Shown one piece after another: positions 1 to 64,000 of a stretch of 64,000 nt of DNA (the first letter of the stretch is position 1; each line of letters opens with the position of its first letter). The notes under the pieces were generated by a model. It made no database searches. It was not told the DNA's origin and saw nothing but the letters and a program-made list of their open reading frames with translations. Source of the stretch: Flavobacteriaceae bacterium (GTDB lineage Bacteria > Bacteroidota > Bacteroidia > Flavobacteriales > Flavobacteriaceae). The translations under genes and the position numbers were made by a program. Location: assembly GCA_947488595.1 (NCBI GenBank), contig CANKZI010000013.1, positions 1-64,000 of the forward strand, in the 5' to 3' direction.

Positions 1-88
1 GAAAATCATAAATTTTAAAAATATTTTCTCTAAAAATTTCTTTAAATGATTAAAAAGTTCTAATTTTGAACTATTAATTCTGATCATT

Positions 89-439
89 ATGATACAACAA
101 GCAGAAACCAAAATCAAACAAATTCGCGAATTGAAGAATTTCACGCAAGAATACATGGCTCAAAAGCTCGGTTTATCTACCCGTGCCTACAGTAAAATTG
201 AAACAGGCGAAACGCAGTTAACCATCAATCGGTTGAATGAAATAAGTGCTATACTGGAAGTTCAACCCATGGAAGTTCTGGGATTTGATGACAAAAAGAT
301 ATTTAACATTAATCATTCCACAGGGAATAATGGCTATAACAACATTATGTATCCCGAAAAACTAATCCAGCAATACGAAGAAACAATCCAATCGCTCAAA
401 GAGCAAATCCAGTTAATGAAATTACTTCAAGGCAAATAA
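89..439 (+). CDS. XRE-family helix-turn-helix transcriptional regulator
   Basis: N-terminal HTH_3 pattern (IRELKNFTQEYMAQKLGLSTRAYSKIETGETQLTINRLNEISAIL), C-terminal coiled coil. Confidence 0.85.
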   Translation: MIQQAETKIKQIRELKNFTQEYMAQKLGLSTRAYSKIETGETQLTINRLNEISAILEVQPMEVLGFDDKKIFNINHSTGNNGYNNIMYPEKLIQQYEETIQSLKEQIQLMKLLQGK

Positions 440-525
440 ATCAATTGTTTTAAATCATTTTTTCAATTCGTCGGCATGATTAAATCATTTTGTAATGAAC
501 TGTTTTTTAATTTCTGGAAATTAAA

Positions 526-545
526 AAAATCCCCTAGGGGATTTT
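526..545. terminator. Bidirectional palindromic terminator between convergent genes
   Basis: Perfect palindrome AAAATCCCCTAGGGGATTTT with flanking A and T runs. Confidence 0.65.
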
Positions 546-615
546 ATTTTACATACCAGACGTATTCATTTTATCTTCAGGACAAACTTATATTATTAGC
601 CTGTTCTTTTTATTT

Positions 616-2136
616 TTAAAAACTAACCTGCATATTTTTCAATTGTTCTAAATAATTTCGTTGGTTCGACAATCTCGGAATTTTATGTTGTCCGCCCAGT
701 TTATCATGGTCTTTTAGCCAATCATAAAACAAATTGTTTCGCGCCACGTTGATTACTGGAGCGTTTAAAGTCATATTGTTGTGACGTTTGGCTTCGTAAT
801 CGGAGTTTAAAGTCTGTAAAGTTTCGTCCAAAACTTTTTTAAATAAATGAATGTCATCTGGATTCTTTCTGAATTCAATCATCCATTCGTGTGCTCCTTT
901 TTCTTTTCCTACCATAAATATAGGCGCAACCGTATAATCAATGACTTCGGTTTGTGTGACTTTGCACGCATTTGCAATGGCCTTGTCCGAATTTTCGATA
1001 ATTAATTCTTCGCCAAAGACATTTATATGGTGTTTGGTTCGTCCTGTTACCCTAATTCGATATGGATTTAACGAAGTAAACCGCACCGTATCGCCGATTT
1101 GATAACGCCATAATCCCGAATTGGTTGTAATCACTATCGCATAATTTTTGTCGATTTCGACTTCTGATAGGCGAATCGTTTTTTGTGCGCTGCTTCCAAA
1201 AACTTCCATCGGAATGAATTCATAAAAAATGCCATAGTCGAGCATTAATAGTAAATCGTTAGTATTATTCAAATCCTGAATGGCAAAAAATCCCTCAGAA
1301 GCATTATAAATTTCATAATACTGAAAATCATTTTTCTGAATCATTTTCTGATATTGTTCGCGGTAGGGATCAAAACTCACACCTCCATGAAAATAAACTT
1401 CTACATTGGGCCAAACTTCTTTTAGACTTTCTTTGCCGGTTTCTTGAAGTATCTTATTAAGCAAAACCATCATCCATGAAGGTACACCAGCAAAACTGGT
1501 CACATTTTCATAACGAGTTTCGTTAACAATTGCACTCAATTTTGTTTCCCAATCGCTCATTAACGAAACGCGATTGCTCGGTGTGCTGCTAAATTCGGCC
1601 CACATCGGCATGTTTTCGATTAAAATGGCCGATAAATCACCAAAAAAAGTATTGTTGTGTTCGTATAATTCTTTGCTTCCGCCCAAGCGTAAACTTTTTC
1701 CTGTAAAAAGTTGCGAATCTTCGTTATTGTTTAAATACAAGCACAACAAATCTTTGGTCGCTTTGTAATGACAATTTTCGAGTGCTTCGCTGCTTACCGG
1801 AATAAATTTACTTTTGGCATTAGTGGTTCCGCTTGACTTTGCAAACCATTTTATGGGCGTATTCCAAAATAGATTTTGTTCGCCTTTTCTGTTTCTTTCA
1901 ATCAAAGGTTCCAAATCCTCGTAAGTAGCAATCGGAATTCTTTCGGTAAATGTTTGGTAAGATTTAATGGAATCAAAATCATATTTTTTGCCAATAAAAG
2001 TAGTTTCGGCGGTTCGAATTAAGGTCAAAAGCAATTCTTCCTGTACTTCATTAGGATATTTTAAGAACAATTCGATTTGGTGAATTCTCTTTTTTAATAT
2101 CCAAGAAGCAAACGAATTGATTATGGGTAACGGCAT
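616..2136 (-). CDS. GH3 auxin-responsive promoter family protein (acyl-adenylating superfamily)
   Basis: 506 aa; GH3-like motifs (FAKSSGTTNAKSKFIPVS, YNASEGFFAIQ, GLWRYQIGDTVRF, TGRTKHHINVFGEEL). Confidence 0.85.
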   Translation of the reverse strand: MPLPIINSFASWILKKRIHQIELFLKYPNEVQEELLLTLIRTAETTFIGKKYDFDSIKSYQTFTERIPIATYEDLEPLIERNRKGEQNLFWNTPIKWFAKSSGTTNAKSKFIPVSSEALENCHYKATKDLLCLYLNNNEDSQLFTGKSLRLGGSKELYEHNNTFFGDLSAILIENMPMWAEFSSTPSNRVSLMSDWETKLSAIVNETRYENVTSFAGVPSWMMVLLNKILQETGKESLKEVWPNVEVYFHGGVSFDPYREQYQKMIQKNDFQYYEIYNASEGFFAIQDLNNTNDLLLMLDYGIFYEFIPMEVFGSSAQKTIRLSEVEIDKNYAIVITTNSGLWRYQIGDTVRFTSLNPYRIRVTGRTKHHINVFGEELIIENSDKAIANACKVTQTEVIDYTVAPIFMVGKEKGAHEWMIEFRKNPDDIHLFKKVLDETLQTLNSDYEAKRHNNMTLNAPVINVARNNLFYDWLKDHDKLGGQHKIPRLSNQRNYLEQLKNMQVSF

Positions 2137-2267
2137 TCTGGTTTTAGATTTAGATTTGAAAATAACGTTACAAACGCTAACTTTACAACTTTATCAAAAA
2201 TAACAAAAAATAGCAATATTCAAACGATTTAGTAGTATAATCCTAAATTCTAATCCAAATAAAAAAT

Positions 2268-3062
2268 ATGCAATACGAAGGTGTGTTACAAAAAATGCAA
2301 ACCGAATGGGGCAATCCGATCCAATATTATTTAATTTTTGAATCTGAATTTGTGAATGTCAATCAGCTGTTGAACAAAAATATCGAAATAAAATTTATTG
2401 GTTACCAATGCTTGAATTGTAGAAAAAAGAAGAAAATTTTCCGACAAGGATTTTGTTATGATTGTTTTTATTCTAGCGCAGCAGTTGGCGACTGGATCAT
2501 GCGGCCCGAATTGAGTACCGCGCATTTGGGCATAGCTGATCGCGATTTGAGTTATGAATCCAAAGTACAATTGCAACCTCATATTGTTTATTTGGCATTG
2601 TCTAGTGAAATTAAAGTTGGTGTGACCAGAAAAACCCAAGCGCCTACAAGATGGATAGACCAAGGAGCTGAAAAAGCAATAACCATAGTAGAAGTACCCA
2701 ATCGGTATTTGGCTGGCATTACCGAAGTGGCATTGAAAAATCACTTTTCCGACAAAACCAATTGGCGTAAAATGTTGACTAATGATATTACCGATTTAAA
2801 TTTATTTGAGGCAAAGCAAAAACTTCAAAAGTGGTTGCCAGAAGAAGTGCAAGATTTTTTTTATGCTGATAAAAATGATTTGTGCGAAATGCACTATCCA
2901 ATAATCGAATATCCAAAAAAAATAAATAGTTTAAGTTTAGAAAAATCGCCTGATTTTAATGGAAAATTGATTGGAATCAAAGGGCAATATTTGATTTTTG
3001 AAGACGGAACAGTCTTTAATGTCAGAAGTTTTGAAGGTTATGTGGTAAAAATAACGCTATAA
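2268..3062 (+). CDS. DUF2797 domain-containing protein
   Basis: Cys-rich CLNCRKKKKIFRQGFCYDCF plus KVGVTRKTQAPTRWIDQGA motif characteristic of DUF2797. Confidence 0.8.
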   Translation: MQYEGVLQKMQTEWGNPIQYYLIFESEFVNVNQLLNKNIEIKFIGYQCLNCRKKKKIFRQGFCYDCFYSSAAVGDWIMRPELSTAHLGIADRDLSYESKVQLQPHIVYLALSSEIKVGVTRKTQAPTRWIDQGAEKAITIVEVPNRYLAGITEVALKNHFSDKTNWRKMLTNDITDLNLFEAKQKLQKWLPEEVQDFFYADKNDLCEMHYPIIEYPKKINSLSLEKSPDFNGKLIGIKGQYLIFEDGTVFNVRSFEGYVVKITL

Positions 3063-3107
3063 ATTAAATTTTTTTCAAATCGCACAAATGGTCTTAATAT
3101 CGAAATT

Positions 3108-3419
3108 TTAAAGTCTTTTGTTTTCTTCTTCAATACTAGAATTGCGTTACGTCGATTTTAATTCACTATTTCCGAAATTATAACTGATATCAATTCGAAA
3201 CTGTCGACTTTCATAACGGTAGTTTCCCGAAATATACACCACAACTTCAATGAGTTTACCGGCTTTTTTTCTATTACAAAAGGCAATAAAATGAGCGTCG
3301 TATTGGTAACTTCAAATTTTTCAGAATGAGAAATTGTTATAGCAGCTCCAGAAATCGAAATGTAATAATTGTTTGGATTGATAGCTTTAAAACTGAACTT
3401 TCCCTCAATATTTTCACTT
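3108..3419 (-). pseudogene. Remnant of an outer-membrane beta-barrel / TonB-receptor-like protein with internal deletion
   Basis: Minus-strand translation gives NIEGKFSFKAINPNNYYISISGAAITISHSEKFEVTNTTLILLPFVIEKK, then after a +1 shift at a homopolymer KKAGKLIEVVVYISGNYRYESRQFRIDISYNFGNSELKST*RNSSIEEENKRL*. N-terminal carboxypeptidase-regulatory-like domain is joined directly to a barrel C-terminus. Confidence 0.7.
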
Positions 3420-3424
3420 CTAAA

Positions 3425-6016
3425 TTACTCTTTCTTGGGTGCTTCTTTTTTCTTTTTCTTTCCAAACAATCCATTAATCAAATCGTTGGCTTGGGTCTTC
3501 ACATCCGTTTTTGAAGTATTGGTTTTAGTGGTGTCTTTTTTGCCTCCATTAATCAAATTTCCTAATACCGAAGTGCCTTCAGAAACCAATTTGTCTTTTT
3601 GTTGTTGCATCAATTGTGTAGCCAAATTGCCAACTGCTTTTTGCATATCGGTAGTTACTTTTGGGTTTTTAAAATTGCCTGTAAGCATCACATTTATCGG
3701 AATGTTCTCTAATTTTGCCGCATCAGTTGCTGACAATTTTGCAAGCAACTTATTGGCTTCGGTTCCTAAATATTTTGCAGGCACATTCAATTTTACATTA
3801 TACAACATCGATTGATCAAAACCATGCTGTCCTCCAACATTTATTTTGATGTCTTGGTATTTGATGTCAAAAGGTTTTATGTTTACTTTTCCGTCTTTAA
3901 AAGCCAAAGCGACTTTTAAATCATTCAGATTTAATTTGTTCAAATCGATGAACTTTAAATTGGCACCCAACCCATTCAAAATTTGCGAATTGTTTGGATT
4001 TACAGTTGTAGATAGCAATTGTCCTAGCAAATCTCCTGATAAAGTTTTTAAATCAGGTGTCATCTCTTTTTCGTTAAGTGTACCCGAAATTTTAATTGTC
4101 GAATTGAGCTTTCCGTTTATCACGCCTGCAATTGGCGCAATACTTTTCATCATTTCTAATTGGGTAAAGGTTTGCTGAATGTCTACTTGATTTAAATTTA
4201 AATTCATATTAAAAACCGGAATTTTTGCTTTCGTAGAAACGTCACCATTGGCAGTAATTTGTCCGCCAAAAACAGCAGTTTTGATGTTTTCTAAAGTAAC
4301 TTTTTGGTCTTTGACGATGACTTTTCCAGAAGCAGTTTTAAGCACCAAATTATCATACAAAACAGTATTGATTTTGGCGTTAAGTTTACAATTTAGAATA
4401 GCTGGAATTTTTATCACTTCTTGTGTTTTTGACGAAGTTGCGGTTGGCGGCGCTTCGGTTGTCATAAAATCAGCAACTGCAAATTGGTTGGATTCAAGAC
4501 TAAAATCGCCCTTCAATTCTTGGTTTTTAAACATAAAACCATAAAAATTATCCAAAGTTCCATTTACATTCAAATCGGTTTGTCCAATTGCGGCATTAAA
4601 TTGTTGCAAATTCACACGACTCGGATTAAAAGCAATCATCGCTTGACTTATATTAAGTGCTTTGCCTTTTTCATCCACATATTTGAACTGTGATAAAAGT
4701 ATCGTTCCCGCATTTTTAATGTTTTGGTATTGACTGGTTTCGACTGATTTCATATCAAAATTGGTCGTAACGTCGGCTTTTAAAATCCCAGAAAGTGGTT
4801 TGTCCAATTTTATTGGATAAGCTTTTGATAAATTAGCCAAATTGATGGTTCCTTTTAAAGCAGCATCAACCAGCGGATTTACTGTAATATTTTTGATATT
4901 CGCTTTGGCGTCAAAAACATCTTGATCAATCTTGAAAGACAATTGCTCAAGGTTCACATAAGTGTCATTAAGAACGCCAGTTTCGTTAATAATTTTAGTG
5001 TCAATAACAATATTTTGAACCGATTTAGGCAAATTTGGATATTGAAAAGAGGCGTTATTTGATGCAATTGCGATATTGAATTTCGGAACTGAAGTGTCAG
5101 AATACAAGCCTTTTGCAAAACCAACAATCGTAAAATCGCCAGTAGTTTTAACGTCTTTTAAACTTCCAGAATACGCTGACGGTATCAATCCAAGAAAATT
5201 TTGAAAACTCGAAGTTGGTGTTTTGAAAGTCAAATCATAATTTTGTCCATCGTCCACCATTTGAATAAATCCATCGAATGCTAAAGGCAATTGATTGATT
5301 AATGCTTTGTTATTTTTGAAAGTATAGCTGCTTTTTTCCAAATCGATTCCTAAAACGGCATCTAATGTCAATGTTACATTTTTCATATAATTGACTTTGT
5401 CCATCTCTAAAGAAACTTTTGCGGTCGATTTTGTTGCCAAATCTAATTTTGAAGCTGCAAAATCGCCAGTTCCAGAATGGTTCAAGCTATCAATAACCAT
5501 TTTTATTTTTGAACTTTCATCAAAATATTGAAACTTAAAATTATCAATACGGTACTCTTTAATTTTTAAGGCCAAAGGATTATTTTTACTGTCCTCTTTG
5601 TCCTTTTCGTCTTTAAGTGCAATGTCAAAATTACCAATTCCGTCTTTGTTAAAAAGAATATTGATAAAACCATTTTTGGACGAAATGGCTTCGATATTCA
5701 TCGATTCGTCTTTGCCTTTGAACAATTCTTTGATTGACATATCCAAATTCAATTCGCCCAACGAAATCAAAGTATCACCTTCAAAAGGCGCTTTATTAAT
5801 GATAAGTAGTTTTTCTATGGTTACACTGGCTTTCGGAAAACTTCGAAACAAACTCAAATCGGCTTCGGCAAAAGTAACTTTCGCATCTACTTTTTCGTTA
5901 ATGGCTTCTGCGATTTTTGCTTTGATGGCATCTTGAAAAAAATACGGAATTGCAAATAGCGCTACAACGACCAACAACAATAATATCCCTAATATTTTTA
6001 ATAATTTCTTAATCAT
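3425..6016 (-). CDS. AsmA-like outer-membrane biogenesis / DUF748-type protein
   Basis: 863 aa; N-terminal TM helix, AsmA-like repeats, C-terminal GVINGKLNSTIKISGTL and LGANLKFIDLNKLNLNDL. Confidence 0.8.
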   Translation of the reverse strand: MIKKLLKILGILLLLVVVALFAIPYFFQDAIKAKIAEAINEKVDAKVTFAEADLSLFRSFPKASVTIEKLLIINKAPFEGDTLISLGELNLDMSIKELFKGKDESMNIEAISSKNGFINILFNKDGIGNFDIALKDEKDKEDSKNNPLALKIKEYRIDNFKFQYFDESSKIKMVIDSLNHSGTGDFAASKLDLATKSTAKVSLEMDKVNYMKNVTLTLDAVLGIDLEKSSYTFKNNKALINQLPLAFDGFIQMVDDGQNYDLTFKTPTSSFQNFLGLIPSAYSGSLKDVKTTGDFTIVGFAKGLYSDTSVPKFNIAIASNNASFQYPNLPKSVQNIVIDTKIINETGVLNDTYVNLEQLSFKIDQDVFDAKANIKNITVNPLVDAALKGTINLANLSKAYPIKLDKPLSGILKADVTTNFDMKSVETSQYQNIKNAGTILLSQFKYVDEKGKALNISQAMIAFNPSRVNLQQFNAAIGQTDLNVNGTLDNFYGFMFKNQELKGDFSLESNQFAVADFMTTEAPPTATSSKTQEVIKIPAILNCKLNAKINTVLYDNLVLKTASGKVIVKDQKVTLENIKTAVFGGQITANGDVSTKAKIPVFNMNLNLNQVDIQQTFTQLEMMKSIAPIAGVINGKLNSTIKISGTLNEKEMTPDLKTLSGDLLGQLLSTTVNPNNSQILNGLGANLKFIDLNKLNLNDLKVALAFKDGKVNIKPFDIKYQDIKINVGGQHGFDQSMLYNVKLNVPAKYLGTEANKLLAKLSATDAAKLENIPINVMLTGNFKNPKVTTDMQKAVGNLATQLMQQQKDKLVSEGTSVLGNLINGGKKDTTKTNTSKTDVKTQANDLINGLFGKKKKKEAPKKE

Positions 6017-6053
6017 AACAATAATTTTTCTTCAAAGCTAAAGTACAAATAGA

Positions 6054-6089
6054 AAGCCAACTTTGCTGTAAAAACAGATAAGTTGGCTT
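6054..6089 (-). terminator. Rho-independent-like hairpin downstream of sppA
   Basis: AAGCCAACTT ... AAGTTGGCTT stem with inner CTGT/ACAG. Confidence 0.65.
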
Positions 6090-6113
6090 AAAAATAACAT
6101 ATTAAAATCAATT

Positions 6114-7874
6114 TTATTTAATCGAAATCTCAAACGGCATCATGGTTTGAATGCCTTTTTGTGTGCTTATTTTTTTCACTTTCTGAAAAATCTCATAATT
6201 TTCAGTGCCAATTTCTTCTTTAATTAAACTTTCTTTGGTTTTAGCAAAAGGGAAACTAGCAATCATATCCTCGAAAGTTTTTTCGTATTCAGGATAATTT
6301 TGTGTTTTATAATTTTTTATTTTCCCCAATTTGGCAGCAGCAGCAAGTGCGTCATCCATACCGCCAATTTTGTCAACCAAACCAATTTTTAAAGCTTCTG
6401 AACCTGACCAAACGCGACCTTGACCGATGGCATCGACTTGTTCAAAAGTCATTTTTCTTCCCGCGGCAACGCGGTTTACAAAAACTGCATAAATACGCTC
6501 TACACTTTCTTGAGTAATGGCTCTGAAATCGGTATCCAAAGGTTGGAATGGGCTGTATTCTGCCGCGTTTTTATGCGTTTTTACGGTTTCGGTATTGATT
6601 CCGATTTTTTGAGACAATTGGGTAAAGTTGGGTAAAATTCCGAAAACACCAATCGAACCTGTAATGGTATTGGCTTCGGCAAAAATGGTGTTGGCATTAC
6701 AAGCTATATAATAACCACCAGAAGCCGCCAGATTGCCCATTGAAACTACAACTGGTTTCGTTTTTTTGGTAAGTTCAATTTCTCTCCAAATTAAGTCAGA
6801 AGTCAAAGCACTTCCGCCTGGGCTATCAATTCGCAAAACAATTGCTTTTACATTTTTATCTTTTCTGGCTTCTTGCAAAGAGCGGCGCATCGAACCTTCG
6901 CCAATATAACTCACATCGCCTTCGCCACTTTTAATTTCGCCTTGCGCATAAATGATGGCAATTTTGTCATCGGCATCAGTATTTTTGGGAGAAGTCGCTG
7001 TTTTTTGTGCATAATCGGTTATGGTAATCGAATTGTAGTCTTCGTCTTTTTCGACTTTCAAGGCTTTTTTGATGGCATTTCGGTATTCATCTTCATAAGC
7101 GATTTTGTCAATAAGTTTTTGTGAACGCGCCATTTCGGGAGTTCTTGCCAAAAGATTTTCGGCAATTTCGTTGAGTTTGGCAACCGGAATTTTTCGGCTT
7201 TTGGCGATGTCGGTTACAATTGAATTCCAAACTGAATTCAAAAGGGACGAAACTTGCTCTCTATTGGCATCACTCATTTTGTTTTCAAGAAAAGGCTCGA
7301 CCGCGCTTTTGTATTTTCCGTGTCGAATCACTTCCATTTTGACGCCTGATTTTTCTTGTAAATCTTTATAAAACATGATTTCTGACGATAGACCTTTGAA
7401 ATCCATTTCGCCAACAGGATTCAAATAGATGGTATCGGCAACAGAATTCAAATAATATTCACGTTGCGAATAAACATCGGCATAAGCGACCACAAATTTT
7501 CCTGATTTTTTAAAATCCTCGAGTTGATCGCGAAGGGCTTTCATTTGTGCAATTCCGATGGTAGAGGTGTTATTCAAAATAGAAATACCTTTGATATTGT
7601 CATCGGTTTTAGCCGCTTCAATTGCACTAATAACATCCGAAACACCCACGTTGGCTTCGCCAGAAAATAAGGTCACTAGCGGATCAGAATATTTTCCGGC
7701 ATAATCGTTACTGATATTTCCCAAATTGAATTCGATAACCGAATTGTCTTTTACGGTTACTTTATCAGAATCGCCTCCGAAGAGTGCTCCAATAATCAAA
7801 AATCCGAAAAAGAATAGCATAAAAAAGACAAACAAACCTACGATTGTTGCCAATACATTTCCTAGAAACTTCAT
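6114..7874 (-). CDS. sppA: Signal peptide peptidase SppA, 67K type
   Basis: 586 aa; tandem S49 peptidase domains, catalytic region VVSMGNLAASGGYYIAC. Confidence 0.95.
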   Translation of the reverse strand: MKFLGNVLATIVGLFVFFMLFFFGFLIIGALFGGDSDKVTVKDNSVIEFNLGNISNDYAGKYSDPLVTLFSGEANVGVSDVISAIEAAKTDDNIKGISILNNTSTIGIAQMKALRDQLEDFKKSGKFVVAYADVYSQREYYLNSVADTIYLNPVGEMDFKGLSSEIMFYKDLQEKSGVKMEVIRHGKYKSAVEPFLENKMSDANREQVSSLLNSVWNSIVTDIAKSRKIPVAKLNEIAENLLARTPEMARSQKLIDKIAYEDEYRNAIKKALKVEKDEDYNSITITDYAQKTATSPKNTDADDKIAIIYAQGEIKSGEGDVSYIGEGSMRRSLQEARKDKNVKAIVLRIDSPGGSALTSDLIWREIELTKKTKPVVVSMGNLAASGGYYIACNANTIFAEANTITGSIGVFGILPNFTQLSQKIGINTETVKTHKNAAEYSPFQPLDTDFRAITQESVERIYAVFVNRVAAGRKMTFEQVDAIGQGRVWSGSEALKIGLVDKIGGMDDALAAAAKLGKIKNYKTQNYPEYEKTFEDMIASFPFAKTKESLIKEEIGTENYEIFQKVKKISTQKGIQTMMPFEISIK

Positions 7875-8016
7875 AATTATAATTTTTTGAATAAGTCTTG
7901 CATGTGCTTAAAAAGTTACAATTTGACTCAAATTTAAAATAATAATCAATTAATTTTTGGCTAAAGACAAATTATAGTAACATGCTAAAATTCTTTTTAC
8001 TTAATTTGTAATTACT

Positions 8017-9165
8017 ATGGACATGCAAAATCAAGTCATTTTATCAATATGAAGTAATGAAGGCGAAAAGTTGGATAGTATTCAACAATGCGTTCGTTTG
8101 TTGCATCATCAAGTTGGTACAATTATCAAAATTTCTAAATTATACGAAACACCTTCTTGGGGTTTTGAAAGTGCTGCTTTTTTTAATTGTGCTGTTGTAA
8201 TGCACACTCAAAAATCAGCCAAAAAAATTTTAAAAGACATTCTTAGAATAGAAAAGGAGTTAGGTCGAACAAGAGCGCTACAATCGGGCTACCAATCTAG
8301 AACCATTGATATTGATATTATTGGTTTTAACGAAGAAATAGTGGAAAGTGAAAACCTTGTAATTCCGCATCCGCAAATGCAAAATCGGCTGTTTGTGCTG
8401 TTGCCTTTGCAGGATGTGATGCCCGATTTTATTCATCCAATATTGAAAAAAAAAATCAGTGATTTGATTCAAGATTGTAAAGATGAAAGTGCCTATAAAG
8501 TAATTTCGGATTTAACATTGCCATTGGATCAATTTTCGTTAGAAAAGTACAATTATATTGCAGTTGAAGGCAATATTGGCGCCGGAAAAACCACTTTGGT
8601 TGTCAAAATTGCAGAAGATTTTAATGCTAAAACCGTTTTGGAGCGTTTTGCAGACAATCCTTTTTTGCCTAAATTTTATAAAGACCAAAGTCGTTATGCT
8701 TTTCCGTTAGAGATGTCATTTTTGGCGGATCGCTACCAGCAATTGTCCGATGACTTGGCACAATTTGATTTGTTTAAAGACTTCTTAGTTGCTGATTATC
8801 ATATTTTTAAATCACTGATTTTTGCCAAAGTTACGCTTACCGAAGACGAGTACCGTTTGTATCGAAAATTATTCGAAATCATATATAAAGAAATGCCAAA
8901 ACCGGATTTGTATATTTATTTGTACCAAAATACGGACCGGTTGTTGCAAAACATTAAACGGCGTGGCAGAAGTTATGAGCAAGAAATTCCGGCTGAGTAT
9001 TTGGATAAAATCAATCGTGGTTATTTGGATTATATTAAATCGCAAACAGATTTGAATGTTTTAATTATTGATGTTTCGGACAAGGATTTTGTGAAAAACC
9101 AACAAGATTATATTTTCATTTTAGAAGCAATTCAAGATAAAATGCCAAAAAAAGTCATCTTATAA
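8017..9165 (+). pseudogene. folK: Fused 2-amino-4-hydroxy-6-hydroxymethyldihydropteridine diphosphokinase (HPPK) - deoxynucleoside kinase, with in-frame TGA at codon 12
   Basis: From ATG 8017: MDMQNQVILSI*SNEGEKLDSIQQC..., with TGA at 8050-8052 where the HPPK SIGSN motif expects Gly (GGA). Downstream: HPPK motifs (ETPSWGFES, RTIDIDIIGFN, IPHPQMQNRLFVLLPL) and dNK motifs (YIAVEGNIGAGKTTL, NTDRLLQNIKRRGRSYEQEI). ORF caller restarts at TTG 8071. Confidence 0.8.
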
Positions 9166-9196
9166 ATATGCTAAAAGGTTAATTTCCTTTATTTTT

Positions 9197-9733
9197 TTAA
9201 CTTTTCTGAATTGTTTTCTTGAAAAAATCCCAAATAACAATTCCTGCGCTTACCGAAATATTTAACGAATGTTTGGTTCCTAATTGCGGAATTTCGATAC
9301 AGCCATCGCACATTTGAATAGCATCTTGCGCTACACCAAAGACTTCATTTCCAAATACCAATGCGTATTTTGTTTGTGCAGCTGTTTCAAAATCATGAAG
9401 CAAAATCGCATTTTCTACTTGCTCAATTGCCAAAACTTTAAAATTGTTGCTTTTAAGTTCTAGTATTGTTTTTAAAACCGATTCTCGGTATTCCCATGCT
9501 ACGGTTTCGGTTGCACCAAGTGCGGTTTTGTGAATTTCTTTGTTGGGAGGCGACGCGGTAATACCACACAAATAAATTTTTTCAATCAAAAAGGCATCAG
9601 CGGTTCTAAAAACAGATCCAATATTATGAAGACTTCTAACATCATCAAGCACAATAATTATTGGCGTTTTTTTTGCGTCTTTAAAATCGCTGATGGATTT
9701 TCTTTCAAGTTCTGAATTGTCTAACTTTCGCAT
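9197..9733 (-). CDS. SpoU/TrmH-family RNA 2'-O-methyltransferase
   Basis: Motifs LDDVRSLHNIGSVFRTADAF, LVFGNEVFGV, IEIPQLGTKHSLNISVSAGI. Confidence 0.9.
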   Translation of the reverse strand: MRKLDNSELERKSISDFKDAKKTPIIIVLDDVRSLHNIGSVFRTADAFLIEKIYLCGITASPPNKEIHKTALGATETVAWEYRESVLKTILELKSNNFKVLAIEQVENAILLHDFETAAQTKYALVFGNEVFGVAQDAIQMCDGCIEIPQLGTKHSLNISVSAGIVIWDFFKKTIQKS

Positions 9734-9758
9734 AAGAAATAAATAATGGTATTAAAAA

Positions 9759-9789
9759 AAAACTTCCTAAAAATCAATTAGGAAGTTTT
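9759..9789 (-). terminator. Hairpin terminator downstream of DUF1573 gene
   Basis: AAAACTTCCTA ... TAGGAAGTTTT with A/T flanks. Confidence 0.7.
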
Positions 9790-9813
9790 ATGTTTTTTTA
9801 CAAATAATTAAGT

Positions 9814-10326
9814 TTAGCTTTTTGTAGGCTCTTCTTTTGCTGGAGCATTAGGATCTGGCTTAACAGTTCCTTTGATGGTCAAAACTTTTGGTGTTTCTGA
9901 AGCATTTGAAGTTACAGTTACATTTTTAGTAAAAGCACCCACTCTGTCCGTTGCATATTTTACGCCTATTACCGCTTTTCCACCAGGAGCAATTGGTTCT
10001 TTAGGCCAAGTTGGAACAGTACATCCGCATGAACCTTTGCAATCTGTGATAATTAAGGGTTTTGTACCCGTGTTTACTAATACAAACTCTCTTTTTCCAT
10101 CTGCGTTGTGTTCGATAATTCCGTAATCAATCGTTTCTTGTTCGAAAGTCATTCCGGCGCCATCGACTTTAACAGTTTCTAATTTTTTTAATGTTTCTAC
10201 TTCAGGGGCTTTAGTAACAACTCCTGTAGTCTTTGCTTTTGCAACTTTTGTTGTAGCTTCTTGCGCAAAAGCGCCTGATAATGACATCAATGCAATTGTC
10301 GAAAATAATAATAAACCTTTTTTCAT
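9814..10326 (-). CDS. DUF1573 domain-containing secreted protein
   Basis: Signal peptide; DYGIIEHNADGKREFVLVNTGTKPLIITDCKGSCGCTVPTWPKEPIAPG is typical DUF1573. Confidence 0.9.
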   Translation of the reverse strand: MKKGLLLFSTIALMSLSGAFAQEATTKVAKAKTTGVVTKAPEVETLKKLETVKVDGAGMTFEQETIDYGIIEHNADGKREFVLVNTGTKPLIITDCKGSCGCTVPTWPKEPIAPGGKAVIGVKYATDRVGAFTKNVTVTSNASETPKVLTIKGTVKPDPNAPAKEEPTKS

Positions 10327-10487
10327 TTTTGTAAAAATTAAATTTAAAGTCCAAATTTATAAATAATTACGATACATTAATATAGAATTGTCTTAAAATT
10401 AAATTAAAAATTTATCTTCAATAAATCACAGAGAAAATAATTAAATTCGCTGGAAAAAATTAATCACTAATTTTAAACAAATTTACC

Positions 10488-13094
10488 TTGGCATCCAAAG
10501 AAAAAGAAATAAAAGAAACGCCGTTAATGAAGCAATACAACGAAATCAAGCGGAAATATCCAGATGCTTGTTTGTTGTTTCGCGTCGGTGACTTTTATGA
10601 AACCTTTGGAGAAGATGCTGTTCGTGCTTCAAAAATTTTGGGCATTGTGCTTACAAAACGCGGTGCAGGTTCAGAAACAGAAACAGCTTTGGCTGGTTTT
10701 CCACACCATTCGTTAAACACATACTTACCGAAATTAGTAAAAGCTGGTCTTCGTGTTGCCATTTGTGACCAATTAGAAGATCCAAAAATGACCAAAACCA
10801 TTGTCAAACGTGGTGTAACCGAATTGGTAACGCCTGGTGTTTCAATGAATGATGAGGTTTTGCAATCCAAAGCAAATAATTTTTTGGCTGCGATTTATTT
10901 TGGAAAAAAGAATATCGGCATCTCTTTTTTGGATATTTCTACTGGCGAATTCCTTACCGCGCAAGGCAACGATGAATATATTGACAAACTTTTACAGAAT
11001 TTTCAACCCAGTGAAGTCCTAGTTCCCAAAAACAATAAAAATGATTTTAGAGAAGTTTTTGGCGAAGATTATCACAATTTTTATTTAGAAGATTGGATTT
11101 ATAAAGACGACTATGCCTTTGAAACTTTGACCAATCATTTTAAAACGATTTCTTTAAAAGGATTTGGAATCGAAGAATTACAAGAAGGGATTATTGCCTC
11201 TGCTGCCATTTTGTATTATTTATCAGAAACACAGCACAACAAAGTGCAACACATTACCTCAATACAGCGCATTGCCGAAGATGCTTATGTTTGGATGGAT
11301 CGTTTTACGATTCGCAATCTCGAATTGTACCACAGTTACAATCCCAATGCAGTAACACTTTTAGATGTTATCGATAAAACGCTTTCTCCTATGGGTGGCA
11401 GATTGCTCAAACGCTGGCTCGCTTTGCCTTTAAAGGATATTAATAATATAAGAAACCGTCACGAAGTGGTTACTTATTTGAATGAAAATCAAGAAGTTTT
11501 AAAAAGCATTCAATACCAGATCAAACAAATTTCTGATTTAGAGCGTTTGATTTCAAAGATTGCTGCTGGAAAAGTAAGTCCGCGCGAAGTCATTTATCTA
11601 AAAGAATCACTGGATGCGATTATTCCGATTAAAACTTTGGCTTTACAAAGCAAAAATGAAGCGGTAAAAATAATTGGAGACAGTTTGCACAGCTGTGATT
11701 TGCTTCGCGAAAAAATCAAAGCAACCTTAAATCAAGAAGCGCCAGTTGCCATCGCAAAAGGCAATGCCATCGCAAAAGGTATAAATGCCGAATTGGACGA
11801 TTTGCGTGCCATTTCAAGTTCGGGAAAGGAATTTTTAGAAGGAATTGAAAAACGCGAATCAGCTATTACAGGAATTTCGTCCCTCAAAATTTCATTTAAT
11901 AATGTTTTTGGCTATTATATTGAAGTTCGAAATTCACACAAAGATAAAGTTCCGTCGGAGTGGATTAGAAAGCAAACACTTGTCAATGCCGAGCGCTACA
12001 TCACCGAAGAACTCAAAGAATATGAAACTAAAATTTTGGGTGCAGAAGAAAAAATCTACAAGTTAGAAGTCGATTTGTTTGACCAATTGGTTTCTTGGAT
12101 CGCTACTTACATCAAGCCAGTACAGCTTAATGCAAATTTAGTGGCACAATTGGATTGTCTGACATCTTTTACCCAACTGGCTATCGAAAACAAATATGTT
12201 TGTCCCGAATTGGATGCTTCTTTTGACCTCGAAATAAAAAATGGTCGACATCCTGTTATCGAAAAACAATTGCCATTAGGCATGCCTTATATTGCCAACG
12301 ACGTTTTTTTAGACCGAACAACACAACAATTAATAATGATTACGGGACCTAATATGTCCGGAAAATCAGCCATTTTAAGGCAGACCGCACTCATAGTATT
12401 GTTGGCGCAAATGGGTAGTTTTGTTCCTGCGGAAAGTATGAGAATGGGAATTGTAGATAAAATATTCACGAGAGTAGGAGCAAGTGATAACATTTCAATG
12501 GGCGAATCGACTTTTATGGTCGAAATGAATGAAACTGCTTCCATTTTGAACAACATTTCCGACCGAAGTTTAGTGCTTTTAGACGAAATTGGGCGCGGTA
12601 CAAGTACTTATGATGGAATTTCAATTGCATGGGCCATAGCCGAATTTTTGCACGAACATCCATCAAGTCCCAAAACACTATTCGCAACACATTATCATGA
12701 ACTAAACGAAATGTCGGATGTTTTGCCAAGAATTCATAATTATAATGTTGCAGTAAAAGAGTTAAAAGATACCGTGCTTTTTATTCGGAAACTTGTTAAA
12801 GGCGGAAGCGCACACAGTTTCGGAATCCATGTCGCAAAAATGGCGGGCATGCCACAAACTGTGATTTTGAAAGCGCAAAAATTGCTCAAAAAATTAGAAA
12901 AAGACCACAGTAGTGATGCGCTAAACGGAATAAAAGAAGCCAAAGATGAGATGCAAATGAGCTTTTTTAACTTAGACGATCCGTTGCTCGAAGAAATAAA
13001 AGACGAGATTTTGGGTTTAGATATTAATACTTTAACTCCGATTGAAGCATTAATGAAACTCAATGAAATCAAACGCATGTTGACCAAAAAATAA
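10488..13094 (+). CDS. mutS: DNA mismatch repair protein MutS (TTG start)
   Basis: 868 aa; Walker [24 protein letters not shown]-like N-terminus ([14 protein letters not shown]), [14 protein letters not shown]. Confidence 0.98.
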
Positions 13095-13162
13095 AATTAG
13101 CATTTTAAAGGTTAGGTTATCAGAAAGTTATATTAATGGTAACTATTTTTTATAAAAAACGC

Positions 13163-13192
13163 TTGTTTAATTGAATTAATGTATTAAATTTG
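13163..13192 (+). promoter_or_regulatory. Bacteroidota-type housekeeping promoter for the tRNA-Gly/tRNA-Leu operon
   Basis: TTG (13163-13165) - 19 bp - TAAATTTG (13185-13192), matching the TTG/TAnnTTTG consensus; tRNA starts 44 bp downstream. Confidence 0.7.
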
Positions 13193-13235
13193 CCACCGCA
13201 ATACGAATGAAAGTAGTGTGGTTCTTCAATTTAAT

Positions 13236-13308
13236 GCGAAAATAGCTCAGTTGGTAGAGCGCGACCTTGCCAAGGTCGAGGTCGCGGGTTCGAGCCCCGT
13301 TTTTCGCT
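13236..13308 (+). tRNA. tRNA-Gly (GCC)
   Basis: Cloverleaf: acceptor GCGAAAA/TTTTCGC, anticodon loop CTTGCCA, T-arm GGGTTCGAGCCCC. Confidence 0.95.
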
Positions 13309-13320
13309 CAATTATCATTC

Positions 13321-13406
13321 GCTCGGATGGTGAAATTGGTAGACACGCTGGACTTAAAATCCAGTGAACAGCAATGTTCGTGCGGGTTCAAGTCCCGCTC
13401 TGAGTA
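13321..13406 (+). tRNA. tRNA-Leu (TAA)
   Basis: Acceptor GCTCGGA/TCTGAGT, anticodon TAA in GGACTTAAAATCC, long variable arm, T-arm CGGGTTCAAGTCCCG. Confidence 0.95.
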
Positions 13407-13410
13407 CAAC

Positions 13411-13438
13411 AAAACCTCTTCAAACGAAGGGGTTTTTT
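13411..13438 (+). terminator. Rho-independent terminator after tRNA-Leu
   Basis: AAAACCTCTT-CAAACG-AAGGGGTTTTTT. Confidence 0.8.
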
Positions 13439-13468
13439 GTTTTAAATAAACTCGTTTCAAAATAAAAC

Positions 13469-13819
13469 ATGGGGACATTTGTCATAACTAAAAGATTTAA
13501 CGACACCTATAAATTTGCCTTTAATTCGCGAAAAGGGAAGGTGATTTTTTCTAGTAATGGTTATGAATTAAAATTCGAGTGCGAAGCTGCAGTAATCGAT
13601 TTTATGAACAACACCAACAAAGGTATTTATGTAAAACAAAAAGCAAGCAACGGAAAGTATTTTTTTAAAATACTATTTGATGAAGTTGTTTTTGCTACGA
13701 GCCGAAAATATACTACCGAATTAAGACTTCAAAAAGGAATAATGGAAATAAAAGATTATGCCTCAAAATCTGAAATTTTGGATTTTTCAGAGCATAATTT
13801 CATTTTTGATAGTGAATAA
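13469..13819 (+). CDS. DUF1508 / YegP-family protein
   Basis: YKFAFNSRKGKVIFSSNGYELKFECEAAVIDFM pattern. Confidence 0.75.
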   Translation: MGTFVITKRFNDTYKFAFNSRKGKVIFSSNGYELKFECEAAVIDFMNNTNKGIYVKQKASNGKYFFKILFDEVVFATSRKYTTELRLQKGIMEIKDYASKSEILDFSEHNFIFDSE

Positions 13820-14205
13820 TAGATTGTTCTACCAAAGAATTGCTTCTTCAGTTCGTTTTTCAGGAAAGCATAGATTTTTTTAATTTCTCCAATTTGGCTA
13901 ATCTTTGTCGAAAACATTTTATATTTTTTTAATACTGATTATAGTAATTTGAGAGATCTTCATTTGTATTCAAAAGCCAACCATTTTTTTGCGACGGATA
14001 AACAAATTATTTTAATTGCTATGATGTTTAAAATCTATTTTTAGATGAAACGCTAGTCTTCGTCTGATTTCAGGTCTTTAGGATTTCACTTTCAAGTAAT
14101 CAAAGCTACTTTCCACTCATAATCTGCCATCTGCTAATAAATAAACGTTCTTTCCCTAGACTGCTCTCGAACTTTTAAACGACGACTTAAGATAGCAAAA
14201 CAAAT

Positions 14206-14230
14206 AAAGCACCAATAAAATTGGTGCTTT
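14206..14230. terminator. Perfect hairpin in intergenic region
   Basis: AAAGCACCAAT-AAA-ATTGGTGCTTT. Confidence 0.6.
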
Positions 14231-14245
14231 GAATAACGATAACAT

Positions 14246-14269
14246 AAAAAAGCCCCGTTTTCACGAGGC
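14246..14269 (-). terminator. Rho-independent terminator of hppA
   Basis: Minus strand GCCTCGT-GAAA-ACGGGGC followed by T6. Confidence 0.8.
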
Positions 14270-14295
14270 ATTTCTTGTATTGCAGATTTAATAAA

Positions 14296-16872
14296 TTATT
14301 TTATAGCATCAACTTTAGATTTAACCTCTGCTTCAGTACCCTCAAAAGTTGCTATTTCAGGTTTGCCATTAACTGTTGTGGTTACAGTAGCTTTTGCTTT
14401 TCCGTTGGTATTGATAATTTCAACACGAACTTCTTTGGATTCACCTGAAGCTTTTGCACAACATGACATGCCCGCTTTGGCGACAAATTTTCCGTTGGCA
14501 TCGTAATGAGACAAACACATTTCTTTTTGTTCAGCAGAACAACCAAGGCTATCGCACATAGCGGCACATTCTTCTTTGGTCATTGCAGCCATTTTGGTCA
14601 TGTCGCATTTGCCATTCATTTCATACACTTTGACAACTTCTTTGACGAAAGTTTGTTTTTCAGGGTTGTTTTCGTTTCCTAAAATAGGTGCAATTACCAA
14701 ACCTATTAAACAAGTCAATTTAATTAAGATATTCATCGATGGGCCAGAAGTATCTTTAAACGGATCGCCAACTGTATCTCCAGTAACCGCTGCTTTGTGT
14801 GCATCAGACCCTTTGTAGGTCATTTCACCATTGATCATAACACCTGCTTCAAAAGATTTTTTAGCATTGTCCCAAGCTCCACCTGCGTTGTTTTGAAACA
14901 CTGCCCAAAGTACACCAGAAACGGTAACTCCAGCCATATAACCACCTAACATTTCGGCAATTAATTGGTTGTTATCTCCATAAACTAATTTTCCTAAGAG
15001 TACTATTGCAATTGGAAAACCAATGGTTAAAACTCCAGGCAACATCATTTCGCGTAAAGCTGCTTTTGTAGAAATTTCGACACATTTGCCATATTCAGGT
15101 TTACCTGTTCCTGCCATGATACCCGGAATTTCTTTGAACTGGCGGCGCACTTCATACACCATGTCCATGGCGGCTTTTCCAACAGAATTCATCGCTAAAG
15201 CAGAAAATACTACTGGAATCATTCCACCTACAAACAACATCGCCAATACAGGCGCTTTGAATATATTGATTCCGTCGATGCCAGTAAAAGTAACATAAGC
15301 GGCAAACAATGCCAATGAAGTTAATGCTGCCGAAGCAATAGCAAAACCTTTTCCGGTTGCTGCGGTGGTGTTTCCTACCGAATCCAAAATGTCGGTACGG
15401 GTACGCACTTCTTTTGGTAATTCGCTCATTTCGGCAATACCACCTGCGTTGTCAGATATAGGACCAAAGGCATCGATAGCCAATTGCATTGCCGTTGTAG
15501 CCATCATTGCGGAAGCGGCCAATGCTACTCCGTAAAATCCTGCTAAAGCATAAGAAGACCAAATGGCAGCAGCAAACAACAATACGGTTGGGAAAGTAGA
15601 AATCATTCCGGTTGCCAAACCAGCAATTACGTTGGTTCCAGCACCAGTTGACGATTTTTGTACAATAGCCAATACTGGTTTTGTACCCAATCCGGTATAA
15701 TATTCGGTTACCGACGAAATAACGCCACCTACTACCAAACCTACAAGCGTCGCATAAAATACGCGCATAGATGATATTTGTTGCACACCTTCGCCAAAGA
15801 ATTCCATTGTCATTACAGCTGGCAACATCAATCTTACTAAAAAGAAACAAGCTATTGCGGTTAAAACGATAGATACCCAGTTGCCCATATTTAAGGCGCC
15901 TTGTACTTGTTTTTCTTTGGCATCGTTATCTTTGATTTTTACCAATAAGGTTCCGATGATAGAGAATAAGATACCGAAACCAGCAATCGCCATAGGCAAT
16001 AAGATAGGACCAATGCCACCAAAAGCGTCTTCTATTTTTCCGCCCATATCTTTGATGACATAATTCCCAAGCACCATCGCAGCCAATACGGTTGCAACAT
16101 ATGAACCGAATAAATCGGCACCCATACCAGCAACATCACCTACGTTATCACCTACGTTATCTGCAATTGTAGCTGGGTTACGTGGGTCATCTTCTGGAAT
16201 TCCAGCTTCGACTTTACCAACCAAATCAGCACCTACATCGGCAGCTTTGGTATAAATACCGCCACCAACTCGGGCAAACAAAGCGATTGATTCGGCTCCA
16301 AGAGAAAAACCAGCTAAAGTTTCGAGTACGATGGTCATTAGTTCAGAAGGTGTTTTCATAGCACCATCAAACATGGCCGATTCCCAAACACCATTCATAA
16401 AATAATGGAAAAAGAATATAAAGAAAGCAGTCAAACCAAGCACGGCAAGACCTGCAACGCCTAATCCCATTACTGTTCCACCACCAAAAGATACTTTTAA
16501 TGCTTGTGGTAAACTGGTTCGGGCTGCTTGTGTAGTACGAACGTTTGTTTTAGTGGCAATCTTCATACCCATATTTCCAGCCAAAGCCGAGAAAAAAGCA
16601 CCGAAAATAAAAGCCACTACTATCAATATGTGTGTGGTTGGCACTATAAATGAGATACCTGCCAACACAATGCTCGCTCCAATAACGAAGAAAGCCAATA
16701 ATCTGTATTCTGCTTTAAGGAACGCCAATGCGCCTTCGTAGATGTAGTCTGAAATTTCTTTCATCTTGCCATCGCCAGCGTCTTGTTTTAAAACCCAAGC
16801 TCTTTTTGCCCACATGAATGCAAGCCCTATAAATGCCATTACTATAGGCACATAAATCATCAATGATTCCAT
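14296..16872 (-). CDS. hppA: Membrane-bound (Na+/H+-translocating) pyrophosphatase with Cys-rich C-terminal extension
   Basis: Motifs [91 protein letters not shown]; ~126 aa extra tail with seven Cys. Confidence 0.95.
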
Positions 16873-17024
16873 AAATATAATTTTGTTATAAATTTTATCG
16901 GTCGCAAAAGTAATAAAATGATGTTAAAAAATACAATTTAAAGGAGCAAAGTTTTTTTTGCCGTAGCGACACGTCGAGCGCCGTTCTAATAAATAAGAAC
17001 AACCCGTTACCTTTCTGCAAGTAG

Positions 17025-17633
17025 TTATGGACTGTAAGTGATGGTTCGATTGCGTTTTCGCAAGTAATAATGCCACAATAAAAACGTGGCTGCAGACCGA
17101 TGTGGCTGCCAATTTTGGGTATAACGCGCTATTTGTGATTTGTCGTTCAGGTCGAGCAATTCCGTGATAGTGTTGATTACCGCTATATCACCAAGCGGAA
17201 GAATATCAGGCGATTGCAAGCAAAACATCAAATAGACGTCAATGGTCCAATGGCCAATGCCTTTGATTTTGATTAGCGTTTCGCGAACTTCTGCTGCCGT
17301 GAGCAGGGGCAAATGGTCTAAATCAATTTCATTATTGATAATCGCGGTTGCCAATGCTTTGATATAAGTTGTTTTTTGCCGGCTGACGCCGAAACTTCGA
17401 AAGGTTGCATCAGACAAACTGTTTAGTGTCTCGGGATTTAAATTGGCGGTGTGTAATTTTATTTTCAAAAAAGTGGCTTTTGCCGAATCGACTGAGACCT
17501 GCTGTTCAAGAATCAGTAAAACCAAAGTCGCAAAACCTTGTGGTCGTACCGTAATGGTCGGCAACCCATATTGCGCAATAATGGTTCGAAAAATGGGGTC
17601 TTTTTTTTGTAAAAATTCAAATGCCTTTTCCAT
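17025..17633 (-). CDS. DNA-3-methyladenine glycosylase / HhH-GPD family base-excision repair protein
   Basis: LLILEQQVSVDSAKATF and LIKIKGIGHWTIDVYLMFCLQSPDILPLGDIAV; start likely internal Met (MEKAFEF). Confidence 0.9.
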   Translation of the reverse strand: MEKAFEFLQKKDPIFRTIIAQYGLPTITVRPQGFATLVLLILEQQVSVDSAKATFLKIKLHTANLNPETLNSLSDATFRSFGVSRQKTTYIKALATAIINNEIDLDHLPLLTAAEVRETLIKIKGIGHWTIDVYLMFCLQSPDILPLGDIAVINTITELLDLNDKSQIARYTQNWQPHRSAATFLLWHYYLRKRNRTITYSP

Positions 17634-17649
17634 ATTTTTAATATACCTA

Positions 17650-20127
17650 TTAAAAATAAAATCCAAACGATCCTTTTATACCAAAATTATTAGTGCTGGG
17701 CGTAATATAACTGCCGCGCCAAGCAAATTCGATTCTAAAAACCTTAAAGATATTCCCGATTCCGGCATTGTATTCCCAATAAAAATCTTCTGGTGCTTGA
17801 TAAATCAAACCTGAAGGGATATTGATGATGCGGTTTTTATCGCTTATTGTGCCATAAACTCCTTTGAAGCCAATGGTTTCGCGCCAATTTAGTTTTCGCA
17901 TGAACGGAATTCTAGAAAAAATACGACCACCAAAATTGTGCTGCAACTGAATGGTAGCATAAGTATCAGCTTCAAATTCGTAAAAGTCAAGCAAGTTAAA
18001 TGTGTTTTCTATCGTAAAATAAGTTTGGTTTCCGGGTACAATGCTCATCAGCCCTAGCGGAATATAACTGTAGGTTTTACCCAATTCGACGATGGCATCC
18101 AGACGGCCAATACCACCAATATTCATTGGTTGTTTGTAGTAAAGTTGTAATCTTTCGTAATCAAAATCACTGTTCAACACGCCTTTTAGCCCTTGGCTGT
18201 AGTTTACATAAATCCTCGGAAACGGACTATCTACGTTACTGCGTTCGACACCATAACCTACTGTTTTGCGACGTGGTGTATAATCAATCTGAAAATTAAT
18301 TTCTGATTGCGTGACATCGCTTTTTATTTTTTGTTGGGTCAAATCTGTATAATATGCCAAACTGAAAGAATCTGAAGCCGACTCGAGTGTTCTAAACGAA
18401 AAGCCAGTTTGGAAAGTCAGGTTTTTAACGGGTTCAATTTCTAACGTTATAGAAGTCAAATTGATATTGGTCAATTTGCCATTAGTACCAGTAGTGAAAA
18501 ATGCCGAAGAAGCAAAACTGCGTCCTAAAACATCATTGGTAGAGGTAAGACTTGCACCAATTTGTTCAATATCGCGCCTGTTGCCGCCCGAAACTGTCAA
18601 TCGGTTTTTACGGTTCAGTAGCCATTTTCCCGAAATGCCGTATTTGAATTTATTGTCATCAAAACCATAAGCACCATAACCTTGCAACCGCCACAAATCA
18701 TTAGGACCAAAGTAGGTTCTTCCGCCAGCGCGCAAGCGTAAACCTTCGACTTCATTGTAGCCAAAAGTCGAGAATATCGGACCGTAATCAAAGTTTCCTT
18801 TTTGTATGTAACCACTTCCTAAAATGGATACCAAGTCATACAATTGGCGAAATTTTTTGTTAGTTTGTAGTGTGTCCAACATTTTGTAAACGCCCACTTC
18901 GTCTTTATTGAGATTTTCAAAACGGTTTTCTTCCCAAAATTCGTCTGTTCTTGCATAAACCGCATCATCATAATAATTGACTTCTTCCTTATAAAAATCA
19001 TCAGGTTTTTTTAGGTCAAATTGATGGTTTTGGAATATGGTGGTTCTTTTTCCATAAACACCTCGCGATTTTTCTTTTTTGTTCAAGGCAAAATCGGTCA
19101 TCATATAGTCGCGTTTCAACAAAAATACCGAATCGTTAAGTACATCAAATTCTTGCTCGATATAAATTTCTTTTACCCAATTGATATTGGCGCTTTTGGT
19201 GACTTCCAAATTAATGTTTTTGATTGCCCAAGTGGTGTCATTGACCCAAAAATCGCCTTTGAATGTCAATTCATTTTTTCGTCGTGGATAGTAAACAATA
19301 TTATAGCACCATTTTTTGTCGATAAAAGCGCTGTCGGTCAATACATAATTATAGACATCAATTCCGGTACGGGACAATGGGCTAGTAAAGGCTTTATCAA
19401 AAAACTTGAGGTAATTTTCATAAATATCATATTCAGCGTACAAGTCTTTGATAAAAGCAATAATTTGTTGGTTGGTATTAAAACCCGAGTTTTTATTGGC
19501 TTTAAGAATTTCTTTGACTTTGCCTTTTACATTATCACCATAAACATCTGAAAGCGCTTCGTTGATAAAAATAGGGAGGTAGGTTTTTCCGGTAATTTTT
19601 GAGGTATCAATCGAATTAAAAATAAATTCCATGCCCTTAAAAATACGATTTTTCATAAAAGCACTATCAATGGTGTTCATGTCAAATTCGACTTTTTCGT
19701 ATTTGTTCATTTGGTATTGGTCAAACATTCGAAGTCCATTTTTTCGTTTTCGTGCCCAAATTTTGCGCAAGATATCAATGGCTGGATTGTTCTTTTTTGA
19801 CATTTTACCAGAAAATACTTTAACTTCGGCCAGTTCTTCACCATTTGGAAGAACGACTTTCATTTCATAAGTAACGGCTTTTTCGAGTGCAATTTCTTGT
19901 GTAGTGTAACCTATAAACGAAACAACTAAAATTTTGCGATTTTGAGTGGATTCTAAATAAAACCTACCGTCTTCGTTGGTAATTATGCCCTCTGAGGTAC
20001 CTTTGAAAGCAACATTGGCGTAGCCTACAGGTTTGTTGTTATCGTCTAAAACAATGCCGCTGACTTTGGTTTGACCCAGCATCAGGGCATTTAAAAACAG
20101 TAATAACCCAATAATAATTTTTTTCAT
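17650..20127 (-). CDS. DUF5686 / carboxypeptidase-like regulatory domain outer-membrane protein
   Basis: Signal peptide, CarboxypepD_reg-like domain (VSGIVLDDNNKPVGYANVAFKGTSEGIITNEDGRF), large barrel. Start set at MKKIIIG, because the ORF-track start 20148 lies in a terminator hairpin. Confidence 0.85.
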   Translation of the reverse strand: MKKIIIGLLLFLNALMLGQTKVSGIVLDDNNKPVGYANVAFKGTSEGIITNEDGRFYLESTQNRKILVVSFIGYTTQEIALEKAVTYEMKVVLPNGEELAEVKVFSGKMSKKNNPAIDILRKIWARKRKNGLRMFDQYQMNKYEKVEFDMNTIDSAFMKNRIFKGMEFIFNSIDTSKITGKTYLPIFINEALSDVYGDNVKGKVKEILKANKNSGFNTNQQIIAFIKDLYAEYDIYENYLKFFDKAFTSPLSRTGIDVYNYVLTDSAFIDKKWCYNIVYYPRRKNELTFKGDFWVNDTTWAIKNINLEVTKSANINWVKEIYIEQEFDVLNDSVFLLKRDYMMTDFALNKKEKSRGVYGKRTTIFQNHQFDLKKPDDFYKEEVNYYDDAVYARTDEFWEENRFENLNKDEVGVYKMLDTLQTNKKFRQLYDLVSILGSGYIQKGNFDYGPIFSTFGYNEVEGLRLRAGGRTYFGPNDLWRLQGYGAYGFDDNKFKYGISGKWLLNRKNRLTVSGGNRRDIEQIGASLTSTNDVLGRSFASSAFFTTGTNGKLTNINLTSITLEIEPVKNLTFQTGFSFRTLESASDSFSLAYYTDLTQQKIKSDVTQSEINFQIDYTPRRKTVGYGVERSNVDSPFPRIYVNYSQGLKGVLNSDFDYERLQLYYKQPMNIGGIGRLDAIVELGKTYSYIPLGLMSIVPGNQTYFTIENTFNLLDFYEFEADTYATIQLQHNFGGRIFSRIPFMRKLNWRETIGFKGVYGTISDKNRIINIPSGLIYQAPEDFYWEYNAGIGNIFKVFRIEFAWRGSYITPSTNNFGIKGSFGFYF

Positions 20128-20132
20128 AGCAT

Positions 20133-20167
20133 AAAAAAACTTCATCAAAGTGATTCTGATGAAGTTT
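20133..20167 (-). terminator. Rho-independent terminator of pdhB
   Basis: Minus strand AAACTTCATCA-GAATCACTT-TGATGAAGTTT followed by T-rich tail. Confidence 0.8.
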
Positions 20168-20308
20168 CAAATATAGTAATTCCATTAATTAGATAACCAC
20201 AAATTATGTTAATTAGATAATGTGTCAATTAGATAATTATAAAATATAAAAAGGAATAATAAGGAACTTTAATTTATAATTATTTCATTATCCAAATTAA
20301 CTCAATAT

Positions 20309-21289
20309 CTAATTTTTATACATGACTTTTTTAACTGCCTTTACCACATCACTTGCGTTGGGCAACCATTCTTTTAGTAAAGTTGGAGCGTAGGGTGCAG
20401 GTGTATCTGCAGTTGTAATTCTTTGAATTGGTGCATCCAAATAATCAAAAGCGCGTTCTTGAACAATATAGGTAATTTCAGAAGCAACACTAGCAAAAGG
20501 CCATGCTTCTTCGAGTACAACCAAGCGATTGGTTTTTTTTACCGAGGTCAAGATGGTTTCATAATCCATCGGACGTACGGTACGTAAATCAATAATTTCA
20601 CACGATATGCCTTCTTTCGCCAATTCATCTGCGGCAATATGGGCTTCTTTGATAATTTTTCCAAAAGACACTATGGTCACATCGGTACCAACTCTTTTGA
20701 TATCGGCAACTCCGAGCGGAATGGTGTAGTCATCTTCTGGCACTTCACCTTTGTCGCCATACATTTGCTCTGATTCCATAAATATCACAGGATCATTGTC
20801 TCGAATAGCTGCTTTTAGCAAACCTTTGGCATCATAAACGGTCGATGGAACAACCACTTTTAATCCTGGTGTATTGGCAAACCAGTTTTCAAAAGCTTGT
20901 GAATGGGTAGCGCCCAATTGTCCTGCAGAGGCGGTTGGTCCTCTAAAAACCATAGGCATCGGAAATTGTCCGGCTGACATTTGGCGCATTTTAGCAGCAT
21001 TGTTGATAATTTGGTCAATACCTACTAACGAAAAGTTAAAAGTCATGTATTCAACAATTGGCCGACAGCCGTTCATTGCCGAACCTACTGCGATACCAGC
21101 AAAACCCAATTCGGCAATTGGCGTATCGATGACACGTTTTGGACCAAATTCGTCAAGCATACCCTTAGAAGCTTTGTAGGCTCCGTTGTATTCTGCAACT
21201 TCTTCGCCCATTAAATAAACAGTTTCGTCACGACGCATTTCTTCGCTCATGGCTTCACAAATGGCTTCTCTAAATTGTATCGTTTTCAT
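20309..21289 (-). CDS. pdhB: Pyruvate dehydrogenase complex E1 component subunit beta
   Basis: MKTIQFREAICEAMSEEMRRDETVYLMGEEVAEYNGAYKASKGM; TK_C domain CEIIDLRTVRPMD; start corrected to internal Met. Confidence 0.93.
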   Translation of the reverse strand: MKTIQFREAICEAMSEEMRRDETVYLMGEEVAEYNGAYKASKGMLDEFGPKRVIDTPIAELGFAGIAVGSAMNGCRPIVEYMTFNFSLVGIDQIINNAAKMRQMSAGQFPMPMVFRGPTASAGQLGATHSQAFENWFANTPGLKVVVPSTVYDAKGLLKAAIRDNDPVIFMESEQMYGDKGEVPEDDYTIPLGVADIKRVGTDVTIVSFGKIIKEAHIAADELAKEGISCEIIDLRTVRPMDYETILTSVKKTNRLVVLEEAWPFASVASEITYIVQERAFDYLDAPIQRITTADTPAPYAPTLLKEWLPNASDVVKAVKKVMYKN

Positions 21290-21587
21290 ATATGAATTTA
21301 TTTTTAATTCGGATTTGAAACGCAAAAATAAATTAAAATACACTTAAAAACACATTTTTTTTAGTATAATTATTAGTTACTTTTTTGTTTAGCATAGCTT
21401 TAAGACGCGCTATTAATATGATTGAATTGGATTAAGAAATTTATTGATATTGGAAGTCTTGAACAATTGAAGTCATTGGCGAGTGGCGAAAACGTTATAA
21501 TACACATATTTTATATGCGCGCATAGTTAATTTTTGAAAATATATTTGTAAATTTGCACACGAAATCTCACTTATAATTTATAAAAA

Positions 21588-22334
21588 ATGAAAATATTAG
21601 TTTGCATCAGCCATGTGCCTGATACTACTTCAAAGATTAATTTTATTAATGGCGATACCGAATTTGATACCAATGGTGTTCAGTTTGTCATTAATCCTAA
21701 CGATGAGTTCGGATTGACCCGCGCTATTTGGTTTCAAGAGCAACAAGGCGCACACGTTACTGTGGCGAATGTTGGTGGTGCCGATGCCGAGCCGACTTTG
21801 AGAAAAGCACTTGCGATTGGGGCCAACGAAGCCATTCGTGTTGATGCCAACCCAACGGATGGTTATTTTGTAGCCATACAATTGGCAGATGTAATTAAAA
21901 ATGGTGGATATGATTTGGTAATCGCCGGAAAAGAATCATTGGATTATAATGGCGGAATGGTACCTGGCATGATTGCCGGAATTTTGGGGATCAATTTTTT
22001 GAATTCTTGTATAGATATAAAAGTTGAAGGGACTTCGGTAAAAGCCATTCGGGAGATTGATGGTGGCAAAGAAACGGTTGCTACGGCATTGCCTTTAATT
22101 ATAGGTGGACAAAAAGGATTGGTCGAAGAAAAAGATTTGCGAATTCCGAACATGCGAGGTATTATGACTGCAAGAACCAAAGTTTTGACTATCGTTGCGC
22201 CAATTGCGGCTGTAGCCGAAACCAAAGCCGTAAAGTTCGAAAAACCTGCGCCAAAGTCAGCAGTAAAATTATTTGCTGCCGATGATTTGGACGGATTGGT
22301 AAACGCGTTACACAACGAAGCGAAAGTAATTTAG
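21588..22334 (+). CDS. etfB: Electron transfer flavoprotein subunit beta
   Basis: MKILVCISHVPDTTSKINF...FVINPNDEFGLTRA; LVIAGKESLDYNGGMVPGMIAG. Confidence 0.95.
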   Translation: MKILVCISHVPDTTSKINFINGDTEFDTNGVQFVINPNDEFGLTRAIWFQEQQGAHVTVANVGGADAEPTLRKALAIGANEAIRVDANPTDGYFVAIQLADVIKNGGYDLVIAGKESLDYNGGMVPGMIAGILGINFLNSCIDIKVEGTSVKAIREIDGGKETVATALPLIIGGQKGLVEEKDLRIPNMRGIMTARTKVLTIVAPIAAVAETKAVKFEKPAPKSAVKLFAADDLDGLVNALHNEAKVI

Positions 22335-22393
22335 TAATAGAAAGCGGCTTCAATTCGAGAGTAACTGCGGTTGTAAGGGGACGGCCCGACTAG
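22335..22393 (+). repeat. Degenerate copy of a dispersed two-half intergenic element (copy A, between etfB and etfA)
   Basis: TAATAGAAAGCGGCTTC...GGTTGTAAGGGGACGGCCCGAC resembles halves GGATAGAAGCGGCATC / GATTGTAGCGGACAGCCCGAC. Confidence 0.5.
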
Positions 22394-22439
22394 AAAACGC
22401 TCAAGAGCTTTCAATTTTTAATCATAAAATAAAAAAACT

Positions 22440-23405
22440 ATGTCTATATTAATTTATGCAGAAGCTGCAGAAGGAAAATTTAAAAAAGTGGCATTCGAGT
22501 TGGCTTCTTATGCCAAAAAAGTAGCGGCTTCATTAGGTACTACTGTTACTGCTGTAACTGTAAATGTTGGTGATGTTTCAGAGCTATCGAAATACGGGGT
22601 TGATAAAGTACTAAAAGTAAGTAACGATAAATTGACAGGATTTACAGCCAAGGCTTATGCCGATGTAATCAAACAGGCTGCTAAAAAAGAAAACGTACAA
22701 CTTGTTGTATTGTCATCTACAACAGATAGTTTGTATTTGGCCCCATTGGTTGCGGTTGCGCTAGACGCTGGATTTGCTTCAAATGTGGTTGGATTACCAA
22801 GTAGTATAACACCTTTTCAGGTAAAAAGAACTGCGTTTTCAAACAAAGCTTTCAATATCACCGAAATCAATACTGAAGTGAAAGTATTGGGACTTGCTAA
22901 AAACTCATACGGGATATTTGAAACTCCGGGAAGCATGGTTGAAGAAGATTTTGTGCCAACAATTGGTGATGCTGATTTTGGTGTGAAAGTCGAATCGGTT
23001 GAAGCTGGTAGCGGAAAAGTTACCATTGCCGATGCGGATGTAGTGGTTTCTGGTGGGCGTGGACTCAAAGGTCCAGAAAACTGGGGAATGCTTGAAGAAT
23101 TGGCATCAGTATTAGGTGCGGCTACAGCTTGTTCAAAACCAGTTTCAGATTTGGGATGGCGTCCTCACAGTGAGCACGTAGGCCAAACGGGAAAACCCGT
23201 TGCAACGAATTTGTACATTGCCATCGGTATTTCGGGCGCGATACAGCATATTGCTGGCATCAACTCATCGAAAGTCAAAGTGGTCATCAACGCAGATCCT
23301 GAAGCGCCATTTTTTAAAGTGGCAGATTATGGTATTGTTGGCGATGCTTTTGATATTTTGCCGCGCTTGACACAAAAATTAAAGGAATTCAAAGCAAACA
23401 ATTAA
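22440..23405 (+). CDS. etfA: Electron transfer flavoprotein subunit alpha
   Basis: FAD-binding domain VVSGGRGLKGPENWGMLEELA...LYIAIGISGAIQHIAGINSSKVKVVINADPEAPFFKVADYGIVGD. Confidence 0.96.
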   Translation: MSILIYAEAAEGKFKKVAFELASYAKKVAASLGTTVTAVTVNVGDVSELSKYGVDKVLKVSNDKLTGFTAKAYADVIKQAAKKENVQLVVLSSTTDSLYLAPLVAVALDAGFASNVVGLPSSITPFQVKRTAFSNKAFNITEINTEVKVLGLAKNSYGIFETPGSMVEEDFVPTIGDADFGVKVESVEAGSGKVTIADADVVVSGGRGLKGPENWGMLEELASVLGAATACSKPVSDLGWRPHSEHVGQTGKPVATNLYIAIGISGAIQHIAGINSSKVKVVINADPEAPFFKVADYGIVGDAFDILPRLTQKLKEFKANN

Positions 23406-23523
23406 TATTTTTTTTAATTTGTGCCCACAAAGGCTATCTGGCTATTTTAGTTTGGATGGTCTTTTTTTATTTTAAATACAATTTCATTTTAAATTTTAGA
23501 AGATACATTGTACTTTTGCAACT

Positions 23524-24153
23524 ATGAGTTTAGTCAAATTAACCATTAAGGGAATATCCTACAGTCAAACACAAAATGGTGCTTATGCACTTATTTTGAA
23601 TGAAGTCGATGGCGATAGGAAGTTGCCAATTGTTATTGGTGCCTTTGAAGCCCAGTCTATTGCAATAGCTTTGGAAAAAGAAATCAAGCCACCTCGACCG
23701 TTGACACATGATTTGTTTAAAAATTTTGCTGATCGTTTTGATATTGTAGTTAAGCAAGTCATTATTCACAAATTGGTCGACGGCGTTTTTTATTCGAGTA
23801 TCATTTGCGAAAGGGATAAAATCGAAGAAATTATTGATGCCAGAACTTCTGACGCAATAGCTTTGGCATTGCGTTTTGCGGCGCCGATTTTCACATATAA
23901 AAATATTTTAGAGAAAGCAGGAATTTATTTGAGAGCCAATCCGCTGGACGGTGAAAAGGAGCTGAACGACAACGAAGATGTACTTTCTAGTCCCGAAACT
24001 TTTGGACTAGCAACCGAATCCAATACTTCAGGCAGTGCTTATGCCAAGCAAAGTTTATCAGAGTTGCATGAATTATTGGAAACTGCTGTTCAAGAGGAAG
24101 ATTATGAAAAAGCCGCAAAAATTAGAGACGAAATTTCAAAAAGAGAATCGTAA
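23524..24153 (+). CDS. Bifunctional nuclease family protein (DUF151) with C-terminal UvrB/UvrC motif
   Basis: LPIVIGAFEAQSIAIALE, ARTSDAIALALRFAAPIF; ELLETAVQEEDYEKAAKIRDEI. Confidence 0.9.
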   Translation: MSLVKLTIKGISYSQTQNGAYALILNEVDGDRKLPIVIGAFEAQSIAIALEKEIKPPRPLTHDLFKNFADRFDIVVKQVIIHKLVDGVFYSSIICERDKIEEIIDARTSDAIALALRFAAPIFTYKNILEKAGIYLRANPLDGEKELNDNEDVLSSPETFGLATESNTSGSAYAKQSLSELHELLETAVQEEDYEKAAKIRDEISKRES

Positions 24154-24247
24154 AAGACTTAGAATATTGGTTTTAAAGGTTCTAGTTTTTTTAAAATAGT
24201 GTTCCAAAAAAACCAACACACAACGCCTAAAACCTATTATCCAGCAG

Positions 24248-25072
24248 ATGAAACAATACCTTGACCTCGTACAACATGTTTTAGACCACGGCACCCAAAA
24301 AGGAGATCGCACTGGAACAGGCACAAAAAGTGTCTTTGGTTACCAAATGCGTTTTGATTTGAATGAAGGTTTTCCGATGGTAACCACCAAAAAATTACAT
24401 TTAAAATCAATTGTTCACGAATTGCTTTGGTTTTTGAAAGGTGATACAAATATTGCTTATCTGAACCAAAATGGGGTTAGAATTTGGGATGAATGGGCAG
24501 ATGAAAATGGCGACTTAGGTCCTGTATATGGCCGTCAATGGCGCAATTGGAATTCAGAAGAGATAGATCAAATAACAGAGCTCATAGCTACATTAAAAAC
24601 CAATCCCAACAGTCGACGTTTGTTAGTTTCGGCATGGAATCCATCGGTTTTGCCGGATACCACTCAATCATTTGCCGAAAATGTGGCCAACGGAAAAGTG
24701 GCTTTACCACCGTGTCATGCTTTTTTTCAGTTTTATGTAGCTGACAATAAATTGTCTTGCCAATTGTACCAACGCAGTGCCGATATTTTTTTAGGTGTAC
24801 CGTTTAATATTGCCTCTTATGCCTTGTTGACCATAATGATTGCTCAGGTTTGTGATTTTGAGGTCGGCGAGTTCATCCATACTTTTGGTGATGCTCATAT
24901 TTATAATAATCATATAGAACAATTGGAATTGCAAATGTCAAGAACGCCAAAACCGTTGCCAAAAATGATTTTGAATCCCGACATTAAAAATATTTTTGAT
25001 TTTAAATTTGAAGATTTTAATTTAGAAGGATATGATCCGCATCCGCACATTAAAGGCATCGTAGCAATTTAA
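24248..25072 (+). CDS. thyA: Thymidylate synthase
   Basis: [67 protein letters not shown]. Confidence 0.98.
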
Positions 25073-25116
25073 AAAAAATCCATATAGCGGATAATTTTTA
25101 GGTCGAAAGTAGTTAT

Positions 25117-25413
25117 TTACAATGCCAATACACTGTTTTCGGCACCTGCAAATTCATTCCACTGAAAAGAATCAGCTTCTGCTTCGTTTACAAATGCACC
25201 ATCAACAATATATTTGAATTCATAAGAAGCGGCAGTAGGCAAGTTAAAAGAAGCTTTGAAAGTGCCATTTTTTAGTTTTCCTAAAACACCCGCTTTTTGA
25301 TCCCAATTGTTGAAATCTCCAATGACCGCTGCTGTTGTCGCCGATTTTGCATCAATTGAAAACGTTACTTTACAAACAGGTTTTGATTTTATAAATTGTT
25401 TCTTAATCGACAT
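25117..25413 (-). CDS. Isoamylase early-set / glycogen-binding (CBM48/AMPK-like) single-domain protein
   Basis: VTFSIDAKSATTAAVIGDFNNWDQKAGVLGKLKNGTFKASFNLPTAASYEFKYIVDG. Confidence 0.85.
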   Translation of the reverse strand: MSIKKQFIKSKPVCKVTFSIDAKSATTAAVIGDFNNWDQKAGVLGKLKNGTFKASFNLPTAASYEFKYIVDGAFVNEAEADSFQWNEFAGAENSVLAL

Positions 25414-25655
25414 AACTAATTTATTTTTAGAATTATAGGGCAAAGAAAATAAATTCAGTTGAACCAACAATGCTTGATTTGCAGAATTAGGATTTTGTCA
25501 ATAACATTGTTATTTTAACTTTAAATTCTTAATTTTTAGCATTTTAAATTCTTAATCTAAAAAAAAGAAAACGTTTGCTTATTCAATTATCTTTAAACAA
25601 GAATTGTTGAGTTTTAAAATAATTATTACCTTTAAATCCTAAAATATTACCAAAA

Positions 25656-25997
25656 ATGGATAAAGAAACCCATGAGCTATATGAATATGCGCGAAAGCGA
25701 ATCAAACAGAAAAAATATTTGTACTATCATTTCGTGTTTTTTTTGATAGGAAGTTTGTTTATGTTTGTTGCCAACGAACTACTTGATTACGGACAACCCA
25801 CAAGATGGGATATTTGGGGAAGCACGGCTTGGTTTTTTGTTATTATTTTACACTTTGTAAATGTTTACATTACCAATCGCTTTATGAACAAAGAATGGGA
25901 GCGCGACCAAGTTGAACGCTTGATGACCAAGCAAAAAAACAAAATCGAACAGTTGTCTGTGCAACTAGAACAAGACACTTTAAAAAAAGAATCCTAA
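25656..25997 (+). CDS. 2TM domain-containing protein
   Basis: YEYARKRIKQKKYLYYHFVFFLIGSLFMF ... TRWDIWGSTAWFFVIILHFVNVY typical of the 2TM family. Confidence 0.8.
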   Translation: MDKETHELYEYARKRIKQKKYLYYHFVFFLIGSLFMFVANELLDYGQPTRWDIWGSTAWFFVIILHFVNVYITNRFMNKEWERDQVERLMTKQKNKIEQLSVQLEQDTLKKES

Positions 25998-25999
25998 TC

Positions 26000-26491
26000 A
26001 TGATAGTAATGATTGCGGCTGTTGCCGAAAATAATGCATTGGGCAAAAACAATGATTTGGTTTGGCATTTGCCAGATGATTTCAAAAGATTCAAAGCCTT
26101 GACTTCGGGACATTTTATCATTATGGGTCGCAAAACATTCGAAAGTTTTCCGAAACCATTGCCCAATCGCACCCATATTATTATTACAAACCAAAAAAAC
26201 TACCAACCAGACGATTGCATTGTAGTGCATTCGATACAAGATGCTTTGGCAAAAGCGCCCAAAAACGAAACGGTTTTTATTATAGGTGGTGGTCAAATTT
26301 ATAATCTCGCATTGCCTTTTGCAGATTGCATCGAATTGACCAAAGTGCACAGTAGTTTTGATGCGGATACTTTTTTCCCTGACATTAATTTACTAGATTG
26401 GGAATTATCTGAAACAGTATTTCATCCTAAAGACGAAAAACACTTATTTGATTTTACTTACCAAACCTATATTCGAAAAAGTAAAAATTAA
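26000..26491 (+). CDS. folA: Dihydrofolate reductase
   Basis: MIVMIAAVAENNALGKNNDLVWHLPDDFKRFKALTSGHFIIMGRKTFESFPKPLPNR. Confidence 0.97.
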   Translation: MIVMIAAVAENNALGKNNDLVWHLPDDFKRFKALTSGHFIIMGRKTFESFPKPLPNRTHIIITNQKNYQPDDCIVVHSIQDALAKAPKNETVFIIGGGQIYNLALPFADCIELTKVHSSFDADTFFPDINLLDWELSETVFHPKDEKHLFDFTYQTYIRKSKN

Positions 26492-26582
26492 AGTTTTACC
26501 TTAATTTTTAGTTGCATTTTTTATCTACTTTTCTTTCCAAAAAACAAATCAATTAATCTTATCTTTGCCCAAATTTTAATAA

Positions 26583-27317
26583 ATGTCAAAAAATATTACG
26601 CCGTACAAAGATTCAGATTTGGGTAAAAAAGAACAAGTTGCCCAAATGTTCGATACCATTTCTGGGCATTATGACGGATTGAACCGTGTTATTTCGTTTG
26701 GAATTGACATCAAATGGCGTAAAAAAGTTTTGAAAATTGTTGCTGATGCTCATCCTAAAATAATTTTAGATATTGCAACTGGTACCGGAGATTTGGCCAT
26801 TTTAATGAACGAAACCAATGCCGAAACGATTATAGGACTTGATATTTCAGTTGGGATGCTCGACGTTGGCAGAAAAAAAATCGCGCAAAAAAAACTATCC
26901 GATAAAATAGAAATGGTGTTGGCAGATTCAGAGAACATGCCTTTTGACGACAGTACTTTCGATGCCATAACCGTTGCTTTTGGCGTTCGAAACTTTGAAA
27001 ATCTTGAAAAAGGACTTTTCGAAATCCTTCGTGTTCTAAAACCAAATGGTGTTTTTGTAATTTTAGAAACGTCGGTTCCCGACAAAACACCTTACAAACA
27101 AGGTTATCGTTTTTATTCAAAAAATATACTTCCGTTGATTGGCAAATTGTTTTCTAAAGACAATGCTGCTTACCAATATTTATCAGATTCGGCTTCGGTT
27201 TTTCCGTATGGCGAAGCTTTAAACAATATTTTGAGAAAAATCGGGTTTATAGAAGTAAAAGCCATGCCGCAAACATTTGGCGTTGCAACCATCTATTCAG
27301 CAACTAAAAAGCAATAA
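26583..27317 (+). CDS. ubiE: Demethylmenaquinone methyltransferase (UbiE/MenG)
   Basis: MFDTISGHYDGLNRVISFGIDIKWRKKV, DIATGTGDLAI, DAITVAFGVRNFENLEKGL. Confidence 0.95.
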   Translation: MSKNITPYKDSDLGKKEQVAQMFDTISGHYDGLNRVISFGIDIKWRKKVLKIVADAHPKIILDIATGTGDLAILMNETNAETIIGLDISVGMLDVGRKKIAQKKLSDKIEMVLADSENMPFDDSTFDAITVAFGVRNFENLEKGLFEILRVLKPNGVFVILETSVPDKTPYKQGYRFYSKNILPLIGKLFSKDNAAYQYLSDSASVFPYGEALNNILRKIGFIEVKAMPQTFGVATIYSATKKQ

Positions 27318-28018
27318 TGAGAAAGTTTATTTTCGTTTTTATATTATTTATCTCGGCCGTCACACAAGCCCAATTTGGAAGTATGTTTGGCAAAGATCCT
27401 ATTATTAACTTAGAAAATTTCGACAAACAGCGTTTGCATTGGGGTTATTTTTTAGGCTTCAATTCGTATTCTTTTAAAATTGATTATGAAAATGTAGGTC
27501 CAGATATTGCAGTTGAAAAAAGCACTGGTTTTAATGTTGGTTTGGTCGGAAATTTACGCCTTCATGACCATTTTGATTTGCGTTTTGAACCCGGCTTGTA
27601 TTTTAACCAAAGGAACATCACTTTTCCAGGGTTTGCCAATGAAATTGATGCGTTGCGAGAAGTAAAGTCAACTTATATTCACTTTCCGCTTTTGGTAAAA
27701 TTTTCGTCGGTAAGAACCGGAAATATAAAACCCTATATTATTGGCGGAGTTGGAACAGCACTGAATTTGTCTAGTAATGCTGATGCAAGAGACGACAATT
27801 CGAACAATCGATTTAGAATGATAAAATGGACTAATTTTTATGAAATTGGATTCGGAATCGATTTGTATTTTGAATATTTTAAATTTTCACCCTCAATTCG
27901 AGGTGTTTTTAGTCTTGATGACGAATTGGTTCGCGATAACGACCCAAACAGCCCGTGGACTTCTAATGTGAGTTCGATGTCATCACGAGGTGTTTTTGTG
28001 AATTTTACTTTTCATTAA
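27317..28018 (+). CDS. porT: PorT-like outer-membrane beta-barrel protein
   Basis: Signal peptide, barrel pattern, immediately downstream of ubiE as in related genomes from memory. Confidence 0.75.
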   Translation: MRKFIFVFILFISAVTQAQFGSMFGKDPIINLENFDKQRLHWGYFLGFNSYSFKIDYENVGPDIAVEKSTGFNVGLVGNLRLHDHFDLRFEPGLYFNQRNITFPGFANEIDALREVKSTYIHFPLLVKFSSVRTGNIKPYIIGGVGTALNLSSNADARDDNSNNRFRMIKWTNFYEIGFGIDLYFEYFKFSPSIRGVFSLDDELVRDNDPNSPWTSNVSSMSSRGVFVNFTFH

Positions 28019-28072
28019 TTTGTTGTATAAAATTCGATTAGAAAAGCCATGGCAAATAGTTTTTATCAAAAT

Positions 28073-28801
28073 TTACATTCGTCGTAAAAATTCACTCAAA
28101 ACAATAGCTGTAGCACTCGCAACATTAAGACTTTCGGTTTGTTGCAGTTTTCCAAATCTTGGAATGGTCAATCTGTTTTTTATCGTTTTTTCGACTTTTT
28201 CATTAATTCCATTGGCTTCGTTGCCCATAACAATAATACCTTCATTTGGCAAATGGGTGGTGTAAATATTTTCTCCATTCATAAATGTTCCAAAAACGGG
28301 TAATTTCGTTTCTCCTAAAAAAACTTTCAAATCCAAATAAATAATGTTAATTCGGGCAATTGAGCCCATGGTGGCTTGTACCACTTTTGGATTATAAACA
28401 TCCACTGTTTCTTCTGAACAAACCAATTGTGTTATACCAAACCAATCGCATAGTCGCAAAATGGTGCCTAAATTTCCGGGATCGCGAATACTGTCTAATG
28501 CAACAATCAATCCTTTTTCAGCCATTGGTTTTGGAGGTTTTATTTTAAAAACGGCAAGACAATTGTTAGGAACGTTTAAAGCAGATATTTTTTTTAATTC
28601 ACTTGACGCAATTTGCGATTTCTTTGAAGCGTTTACATGGTTAAACAACGTTTCGGTTATATACAAATGTTCCAATTCAAAATCAGATGCTAGCAGTTCT
28701 TCAATCACTTTAACGCCTTCGGCAATGAACAATTGGTGTACCGCTCTGAATTTTTTTTGATGTAAACTTGTTATTAATTTTATTTGGTTTTTACTAACCA
28801 T
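28073..28801 (-). CDS. TrmH-family RNA 2'-O-methyltransferase
   Basis: ALDSIRDPGNLGTILRLCDWFGI, IVMGNEANGINEKVEKTIKNRLTIPRFGKLQQTESLNVASATAIVL; start corrected to MVSKNQIK. Confidence 0.9.
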   Translation of the reverse strand: MVSKNQIKLITSLHQKKFRAVHQLFIAEGVKVIEELLASDFELEHLYITETLFNHVNASKKSQIASSELKKISALNVPNNCLAVFKIKPPKPMAEKGLIVALDSIRDPGNLGTILRLCDWFGITQLVCSEETVDVYNPKVVQATMGSIARINIIYLDLKVFLGETKLPVFGTFMNGENIYTTHLPNEGIIVMGNEANGINEKVEKTIKNRLTIPRFGKLQQTESLNVASATAIVLSEFLRRM

Positions 28802-28838
28802 AGAAATAATGTACTTTTGAATTATTATTGCAATACTC

Positions 28839-31412
28839 TTGAAAAACAACATCACAAAAATAACGCTATTTATTTTAATTGGAATCATTTATTCTGGTTG
28901 CGACACCGTCAAAAGAGTTCCCAATGGCAAGCATCTTTTGATTAATAACGAAATTACCGTTGACGGAAAAAAAAATAAAGAAGAGTTGATGACCAACTTG
29001 CTTTACCAAAATCCGAATTCTTCTTTATTGGGATACAAGTTCCGACTCAATTTATTCAATTTGGCCAAACCCAATCCAGATTCGTCTTATCGTGCAAAAT
29101 TTTTAAATAATCCTAACAAATACAACTTTCAGCGCAAGCTATTGTCAGACAAACAAGTCGCTAGAAAAGGAAAATCATTTTTTTATTCAGGAATACATAC
29201 TTTTTTAAAAAAGACAGGCGAAGCGCCAGTTATTATTGATGAAACACGAACAAAAAAGTCTTTGATTCGAATCGAATCCTACTTCGCGAACAATGGTTTT
29301 TTTAATGCCAAAGCCACCTATACAATTGATACTTTAAAAAATAAAAAAGCAAAAATCAATTATACCATAACAAAAGGAGTCGTTTCGAATATTGATTCGA
29401 TTACGACCAAAATTTATACACCAGCATTAGACTCTTTGTTCGAAAGTACAAAGTCAGAAATGATGTTAAAAAAAGGAATGCAATTTAAAACCGAAAACTT
29501 TGAATCCGAAAGAACGCGTTTGACGACTTATTTCAGAAATAAAGGGGCTTATGATTTCCAGCAAAGTAATATTATTTTTAATATTGATACGGTCGGTACA
29601 GGCAATGTGGCCAATATCGAAATGATTATCAATGATCAATCCGTGCGCGAGGGCGATTCGACCGGCACAAGACCCTTCAAACTTTATAAAATAAGTAAAG
29701 TCAATATTTTTACTGACATGCCCAATAGTAAAACGGCATCAAAAATAACTGATAGTGTGACGTATAATAATTTTACTTTATACAGTTTCAAAAAATTAAA
29801 ATACCGACCAAATGCAATTACAGATGCTATTTTTATTGCCCCAGGTAGCATGTATTCTGATATTCGCTCCAATTTGACGTTGCGCTATCTGACCAATTTG
29901 AAAATTTTCAATCATCCCGGAATCCAATACAAAATCGATCCAAAAGACAGCACCGGCAACAGCATGATTGCTAATATTATTTTGATTCCGAAACAAAAAT
30001 ACCACTTTGGAGCATCACTCGATTTATCGTATTCTAACATACAGGATTTTGGAATTTCGGCAACAACTTCTTTATTAATAAGAAATATTTTTAATGGTGC
30101 CGAAACATTTGAAATAGCTGCTCGAGGCAATATTGGCGCATCAAGATCTTTAAAAACAGATAACAATACTTTTTTTAATATTTCGGAATATGGTGTAGAT
30201 ACCAAACTTAATTTTCCGAGAATTTTATCGCCTTTTAACACCGAAAATATTATTCCAAAAAAAATGATTCCGTCTACAACCTTAAATTTGGGTTTTGCCA
30301 AACAAAGAAACATTGGTTTAGATAAAGAAAATTTTACAGGCTCGATGACCTATGCTTGGACGCCCAAACGAAACACCAATGCAAGATTTGATCTTTTTAA
30401 CATTCAATATGTCAACAACATCAATGTCGATAATTATTATAATGTTTATCGATCGTCTTATAGTGCTTTGAACGATTTGGCAGTCCAGTACAACACAAAC
30501 GCAGACTACTTTTTTTTAGACGAAAATAACAACCCAAATTTGATTATCCCGACTGGAACTTCGGGTTTTACTAACGATGTGCTCAACAATCAAACGACAC
30601 TCATTCCTTCAGATCCCGATTATCAAACCGTCCGAAGCATCGAAGAACGAAGAAAGCGTTTGACCGAAAATAACTTGATTTTGGCATCAAGTTACACGTT
30701 TTCCAAAACAACAAAAAGCAATTTGGCCGACAATAATTTTTATGCGATTAGAACCAAAGTAGAATTGGCGGGCAATGTACTTTCTTTATTCGCCACCGCC
30801 GCAGAAACCATAGATGGACAAAATTCTAAAAAGACCATTTTTGGTATTGAATATTCGCAATATTTTAAAACAGAATTCGAATACGTCAAACATTGGGATT
30901 TATCTAAAGAAAAAGTATTTGCCGTGAGAGGTTTTGTTGGAATTGCAATTCCATATGGAAATTCAACCAGCATACCGTTTTCGCGAAGTTATTTTGCGGG
31001 CGGTTCAAATGACATCCGCGCCTGGCAACCTTATAGTCTTGGTCCAGGAAAAAGTGGCGCTACCAATGATTTTAACGAAGCCAATTTAAAGTTAACCACC
31101 AGTGCCGAATTTCGATTTAAGGTATTTAATAGTTTAAAAGGGGCTTTGTTTGTAGATGCGGGTAATATTTGGAATATTTTAGACGACGGTCCTTATAAAA
31201 AAGAAGGCGGTAATTTTGAAAGTTTGAAGTCTTTAGAGAACATCGCTGTAGGCTCAGGATTTGGTTTTCGTTATGACTTGAGCTTTTTTGTCATCCGGAT
31301 TGATATGGGCTTTCAAACCTATAATCCGGCAGATACTTCGGGCAAAAAATGGTTCAGAGACTATAATTTCGGAAACGCTGTTTTAAATATTGGTATTAAT
31401 TACCCTTTCTAA
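28839..31412 (+). CDS. BamA/TamA-family outer-membrane assembly protein (TTG start)
   Basis: Lipoprotein-like N-terminus, POTRA-like repeats, C-terminal surface-antigen domain (SRSYFAGGSNDIRAWQPYSLGPG). Confidence 0.88.
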   Translation: MKNNITKITLFILIGIIYSGCDTVKRVPNGKHLLINNEITVDGKKNKEELMTNLLYQNPNSSLLGYKFRLNLFNLAKPNPDSSYRAKFLNNPNKYNFQRKLLSDKQVARKGKSFFYSGIHTFLKKTGEAPVIIDETRTKKSLIRIESYFANNGFFNAKATYTIDTLKNKKAKINYTITKGVVSNIDSITTKIYTPALDSLFESTKSEMMLKKGMQFKTENFESERTRLTTYFRNKGAYDFQQSNIIFNIDTVGTGNVANIEMIINDQSVREGDSTGTRPFKLYKISKVNIFTDMPNSKTASKITDSVTYNNFTLYSFKKLKYRPNAITDAIFIAPGSMYSDIRSNLTLRYLTNLKIFNHPGIQYKIDPKDSTGNSMIANIILIPKQKYHFGASLDLSYSNIQDFGISATTSLLIRNIFNGAETFEIAARGNIGASRSLKTDNNTFFNISEYGVDTKLNFPRILSPFNTENIIPKKMIPSTTLNLGFAKQRNIGLDKENFTGSMTYAWTPKRNTNARFDLFNIQYVNNINVDNYYNVYRSSYSALNDLAVQYNTNADYFFLDENNNPNLIIPTGTSGFTNDVLNNQTTLIPSDPDYQTVRSIEERRKRLTENNLILASSYTFSKTTKSNLADNNFYAIRTKVELAGNVLSLFATAAETIDGQNSKKTIFGIEYSQYFKTEFEYVKHWDLSKEKVFAVRGFVGIAIPYGNSTSIPFSRSYFAGGSNDIRAWQPYSLGPGKSGATNDFNEANLKLTTSAEFRFKVFNSLKGALFVDAGNIWNILDDGPYKKEGGNFESLKSLENIAVGSGFGFRYDLSFFVIRIDMGFQTYNPADTSGKKWFRDYNFGNAVLNIGINYPF

Positions 31413-31458
31413 ACTATAATTATTATTTTTGTAAACTTAATTTAAATATAAAAATACG

Positions 31459-32526
31459 ATGGCGCATAATATTAAACCAGGCGTTGCAACAGGAGACGAA
31501 GTTCAAGCGATTTTTAACTATGCCAAAGAAAAAGGATTTGCACTTCCTGCTGTAAACGTTACAGGCTCAAGTACAATCAATGGCGTATTAGAAACAGCAG
31601 CCAAATTAAATGCACCAGTAATCATTCAGTTTTCGAATGGTGGAGCGCAGTTTAATGCCGGAAAAGGACTTTCTAACGCTAACGAAAAAGCAGCCATTGC
31701 TGGTGGAATTGCTGGAGCCAAACACATTCATACTTTGGCTGAAGCCTATGGAGCAACAGTAATTTTGCACACCGATCATTGTGCCAAAAAATTGTTACCA
31801 TGGATTGATGGTTTGTTGGATGCTTCCGAAAAACATTTTGCCGAAACCGGGAAACCACTGTTCTCGTCGCACATGATTGATTTGTCAGAAGAGCCAATTG
31901 AAGAAAATATTGCCATTTGTAAAACCTATTTGGCAAGAATGAGCAAAATGGGTATGACACTCGAAATCGAATTGGGAATTACTGGTGGCGAAGAAGACGG
32001 CGTTGACAATTCGGATGTTGACAGTTCAAAACTTTATACGCAGCCCGAAGAAGTAGCTTATGCATATGAAGAATTACTAAAGGTAAGTCCAAAATTTACA
32101 ATTGCGGCTGCGTTTGGCAACGTTCACGGGGTTTACAAACCGGGTAACGTAAAATTGACACCAAAAATCCTTAAGAATTCACAAGATTATGTGCAAAATA
32201 AATTCAACACAGGCCATAATCCTGTTGATTTCGTTTTTCACGGCGGATCAGGTTCTACTTTAGAAGAAATCAGAGAAGGAATAAGCTATGGCGTAATCAA
32301 AATGAATATCGATACGGATTTGCAGTTTGCATTTACAGAAGGCATCCGTGATTACATGGTCAAAAACATCGATTATTTAAAAACCCAAATCGGTAGCCCC
32401 GAAGGTCCAGAATCGCCTAATAAAAAACATTACGATCCAAGAAAATGGGTACGCGAAGGCGAAGTTACTTTTAATACAAGATTGGCGCAGGCTTTCGCCG
32501 ATTTGAACAATGTAAACACTTTGTAA
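31459..32526 (+). CDS. fbaA: Class II fructose-bisphosphate aldolase
   Basis: VILHTDHCAKKLLPWIDGLLD, FGNVHGVYKPGNVKL, FVFHGGSGSTLEEI. Confidence 0.97.
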   Translation: MAHNIKPGVATGDEVQAIFNYAKEKGFALPAVNVTGSSTINGVLETAAKLNAPVIIQFSNGGAQFNAGKGLSNANEKAAIAGGIAGAKHIHTLAEAYGATVILHTDHCAKKLLPWIDGLLDASEKHFAETGKPLFSSHMIDLSEEPIEENIAICKTYLARMSKMGMTLEIELGITGGEEDGVDNSDVDSSKLYTQPEEVAYAYEELLKVSPKFTIAAAFGNVHGVYKPGNVKLTPKILKNSQDYVQNKFNTGHNPVDFVFHGGSGSTLEEIREGISYGVIKMNIDTDLQFAFTEGIRDYMVKNIDYLKTQIGSPEGPESPNKKHYDPRKWVREGEVTFNTRLAQAFADLNNVNTL

Positions 32527-32538
32527 TTAACAATCTAC

Positions 32539-32570
32539 AATTTACAATTGAGTATTATCAATTGTAAATT
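32539..32570. repeat. Perfect 13-bp inverted repeat between fbaA and accD
   Basis: AATTTACAATTGA-GTATTA-TCAATTGTAAATT. Confidence 0.8.
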
Positions 32571-32584
32571 ATAAATTAAATGAT

Positions 32585-33439
32585 ATGGCTTGGTTTAAAA
32601 GAACAGAAAAAGGAATTACCACTGCAACCGAAGATAAAAAAGATGTTCCAAAAGGACTTTGGTACAAATCTCCGACGGGTAAAATTATTGATGCAGATGA
32701 ATTGGCAAGAAATTTATATGTGAGTCCAGAAGATGGATTTCATGTTAGAATTGGTAGCAAAGAATATTTTGAAATATTGTTTGACAACAATGAATTCAAA
32801 GAGTTGGACGCTAAAATGACATCTAAAGATCCATTACATTTTGTGGATACCAAGAAATATTCAGATCGTTTGAAAGATGCCATGGATAAAACCAAACTCA
32901 AAGATGCGGTACGTACTGCAGTTGGAAAGTCCAAAGGACGTGATTTGGTGGTTTGTTGTATGGATTTTGCTTTTATTGGTGGCTCAATGGGAGCTGTAGT
33001 AGGCGAGAAGATTGCAAGAGGAATAGATTACTCCATTAAAAACAAAGTGCCGTTTGTAATGATTTCAAAATCAGGTGGCGCCAGAATGATGGAAGCGGCT
33101 TATTCGTTAATGCAATTAGCAAAAACTTCAGCAAAATTAGCGCAATTGGCCGATGCTACTATACCTTATATTTCTTTGTGTACCGATCCAACAACTGGCG
33201 GCACAACTGCTTCTTATGCGATGTTGGGCGATGTGAATATCTCTGAACCGGGGGCATTAATCGGTTTTGCCGGACCAAGGGTCGTAAAAGACACTACAGG
33301 AAAAGATTTGCCAGAAGGTTTTCAAACCGCAGAATTTGTTTTAGAACATGGCTTTCTCGATTTTATTACCCCACGAAAAGAACTTAAAGACAAAATCAAT
33401 TTATACCTCGATTTGATTCTGAATCAAGAAATAAGATAA
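32585..33439 (+). CDS. accD: Acetyl-CoA carboxylase carboxyltransferase subunit beta
   Basis: [81 protein letters not shown]. Confidence 0.97.
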
Positions 33440-33444
33440 AAATT

Positions 33445-33477
33445 TCCCGTTTGACTAACAGACGGGATTTTTTTTGC
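33445..33477 (+). terminator. Rho-independent terminator after accD
   Basis: TCCCGT ... ACGGGA followed by T8. Confidence 0.75.
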
Positions 33478-33577
33478 TTTCAGAAAAAGGGTTTTTTTAT
33501 GCTTTTTAACAAAAAATTGGTTTGCAAAACAGATAACTTTTGTCATATTTGCTCAGTATTTTTAAAAATTTACAATT

Positions 33578-34450
33578 ATGAAAAAAATAATTTTTTATAT
33601 TTTGATGTTCTTAGGTGTAATACATGTTCACGCACAAAAAGATTTTCAAGGTCTTGTTGTTTATGAATCCAAAACCAGTACCAGCGATTTTAAAATGGAT
33701 GGCAATAAAGAAATCACGCCCGAAATGCAAAAAATGTTTGAAGAGCGCATGAAAAAGATGTCAGAAAAAACGTTTAATCTTTATTTTGATAAAACTGCTT
33801 CCATTTATGAAGAAGAAGAAAAACTAGAAGCGCCGGGCACACAAGGTGGTGGCATGCGAATGATGTCAAGTTTTATGGGCGGCGGCGGAAAATTATACAA
33901 AAATGTAAAAGAAAAAACGTACACTGTCGATAAAGAAATGATGGGAAAAGGATTTCTGATTCAAGATTCACTTGCCATAATCGATTGGAAAATGACAGGC
34001 GAAACTAAAAAAATCGGAAACTACACTTGTTACAAAGCTACAGCTGTTCAAGCGGTCAGTCAATCGGATTTTAGGAATTTTAGAAGAAAAAATCAAGACG
34101 AAGACAAATCCAAAAACGAAGATAAAGACAAGTCAACCAATTTCATGGACCAAGTCGAAATGCCAAAAGAACTCACTATCACCGCTTGGTACACGCCAGA
34201 CATTCCAATTAATCAAGGGCCTGAAACTTTTTGGGGTTTACCTGGTTTAATTCTTGAAGTCAATAACGGAAAAACTATAATTTTGTGTTCTAAAGTCGTT
34301 TTGAACAATAAAGAAAAAAAAGAAATTAAAGCACCAGTCAACGGAAAAGTGGTTACACAAAAGGAGTATGACGATATTGTTGTCAAAAAAATGGCGGAAA
34401 TGCGAGAAATGTACAAAGGGCAAGGCAGGAGCATGCGTTTTGGCGGATAA
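33578..34450 (+). CDS. GLPGLI family protein
   Basis: Signal peptide; ITAWYTPDIPINQGPETFWGLPGLILEVNNGKTIILC. Confidence 0.92.
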   Translation: MKKIIFYILMFLGVIHVHAQKDFQGLVVYESKTSTSDFKMDGNKEITPEMQKMFEERMKKMSEKTFNLYFDKTASIYEEEEKLEAPGTQGGGMRMMSSFMGGGGKLYKNVKEKTYTVDKEMMGKGFLIQDSLAIIDWKMTGETKKIGNYTCYKATAVQAVSQSDFRNFRRKNQDEDKSKNEDKDKSTNFMDQVEMPKELTITAWYTPDIPINQGPETFWGLPGLILEVNNGKTIILCSKVVLNNKEKKEIKAPVNGKVVTQKEYDDIVVKKMAEMREMYKGQGRSMRFGG

Positions 34451-34502
34451 TTAGAATTAAAGCTTTCAATTAAAATATTTTATTCTCTTTTTTATACTTT
34501 AA

Positions 34503-37211
34503 ATGAAAAAACTGCTCGCCATTTTGTTTTATTTTACTTCAATAATTGCGTTTGCACAATCTGTAAAAATGGAGGGTGTCGTACAAGATTCGCTCAACAG
34601 ACCATTAGAAATGGCCAATGTTATGGCAATTAATTTTGATACCAAAGCCATGGATTCTTATGGAATTACTAATGATAAAGGCAAATTTCAATTGACACTG
34701 CAACCCAATACAACTTATTTGGTAAAGATCAGTTTTATCGGGTTCCAATCAAAAGAGCTTACAATTGTTACCAAAAATGAAAACATTACTAAAACCATTT
34801 TGCTTGAAGAAGGCGGTATCGAATTGGAAGGTGTCGAAATCGTTAATGAAATGCCCGTTTCTATCAAAGGCGATACGATTGTTTATAACGCAGATTCTTT
34901 TACTACTGGTACCGAAAGGAAGTTGGAAGATGTACTCAAAAAATTACCTGGTGTAGAGGTAAATGCCGACGGTGAAGTAGAAGTAGAAGGCAAAAAAGTG
35001 ACAAAATTAATGGTCGAAGGCAAAGATTTTTTTGATGGAGATACCAAACTTGGCGTCAAAAACATTCCGGCTGATGCAATTGATAAAGTACAAGTTTTGC
35101 GCAATTATAATGAAATTGGTGCACTAAAAGGACTCGAAAACAACGAAGAAAGTGTGGCCATGAACATTAAACTCAAAAAGGGTAAAAAGAACTTTTGGTT
35201 TGGAGATGTCACCGCTGGTGCTGGCCCCGACAATCGTTACTTGGTCAATCCGAAGCTTTTTTATTATAATCCAACTTATAGTTTTAACTTGATTACCAAT
35301 TTTAATAACATTGGCGAATTACCATTAACAGCCCAAGATTATTTTAAATTCACTGGTGGTTTTAGGAACATGATGCGAAAAGGTGGTAGCAGTTTTAATG
35401 TTGCATCCAATGATTTGGGAATTTCCATTTTAAGAAACAACCGCGCCAAGGAAATTGAAACCCGTTTTGGCGCGACCAATTTTTCATATAACGTAACAAA
35501 ATCATGGAGTTTGAGCGGTTTTGCCATTGTATCATCGTCAACAACTGAATTAGAAACACTTTCCCAAACGACCATTTTAGCGACATCCAATCAACAAAAT
35601 AGTGCAGAAAAGGCACTTCAAAAAAACAATTTGGGATTGTTCAAATTCAGCTCCAGCTACAAACCCAGCGCCAAATTTCAATTTGATTATGATATTTTAA
35701 CAAAAATCTCGAAGCAAGACGAGAATACTGATTTGCTTCGCGAAACCATAGTTCAAAACGATTCGAACAACGAGATTATTTTTACAGATAAAAAGCAAGA
35801 TCCTAAAAGTCTCAATCAAAATTTGAGTATGTACTATACGCAAAGCGATAAAAATGTTTTTGCTTTTGAAATGCAGCATTTGTATCAAGATGAGAATCCA
35901 TTTTACAATGCTAATTTGGGAGTAAATCCTTTTCCTGACAGCAACAATCCTGAAAATTTTGACGATAATTTAAATATTCAAGACCAACCGTCCGGCCGTT
36001 TTGATTTGAATCAAAATCGTTTTGTGAAGACCAATAAAGTCGATGCCAAGTTGGATTATTATTATATGTTAACACCAAAAAGTAATATCAATGTCACTTT
36101 GGGAAATACGTATTCTTATCAAAATTTTAAATCCGATTTTTTTCAAGTTTTGGATAATGAAAACACGGATGATTTGAATTCGAACACCAATAACGAAGTA
36201 AATTATCAATTTAACGACGCTTTTGTTGGTGTGCATTATAAGATTTTAACTGGAAAGTTTACGTTTACACCAGGATTGAGTTGGCACACCTACAATAACA
36301 AGAACTATCAATTGGGTACTGATGTGAGGCAAAATTTTTCGCAGCTTTTACCTGATTTTTATGCCTTGTATCAAATTAAGAAATCAGAAACATTAACCTA
36401 TAATTTTGCACTGACCAATGATTTTACCGATATCAATCAGTTGGCTTCAGGTTTTGTTTTTTCTAATTACAGCAGTCTTTTCCAAGGCAATCGAAATTTA
36501 GAAAACGCTACTTTGCAATCACATTCGTTGCGTTATTTTAGATACAATATGTTCAATTTTGAGAATATTTTTGCCAATGCCAATTACACCCGAAGAGCAG
36601 ATGCTGTAAAAAGACAAGCGGTCTTTGTTGGTGTCAATCAATCGTCAACACCAATTAATTCGGCTTTTGCCGATGAGACACTTTCTGGAAATGGAAGTTA
36701 TGGACGTTCATTTGCCAAATATTATAAAGCATCGTTAAGTACGGGATTGAATTGGTCAAAATTCAATAATATACAGAATGAAGTAGCTTTGGCGACAGAG
36801 AGTTATACCCAGAGTTATACTTTAAAAGCCTCAACAAATTATAAAACTCTTCCCAATTTGGAAATTGGCTATAATTTTGTGATTAATGATTATAACGATA
36901 CTACTTTTTATACAGATAAACCTTTTGCGCGGTTGGATTATTATTTTTTGAAAAGTTTTTCATTTGTTGCCGAATATGAGTTTTATCATTATTATAGCAA
37001 TAACAAATCGGTTGATAATGAATATGATTTTTTGACTGCAAGTTTGATTTATCAAAAGAAAAACAGTGCTTGGGAATATAAAATTTCGGGCACCAATTTA
37101 CTTAATACAACAGCTTTGAATGACGATGGTTTTTCTGAATTTAGTACGCGTACTTCGCAGTACAATGTGCAACCAAGGTACATTGTTTTTAGTTTGAAAT
37201 ACAATTTGTAA
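34503..37211 (+). CDS. TonB-dependent-receptor-like outer-membrane beta-barrel protein with CarboxypepD_reg-like domain
   Basis: VKMEGVVQDSLNRPLEMANVMAIN; plug-like VLKKLPGVEVNADGEVEVEGKKVTKLMVEGKDFFDGDTKLGVKNIPADAIDKVQVLRNYNEI. Confidence 0.9.
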   Translation: MKKLLAILFYFTSIIAFAQSVKMEGVVQDSLNRPLEMANVMAINFDTKAMDSYGITNDKGKFQLTLQPNTTYLVKISFIGFQSKELTIVTKNENITKTILLEEGGIELEGVEIVNEMPVSIKGDTIVYNADSFTTGTERKLEDVLKKLPGVEVNADGEVEVEGKKVTKLMVEGKDFFDGDTKLGVKNIPADAIDKVQVLRNYNEIGALKGLENNEESVAMNIKLKKGKKNFWFGDVTAGAGPDNRYLVNPKLFYYNPTYSFNLITNFNNIGELPLTAQDYFKFTGGFRNMMRKGGSSFNVASNDLGISILRNNRAKEIETRFGATNFSYNVTKSWSLSGFAIVSSSTTELETLSQTTILATSNQQNSAEKALQKNNLGLFKFSSSYKPSAKFQFDYDILTKISKQDENTDLLRETIVQNDSNNEIIFTDKKQDPKSLNQNLSMYYTQSDKNVFAFEMQHLYQDENPFYNANLGVNPFPDSNNPENFDDNLNIQDQPSGRFDLNQNRFVKTNKVDAKLDYYYMLTPKSNINVTLGNTYSYQNFKSDFFQVLDNENTDDLNSNTNNEVNYQFNDAFVGVHYKILTGKFTFTPGLSWHTYNNKNYQLGTDVRQNFSQLLPDFYALYQIKKSETLTYNFALTNDFTDINQLASGFVFSNYSSLFQGNRNLENATLQSHSLRYFRYNMFNFENIFANANYTRRADAVKRQAVFVGVNQSSTPINSAFADETLSGNGSYGRSFAKYYKASLSTGLNWSKFNNIQNEVALATESYTQSYTLKASTNYKTLPNLEIGYNFVINDYNDTTFYTDKPFARLDYYFLKSFSFVAEYEFYHYYSNNKSVDNEYDFLTASLIYQKKNSAWEYKISGTNLLNTTALNDDGFSEFSTRTSQYNVQPRYIVFSLKYNL

Positions 37212-37254
37212 GTTTTTTTGATTTATTTGAATATCATCTAAAAAATTTTCTAAA

Positions 37255-37418
37255 ATGATTTCAGCAGAAAAAGAAGACAAAATCACAAAGGCATTGTGTA
37301 TTTTTATTTACTCACCATTCCGTTTTGGTCATTAATTACTGAGGACAAGGAGTTGGTGTTGGCCATTTTGATTCCAGCACTAATCGTGATGTTCATTTTG
37401 ACTTTTAGAAAATATTAG
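37255..37418 (+). pseudogene. Small membrane protein broken by a 1-nt frameshift at a T5 run
   Basis: MISAEKEDKITKALCIF in frame 1, then YLLTIPFWSLITEDKELVLAILIPALIVMFILTFRKY* in the adjacent frame; one extra T at 37301-37305 restores a 54-55 aa ORF. Confidence 0.45.
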
Positions 37419-37569
37419 AGAAACAAACAAAACGAAAGGCCTATGTCGAAGTATTATATTTTTGTGTTTTTTGTATTAATTACTTTTATCAATGCCTTTG
37501 TTTCTTACCAAAAAGTATTGTAAGTAGTATTTTTGTGATTCAAAATTCAGCAATGTTTTACCAATATAA

Positions 37570-37599
37570 AAGCCCGACAAAATTGAATTCGTCGGGCTT
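37570..37599 (-). terminator. Terminator of metK
   Basis: AAGCCCGAC ... GTCGGGCTT stem-loop. Confidence 0.75.
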
Positions 37600-37616
37600 A
37601 ATTTTTTTAAGCATTA

Positions 37617-38867
37617 TTATAATCCGAATACATTTTTTATTTGGTCAACAAAATCTAGTTTTTCCCAAGTAAACAATTCAACTGTGACGGTTTTGGATAG
37701 TCCTCCTGGAGCAGAAAAAGTTTTGGTTACGGTTTCCGGTTGTCGTCCCATGTGGCCATAAGCTGCTGTTTCACTATAAATCGGGTTTCTTAATTTTAAA
37801 CGCTGTTCTATAAAATAAGGACGCATATCAAAAATTGCTTCTACTTTTTTGCTAATTGCACCGTCTGTTAAGTTTACTTTTGAAGTGCCGTAAGTAACCA
37901 CATTGATAGAGGTTGGTTTTGCAACACCAATAGCATACGAAACCTGGACCAAAATTTCATCACACAAACCCGCTGCAACCAAGTTTTTAGCAATATGACG
38001 CGTTGCATAGGCCGCACTGCGGTCTACTTTACTTGGGTCTTTTCCAGAAAATGCACCGCCACCATGCGCACCTTTTCCTCCGTAAGTGTCAACAATAATT
38101 TTTCTTCCAGTCAAGCCAGTATCTCCATGAGGACCACCGATTACAAATTTTCCAGTAGGATTGATGTGATAAGTGATTTGATCGTTGAACAAGTGCGCAT
38201 AATGTGGGTATTTTGCTTTGATACGCGGAATTAAAATTCCAATCAAATCATTTTTGATTTTAGCCAACATCGTAGCTTCTTCATCAAAATCGTCATGCTG
38301 CGTAGAAATTACGATGGCGTCAATGCGTTGCGGTTTGTTATCGTCAGAATATTCTAAAGTAACTTGCGATTTTGCATCTGGTCGAAGGTACTTTATTTCG
38401 TTATTTTCTCTTCTCAAGTTGGCGAGTTCAATCAACAAAGCATGCGATAAATCCAACGCCAATGGCATATAATTTTCTGTTTCGTTAGTGGCGTATCCAA
38501 ACATCATTCCTTGATCACCTGCGCCTTGCTCTTCTTTACTTGCTTTGTCAACACCTTGGTTAATATCGGCAGATTGTTCGTGAATGGCTGAAAGAATACC
38601 ACAGGAATTGGCTTCAAACATGTATTCGCTTTTGGTGTACCCAATTTTTCTAATCACATCTCTTGCGATGTTTTGAACGTCAAGATAGGTATTTGATTTT
38701 ACTTCGCCTGCCAAAATTACTTGTCCAGTAGTTACCAAAGTTTCACAGGCTACTTTTGAATCAGGATCAAAAGCCAAAAAATTATCAATTAATGCATCCG
38801 AAATTTGATCCGCAATTTTGTCAGGATGTCCTTCACTTACTGACTCTGAAGTAAATAAATAAGCCAT
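37617..38867 (-). CDS. metK: S-adenosylmethionine synthase
   Basis: [67 protein letters not shown]. Confidence 0.98.
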
Positions 38868-39115
38868 AATTTAAAATAAATTTTTATTAGTTTTATAAAT
38901 CAAGGCAAGAAAAAAGAGTATTGCATAAAAAGCTAAAGAAGAAAGATGCTTTAGCATTTTTTAACGAGGTTGCAATCAGTACAAATTTTTCCTCCTGTAT
39001 TTTGTGCAAAGATAGAAACCATTTTGGTAAGAAATGAATAAAAACTAATAACTTTTTTGTAATTAGAAAAAAAAGCATATTTTTACCATTCAATTAATCA
39101 ATATTTTTAAATATT

Positions 39116-40657
39116 ATGAAAAAACTTTTACTTTTATTTACTATTGCCTTTTGCGGAATGAATGCTTTCGCTCAGGGTTCATGTGCTACTGCAGTAACGC
39201 TTACCAATGGAACTTTTGTTGCCGGAACTGTAAACGGAACTTATCCTACAACAATCTGTTGGAATACTCCGTCTGCGACGCCTAATGCGCTTTGGTACAA
39301 ATTCACCCCTACTGAAGGCGGTATTATGACCGTTTCTTCGGATATCGAAGTCAATCCGGGCGGGACCGCTGGTACTGATACGCGTTTAGGTATTTACACC
39401 GGGACTTGCGCAGCATTAACTTGCGTTGGCGGAAGTGATGACGTTAGTGCTTCAAATTACAGGACTACAGTTGCTGATTTTGAGGTAGTTGCTGGAACGA
39501 CTTATTACATTGTATGGGATGACAGATGGCAAGATACATCTTTCTCATTCACTTTTGATTTTTTAGCAGCGACTTGTTTCTCACCATCTGGTTTTGGTTT
39601 TATTACTGCTCCAACAACTACCGATGCTTCAATAGGTTGGGATGCGCCAACAGCTGGTACGGCACCCGCAGGATACCAAGTTGAATATGGTCTTGGAGGA
39701 TTTACACAAGGAACTGGAACAATCTTAGATGTTACTATACCAGAAGTTGATCTTGTTGGATTATCATCAAGTACGGTTTATGATTTTTACGTTAGAACTT
39801 CTTGTGGAGGCAGCGATTACAGTATCTGGACAGGCCCACTTAGTTTTGTTACTGTGTTTGAACCTGCAACTGTGCCTTATGCTATGCCATTTGAACAAGC
39901 GAGTTTCGCGTTTTTAGGTTGGTCAGCAAGTGTTTCTGCTCCTGCTACGGGTTCTGATTGGTTTTTGATTAACATTCCTACTTTGGCTGCGGAAGCAACT
40001 CAAAGATCTGTAGTTTCTTTAAGTAATGATACTGATACTGCTGATGCAAATTTATTTTCTAGAGCGGTAACTTTAGCTGCTGGAAATTATACTGCTACTT
40101 ACTATGTTTTAAATTATTTATTTGTAGATCCAGCTGCTCCGGCAGGTACTGTATTGACTGGTACTGCTAATTACCAATTGACCATGGGAACTACAGCTGA
40201 TGTAGCTTCTCAAACTACAATTTTAAATTCTGAAGTTGGTGTATCAAATACTACATTTGAGCAAAGAACTGTAAACTTTAATGTGCCTGTAGCTGGAACT
40301 TACTTCTTTAGATTTTTGCACAATTCAGATCTTAACTTTGAGTCAGATTTGGGTACACACGGATTTATTTTAGATCAATTCACGGTTTCTGCTGCTTTGT
40401 CTGTTGAAGATGCCATTTCTAAAAAATTCTCAGTATATCCTAATCCTTCTAACAACGTGATTAATGTTTCAAATAACGAAAACATTAATGTAAACGCTAT
40501 TCAAATTACAGATTTGAATGGAAGAATAGTAAAAAATGTTAAGTTTGTGAACGCTACTGAAATTCAAGTTAATGTGGCTGATTTAGCAACAGGTATGTAC
40601 ATGATGAACATCAGTTCTGACCAAGGTACTGCAACTAAAAAAATTGTAAGAAACTAG
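39116..40657 (+). CDS. Secreted fibronectin type III / choice-of-anchor domain protein with T9SS type A C-terminal sorting domain
   Basis: Signal peptide; FN3-like repeat; C-terminal KFSVYPNPSNNVINVSN...ITDLNGRIVKNV...ATGMYMMNISSDQGTATKKIVRN. Confidence 0.92.
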   Translation: MKKLLLLFTIAFCGMNAFAQGSCATAVTLTNGTFVAGTVNGTYPTTICWNTPSATPNALWYKFTPTEGGIMTVSSDIEVNPGGTAGTDTRLGIYTGTCAALTCVGGSDDVSASNYRTTVADFEVVAGTTYYIVWDDRWQDTSFSFTFDFLAATCFSPSGFGFITAPTTTDASIGWDAPTAGTAPAGYQVEYGLGGFTQGTGTILDVTIPEVDLVGLSSSTVYDFYVRTSCGGSDYSIWTGPLSFVTVFEPATVPYAMPFEQASFAFLGWSASVSAPATGSDWFLINIPTLAAEATQRSVVSLSNDTDTADANLFSRAVTLAAGNYTATYYVLNYLFVDPAAPAGTVLTGTANYQLTMGTTADVASQTTILNSEVGVSNTTFEQRTVNFNVPVAGTYFFRFLHNSDLNFESDLGTHGFILDQFTVSAALSVEDAISKKFSVYPNPSNNVINVSNNENINVNAIQITDLNGRIVKNVKFVNATEIQVNVADLATGMYMMNISSDQGTATKKIVRN

Positions 40658-40679
40658 TTTATTTCCAAAATAATTATTA

Positions 40680-40712
40680 AAACCTGTATTCCTAAAAAGA
40701 TACAGGTTTTTT
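40680..40712 (+). terminator. Rho-independent terminator
   Basis: AAACCTGTAT-TCCTAAAAAG-ATACAGGTTTTTTT. Confidence 0.85.
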
Positions 40713-40926
40713 TATGCCCAATTGTTTTTCTAAAAAGAGAAACCATACTCTATGGTATTCTTAAATGTATTGCCTGTCATCGCGAAAGCCCAAGGGAATA
40801 GATCCAACGAAAGCTTAGCGACGCTAAAACTTGCAGATGGTATGGCATTCTAATTTGAAATTTTGAAATAGAGATAACGACGAAAGTGCACTACATTTTC
40901 TGCAATTACCTTTTGAATAATTTTTT

Positions 40927-41013
40927 GAAGCTATTCCAGTTCCGATAGCTATCGTTGCAATCTTTTGTTTATTAAATAAAAAACCAAAGAATTTTGACTT
41001 CTGTCCGGGTTAG
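40927..41013 (-). repeat. Dispersed two-half intergenic element (copy D)
   Basis: Minus strand: CTAACCCGGACAGAAGTCAAAATTCTTTGG...AAACAAAAGATTGCAACGATAGCTATCGGAACTGGAATAGCTTC. Confidence 0.6.
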
Positions 41014-41031
41014 GAATTTTTGCTTTCCAAT

Positions 41032-41931
41032 TTACTTTTTCGTTAAATCCCTAAAAATGCTCTCTAGATTTTTATTTTTCTGATTCAATTGCAAAGTCTT
41101 CAAGCCATTGTCATGGGCAAAGTCGAAAACAGTGGCGCGCATGTCTTTGTCAGACAAAAAGGTCAATTCCCATACAAAGTCGTGGGTATTGGTGTAGGAT
41201 TTCAAATGCGATATTTTAGCAATCGCCTCGGCTTCAATCTTATAGTCAAATTCAACTTCAATCACTTGCTCTTTGTCTGCAGTAATTAATTTGTCCAATT
41301 TTTTATCGGTCACAATTTTTCCGTTGTTGATAATAATGACGCGGTCGCAAATCGCCTCAACTTCTTGCATGATGTGTGTAGATAAAAAAACGGTTTTGTC
41401 TTTTCCAACATTTTTAATCACGTTTCTAATTTCAACCAGCTGATTAGGATCTAGACCAGTAGTAGGTTCATCCAATATCAAAATAGCAGGATTGTGCAAC
41501 AACGCATTGGCCAAACCCACACGCTGGCGGTAACCTTTGGACAATTGATTGATTTTTTTGTGACTTTCAGTAGACAAGCCAGTTAAAACAATCACTTCTT
41601 CAATGCGTGATTTGGGAACATTATAAACATCAGCATTAAAAGCCAAATATTCGCGGACATACAAATCCAAATACAACGGATTGTGTTCTGGCAAATAGCC
41701 AACTGACTGCTGTACCAATTGTTGCTGGTCGATAACATCAAATCCATTGACCTTTGCCTCGCCAGCATCAGCTTTTATATAAGTCGTTAATACCTTCATC
41801 AAAGTAGATTTTCCAGCGCCATTTGGTCCTAAAAAACCAACGATTTCACCTTTACTTACAGAAAAGGAAATGCTGTCTAATGCTTTTTGTGCGCCGTAAC
41901 TTTTAGAAATATTTTTAACTTCGATTGACAT
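41032..41931 (-). CDS. gldA: Gliding-motility-associated ABC transporter ATP-binding protein GldA
   Basis: ABC ATPase (GFLGPNGAGKSTLMKVLTTYIKADAGEAKVNGFDV, LSKGYRQRVGLANALLHNPAILILDEPTTGLDPNQ) strongly resembling GldA. Confidence 0.88.
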   Translation of the reverse strand: MSIEVKNISKSYGAQKALDSISFSVSKGEIVGFLGPNGAGKSTLMKVLTTYIKADAGEAKVNGFDVIDQQQLVQQSVGYLPEHNPLYLDLYVREYLAFNADVYNVPKSRIEEVIVLTGLSTESHKKINQLSKGYRQRVGLANALLHNPAILILDEPTTGLDPNQLVEIRNVIKNVGKDKTVFLSTHIMQEVEAICDRVIIINNGKIVTDKKLDKLITADKEQVIEVEFDYKIEAEAIAKISHLKSYTNTHDFVWELTFLSDKDMRATVFDFAHDNGLKTLQLNQKNKNLESIFRDLTKK

Positions 41932-42208
41932 ATTAAGGTATTTAAATGCAAAATTAGCAAAATAATTGAAGCGAAAGCTACTAGTATGAAGCCTAGATTA
42001 TTCTGTTTTTGCGGACTTATTTATTAAACAATTTTACGATTAAAAAATTATGTTTGCTGTTGCTTTTATTTCTGATGGTAGTTGGTATTCAAATGTATTT
42101 GTTAACTTTTTGTCACCAAAATAAATTGATTCAAAACCACCCATAACTAATTATCACAAAAACATTTCAAAAAAAACATTATTTTCAAATTGTGGATTTC
42201 AATGGTTT

Positions 42209-42829
42209 TTAAAACACACTATTGTTCTTAAAAACATCGTCGTTGACTTCGTCTATATAATCCAAAACAGCATCTTTCCCGGTGCTTTCTGTAGCAGATG
42301 TTACAAAAAATTGTGGCATTTCGGCCCAATTGTTGGCCAACATCGATTTTTTGTAAGCCGCAACATGCGAATCAATTTTGGTTTTGCTGATTTTATCGGC
42401 TTTGGTAAAAATGATACAAAACGGAATTTCACTTTCACCCATATACGACATGAATTCGATGTCAATATTTTGCGCTTCATGGCGAATATCAATCAATACA
42501 AAAGCACAAACCAATTGCGCTCTTTTTTCGAAATAATCGGTAATAAATTGCTGAAAAACCGATTTTGTTTTTTTAGAAACTTTGGCATAACCATAGCCTG
42601 GTAAATCAACTAAAAACCAATTATTATTGATTTTAAAATGATTGATAAGTTGCGTTTTTCCGGGTCTTCCTGATGTTTTTGCCAAATTTTTATGGTTGGT
42701 CAACATATTGATTAACGACGATTTTCCAACGTTGGAACGACCAATAAAGGCATATTCTGGCAGTAAATCTTTCGGGCATTTGTCGACCTCAGAGTTGCTG
42801 ATAATGAACTCGGCAGTATTAATTTTCAT
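42209..42829 (-). CDS. engB: Ribosome biogenesis GTP-binding protein YihA/YsxC/EngB
   Basis: EYAFIGRSNVGKSSLINMLTNHKNLAKTSGRPGKTQLINHF...LVDLPGYGYAKVSK. Confidence 0.96.
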   Translation of the reverse strand: MKINTAEFIISNSEVDKCPKDLLPEYAFIGRSNVGKSSLINMLTNHKNLAKTSGRPGKTQLINHFKINNNWFLVDLPGYGYAKVSKKTKSVFQQFITDYFEKRAQLVCAFVLIDIRHEAQNIDIEFMSYMGESEIPFCIIFTKADKISKTKIDSHVAAYKKSMLANNWAEMPQFFVTSATESTGKDAVLDYIDEVNDDVFKNNSVF

Positions 42830-42853
42830 ATTTTTTGAAATCCAATCGGACCT

Positions 42854-43660
42854 TTACAATTTCATTTTTTTTAACCAATCATACATCAAATCATTAAATT
42901 CTTCTGGATGCTCCATCATGGCGGCATGACCACATTTGTCAATCCAATATAATGATGAATTGGGTAAAAGTTTGTCAAATTCTTCGGCCACTTCTGGCGG
43001 TGTAACCTTGTCGTTTTTACCCCAAATAATACAAGTGGGTACGTGCATTTTAGGCAAATCTTTTGCCATATTATGTCGAATAGCACTCTTTGCAATGGTC
43101 AATGTTTTAATCAATTTGATGCGGTCATTGGCCATCGAATATACTTCGTCAACAATATCTTTGGTAGCAACTTTTGGATCATAAAACACATCTTCTGCTT
43201 TTTTCTGAATGTAATCATAATCGCCTCTTCGTGGATAGCTATCGCCCATCGCGCTTTCATAAAGTCCCGAACTTCCTGTGATTACGAGCCCAAGCATCTT
43301 TTCTGGATACATTTTTGTATGGTACAAAGCAATGTGCCCGCCAAGTGAGTTGCCTAATAAAATAACCCGTTCAAAACCTTTATAGGTGATAAAATCTTTT
43401 ACATATCGGGCAAAGGCTTTGACGTTGGTTTTTAAAATATTCTGTGTGTAAATCGGCAATTCTGGAATTACAACTTTGTATCCTTTTGCAGGAAAAAAAT
43501 TAGCTACACCGTCAAAATTACTCAAACCGCCCATCAAACCGTGTAAAATGATAATTGGCGTTCCTTCTCCAGCTTCAAAATATTTGTATTTTCCTTCTTT
43601 TACGATGTCGTGTTCCATTGGTTTTTGGGCATTTTTGTTCCCGAATAGTCCGGACAACAA
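42854..43660 (-). CDS. Alpha/beta-hydrolase
   Basis: IILHGLMGGLSNFDGVANFF, GNSLGGHIALYH nucleophile elbow, KCGHAAMMEHPEEFN. Confidence 0.92.
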   Translation of the reverse strand: MLSGLFGNKNAQKPMEHDIVKEGKYKYFEAGEGTPIIILHGLMGGLSNFDGVANFFPAKGYKVVIPELPIYTQNILKTNVKAFARYVKDFITYKGFERVILLGNSLGGHIALYHTKMYPEKMLGLVITGSSGLYESAMGDSYPRRGDYDYIQKKAEDVFYDPKVATKDIVDEVYSMANDRIKLIKTLTIAKSAIRHNMAKDLPKMHVPTCIIWGKNDKVTPPEVAEEFDKLLPNSSLYWIDKCGHAAMMEHPEEFNDLMYDWLKKMKL

Positions 43661-43940
43661 ATATATGATTTTAAAGATAAAAACGAATTTTTCAGTGTTT
43701 TATTTGGATTTTTTATTGGGCTTATCTTGCAATCTCTTTTGTTTTTTGCACTCAAACAGAATAGTTTTTACAATAATTTTAAATTTAGGATTTAATCAAA
43801 TTGTAGCATGAAAACCCTTTTTTTTTGTCAATTTTTTTGGTTTTCAGTTTTTTTCTTAAACAATTATTAATGAAATATAACTTTCTGTAAGCGAAGATAT
43901 AAGGCTTTTTATTAGCAAGTGGTAAAACTTATTAACAAAG

Positions 43941-43970
43941 TGGATTTTTGTGGAGAATAGTGGAGAATAT
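43941..43970 (+). promoter_or_regulatory. Putative MraZ-box array upstream of mraZ
   Basis: Three direct repeats TGGATTTTTG-TGGAGAATAG-TGGAGAATAT with an exact 10-bp period, immediately upstream of -7-like TACATTTG (43975-43982). Confidence 0.65.
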
Positions 43971-44009
43971 TTTTTACATTTGTTCTTGTACAAATAAAAA
44001 GTCAATCCA

Positions 44010-44477
44010 TTGCAAACCATTATCGGAACATATGAATGTAAAGTCGATGACAAAGGGCGGTTATTGTTACCGGCGCCTTTGAAAAAGCAATTGTCTTTGC
44101 AAGACGGTTTTGTATTGAAACGGGCAGTTTTTCAGCCATGTTTGGAATTGTATCCGATGGCTGAGTGGAATTTGATGATGGCAAAAATCAACAAACTCAA
44201 TCGTTTTGTTAAGAAAAATAATGACTTTATACGAAGATTTACTGCTGGTGTGAAAATTGTCGAAATAGACAATTTAGGCCGTTTGCTCATCGCTAAAGAT
44301 TTGGTGGCTTTTGCCAATATTTCAAAAGATCTGGTTTTGTCTTCGGCAGTCAATATCGTCGAAATTTGGGATAAAACATTGTACGAAAAAGCAATTGACG
44401 AAACAACAATAGACTTTGGCGATTTGGCCGAAGACGTAATGGGTGATATAAACGAAGACGGCAATGGAATATCATAA
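44010..44477 (+). CDS. mraZ: Division/cell wall cluster transcriptional regulator MraZ (TTG start)
   Basis: GTYECKVDDKGRLLLPAPLKKQL; first gene of dcw cluster. Confidence 0.95.
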   Translation: MQTIIGTYECKVDDKGRLLLPAPLKKQLSLQDGFVLKRAVFQPCLELYPMAEWNLMMAKINKLNRFVKKNNDFIRRFTAGVKIVEIDNLGRLLIAKDLVAFANISKDLVLSSAVNIVEIWDKTLYEKAIDETTIDFGDLAEDVMGDINEDGNGIS

Positions 44478-45360
44478 TCCGGTTTTACTAATGCAATCGG
44501 TGCAAGGTTTGAATATCAAGCCCGACGGAATTTATGTTGACGTTACTTTTGGTGGCGGTGGTCATTCACGCGAAATATTAAAAAAACTAGGGCCAAACGG
44601 TAAATTGTTTGCTTTCGACCAAGATGAAGATGCGTTGGAAAATGTGATAGAAGACGACAGATTTACGCTAATCAACGAAAATTTCAGGTTTATAAAAAGA
44701 TTTTTAAGGTTTTTTAATGTGCGTAATGTTGACGGAATTCTAGCCGATTTAGGCGTTTCATCGCACCAATTTGATGTTGCAGAACGGGGTTTTTCTACAC
44801 GTTTTGATGCCGAATTGGATATGCGAATGAGTCAAAGAAATGATCTGAATGCTTTTCGAGTTGTCAATGAGTACGACGAAGCGAACTTGAAAAGGGTTTT
44901 TCTTGACTATGGTGAATTAAAAAATGCACCCGCTATCGCAAGAGTGATTTTAGAAGCAAGAGCAATCACGCCGATTAAAAATACAGAACAGTTAAAAATA
45001 GTTTTAAGCCGATTTTTACCCGCTCATAAAAGCCATAAAATTTTGGCGCAAATGTACCAAGCCATTCGCATTGAAGTAAACCAAGAAATGGATGTTTTAA
45101 AAGAATTTTTAGAACAATCACTTGATATTTTAAATGCAAACGGACGATTAAGCGTGATTTCGTACCATTCTCTAGAAGACCGGTTGGTAAAAAGATACAT
45201 CAAAAACGGTCTTTTTGAAGGTGAACCTGAACGTGATTTTTATGGCAATTTTTCGGTTCCCTTTAAAACAATCGGAAAATTAATTGTTCCTGATAACAAC
45301 GAAATAAAAATAAACAATAGAGCAAGAAGCGCCAAATTGCGCATTGCTGAGAAAGTCTGA
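44464..45360 (+). CDS. rsmH: 16S rRNA (cytosine(1402)-N(4))-methyltransferase
   Basis: EYHNPVLLMQSVQGLNIKPDGIYVDVTFGGGGHSREIL; ISYHSLEDRLVKRYIK. Confidence 0.97.
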   Translation: MEYHNPVLLMQSVQGLNIKPDGIYVDVTFGGGGHSREILKKLGPNGKLFAFDQDEDALENVIEDDRFTLINENFRFIKRFLRFFNVRNVDGILADLGVSSHQFDVAERGFSTRFDAELDMRMSQRNDLNAFRVVNEYDEANLKRVFLDYGELKNAPAIARVILEARAITPIKNTEQLKIVLSRFLPAHKSHKILAQMYQAIRIEVNQEMDVLKEFLEQSLDILNANGRLSVISYHSLEDRLVKRYIKNGLFEGEPERDFYGNFSVPFKTIGKLIVPDNNEIKINNRARSAKLRIAEKV

Positions 45361-45411
45361 TTTGACGAGTACAAAAATGTTCAATGACTTTGTGTCTTAC
45401 AACAAAAATAT

Positions 45412-45756
45412 ATGAAAGGCGGTATTTATAATCTATTAAAAGCAAGATTTTTAGTCAACGAAGACGCTACAAAAAATTGGCGGTTTATCGTTTTCTTGAT
45501 TGTATTGGCGATAATAATGATTGCCAATACCAATCATTATGAACAAAAAATATTTAGGATTAAAGAATTAACCAATGAAGTTAATGAGTTGCGGTCGGAA
45601 TTTGTGGATTGCCGTTCTCAATTAATGAAACTCCGAATGGAATCAACCGTAGCAGATAAGATGGTTCAAAAGAAAATTTTTCCATCATCGGTACCACCAG
45701 TAAAAATAAAAGTCATAAAAGAAGAAGAGAAAAGCTATTTCAAAAAATTATGGTAG
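45412..45756 (+). CDS. ftsL: FtsL-like cell division protein
   Basis: 114 aa, one TM helix plus coiled coil, between rsmH and ftsI. Confidence 0.85.
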   Translation: MKGGIYNLLKARFLVNEDATKNWRFIVFLIVLAIIMIANTNHYEQKIFRIKELTNEVNELRSEFVDCRSQLMKLRMESTVADKMVQKKIFPSSVPPVKIKVIKEEEKSYFKKLW

Positions 45757-47744
45757 AAGATAAAACAGTCACTTACCGAATCTATCTCGTTGCTGTTGTC
45801 ATATTTGTTATGGCATGCGCAATTGTGGTAAAACTCACTAATATTCAGTGGGTTGAAGGTGATTATTATCGAAAATTGGCCAAAGAAAGAACCGTTAGAA
45901 ATTTTGTAATTCCTGCCAATAAAGGTAATTTGTATTCAGCAGATGGGAGTTTGTTGGCAACTTCAATTCCAAATTATACCATTCGTTTTGATGCAATGGC
46001 GCCAACAAAAGAAGACTTTAAAAAATACATTCAGCCGTTATCAGATTCTCTTTCTTTGTTTTTAGATAAACCTCAAGGCTATTATTATACGCAACTTACA
46101 AAAGCCAGAAACAACAAAAACAGGTTTTATTTGGTCGCAAGAGATTTGAGTTACACCGAATATATGAAAATCAAAAGTTTTCCGCTTTTCGAAAAAGGAG
46201 CTTACAAAGGTGGCATTATTGTCGATCAAAAAACAGTAAGGGAACATCCTATCGGGAAAATTGCTGAACGTACTATAGGTTACGAAAGAATTGACGAAAA
46301 TGGAAAGTCCCGAGAAGCTGGAATTGAAGGGGCTTATAGCAAATACTTGAACGGAAAAGACGGCAAAATTTTAAAACAAAAAATCGCTAAGGGACAATGG
46401 AAGCCGTTGCGCGATAACAACGAAGTGGAGCCACAAGATGGCTACGACGTGATTTCGACCATTGATGTCTACATTCAGGATATCGCACACCATGCATTGT
46501 TGAAACAATTAGAATACTATTCGGCTGATCACGGTTGTGTGGTGGTGATGGAAACCAAAACAGGACAAATAAAAGCCATTTCTAACCTCGGAAAAGATGG
46601 TGATGGCGCGTATTATGAAAAATTAAATTATGCTGTGGGCGAATCACATGAACCTGGTTCCACTTTTAAACTAATCGATTTAATCGCTTTGTTAGATGAT
46701 AATGTTGCCGATACAAGTGATGTTTATGACAGTAAAGGTGGGGTAATTACCTTTAGTGGAAAATCGGTTAAAGACTCAAACAAATCAGGTTACGGAAAAA
46801 TTTCATTAGCACGTGGTTTCGAAGTTTCGTCCAATACGATTATGGTCCAGGCCGTTTACAACAAGTATAAAAATAATCCCAAAAAATTTGTGGATAGAAT
46901 CAACAGTTACGGTTTGAATAAAAAATTAGGATTGCCATTTGAAGGCGAAGGTATTCCTAAAATACCATATCCATCAGATAAAAACTGGTCCGGTATTTCA
47001 TTGCCTTGGATGGCGTTTGGATATGGAGTTTCAGTTACGCCATTGCAAACTTTGTCTTTGTATAATGCTGTGGCGAACAATGGCGAAATGGTGAAGCCCA
47101 TTTTTGTAAGCGAAATAAAAGAATGGAATAAAACCATTAAAAAATTTGATAAAGAAGTCATTAATCCAAGTATCTGTTCTCAGGAAACCATCAATAAAGT
47201 AAAAGATGTTTTGGCCAACGTAGTAAAAAAAGGCACAGGAAAAAGTCTTTATTCTAAAGATTTTTCAATGGCAGGAAAAACAGGAACTGCACAAGTAAAT
47301 TATAACAAAGGCGAAGGAAAATTATATTATGCCTCTTCGTTTGTTGGTTATTTTCCGGCAGACCAACCCAAATATTCGTGCATTGTCGTGGTACACAAAC
47401 CTAATGTTGCTCAAGGTTATTATGGCGCCGACGTAGCTGGACCAGTTTTCAAAAGAATTGCGCAAAAGATTTTTACGGATTCGCCATCTACTAACGAAAT
47501 CAAAAATTTAAAAAAGAAAAATAGCTTTCAAGATAAAAATTACAATAGCTATTATACCAAAGTTGAAACGAAAAACAATTTGATACCAAACGTAAAAGGA
47601 ATGGCCGGAATGGATGCGGTCGCTTTGTTAGAAAATCTGAAAATGAAAGTAAAAGTAATCGGCATCGGTAAAGTCAAAAATCAGTCGCTAAATCCAGGCG
47701 AAAGATTAGAAAAAAACAAAATCATAATACTTGAATTATCGTGA
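45750..47744 (+). CDS. ftsI: Penicillin-binding protein (FtsI/SpoVD-type) with C-terminal PASTA domain
   Basis: Transpeptidase motifs EPGSTFKLI, SSN, AGKTGTAQV; PASTA-like NLIPNVKGMAGMDAVALLENLKMKVKVIGIGKV. Confidence 0.95.
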   Translation: MVEDKTVTYRIYLVAVVIFVMACAIVVKLTNIQWVEGDYYRKLAKERTVRNFVIPANKGNLYSADGSLLATSIPNYTIRFDAMAPTKEDFKKYIQPLSDSLSLFLDKPQGYYYTQLTKARNNKNRFYLVARDLSYTEYMKIKSFPLFEKGAYKGGIIVDQKTVREHPIGKIAERTIGYERIDENGKSREAGIEGAYSKYLNGKDGKILKQKIAKGQWKPLRDNNEVEPQDGYDVISTIDVYIQDIAHHALLKQLEYYSADHGCVVVMETKTGQIKAISNLGKDGDGAYYEKLNYAVGESHEPGSTFKLIDLIALLDDNVADTSDVYDSKGGVITFSGKSVKDSNKSGYGKISLARGFEVSSNTIMVQAVYNKYKNNPKKFVDRINSYGLNKKLGLPFEGEGIPKIPYPSDKNWSGISLPWMAFGYGVSVTPLQTLSLYNAVANNGEMVKPIFVSEIKEWNKTIKKFDKEVINPSICSQETINKVKDVLANVVKKGTGKSLYSKDFSMAGKTGTAQVNYNKGEGKLYYASSFVGYFPADQPKYSCIVVVHKPNVAQGYYGADVAGPVFKRIAQKIFTDSPSTNEIKNLKKKNSFQDKNYNSYYTKVETKNNLIPNVKGMAGMDAVALLENLKMKVKVIGIGKVKNQSLNPGERLEKNKIIILELS

Positions 47745-49204
47745 TTATCCTTAAAGACATATTATATAAAGTCAATATCGAAGCGGTAAAAGGTAATACA
47801 GATATTGCTATTGACAAAATTGATTTCGATTCCAGAAACATTGTAGATAACGATGTTTTTGTAGCGATTCGCGGCGCTGTTTCTGACGGTCATGACTATA
47901 TTGAAACCGCCATTAAAAATGGGGCTATTGCAGTTATTTGTAATGCTTTTCCGCAAACGATTGAGGCTGGTGTCACCTATGTTCAAGTAAAAGACACCAA
48001 TAAAACGCTGGCTTTTATGGCGGCCAATTATTACCAAAATCCATCACAAAAGTTAAAATTAATTGGTATTACTGGTACAAATGGCAAAACAACAATTGCC
48101 TCTTTACTATACCAATTGTTCAAAAATGCAGGTTTTAAAGTCGGTTTAATTTCAACAGTAAGGATTCTAGTTGACGAAATCGAATACAAAGCAACACATA
48201 CGACACCAGATTCGTTGACCATAAATCATTATTTGCAAGCAATGAATGATGCCGGTGTTACGTATTGTTTTATGGAAGTAAGTTCACATGGCATTCATCA
48301 AAAGCGAACCGAAGCGTTACATTTTGCCGGTGGCGTGTTTACCAATTTGTCACACGATCACTTGGATTATCATCCTACTTTTTCCGATTATCGCGATGTT
48401 AAAAAATCTTTTTTCGACCATTTGCCAAAAACAGCTTTTGCGTTGACCAATATCGATGATAAAAATGGTTTGCTGATGTTGCAAAATACTGTGGCAAAAA
48501 AATGTACGTATGCGCTAAAATCGTATGCCGATTATAAAGCACAAATTCTAGAAAACCAACTTTCGGGTTTGTTGTTAAAAATCAATGACAACGAAGTTTG
48601 GGTGCGATTAATCGGCACCTTTAATGCCTATAATCTAATGGCTATTTATGGCACTGCTGTTGAACTTGGCTTGGATCATTTTGAGGTTTTACGCATGTTA
48701 TCTGAGTTAGAAAGTGTTTCAGGACGTTTTCAATTTGTCATTTCGAATAATAAAATTACTGCCATCGTCGATTATGCGCACACTCCAGATGCCTTAGAAA
48801 ACGTGCTCAATACGATCAATGATATCCGAACCAAAAACGAACAATTGATTACTGTTGTTGGCTGTGGAGGCAATCGAGATACCACCAAGCGACCAGTAAT
48901 GGCGAATATTGCATCTAATTTAAGTGATAAGTTGATCATTACGTCAGACAATCCAAGAAACGAAAATCCCGAAGCTATTATTGCCCAAATGGAAGAAGGT
49001 GTTGCGGCTCAGAACTTTAAAAAAACAATCGCTATAACCGACAGAAGGCAAGCCATTAAAACAGCTTGTCAATTGGCCAATCCCAATGATATCATTTTGA
49101 TTGCTGGAAAAGGTCACGAAACTTACCAGGAAATTCAAGGTGTACGCTATGATTTTGATGATATGAAAATTGTAAAAGAACTTTTAGAACAACTCAATAA
49201 ATAG
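47741..49204 (+). CDS. murE: UDP-N-acetylmuramoyl-L-alanyl-D-glutamate--2,6-diaminopimelate ligase (GTG start)
   Basis: ITGTNGKTTIASLLYQLF; TSDNPRNENPEAII DAP-type motif. Confidence 0.96.
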   Translation: MIILKDILYKVNIEAVKGNTDIAIDKIDFDSRNIVDNDVFVAIRGAVSDGHDYIETAIKNGAIAVICNAFPQTIEAGVTYVQVKDTNKTLAFMAANYYQNPSQKLKLIGITGTNGKTTIASLLYQLFKNAGFKVGLISTVRILVDEIEYKATHTTPDSLTINHYLQAMNDAGVTYCFMEVSSHGIHQKRTEALHFAGGVFTNLSHDHLDYHPTFSDYRDVKKSFFDHLPKTAFALTNIDDKNGLLMLQNTVAKKCTYALKSYADYKAQILENQLSGLLLKINDNEVWVRLIGTFNAYNLMAIYGTAVELGLDHFEVLRMLSELESVSGRFQFVISNNKITAIVDYAHTPDALENVLNTINDIRTKNEQLITVVGCGGNRDTTKRPVMANIASNLSDKLIITSDNPRNENPEAIIAQMEEGVAAQNFKKTIAITDRRQAIKTACQLANPNDIILIAGKGHETYQEIQGVRYDFDDMKIVKELLEQLNK

Positions 49205-49210
49205 AAGCTT

Positions 49211-50437
49211 ATGTTGTATTATTTATTTGATTATCTGCACAATATGCTGAACGTTCCTGGAACAGGCGTTTTTCAATATATTACTTTTCGCTCCGCACTA
49301 GCAGTTATACTATCGCTAGCAATTTCGACCATTTTCGGAAAACGAATCATCAATTTCTTGAGAAACCAACAGGTAGGTGAAACCGTACGCGAATTGGGTT
49401 TAGCGGGTCAAAATGAAAAAGCAGGAACACCAACAATGGGTGGATTGATAATCATTATTGCAACTTTGATTCCGGTGCTGTTGCTGACTAAACTCGATAA
49501 CATTTATATTATTTTGTTGATTGTGACCACTTTATGGATGGGAACAATCGGTTTTATAGATGACTACATTAAGATTTTCAAAAAAGACAAACAAGGATTA
49601 AAGGGCATTTTCAAAGTCATCGGACAAGTGGGACTCGGAATAATAGTTGGTTCGGTTTTGTATCTGCATCCAGGTGTAACCATACGAGAAGACGGCGCAT
49701 CATCTTATACTTACAAATCCAATGCAAATGTAATCAACACAATGCCTTTGGAAGAAAAGTCAACGGCAACAACAATTCCGTTTTTCAAAAATAATGAGTT
49801 TGATTATGCCGAAATATTGGCTTGGACCGGCGAAGGTTATCAAAATTGGGCCTGGCTGATTTTTATTCCGATTGTCATCTTCATTATTACTGCCGTTTCA
49901 AATGGAGCCAATCTTACCGATGGCATCGATGGTTTGGCAGCAGGAACTTCAGCCATATCGGTCATCGCATTAGGGATTTTCACTTTTGTTTCAGGTAATA
50001 TAATTTTTTCGAGTTATCTCAATATTATGTACATACCCAATTCGGGCGAGATGACGGTTTTTATAGCCGCTTTTGTTGGGGCTTTGGTTGGATTTTTGTG
50101 GTACAATTCATATCCAGCCACTGTTTTTATGGGCGATACCGGAAGTTTAACCATTGGTGGTATAATTGCGGTTTTGGCAATTTCGGTTAGAAAAGAAATG
50201 TTGATTCCATTATTGTGTGGGATATTTTTGGTCGAAAATTTGTCGGTCATACTACAGGTCAGCTATTTTAAATATTCAAAAAAACGTTTTGGTGAAGGCC
50301 GCCGTATTTTTTTAATGTCGCCGTTGCACCACCATTATCAAAAAAAGGGATACCACGAAAGTAAGATTGTAACGCGTTTTTGGATTGTCGGAATTTTATT
50401 GGCAATTCTCTCTATCGTAACCTTAAAATTGCGATAG
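49211..50437 (+). CDS. mraY: Phospho-N-acetylmuramoyl-pentapeptide-transferase
   Basis: [58 protein letters not shown]. Confidence 0.97.
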
Positions 50438-51772
50438 ATGCAACGATTAGTAATTCTGGGTGGAGGCGAAAGTGGTGTTGGTACTGCAATACTGGGGAAA
50501 CAAAAAGGATATGATGTTTTTGTTTCTGATTTCGGAAAAATAAAAACGCAGTACAAAGACGTTCTTACTATTAATGCAATTGCTTGGGAAGAAGAAATGC
50601 ATACCGAAGCGCTGATTTTGAATGCCGATGTAGTGATGAAGAGTCCCGGAATTCCAGATAAAGTTGCTATAGTAAAAAAATTGACGGAGAAAAACATTCC
50701 GGTGATTTCAGAAATTGAATTTGCTTTTCCTTTTACCGACGCAACAATTATCGGAATTACTGGTAGTAATGGCAAAACCACAACGACAATGTTGACCTAC
50801 CATTTATTGCAATCGGCAGGATTAAATGTGGGTCTTGGGGGCAATATCGGAAAAAGTTTTGCCTGGCAAGTTGCCGATGAAGATTTTGAAGTATATGTGC
50901 TAGAAATAAGTAGTTTTCAGTTGGATGGTTGTTACAATTTCAAACCTCATATCGCATTAATTACCAATATAAGCCCAGATCATTTAGACAGGTACGAATA
51001 CAAATATGAAAATTACATCGCATCAAAATTTAGAATAACGCAACAACAAACCAATGCCGACTACATCATTTATGACGATGACGATGAAGCCACGAGCAAT
51101 TGGTTTAATAACAATACAACAAATGCTCAGAAAGTACCATTCTCAATTGCAAAACAATTACAAAATGGCGCATCAATTAAAGAAAAAACAATGAAAATTA
51201 ACATCAAAGACGACGAATTTATTATGGATACAAGCCACTTAGCTCTTGAAGGAAAACACAATCTTAAAAACGCAATGGCTGCTGCTTCAATTGCACAATT
51301 GATGAAAATCAGGAAGGAAACGATACGCGAAAGTCTTTCCAATTTTCAAGGCGTTGCCCACCGCTTAGAGAAAGTGCTTAAAATTCAAAATGTGCAATAC
51401 ATTAATGATTCAAAAGCTACTAATGTCAATGCTGCTTTTTTTGCGTTAGATAGTATGAATGTGCCAACAGTTTGGATTGTCGGTGGTGTTGACAAAGGAA
51501 ATGATTATGACGAGTTGATGTCTTTGGTTCGTGAGAAAGTAAAAGCCATTGTTTGTCTTGGTGTCGATAACAAAAAAATCATCGATGCTTTTGGCAATGT
51601 TGTCGATGTGATGATTGAAGTTGACAATATGAATGACGCCGTGCGCATGTCACAAAGATTGGCAGAAAAAGGCGATGCTGTATTGCTGTCGCCAGCTTGT
51701 GCAAGTTTCGATTTGTTCGAAAATTACGAAGACCGAGGCAATCAATTTAAAAGAGCAGTTCAAAATTTATAA
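50438..51772 (+). CDS. murD: UDP-N-acetylmuramoylalanine--D-glutamate ligase
   Basis: VILGGGESGVGTA, ITGSNGKTTTTML, YINDSKATNVNAAFFAL, LLSPACASFDLFENYEDRGNQF. Confidence 0.97.
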   Translation: MQRLVILGGGESGVGTAILGKQKGYDVFVSDFGKIKTQYKDVLTINAIAWEEEMHTEALILNADVVMKSPGIPDKVAIVKKLTEKNIPVISEIEFAFPFTDATIIGITGSNGKTTTTMLTYHLLQSAGLNVGLGGNIGKSFAWQVADEDFEVYVLEISSFQLDGCYNFKPHIALITNISPDHLDRYEYKYENYIASKFRITQQQTNADYIIYDDDDEATSNWFNNNTTNAQKVPFSIAKQLQNGASIKEKTMKINIKDDEFIMDTSHLALEGKHNLKNAMAAASIAQLMKIRKETIRESLSNFQGVAHRLEKVLKIQNVQYINDSKATNVNAAFFALDSMNVPTVWIVGGVDKGNDYDELMSLVREKVKAIVCLGVDNKKIIDAFGNVVDVMIEVDNMNDAVRMSQRLAEKGDAVLLSPACASFDLFENYEDRGNQFKRAVQNL

Positions 51773-51810
51773 TCAAAGCGGTTCAAGTTTTTAGGTTAAT
51801 GGATCAATTC

Positions 51811-51838
51811 CAAAACCCAAAACCCAAAACCCAAAACC
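51811..51838. repeat. Heptanucleotide tandem repeat (CAAAACC)x4
   Basis: Four perfect consecutive CAAAACC units between murD and ftsW. Confidence 0.95.
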
Positions 51839-51845
51839 TAGAAGT

Positions 51846-53192
51846 ATGTTACAGCTTATCAACAGTTTAAAAGGAGACAAAGGCATTTGGTCATTTATGG
51901 CCTTGCTTGCTATGTTTTCGTTTATGCCTGTTTTTAGTGCGAGTAGCAATTTGGCCTACATGAACCACGGAACAGGCAATACGTTAGGTTATTTGTTAAA
52001 GCATGCGGTGCATATTATTTTTGGTTTTTTTATTATCTTCAATATTCAAAAAATCCCCTATCATTATTTCAGAGGTTTGTCACGAATGGCATTACCAGTT
52101 GTTTGGTTATTGTTGGCTTATACTTTGTTTTTTGGTGTCGAGCAAGGAAGCGCAACCCGATGGATAAAAGTACCTTTTGTCGGAATTTCATTTCAAACTT
52201 CAGCTTTGGCATTCATTGTACTGATGATTTTTGTAGCCCGTTATTTGTCCAAAACCCAAACAGAGCCATTAACTTTTAAAGCATCATTTATCGATTTGTG
52301 GTTGCCAGTTGGTATCACATTAGCACTCATTTTACCCAATAATTTTTCAACGGCGGCACTTATATTTTCGATGGTATTGATGTTGTCTTTTGTTGGAAAT
52401 TATCCCATGAAATACATCGCAATTGTTATCGGTTCTGGCATTGCGTTTTTTGCTTTCTTTATTATTGTTGCCAAAATTGTCGAAAAAACAAATCCTGAAC
52501 ACACTCCTAAAGTTTTTGGAAGGGTAAAAACGTGGGAAAATCGGGTCGAAAATTTCTTTGTCGAAAATCCAAATAAGGAAACTTCAGACGATGATTATCA
52601 AATAGAAAAAGCCAAAACAGCAATCGCTTCTGGCGGAATTTATGGTTTAGGTCCCGGAAAGAGTGTGCAAAAGAACTTTTTACCACAATCGTCTTCCGAT
52701 TTTATTTTTGCCATTATTGTCGAAGAATACGGATTAATCGGCGGATTGGGCGTATTGACCTTGTACCTTTTATTGTTTTTCCGATTCATCATCGCAGCGC
52801 ACAAAGCCAATTCCCCTTTCGGAAAATTACTCGTTGTCGGTTTGGGCTTCCCAATTATTTTTCAAGCACTTGTTAATATGGGCGTTGCAGTACAATTACT
52901 TCCGGTAACGGGACAAACTCTACCGTTGGTCAGCAGTGGCGGAAGTTCCATCTGGATGACATGTATTGCCATTGGTATTATTATAAGTGTAACAAAAAAG
53001 GAGGAGGAAATTGCACAAGAGTTAGAAGAAAAAGAACAACGCAATCTGGCATTAGAAAAATTAATCGACAAACAATTACAGGATGACGCACTCGAATCTG
53101 AAATGAAAGTAGAACATTCAGAAAATGAAGATGATTATTCGATTATTGAAATGGCAAAAAATCCAATGGACGCAGTTAAGAATAAAAGATAA
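51846..53192 (+). CDS. ftsW: Peptidoglycan glycosyltransferase FtsW
   Basis: SEDS family; GPGKSVQKNFLPQSSSDFIFAIIVEEYGLIGGL; TGQTLPLVSSGGSS. Confidence 0.95.
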   Translation: MLQLINSLKGDKGIWSFMALLAMFSFMPVFSASSNLAYMNHGTGNTLGYLLKHAVHIIFGFFIIFNIQKIPYHYFRGLSRMALPVVWLLLAYTLFFGVEQGSATRWIKVPFVGISFQTSALAFIVLMIFVARYLSKTQTEPLTFKASFIDLWLPVGITLALILPNNFSTAALIFSMVLMLSFVGNYPMKYIAIVIGSGIAFFAFFIIVAKIVEKTNPEHTPKVFGRVKTWENRVENFFVENPNKETSDDDYQIEKAKTAIASGGIYGLGPGKSVQKNFLPQSSSDFIFAIIVEEYGLIGGLGVLTLYLLLFFRFIIAAHKANSPFGKLLVVGLGFPIIFQALVNMGVAVQLLPVTGQTLPLVSSGGSSIWMTCIAIGIIISVTKKEEEIAQELEEKEQRNLALEKLIDKQLQDDALESEMKVEHSENEDDYSIIEMAKNPMDAVKNKR

Positions 53193-53283
53193 GTTGGTTT
53201 TCAGTTTTAAGGAATAATAACACCGATAATTAAAAATAAGGATAACAAATTTTATAAACTAAGAAACAAAGCAACATAAGAAA

Positions 53284-54411
53284 ATGGCACAATTAAAATT
53301 CATATTAAGTGGTGGCGGAACAGGTGGACATATCTATCCTGCGATCGCTATTGCTAATGAATTAAAATTGCGTTTTCCCGATTGTGCTATTCTTTTTGTT
53401 GGTGCCAAAGACAAAATGGAAATGCAAAAAGTGCCTCAAGCAGGTTATCCAATAAAAGGCTTGTGGATTGCTGGAATTCAACGAAGATTGACTTTTGACA
53501 ATGCTCTTTTTCCAATAAAATTACTCGATAGCTTATTGAAATCCCGAACCATAATAAGAGATTTCAATCCCGATGTTGTTATTGGAACGGGCGGTTTTGC
53601 GAGCGGTCCACTTTTGCGAGTCGCTTCAATTGCTGGCATTCCAACGGTTATTCAAGAGCAAAATTCTTATCCAGGCATTACCAACAAATGGTTGTCCCGA
53701 AATGCGAATACAATCTGTGTCGCGTATGAAAATCTTGAATCTTTTTTTCCAAAAAATAAAATCGTTTTTACCGGAAATCCAGTACGTCAGGATTTAATCG
53801 ATATCAAAAATAAAAAGGAAGCAGCTAAAGCCTTTTTCAATATAGGAGCCGATAAAAAAGTGTTGCTTGTACTTGGCGGAAGTTTAGGTGCAAGACGTAT
53901 AAACCAACTAATCGCCAAAGAGTTAGTGAATTTTACGTCGCAAAATATCCAAGTGATTTGGCAATGTGGCAAATTGTATTTTGAAGAATATCAAAAGTTC
54001 GATAGTCATTATAATAATTTAACAGCGAACAATCAAAACCCAACACCAGATGTACAGGTTTTATCATTTATTGACCGAATGGATTTGGTTTATGCTGCCG
54101 CTGATATTATTATTTCAAGGGCTGGCGCATCTTCGGTTTCGGAATTATGCATCGTTGGGAAACCAGTAATTTTTATCCCTTCGCCCAATGTTGCCGAAGA
54201 CCATCAAACAAAAAATGCACAATCAATCGTCGATAAAAAAGGAGCGATTATGATAAAGGAAGTAGAATTAGATACACAATTTACACGAACATTCAACAAT
54301 TTACTTTCGGATGAAAATCTGCAAAACGAATTGTCACAAAACATACAAAAACTGGCAAAAGCAAATGCCACAAAAGATATTGTTGACGAAATTATAAAAT
54401 TGATAAAATAA
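53284..54411 (+). CDS. murG: UDP-N-acetylglucosamine--N-acetylmuramyl-(pentapeptide) pyrophosphoryl-undecaprenol N-acetylglucosamine transferase
   Basis: [54 protein letters not shown]. Confidence 0.97.
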
Positions 54412-54480
54412 CAATAGCAATAACAATTTCAAAAATCAATATTAAAATTGAAAATTGAAGTTGAAATTTGAAATTAAAAA

Positions 54481-55830
54481 ATGAATCTAAACCAAATACA
54501 TAACGTCTATTTTATAGGAATCGGTGGCATCGGAATGAGTGCTTTGGCACGCCATTTCAAGATCCTCGGTAAAAATGTATGCGGTTACGATAAAACGCCA
54601 ACAATTCTTACGGACGAATTAATCGAAAGCGGGATTGCAATTCATTTTGAAGATAATATTGGTTTGATTCCAAATGATTTTTATATCGAAAATACTTTAG
54701 TGATCATCACTCCGGCGGTTCCAAAAACACATTCAGAGTGGAATTATTTCCTCGAAAGAGATTTCATAATCAAAAAAAGAGCCGAAGTTCTAGGTATAAT
54801 TACCCGTGAAACTTTTTGTTTTGCTGTCGCTGGTACACACGGAAAAACAACAACCTCAAGTATTTTGGCACACATTTTATTCGAAAGTGGTGCCGATGTG
54901 ACTTCTTTTCTCGGCGGAATTGTTGAAAATTATAATTCGAATCTCGTTGGCAACGGAAAAACAATAACGGTGGTCGAAGCGGACGAATTTGACCGTTCTT
55001 TCTTGCATTTGCATCCAAATATTGCCTGCATCACTTCGATGGATGCGGATCATTTGGATATTTATGGCGATAGCGCTTCCATTGAAGCTTCGTTTTTAGC
55101 ATTCGCTGATAAAGTTTCCGACAAAACAAAATTATTCATAACCAACGGATTGCCGTTGGCAGGAATTACTGTAGGTATAGATGAACCTTCAGATTATAAA
55201 GGTTTTAATATCAGAATTGAAAACAGTAATTATGTATTTGATGTGGAAACGCCATCAGAGATCATAAAAAATATACGATTTGGATTACCAGGGAAACACA
55301 ATTTAATGAATGCAATAATGGCTTTGGCAATGTCGAAAACATATGGTACCCCGACCGACGACATTGTCAAAGCATTATTATCTTTTAAAGGTATAAAAAG
55401 GCGTTTTTCTTATCAGATAAAGTCGTCGAATTGCGTTTATATAGACGATTATGCACACCATCCAACCGAAATAAACGCAGTGCACCAAGCAGTATCAGAA
55501 TTGTACCCGAACCAAAAAGTTTTGGCTATTTTTCAACCGCATTTGTTCAGTAGAACCAGAGATTTTATTGACGATTTTGCCAAAAGTTTGTCTGCCTTTG
55601 ACGACGTAATCTTGTTGGATATTTATCCTGCAAGAGAACTCCCAATTGAAGGCGTTGACGCAAAATGGTTGCTTTCGAAAATGACCAATCCGAATAAAAA
55701 AATAGTTTCAAAAGCCGATTTGATTCCAACGCTTTTAAAAAGTAAAGCCACCGTTTATGTGACCATCGGAGCTGGTGATATTGGCGAGTTGGTGCCATCA
55801 ATTAAAAACGCATTAAATGAAAAAGTTTAA
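54481..55830 (+). CDS. murC: UDP-N-acetylmuramate--L-alanine ligase
   Basis: HNVYFIGIGGIGMSALARHF; AGTHGKTTTSSILAHIL; DDYAHHPTEI. Confidence 0.97.
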   Translation: MNLNQIHNVYFIGIGGIGMSALARHFKILGKNVCGYDKTPTILTDELIESGIAIHFEDNIGLIPNDFYIENTLVIITPAVPKTHSEWNYFLERDFIIKKRAEVLGIITRETFCFAVAGTHGKTTTSSILAHILFESGADVTSFLGGIVENYNSNLVGNGKTITVVEADEFDRSFLHLHPNIACITSMDADHLDIYGDSASIEASFLAFADKVSDKTKLFITNGLPLAGITVGIDEPSDYKGFNIRIENSNYVFDVETPSEIIKNIRFGLPGKHNLMNAIMALAMSKTYGTPTDDIVKALLSFKGIKRRFSYQIKSSNCVYIDDYAHHPTEINAVHQAVSELYPNQKVLAIFQPHLFSRTRDFIDDFAKSLSAFDDVILLDIYPARELPIEGVDAKWLLSKMTNPNKKIVSKADLIPTLLKSKATVYVTIGAGDIGELVPSIKNALNEKV

Positions 55831-56551
55831 CTGGCTAAATATTTGGCAAAATGTGCGATTGCTATTCATAATTGTTGCATTGTTACTTTTATATTCGTTC
55901 ACTTTAAAACGCAACGGAGAACGAAAATTAACCAAAGCAAAAGTCGAATTTGTGGGCGAAAATCAACTTTTTGTAACACACGAAACGGTTAATAAATTGT
56001 TAATAGAAAATAATTCAGACGCGCAAAGTATTCGCAAAGATAAATTAGATTTGAATAGACTGGAAAAGGCGATTAACGCAAATTCAATGATTGAAAAATC
56101 AGAACTATTTGTAAGTATTGATGGTGTATTAAAAGCTGTCGTAAAACAAAAAACGCCTATTGCACGTGTAATGGATGAATCGTATGGCTTCTATGTTGAT
56201 TATGAAGGAAGTGTCATGCCGTTATCAGCTATTTCTGCTGCGAGAGTTCCGCTGGTTTCGGGAAAAATTAAAAAAGAAAGCAGCAAAGATTTGTGCGATT
56301 TATTCCGATTTATTTACAACGATGATTTTTTGAAAAAAAATATCATCGGCATACAAATTTTGCCAAGCGGTGGCTTAATTATGAAGAATAGAAATTTTGA
56401 TTATCAAATTGATTTTGGAAGCACGATTAACGTGGAGCAAAAATTTAATAATTACAAAGCTTTTTTTCAAAAAGCAGTTCAGGACAGTTCGATTAACAAA
56501 TACAAGAGAATCAATCTAAGATTTACGCAACAAGTAGTGTGCACAAAATAA
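55817..56551 (+). CDS. ftsQ: Cell division protein FtsQ/DivIB
   Basis: Single N-terminal TM, POTRA-like domain, position between murC and ftsA. Confidence 0.9.
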   Translation: MKKFNWLNIWQNVRLLFIIVALLLLYSFTLKRNGERKLTKAKVEFVGENQLFVTHETVNKLLIENNSDAQSIRKDKLDLNRLEKAINANSMIEKSELFVSIDGVLKAVVKQKTPIARVMDESYGFYVDYEGSVMPLSAISAARVPLVSGKIKKESSKDLCDLFRFIYNDDFLKKNIIGIQILPSGGLIMKNRNFDYQIDFGSTINVEQKFNNYKAFFQKAVQDSSINKYKRINLRFTQQVVCTK

Positions 56552-56557
56552 AAGATT

Positions 56558-57955
56558 ATGGAAAAAGATAATATTGCTGTAGGTTTAGACATTGGCACAA
56601 CCAAAATTGTAGCCATGATAGGCAAGAAAAATGAGTACGGTAAATTAGAAATTTTGGGTGTCGGTAAATCCAAAAGTCTCGGTGTGGCACGTGGTGTGGT
56701 CAATAATATTACCCAAACCATTCAATCCATTCAGCAGGCCATTGCCGAAGCCGAAAATAATTCCGGTTACAAAATAAAAGATGTTGTAGTGGGCATTGCT
56801 GGACAACATATCCGTAGCATTCAACACAGCGATTACATCAGTCGTAACAATCCCGAAGAAGTCATTGGTGACAAAGACATCGATTTGTTGATCAATCAAG
56901 TACATAAATTGGCAATGCTTCCTGGCGAAGAAATCATACACGTGTTGCCGCAAGAGTTTAAAATTGATGGGCAATCAGAAATCAAAGAACCTATTGGTAT
57001 GTATGGCGGACGATTGGAATCAAGTTTTCATGTTGTTGTCGGTCAAGCTTCGTCAATTAGAAATGTTGGTCGTTGTATCCAAAGTTCTGGCATCGAATTA
57101 TCTGGATTAACATTAGAACCATTGGCTTCTGCCGATGCCGTTTTAAGTCAAGAGGAAAAAGAAGCGGGGGTGGCTTTGATTGATATTGGTGGCGGAACAA
57201 CCGATTTGGCGATTTTTAAAGATGGTATTATTCGTCATACTGCCGTAATTCCTTTTGGTGGTAACGTTATCACCGAAGACATCAAAGAAGGTTGCTCCAT
57301 TATCGAAAAACAAGCCGAGTTGCTAAAAGTAAAATTTGGATCTGCTTGGCCAGGAGAAAATAAAGACAACGAGATTGTTTCTATTCCAGGATTAAGAGGA
57401 CGTGAACCCAAAGAAATTTCGTTAAAAAACCTTTCTAAAATTATAAATGCTAGGGTGGTTGAAATCATAGAACAGGTTTTTTCTGAAATCAAAGCCTATG
57501 GGCATGAAGATCCAAGAAGAAAATTAATCGCTGGCATCGTTTTAACAGGTGGTGGTGCACAATTGCAACACATCAAACAATTGGTCGAATACATCACAGG
57601 TATGGACACCCGAATCGGTTATCCAAACGAACACTTGGCAGGCAATTCTGATGAGGAAATCTCAAGTCCACTTTATGCTACAGCGGTTGGTTTGGTGATG
57701 AATTCAATTCAAAATAAAACGCAAAGTGCAATAAAAATGGAAGCGGTGATCGAGCCAATAAAAGCCGCGCCAATACATAGAGAGCAAACGGTCGTCGCAG
57801 TGCAACAAGAAGTTTTAGAAACCATTGCTACCGAAGCAGAAGCACCTACAAGCAATAATACGAAAGCACATGAATCTACAGAAACAAAAATAAGAAGATC
57901 TTTTTTTGATAAGTACGTGGATAAAATAAGAGAATTTCTGGACAATGCAGAATAA
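56558..57955 (+). CDS. ftsA: Cell division protein FtsA
   Basis: AVGLDIGTTKIVAMIG; ALIDIGGGTTDLAIF; IVLTGGGAQLQHIKQL. Confidence 0.97.
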   Translation: MEKDNIAVGLDIGTTKIVAMIGKKNEYGKLEILGVGKSKSLGVARGVVNNITQTIQSIQQAIAEAENNSGYKIKDVVVGIAGQHIRSIQHSDYISRNNPEEVIGDKDIDLLINQVHKLAMLPGEEIIHVLPQEFKIDGQSEIKEPIGMYGGRLESSFHVVVGQASSIRNVGRCIQSSGIELSGLTLEPLASADAVLSQEEKEAGVALIDIGGGTTDLAIFKDGIIRHTAVIPFGGNVITEDIKEGCSIIEKQAELLKVKFGSAWPGENKDNEIVSIPGLRGREPKEISLKNLSKIINARVVEIIEQVFSEIKAYGHEDPRRKLIAGIVLTGGGAQLQHIKQLVEYITGMDTRIGYPNEHLAGNSDEEISSPLYATAVGLVMNSIQNKTQSAIKMEAVIEPIKAAPIHREQTVVAVQQEVLETIATEAEAPTSNNTKAHESTETKIRRSFFDKYVDKIREFLDNAE

Positions 57956-58009
57956 TGAATAATCGGGGAAAACAAAAAAGAAAAAGCAAGAACAATAAAA
58001 CCAAATAGT

Positions 58010-59929
58010 ATGACAAGCAACTCAGATTTTGGAAGTATTTCATTTGATTTACCTAAAAACCAATCAAATGTGATTAAAGTAATAGGCGTTGGCGGCGGTG
58101 GAAGCAATGCCATCAATCACATGTTCAAACAAGGGATAAAAGGCGTCGATTTTATCGTTTGTAATACCGATTCGCAAGCACTTCAAAATAGTTCGGTGCC
58201 TAACAAAATTCAGTTGGGTGTCCATCTTACCGAAGGACTTGGTGCTGGAGCCAATCCCGAAGTAGGTCAGCAATCAGCCATCGAAAGTATCGCCGATATC
58301 GAAAAAATGCTCGACAGCAACACCAAAATGGTTTTCATTACGGCGGGAATGGGCGGCGGAACCGGAACTGGTGCTGCTCCAGTAATTGCACAATTGGCCA
58401 AAGAACGAGATATTTTGACGGTCGGAATCGTAACTATTCCTTTTCAATTTGAAGGAAAAGTACGCCACGAACAAGCGCTTTTAGGTGTCGAGAAATTGCG
58501 AAAACATGTCGATTCATTGATTGTAATTAACAACAATAAATTGCGCGAAGTATATGGTAATTTGGGTTTTAAAGCTGGTTTTTCTAAAGCCGATGAAGTG
58601 TTGGCAACTGCCTCTCGTGGAATTGCCGAAGTAATTACACACCATTATACTCAAAATATCGATTTAAAAGATGCCAAAACCGTTTTGTCCAATAGCGGAA
58701 CTGCCATTATGGGCTCTGCTTTAGCAAGTGGCGAAAACCGAGCAAAAGAAGCCATAATTTCAGCATTGGATTCTCCGCTGCTTAATGACAATAAAATTAC
58801 AGGTGCCAAAAACGTATTGTTGCTTATCGTTTCTGGAACTAACGAAATTACTATCGATGAAATAGGCGAAATCAATGACCATATTCAAGTTGAAGCAGGT
58901 CATAATGCCAATATTATTATGGGTGTTGGCGAAGACGAAAGCCTTGGAGATTCAGTTGCCGTTACCATAATTGCTACCGGTTTTAACGTAGAACAGCAAA
59001 ACGAAATCGTCAATACAGAAGTAAAAAAAATCATTCATGCGCTCGAAGATGAACAAAAAATTGTACACAATTTAACGCCAAAAGTGGTTGCCTCTTTCGA
59101 TTTCACCGCAGTGCCATCCTCAAACGAAGAAAAAATCGTTCACGATTTAATGGAAGAAATTACCAATGACCAAGTAGTTCGTGTCGAGGCAACTGCTTTT
59201 GAGTATAATTTGGTGCCAACAACCGAATTCATTAAGAATATAGATGTTACTTTCGAAATTGTAGCACCGCCTTCAACACAAGATTTTTATTTTACTTCTC
59301 CCGAAGTCAAAGAAATTGAAGTCCGTGATCCCGAAGTTGTAGTACGCGATGAAGAACAAATTACTTTTTCTTTTGATTTGCCAATTGCCAAAGTTGAAAA
59401 GCCTAACGAAGACAAAATTCTTTTTGAGCTAACCAACGAAACACTAGATATAAAAGTAAACCAACCTGTTCAAATGGTGCCAATGACCGAGCTGAACGAG
59501 ACTGGTGTCATCCGTTATTCGCTTGAAGAATACATGGAAGTCGAAAACAGTCTTTTGGCCTCAAAACCATTAGACAAAGTGGCGGAACCCGAAAATGAAG
59601 CACTCAATATCACAATGAAAAAAGTAGATTTTGAACCTGATTTCAATCATTTCGAAAACATCTCGCCAACCGAAATGTCAATAGACGAAGCTTCTCGTTT
59701 GCGTGCCGAAGAAAGAAGACGAAAACTAAAGGAATTCAATTATAAATTCCATAACAATCCTTCACGATTGGAAGAATTTGAAAAAGAACCGGCTTACAAA
59801 CGTTCAGGAATCGATATTTCTAGCACGCCAGCCAACAATAACAAATCGCGTACATCAATAGGAACAGACAGCAATGACGACATGCAGTTGCGATCCAACA
59901 ATTCATTCCTACACGACAACGTCGACTAG
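58010..59929 (+). CDS. ftsZ: Cell division protein FtsZ with long C-terminal linker
   Basis: [47 protein letters not shown]-terminal peptide. Confidence 0.98.
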
Positions 59930-59948
59930 CGAACTCAAAACCTATGCT

Positions 59949-59988
59949 AATAACCCGAAAAACGTTTAGTATTTCGGGTTATTTTTTT
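59949..59988 (+). terminator. Rho-independent terminator of the dcw cluster
   Basis: AATAACCCGAAA-AACGTTTAGTA-TTTCGGGTTATT followed by T-rich tail. Confidence 0.85.
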
Positions 59989-60033
59989 ATCTTCGCACCA
60001 GATGCTTTAGGAGCACCACGATTGTTTTTCAAA

Positions 60034-60135
60034 GTAACAGTCGTCCCGCTTTTCACAGTATCTTTTTTGTAAACACTTTTTTCATAAACGATAGTTCTCG
60101 CTACAAAAAAGGATACCTGCTGCAATCGGGGCTAA
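60034..60135 (-). repeat. Dispersed two-half intergenic element (copy B)
   Basis: Minus strand: TTAGCCCCGATTGCAGCAGGTATCCTTTTTTGTA...TACAAAAAAGATACTGTGAAAAGCGGGACGACTGTTAC; perfect 10-bp stem CTTTTTTGTA/TACAAAAAAG (60062-60071 / 60102-60111). Confidence 0.6.
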
Positions 60136-60174
60136 AAACAACAAATCGATTTCATAATCACAAATAAAAAGAAA

Positions 60175-60624
60175 ATGAGTTTATCAGAAAAAATCATGGA
60201 CGAAATAAAAGCCGCCATGAGAGCCAAAGATACCGTTGCACTCGAAGCACTAAGAGCCATTAAATCAGAAATGTTACTGGCGCAAACCGCCACAGGCAGC
60301 AAAGAAGAAATATCCGAAGAAGACGAAATAAAACTGCTTCAAAAGCTAGTCAAAACCCGAAAAGACAGTGCCAAAATCTTTACAGAACAAAATCGTTTGG
60401 ATCTGGCTGAGCCCGAATTGGCACAAATTTCGGTGATCGAAAAATTCTTACCTGCACAATTAAGCGAGGCAGAAGTAGAAGTCATTATTGCAAAAATAAT
60501 TGCAGATACAGGCGCTTCTGGAATTGCATCGATGGGAAAAGTTATGGGATTGGCTGCAGCACAATTGGGTGGCACCGCCGAAGGAAAAACCATTTCTACA
60601 ATCGTTAAGAAATTATTGACTTAA
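60175..60624 (+). CDS. GatB/YqeY domain-containing protein
   Basis: MSLSEKIMDEIKAAMRAKDTVALEALRAIKSEMLLAQT...GMGKVMG-like ASMGKVMGLAAAQLGGTAEGKTISTIVKKLL. Confidence 0.95.
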   Translation: MSLSEKIMDEIKAAMRAKDTVALEALRAIKSEMLLAQTATGSKEEISEEDEIKLLQKLVKTRKDSAKIFTEQNRLDLAEPELAQISVIEKFLPAQLSEAEVEVIIAKIIADTGASGIASMGKVMGLAAAQLGGTAEGKTISTIVKKLLT

Positions 60625-60696
60625 ACAAATTGTTGGATTTTTAGATATTTTGAATATTATATTATTTAACAATCCAAAAACCCAACACCTAATAAT

Positions 60697-60770
60697 GGCC
60701 TCGTAGTTCAACTGGATAGAATATCAGATTTCGGCTCTGATGGTTGGGGGTTCGAACCCCTCCGAGGTCA
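60697..60770 (+). tRNA. tRNA-Arg (TCG)
   Basis: Acceptor GGCCTCG/CGAGGTC, anticodon stem-loop TCAGA-TTTCGGC-TCTGA, T-arm GGGGGTTCGAACCCC. Confidence 0.95.
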
Positions 60771-60775
60771 CGAAT

Positions 60776-60838
60776 AAAACAAAACAGCGAATAAAAAATC
60801 AAAGTTCACTTTAGGTTTTTTATTCGCTGTTTTGTTTT
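60776..60838. terminator. Long perfect inverted repeat (23-bp arms) after tRNA-Arg
   Basis: AAAACAAAACAGCGAATAAAAAA / TTTTTTATTCGCTGTTTTGTTTT. Confidence 0.85.
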
Positions 60839-60872
60839 TCAAAGCGGAGCTTTGAAGGTGAGCGTGCAGCGC

Positions 60873-60889
60873 AACCCCTTCGAGGTCAC
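60873..60889 (+). repeat. Partial duplication of the tRNA-Arg 3' end
   Basis: AACCCCTTCGAGGTCAC versus tRNA AACCCCTCCGAGGTCAC (60755-60771): 16/17 identical. Confidence 0.85.
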
Positions 60890-60892
60890 TAT

Positions 60893-60955
60893 AAAATAAA
60901 AAAGCATAAAAAGAAAAAAGCGCGCTTTGACTTTCTTTTTATGCTTTTTTATTTT
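60893..60955. terminator. Long perfect inverted repeat (24-bp arms) after the duplicated tRNA tail
   Basis: AAAATAAAAAAGCATAAAAAGAAA / TTTCTTTTTATGCTTTTTTATTTT with loop AAAGCGCGCTTTGAC. Confidence 0.85.
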
Positions 60956-61086
60956 CAATTTAAAAGTTTAAGTCCGATTTCAAGACTTAAGCAAAGTGCA
61001 ATGCCAAAGTACAAAACACCTACAAAAAGTTTATATTTGAAGTATATTCTTAATCCAACTGCTATGTAGTTTTTTTTTTGGGTACC

Positions 61087-61878
61087 ATGTTTCTATTTGC
61101 GATGATTTTATCGATGTTTTTTATGTTCTTCCTAAATAATGTACTTGAGCCTCTTTATTTTGTTTTATTTAAAAAGCCAGTCTACGTTTATTTTCATCCG
61201 ATTTTGAAAAAGCTCACGCCAGCCCAAAAAAAGATATTGGAAACCGAAGTTGCTTTTTACCTTAGGCTATCCGATAAAAAGAAAAAGTATTTTGAGCACA
61301 GGATGGCTCATTTTTTACTTACTTACAACTTTCATGGCAAGGAAGGCATTATAATAAATGATGAAATTAAAATTGCGATTGCATCTTCCTACATTATGCT
61401 GACCTTCGGGATGCGTCATTATCTGATTGACGTTTTCGATAAAATAATCATTTATCCAGCATCTTTTTATTCTACTGTAAACGAGAATTTACATAATGGT
61501 GAATTCAATCCGCGGTACAAAGCGATTGTGTTTTCTTGGCAGCATTTTAAAGAAGGTATTGCGACAGATAGCGACAATCTCAATCTCGGAATTCATGAGT
61601 TTGCGCATGCGCTTCATCAAGATGGATTGAAAAAGCATAACAATAGTGCAGCAATTTTTGCTTCAATGTATGAGCAAATCAAAAAGGAAATCAGACGTCC
61701 AGCAAATGCAAAACGGCTCAAGGAATCAAACTATTTTCGGATATATGCTTTTACGAACGAATTTGAATTTCTGGCGGTAATTTTAGAACATTTTTTTGAA
61801 ACGCCGCAAACTTTCAAGAATGAATTTCCCGAGTTGTATTTAAAGGTGCAACGTATGATAAATTTTACACCCAATTAG
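61087..61878 (+). CDS. MtfA-like (YeeI/DUF980) zinc-dependent peptidase
   Basis: N-terminal TM; HEFAHALHQDG HExxH motif; ITAYAFTNEFEFLAVILEHFFETP-like region. Confidence 0.88.
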   Translation: MFLFAMILSMFFMFFLNNVLEPLYFVLFKKPVYVYFHPILKKLTPAQKKILETEVAFYLRLSDKKKKYFEHRMAHFLLTYNFHGKEGIIINDEIKIAIASSYIMLTFGMRHYLIDVFDKIIIYPASFYSTVNENLHNGEFNPRYKAIVFSWQHFKEGIATDSDNLNLGIHEFAHALHQDGLKKHNNSAAIFASMYEQIKKEIRRPANAKRLKESNYFRIYAFTNEFEFLAVILEHFFETPQTFKNEFPELYLKVQRMINFTPN

Positions 61879-61895
61879 ATCGTAAAACCTTCTGT

Positions 61896-62555
61896 TTATT
61901 GCAATAATTTTTTCAAATCAATAATTGTCTGTGTTGGATCCTCGGCCTTAAAAACAAAATTCCCGGCTACCAAAACATCGGCACCAGCCCGAACCAATTG
62001 TATTGCATTTTTGGATGTCACGCCGCCATCAATTTCGATTAATGTCGATGCGCTTTTTCGGGCGATCATTGCTTTCAATTTCTCTACTTTAGAATACGTA
62101 TTTTCGATAAACGACTGTCCGCCAAACCCTGGGTTAACACTCATGACGCATACCATGTCGATGTCGTTGATAACATCTTCTAGCAAATCGATATTGGTGT
62201 GTGGATTCAAAGCTACACCAGCTTTCATTCCTTCCGTTTTTATGGCTTGTAAAGTCCTGTGCAAATGGGTACAAGCTTCATAGTGCACAGTGAGGTAGTT
62301 GGCGCCCAAATCGGCAAAAACCTTGATATAACGGTCTGGGTCAACTATCATTAAATGCACATCAATTGTTTTTTTGGCATGGCGTGCTATTGCTTCGAGC
62401 ACCGGCATTCCGAAAGAAATATTAGGAACAAAAACACCATCCATAATGTCAATATGAAACCAGTCGGCTTGGCTATTGTTGATCATTTCGATGTCGCGTT
62501 GCAGGTTGGCGAAATCGGCTGCAAGAACGGATGGGGCAATAATGGTATTTTTCAT
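61896..62555 (-). CDS. rpe: Ribulose-phosphate 3-epimerase
   Basis: IIAPSVLAADFANLQRDIEMIN; DVHLMIVDPDRYI; VNPGFGGQSFIENTYSKV; IDGGVTSKNAIQLVRAGADVLVAGNFVF; start corrected to MKNTIIAPS. Confidence 0.96.
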   Translation of the reverse strand: MKNTIIAPSVLAADFANLQRDIEMINNSQADWFHIDIMDGVFVPNISFGMPVLEAIARHAKKTIDVHLMIVDPDRYIKVFADLGANYLTVHYEACTHLHRTLQAIKTEGMKAGVALNPHTNIDLLEDVINDIDMVCVMSVNPGFGGQSFIENTYSKVEKLKAMIARKSASTLIEIDGGVTSKNAIQLVRAGADVLVAGNFVFKAEDPTQTIIDLKKLLQ

Positions 62556-62661
62556 TTTTAGTGTGTTGTTGTGTTTTGCAAAAATAGTTTTTTTTAACGC
62601 AAAGGCGCAAAGTTTTTTGCAAAGTTCGCAAGGTAAATTGGGGCAATAGATTTTATTTTGT

Positions 62662-62768
62662 GCAGGGTTTGCGCGAAGGATGGAAGTGGAAATCATTTTG
62701 CTTTTGACGAGGTAACGAGGAGAAAGCAAAATATTGTAGCGGACAGCCTGACCTGAAAGGGCGCGCCC
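62662..62768 (+). repeat. Dispersed two-half intergenic element (copy C)
   Basis: GCAGGGTTTGCGCGAAGGATGGAAGTGGAAATC-ATTTTGCTTT...AAAGCAAAAT-ATTGTAGCGGACAGCCTGACCTGAAAGGGCGCGCCC; perfect 10-bp stem. Confidence 0.65.
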
Positions 62769-62827
62769 TACTATTTTAAATGACTAACAATCTACACAAC
62801 TAAGTAGCTAATCTATTTAAAAAAACA

Positions 62828-62852
62828 AAACTCCGGTAATCAGCCGGAGTTT
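62828..62852 (-). terminator. Stem-loop terminator downstream of rpoD
   Basis: AAACTCCGG-TAATCAG-CCGGAGTTT. Confidence 0.7.
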
Positions 62853-62988
62853 CAATCATCAATCAAAAAACGAACAGTTAATCAGACTGTTGTTACTTTT
62901 AATATTTTTAGGTAGTTGTTTACGAAATTGAACTGCAAAATACAATTTTATTTGTAAACACAAAAATTAGCGGCAATTGTTGTGCCAA

Positions 62989-63852
62989 TTATCCCAAATA
63001 GGTTTTTAATATTTTGCTTCTAGAGGTATGTTTCAATCTGCGAATGGCTTTTTCTTTAATTTGTCGGACGCGTTCTCTGGTTAAATCAAAGGTTTCGCCA
63101 ATCTCTTCTAGAGTCATTGGATGTTGGTCTCCCAATCCAAAATACAAACGCACTACGTCGGCTTCTCTTGGTGTTAATGTTTCTAACGAACGTTCGATTT
63201 CGGTGCGCAGTGATTCATGAATCAATTCGCGATCTGGATTTGGCGATTCGCCTGAACGCAAAACATCGTATAAATTTGAATCTTCTCCTTCAACAAGTGG
63301 CGCATCCATAGACAGATGGCGTCCAGAGTTTTTCATCGATTCTTTGACATCATTAACGGTCATGTCAAGCTCTTTTGCAATTTCTTCAGCAGAGGGCGGC
63401 CGTTCGTTAGATTGCTCTAACAAGGCATACATTTTATTGATTTTATTGATAGAACCAATTTTGTTCAAAGGCAAACGAACGATACGAGATTGTTCTGCGA
63501 GTGCTTGTAAAATAGATTGACGAATCCACCAAACGGCATAAGAAATAAATTTAAATCCACGTGTCTCGTCAAAACGTTGGGCTGCTTTTATCAGACCTAA
63601 ATTACCTTCATTGATCAAATCGGGAAGTGTCAATCCTTGGTTTTGGTATTGTTTTGCTACAGAAACTACGAAACGCAAATTGGCTTTTGTCAATTTTTCT
63701 AGTGCTTTTTGATCTCCGGCTTTTATTTTTTGTGCCAATTCTACCTCTTCGTCAGCGGTAATAAGATCTACTTTTCCAATTTCCTGTAAATATTTGTCGA
63801 GGGAAGCAGTTTCACGGTTGGTTACCTGCTTGGTAATTTTAAGTTGTCTCAT
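62989..63852 (-). CDS. rpoD: RNA polymerase sigma factor RpoD/SigA (short Bacteroidota type)
   Basis: [75 protein letters not shown]. Confidence 0.97.
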
Positions 63853-64000
63853 TTAAAGAAATGCCTAATTGTATAAGCGTACAATCTCTTTTACGTAAAG
63901 CGTTGAAGAAAAGTTACAAAAAAAGTAAAAAATTAAATATCAACCCAAAAATCAGTTATTAAACGACAAGAAATACAAGCAAAAATCGGAAATGTTTAAA

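Follow-up and report, generated by a model that had tools for sequence, protein, structure and literature searches.

The mraZ promoter in the analyzed window, a 64,000-nucleotide stretch of DNA from a Flavobacteriaceae bacterium, contains four GTGG-type direct repeats that very probably represent the MraZ operator at the promoter of the dcw cluster. This prediction is based on conservation of the repeats specifically at 10-bp spacing, on their absence upstream of rsmH in genomes that lack MraZ, and on the same layout in E. coli. Within the array lies a second conserved element, a 9-mer resembling the DnaA box, which we favor, albeit modestly, as a candidate DnaA site.

The repeat array and the downstream gene cluster

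Direct reading of the window sequence placed TGGA at 43941, 43951, and 43961, exactly as claimed in the original prediction of three repeats in 10-bp steps, and the TAnnTTTG-type −7 element that had been claimed 3' of the array was found at 43975–43982 (forward strand; TACATTTG). The repeat unit had been given as TGGAN; the repeats are real, but G always precedes TGG, making the actual unit GTGGA (forward strand; box 2, 43940–43944; box 3, 43950–43954; box 4, 43960–43964). The three-box array was likewise correct but incomplete: another box, GTGGT (box 1; 43919–43923, forward strand), lies 21 bp 5' of the first one listed, so that the window array consists of four boxes spaced by 21, 10, and 10 bp. 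Boxes 2 and 4 were identified from the sequence together with conservation across loci. The slot of box 3 is occupied by GTGGT in all 80 Flavobacterium-type loci and that of box 1 by GTGGT or GTGGG in 76 of the 80; box 1 is missing from many other Flavobacteriaceae. In its general form, the repeat unit is GTGGN5 with a 10-bp period; the genus consensus is GTGGT, from which the GTGGA of the window departs locally. The E. coli-like geometry that had been proposed holds for the unit and the period. The substitution of TGGA for TGGG does not hold as a rule for the phylum and was discarded, given that the Flavobacteriaceae consensus is GTGGT and GTGGA is rare.

The array is followed by mraZ (44010–44477, forward strand). 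Its product, the presumed ligand of the boxes, scored above the curated cut-offs of PF02381 (E = 1.3e-25) and, just barely, TIGR00242 (99.2 bits vs a cut-off of 98.35), contains two D-x-x-G-R motifs, matching the family pattern of two repeats with the DxxxR motif, and is 30% identical to E. coli MraZ. The first codon of the gene is TTG (44010–44012), and TTG was found at the match start in 74 of the 80 Flavobacterium-type loci (L002–L081); this conserved rare start may hold MraZ translation low. The next dcw gene, rsmH (mraW; 44464–45360, forward strand), overlaps the 3' end of mraZ by 14 bases (44464–44477), which suggests translational coupling. Downstream are an FtsL-like gene and then pbp, murE, mraY, murD, ftsW, and murG, the genes from pbp onward being named by reading their translations rather than by family search.

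Conservation and phasing of the boxes across Bacteroidota

Conservation was analyzed upstream of 290 mraZ loci from the phylum, in each of which the MraZ ORF was located with a purpose-built profile; the primary count included GTGGD boxes at exactly 10-bp spacing within 350 bp 5' of mraZ. Three or more such boxes were found in every one of the 80 Flavobacterium-type loci, in 52 of the 63 from other Flavobacteriaceae, and in 44 of the 146 from other Bacteroidota; the corresponding counts for two or more are 80/80, 61/63, and 109/146. Control spacings of 6 to 9 and 11 to 15 bp yielded no triples in any of these groups, and the opposite strand yielded none in Flavobacterium-type loci, none in other Flavobacteriaceae, and one in other Bacteroidota. 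Many distant Bacteroidota have just two perfect boxes. When any GTG core was counted in family f4 (GTGGG-N5-GTGTT-N5-GTGTC), three boxes were present in 33 of its 34 loci. When each family was taken as a group and the genus and the window as separate ones, at least one locus with two or more in-register boxes was found in 53 of the 57 groups. Within the genus, the triple is present in 97 of 101 genomes, almost always once in each, compared to 2 matches in total for the reversed-pattern control. An alternative to the primary count of 80/80 loci gives 77/79 for Flavobacterium; it drops duplicates and employs a 200-bp window and a slightly different definition. The check for conservation upstream of orthologous mraZ genes that accompanied the original prediction thus did not refute it: nearly all Flavobacteriaceae have the phased array, as does most of the phylum, with two to four boxes.

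Genomes without MraZ include all nine sampled from family f24 (G027, G059, G086, G101, G105, G113, G136, G144, and G232) and a few others, among them the complete Flavobacteriaceae genome G318 as well as G190 and G250 from f10. In these genomes, rsmH was kept and the loss of mraZ affects whole lineages. Within 1,500 bp upstream of the 14 rsmH loci of MraZ-less genomes, three boxes were found in none and two boxes in one; across these loci, the presence of the array tracks the presence of MraZ. The positive control was E. coli K-12 (NC_000913), which, when read in the same way, yielded GTGGG-N5-GTGGG-N5-GTGGG directly 5' of mraZ. The specificity for spacing and strand, the loss along with MraZ, and the unit and period shared with the E. 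coli operator all support the candidate MraZ boxes.

Promoter geometry and predicted autorepression

TAnnTTTG occupies positions −12 to −5 in the F. psychrophilum TSS map (PMC9723704), the main text of which does not mention mraZ; assuming the same placement for the window element, transcription is predicted to start near 43987. Relative to this predicted start, box 1 begins at −68 and boxes 2 to 4 at about −47, −37, and −27; boxes 3 and 4, which together span about −37 to −23, lie on either side of the −33 region. In 131 of the 132 Flavobacteriaceae loci with the triple, the distance from the first base of box 4 to the first base of TAnnTTTG is 15–16 bp. A different arrangement was found in families f23, f34, and f16, where the boxes directly follow a TTGAC-type promoter. 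In f23 (e.g., L087, L094, L099, and L103), they lie just 3' of a strongly conserved TTGACA-like/TACATT promoter, in contrast to their upstream position in Flavobacteriaceae, so that the predicted operator is shifted relative to the promoter. Because bound MraZ would overlap the core promoter in Flavobacteriaceae and in f23, f34, and f16 alike, repression fits both arrangements.

In solved relatives, MraZ is a ring-shaped oligomer of the AbrB fold. At the window promoter, several GTGGD boxes spaced by a helical turn would present the same face of the DNA to MraZ: boxes 2 to 4 follow one another every 10 bp, and box 1 lies a further two turns (21 bp) upstream. Given the placement of boxes 3 and 4 around the −33 region, MraZ binding should block RNA polymerase and would thereby repress mraZ-rsmH-ftsL-pbp-mur and the genes beyond, closing a negative feedback loop. 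We infer both the binding of MraZ at the boxes and autorepression of the dcw cluster from the sequence comparisons; the E. coli protein is known to repress the cluster to which its gene belongs (PMC8475190).

It is very unlikely that MraZ binds the array for activation or some other tuning of the dcw cluster: the boxes are indeed located upstream of the −7 element here and downstream of the −10 element in E. coli and Burkholderia, but boxes 3 and 4 lie over the −33 region, the E. coli protein represses, and in the characterized cases the operator overlaps the core promoter region. The probability that the array is a chance repeat or a low-complexity artefact of the AT-rich intergenic region is negligible, considering that the triple TGGA-N6 pattern has 1 match in the 64-kb window vs 0 in 100 shuffles and 1 match in the entire 2.4-Mb genome vs 0 for the reversed pattern, and that the array is kept phylum-wide.

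A second conserved element next to the boxes

All 80 Flavobacterium-type loci have the same sequence, AAACTTATYAACAA, in the interval separating boxes 1 and 2, with a single C/T site as the only difference. The DnaA-box-like 9-mer TTATTAACA (TTWTNMACA; 43929–43937, forward strand), just 5' of box 2, is present in all 80 of these loci with C/T at position 5 as the sole variation and is conserved as well as the boxes. Among other Flavobacteriaceae, 55 of the 63 loci (47 + 8), including loci without box 1, have the 9-mer at −11/−12 relative to the first intact box; in f2, it lies 10 bp further out, and the slot of box 2 has decayed. Its retention without box 1 and the 10-bp shift in f2 indicate an element of its own that is held in fixed register, and its positions are mostly −11, −21, or −31 from the first box.

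The same slot in related Bacteroidia contains canonical TTATCCACA or TTATTCACA (f51, f52, and f61), TTTTCCACA (f7), or A-variants (f53–f55, f57, f58, and f6), and both A and C at position 6 are present within f3; this comparison across families, made by searching for TTWTNMACA, was not blind, the DnaA consensus being known during the search. Unselected column counts (slot −31 from the last box) gave the same letters for both Flavobacteriaceae and f2; in the order of f6 and f7, some families of which have an additional box slot, the columns were more mixed. In f3, f4, and f11, the 9-mer is on the opposite strand; the f4 version, TTWTCCACA, is located about 25–37 bp before the array, often with extra copies of TTATCCACA upstream. 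In the −125 to −40 interval, strict TTWTNCACA was found in 27/34 f4 loci vs 1.9 in shuffles, which stand as the control for this family; the reversed-pattern control is invalid here, as it picks up the local GTGTT boxes. For the order of f6 and f7, the corresponding counts are 11/31 vs 0.9 in shuffles for the strict site and 29/31 vs 2.5 for either variant. Outside the class (f12–f50), no enrichment was detected (7 vs 5.2 expected). In f5, f8, and f9, MraZ boxes are present but the 9-mer is missing.

Two f4 genomes (L163/L367 and L373) have clusters of canonical DnaA boxes at the mraZ promoter, three on one strand and one on the other. In G017, the mraZ promoter contains the only triple TTWTNCACA cluster in the genome (G017:C1:1319134–1319169).

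The candidate DnaA site and alternative readings of the 9-mer

The degenerate form of the DnaA box is TTWTNCACA. The window 9-mer has A instead of C at position 6 and is therefore not classed as a member of this family. Compared with the DnaA box TTATCCACA (PMC8203912), the 9-mer agrees at all positions except position 6 in Flavobacteriaceae and agrees exactly in sister families. Because position 6 is always A in Flavobacteriaceae, not the consensus C, we only lean toward our preferred reading, a candidate DnaA site beside the predicted MraZ operator. DnaA bound at the 9-mer, in helical register with the boxes, would make this promoter a combined control point for DnaA and MraZ. The broader scenario, in which DnaA and MraZ are positioned side by side in one operator throughout the class Bacteroidia and jointly set the division genes, with the Flavobacteriaceae DnaA site now fixed as TTATYAACA and probably of low affinity or altered specificity, is plausible, though slightly less likely than not.

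The dnaA promoters of Flavobacteriaceae have TTRTNCACA, with C at position 6. In loci L321–L350, this conserved motif, mostly TTGTTCACA, is found about 110–130 bp 5' of the conserved dnaA N-terminus; it is a possible DnaA autoregulation site and is ambiguous as a native DnaA box because it may overlap the −7 element. An oriC from which the native DnaA box could be read was not identified by cluster searches in ten genomes: triple clusters of TTATNMACA produced two matches, one coding and one not recognizable as an origin, and no cluster of canonical sites was found in the 19-kb regions around dnaA. A genome-wide count in G000 showed no enrichment of CTTATYAACA (20 matches vs 27 for the reversed control). 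In L411, an AT-rich intergenic stretch of ~690 bp after an rplS-like gene (9780–10470) contains four TTWTNAACA sites in 300 bp and could be a candidate origin.

The 9-mer beside the MraZ operator could instead belong to an unrelated third regulator, with TTWTNMACA bound by a Bacteroidia factor other than DnaA. The invariant A at position 6 in Flavobacterium-type loci, which suggests that this letter is held by selection rather than resulting from drift away from the DnaA consensus, is compatible with such a factor, as is the C retained at that position in the dnaA promoters of the same family. Nevertheless, we consider this reading somewhat unlikely, given the exact TTATCCACA, TTATTCACA, and TTTTCCACA in the same slot of sister families, the presence of both letters within f3, and the canonical three-site cluster at mraZ in G017. 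A purely structural or promoter function of the 9-mer (UP-element, bend, or spacer of boxes 1 and 2) with no separate regulator is clearly unlikely: the same letters are kept where box 1 is lost, the 9-mer is on the opposite strand in several families (f3, f4, and f11), and C at position 8, W at position 3, and any base at position 5 make up the pattern of the DnaA box, although the A/T-richness of the 9-mer and its position between about −58 and −50 relative to the predicted start are in line with such a role.

Implications for replication and division

As far as the literature searched goes (mostly outside subscription papers), MraZ operators have been worked out in few bacteria, all outside Bacteroidota, and no report of MraZ operators or boxes, or of a DnaA box combined with mraZ, in this phylum was found. 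The boxes alone are of an already known type; what is new is their arrangement as a set of four (21/10/10) across the −33 region, together with the DnaA-like site attached to them. The phylum-wide set provides a clean definition of the box (GTGGD, 10 bp) together with natural deletions, and in the class Bacteroidia, the predicted boxes usually adjoin a fixed DnaA-like second site. If the preferred reading of this site as a DnaA site is true, cell division would be tied to DNA replication via a shared operator. We infer such coupling of replication and division from the promoter sequences, and the two-site operator, kept over many families, would be a direct and simple place to test this link.

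Comparison with known systems

The MraZ operator of E. coli Pmra consists of three TGGGN/GTGGG direct repeats (Eraso et al. 2014, as cited in PMC8475190). The window array resembles it in the 5-bp G-rich box, the 10-bp period, the location on the mraZ strand, and the position directly 5' of mraZ at the head of the dcw cluster. The window boxes are GTGGT/GTGGA as opposed to GTGGG and cover the −33 region, on the upstream side of the −7 element, whereas the E. coli boxes are located between the promoter and the gene. Furthermore, unlike the E. coli operator, the window array has a fourth box 21 bp upstream, and the TTATYAACA element is adjacent to it, with none seen in E. coli.

The MraZ box of Mollicutes, as summarized in PMC8475190 (Fisunov et al. 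2016), consists of AAAGTG[T/G] repeats. The Mollicute boxes, as described there, share with the window array the GTG core, the organization in direct repeats 5' of mraZ, and a single site per genome (M. genitalium) and differ in the 5' context of the box, the flanking element, and the class of organisms. The MraZ site of Burkholderia cenocepacia includes four 7-nt repeats separated by 3-nt spacers and overlaps the start site (PMC7761207). The GTG core, the 10-bp period, the four repeats, and the overlap with the core promoter are all common to the two arrays, but the Burkholderia site is located downstream of the −10 element, over the start, and neither the 21-bp gap nor a DnaA-like insert is reported there.

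For the second element, the relevant precedent is B. subtilis, where DnaA is bound in vivo at the ftsL promoter region (Goranov et al. 2005, as cited in PMC8203912). Whereas B. subtilis binding, as cited there, is known from in vivo ChIP and the site described here is a sequence match alone, with A at position 6 in Flavobacteriaceae, the two would have in common a replication initiator at the promoter region of an operon that includes division proteins.
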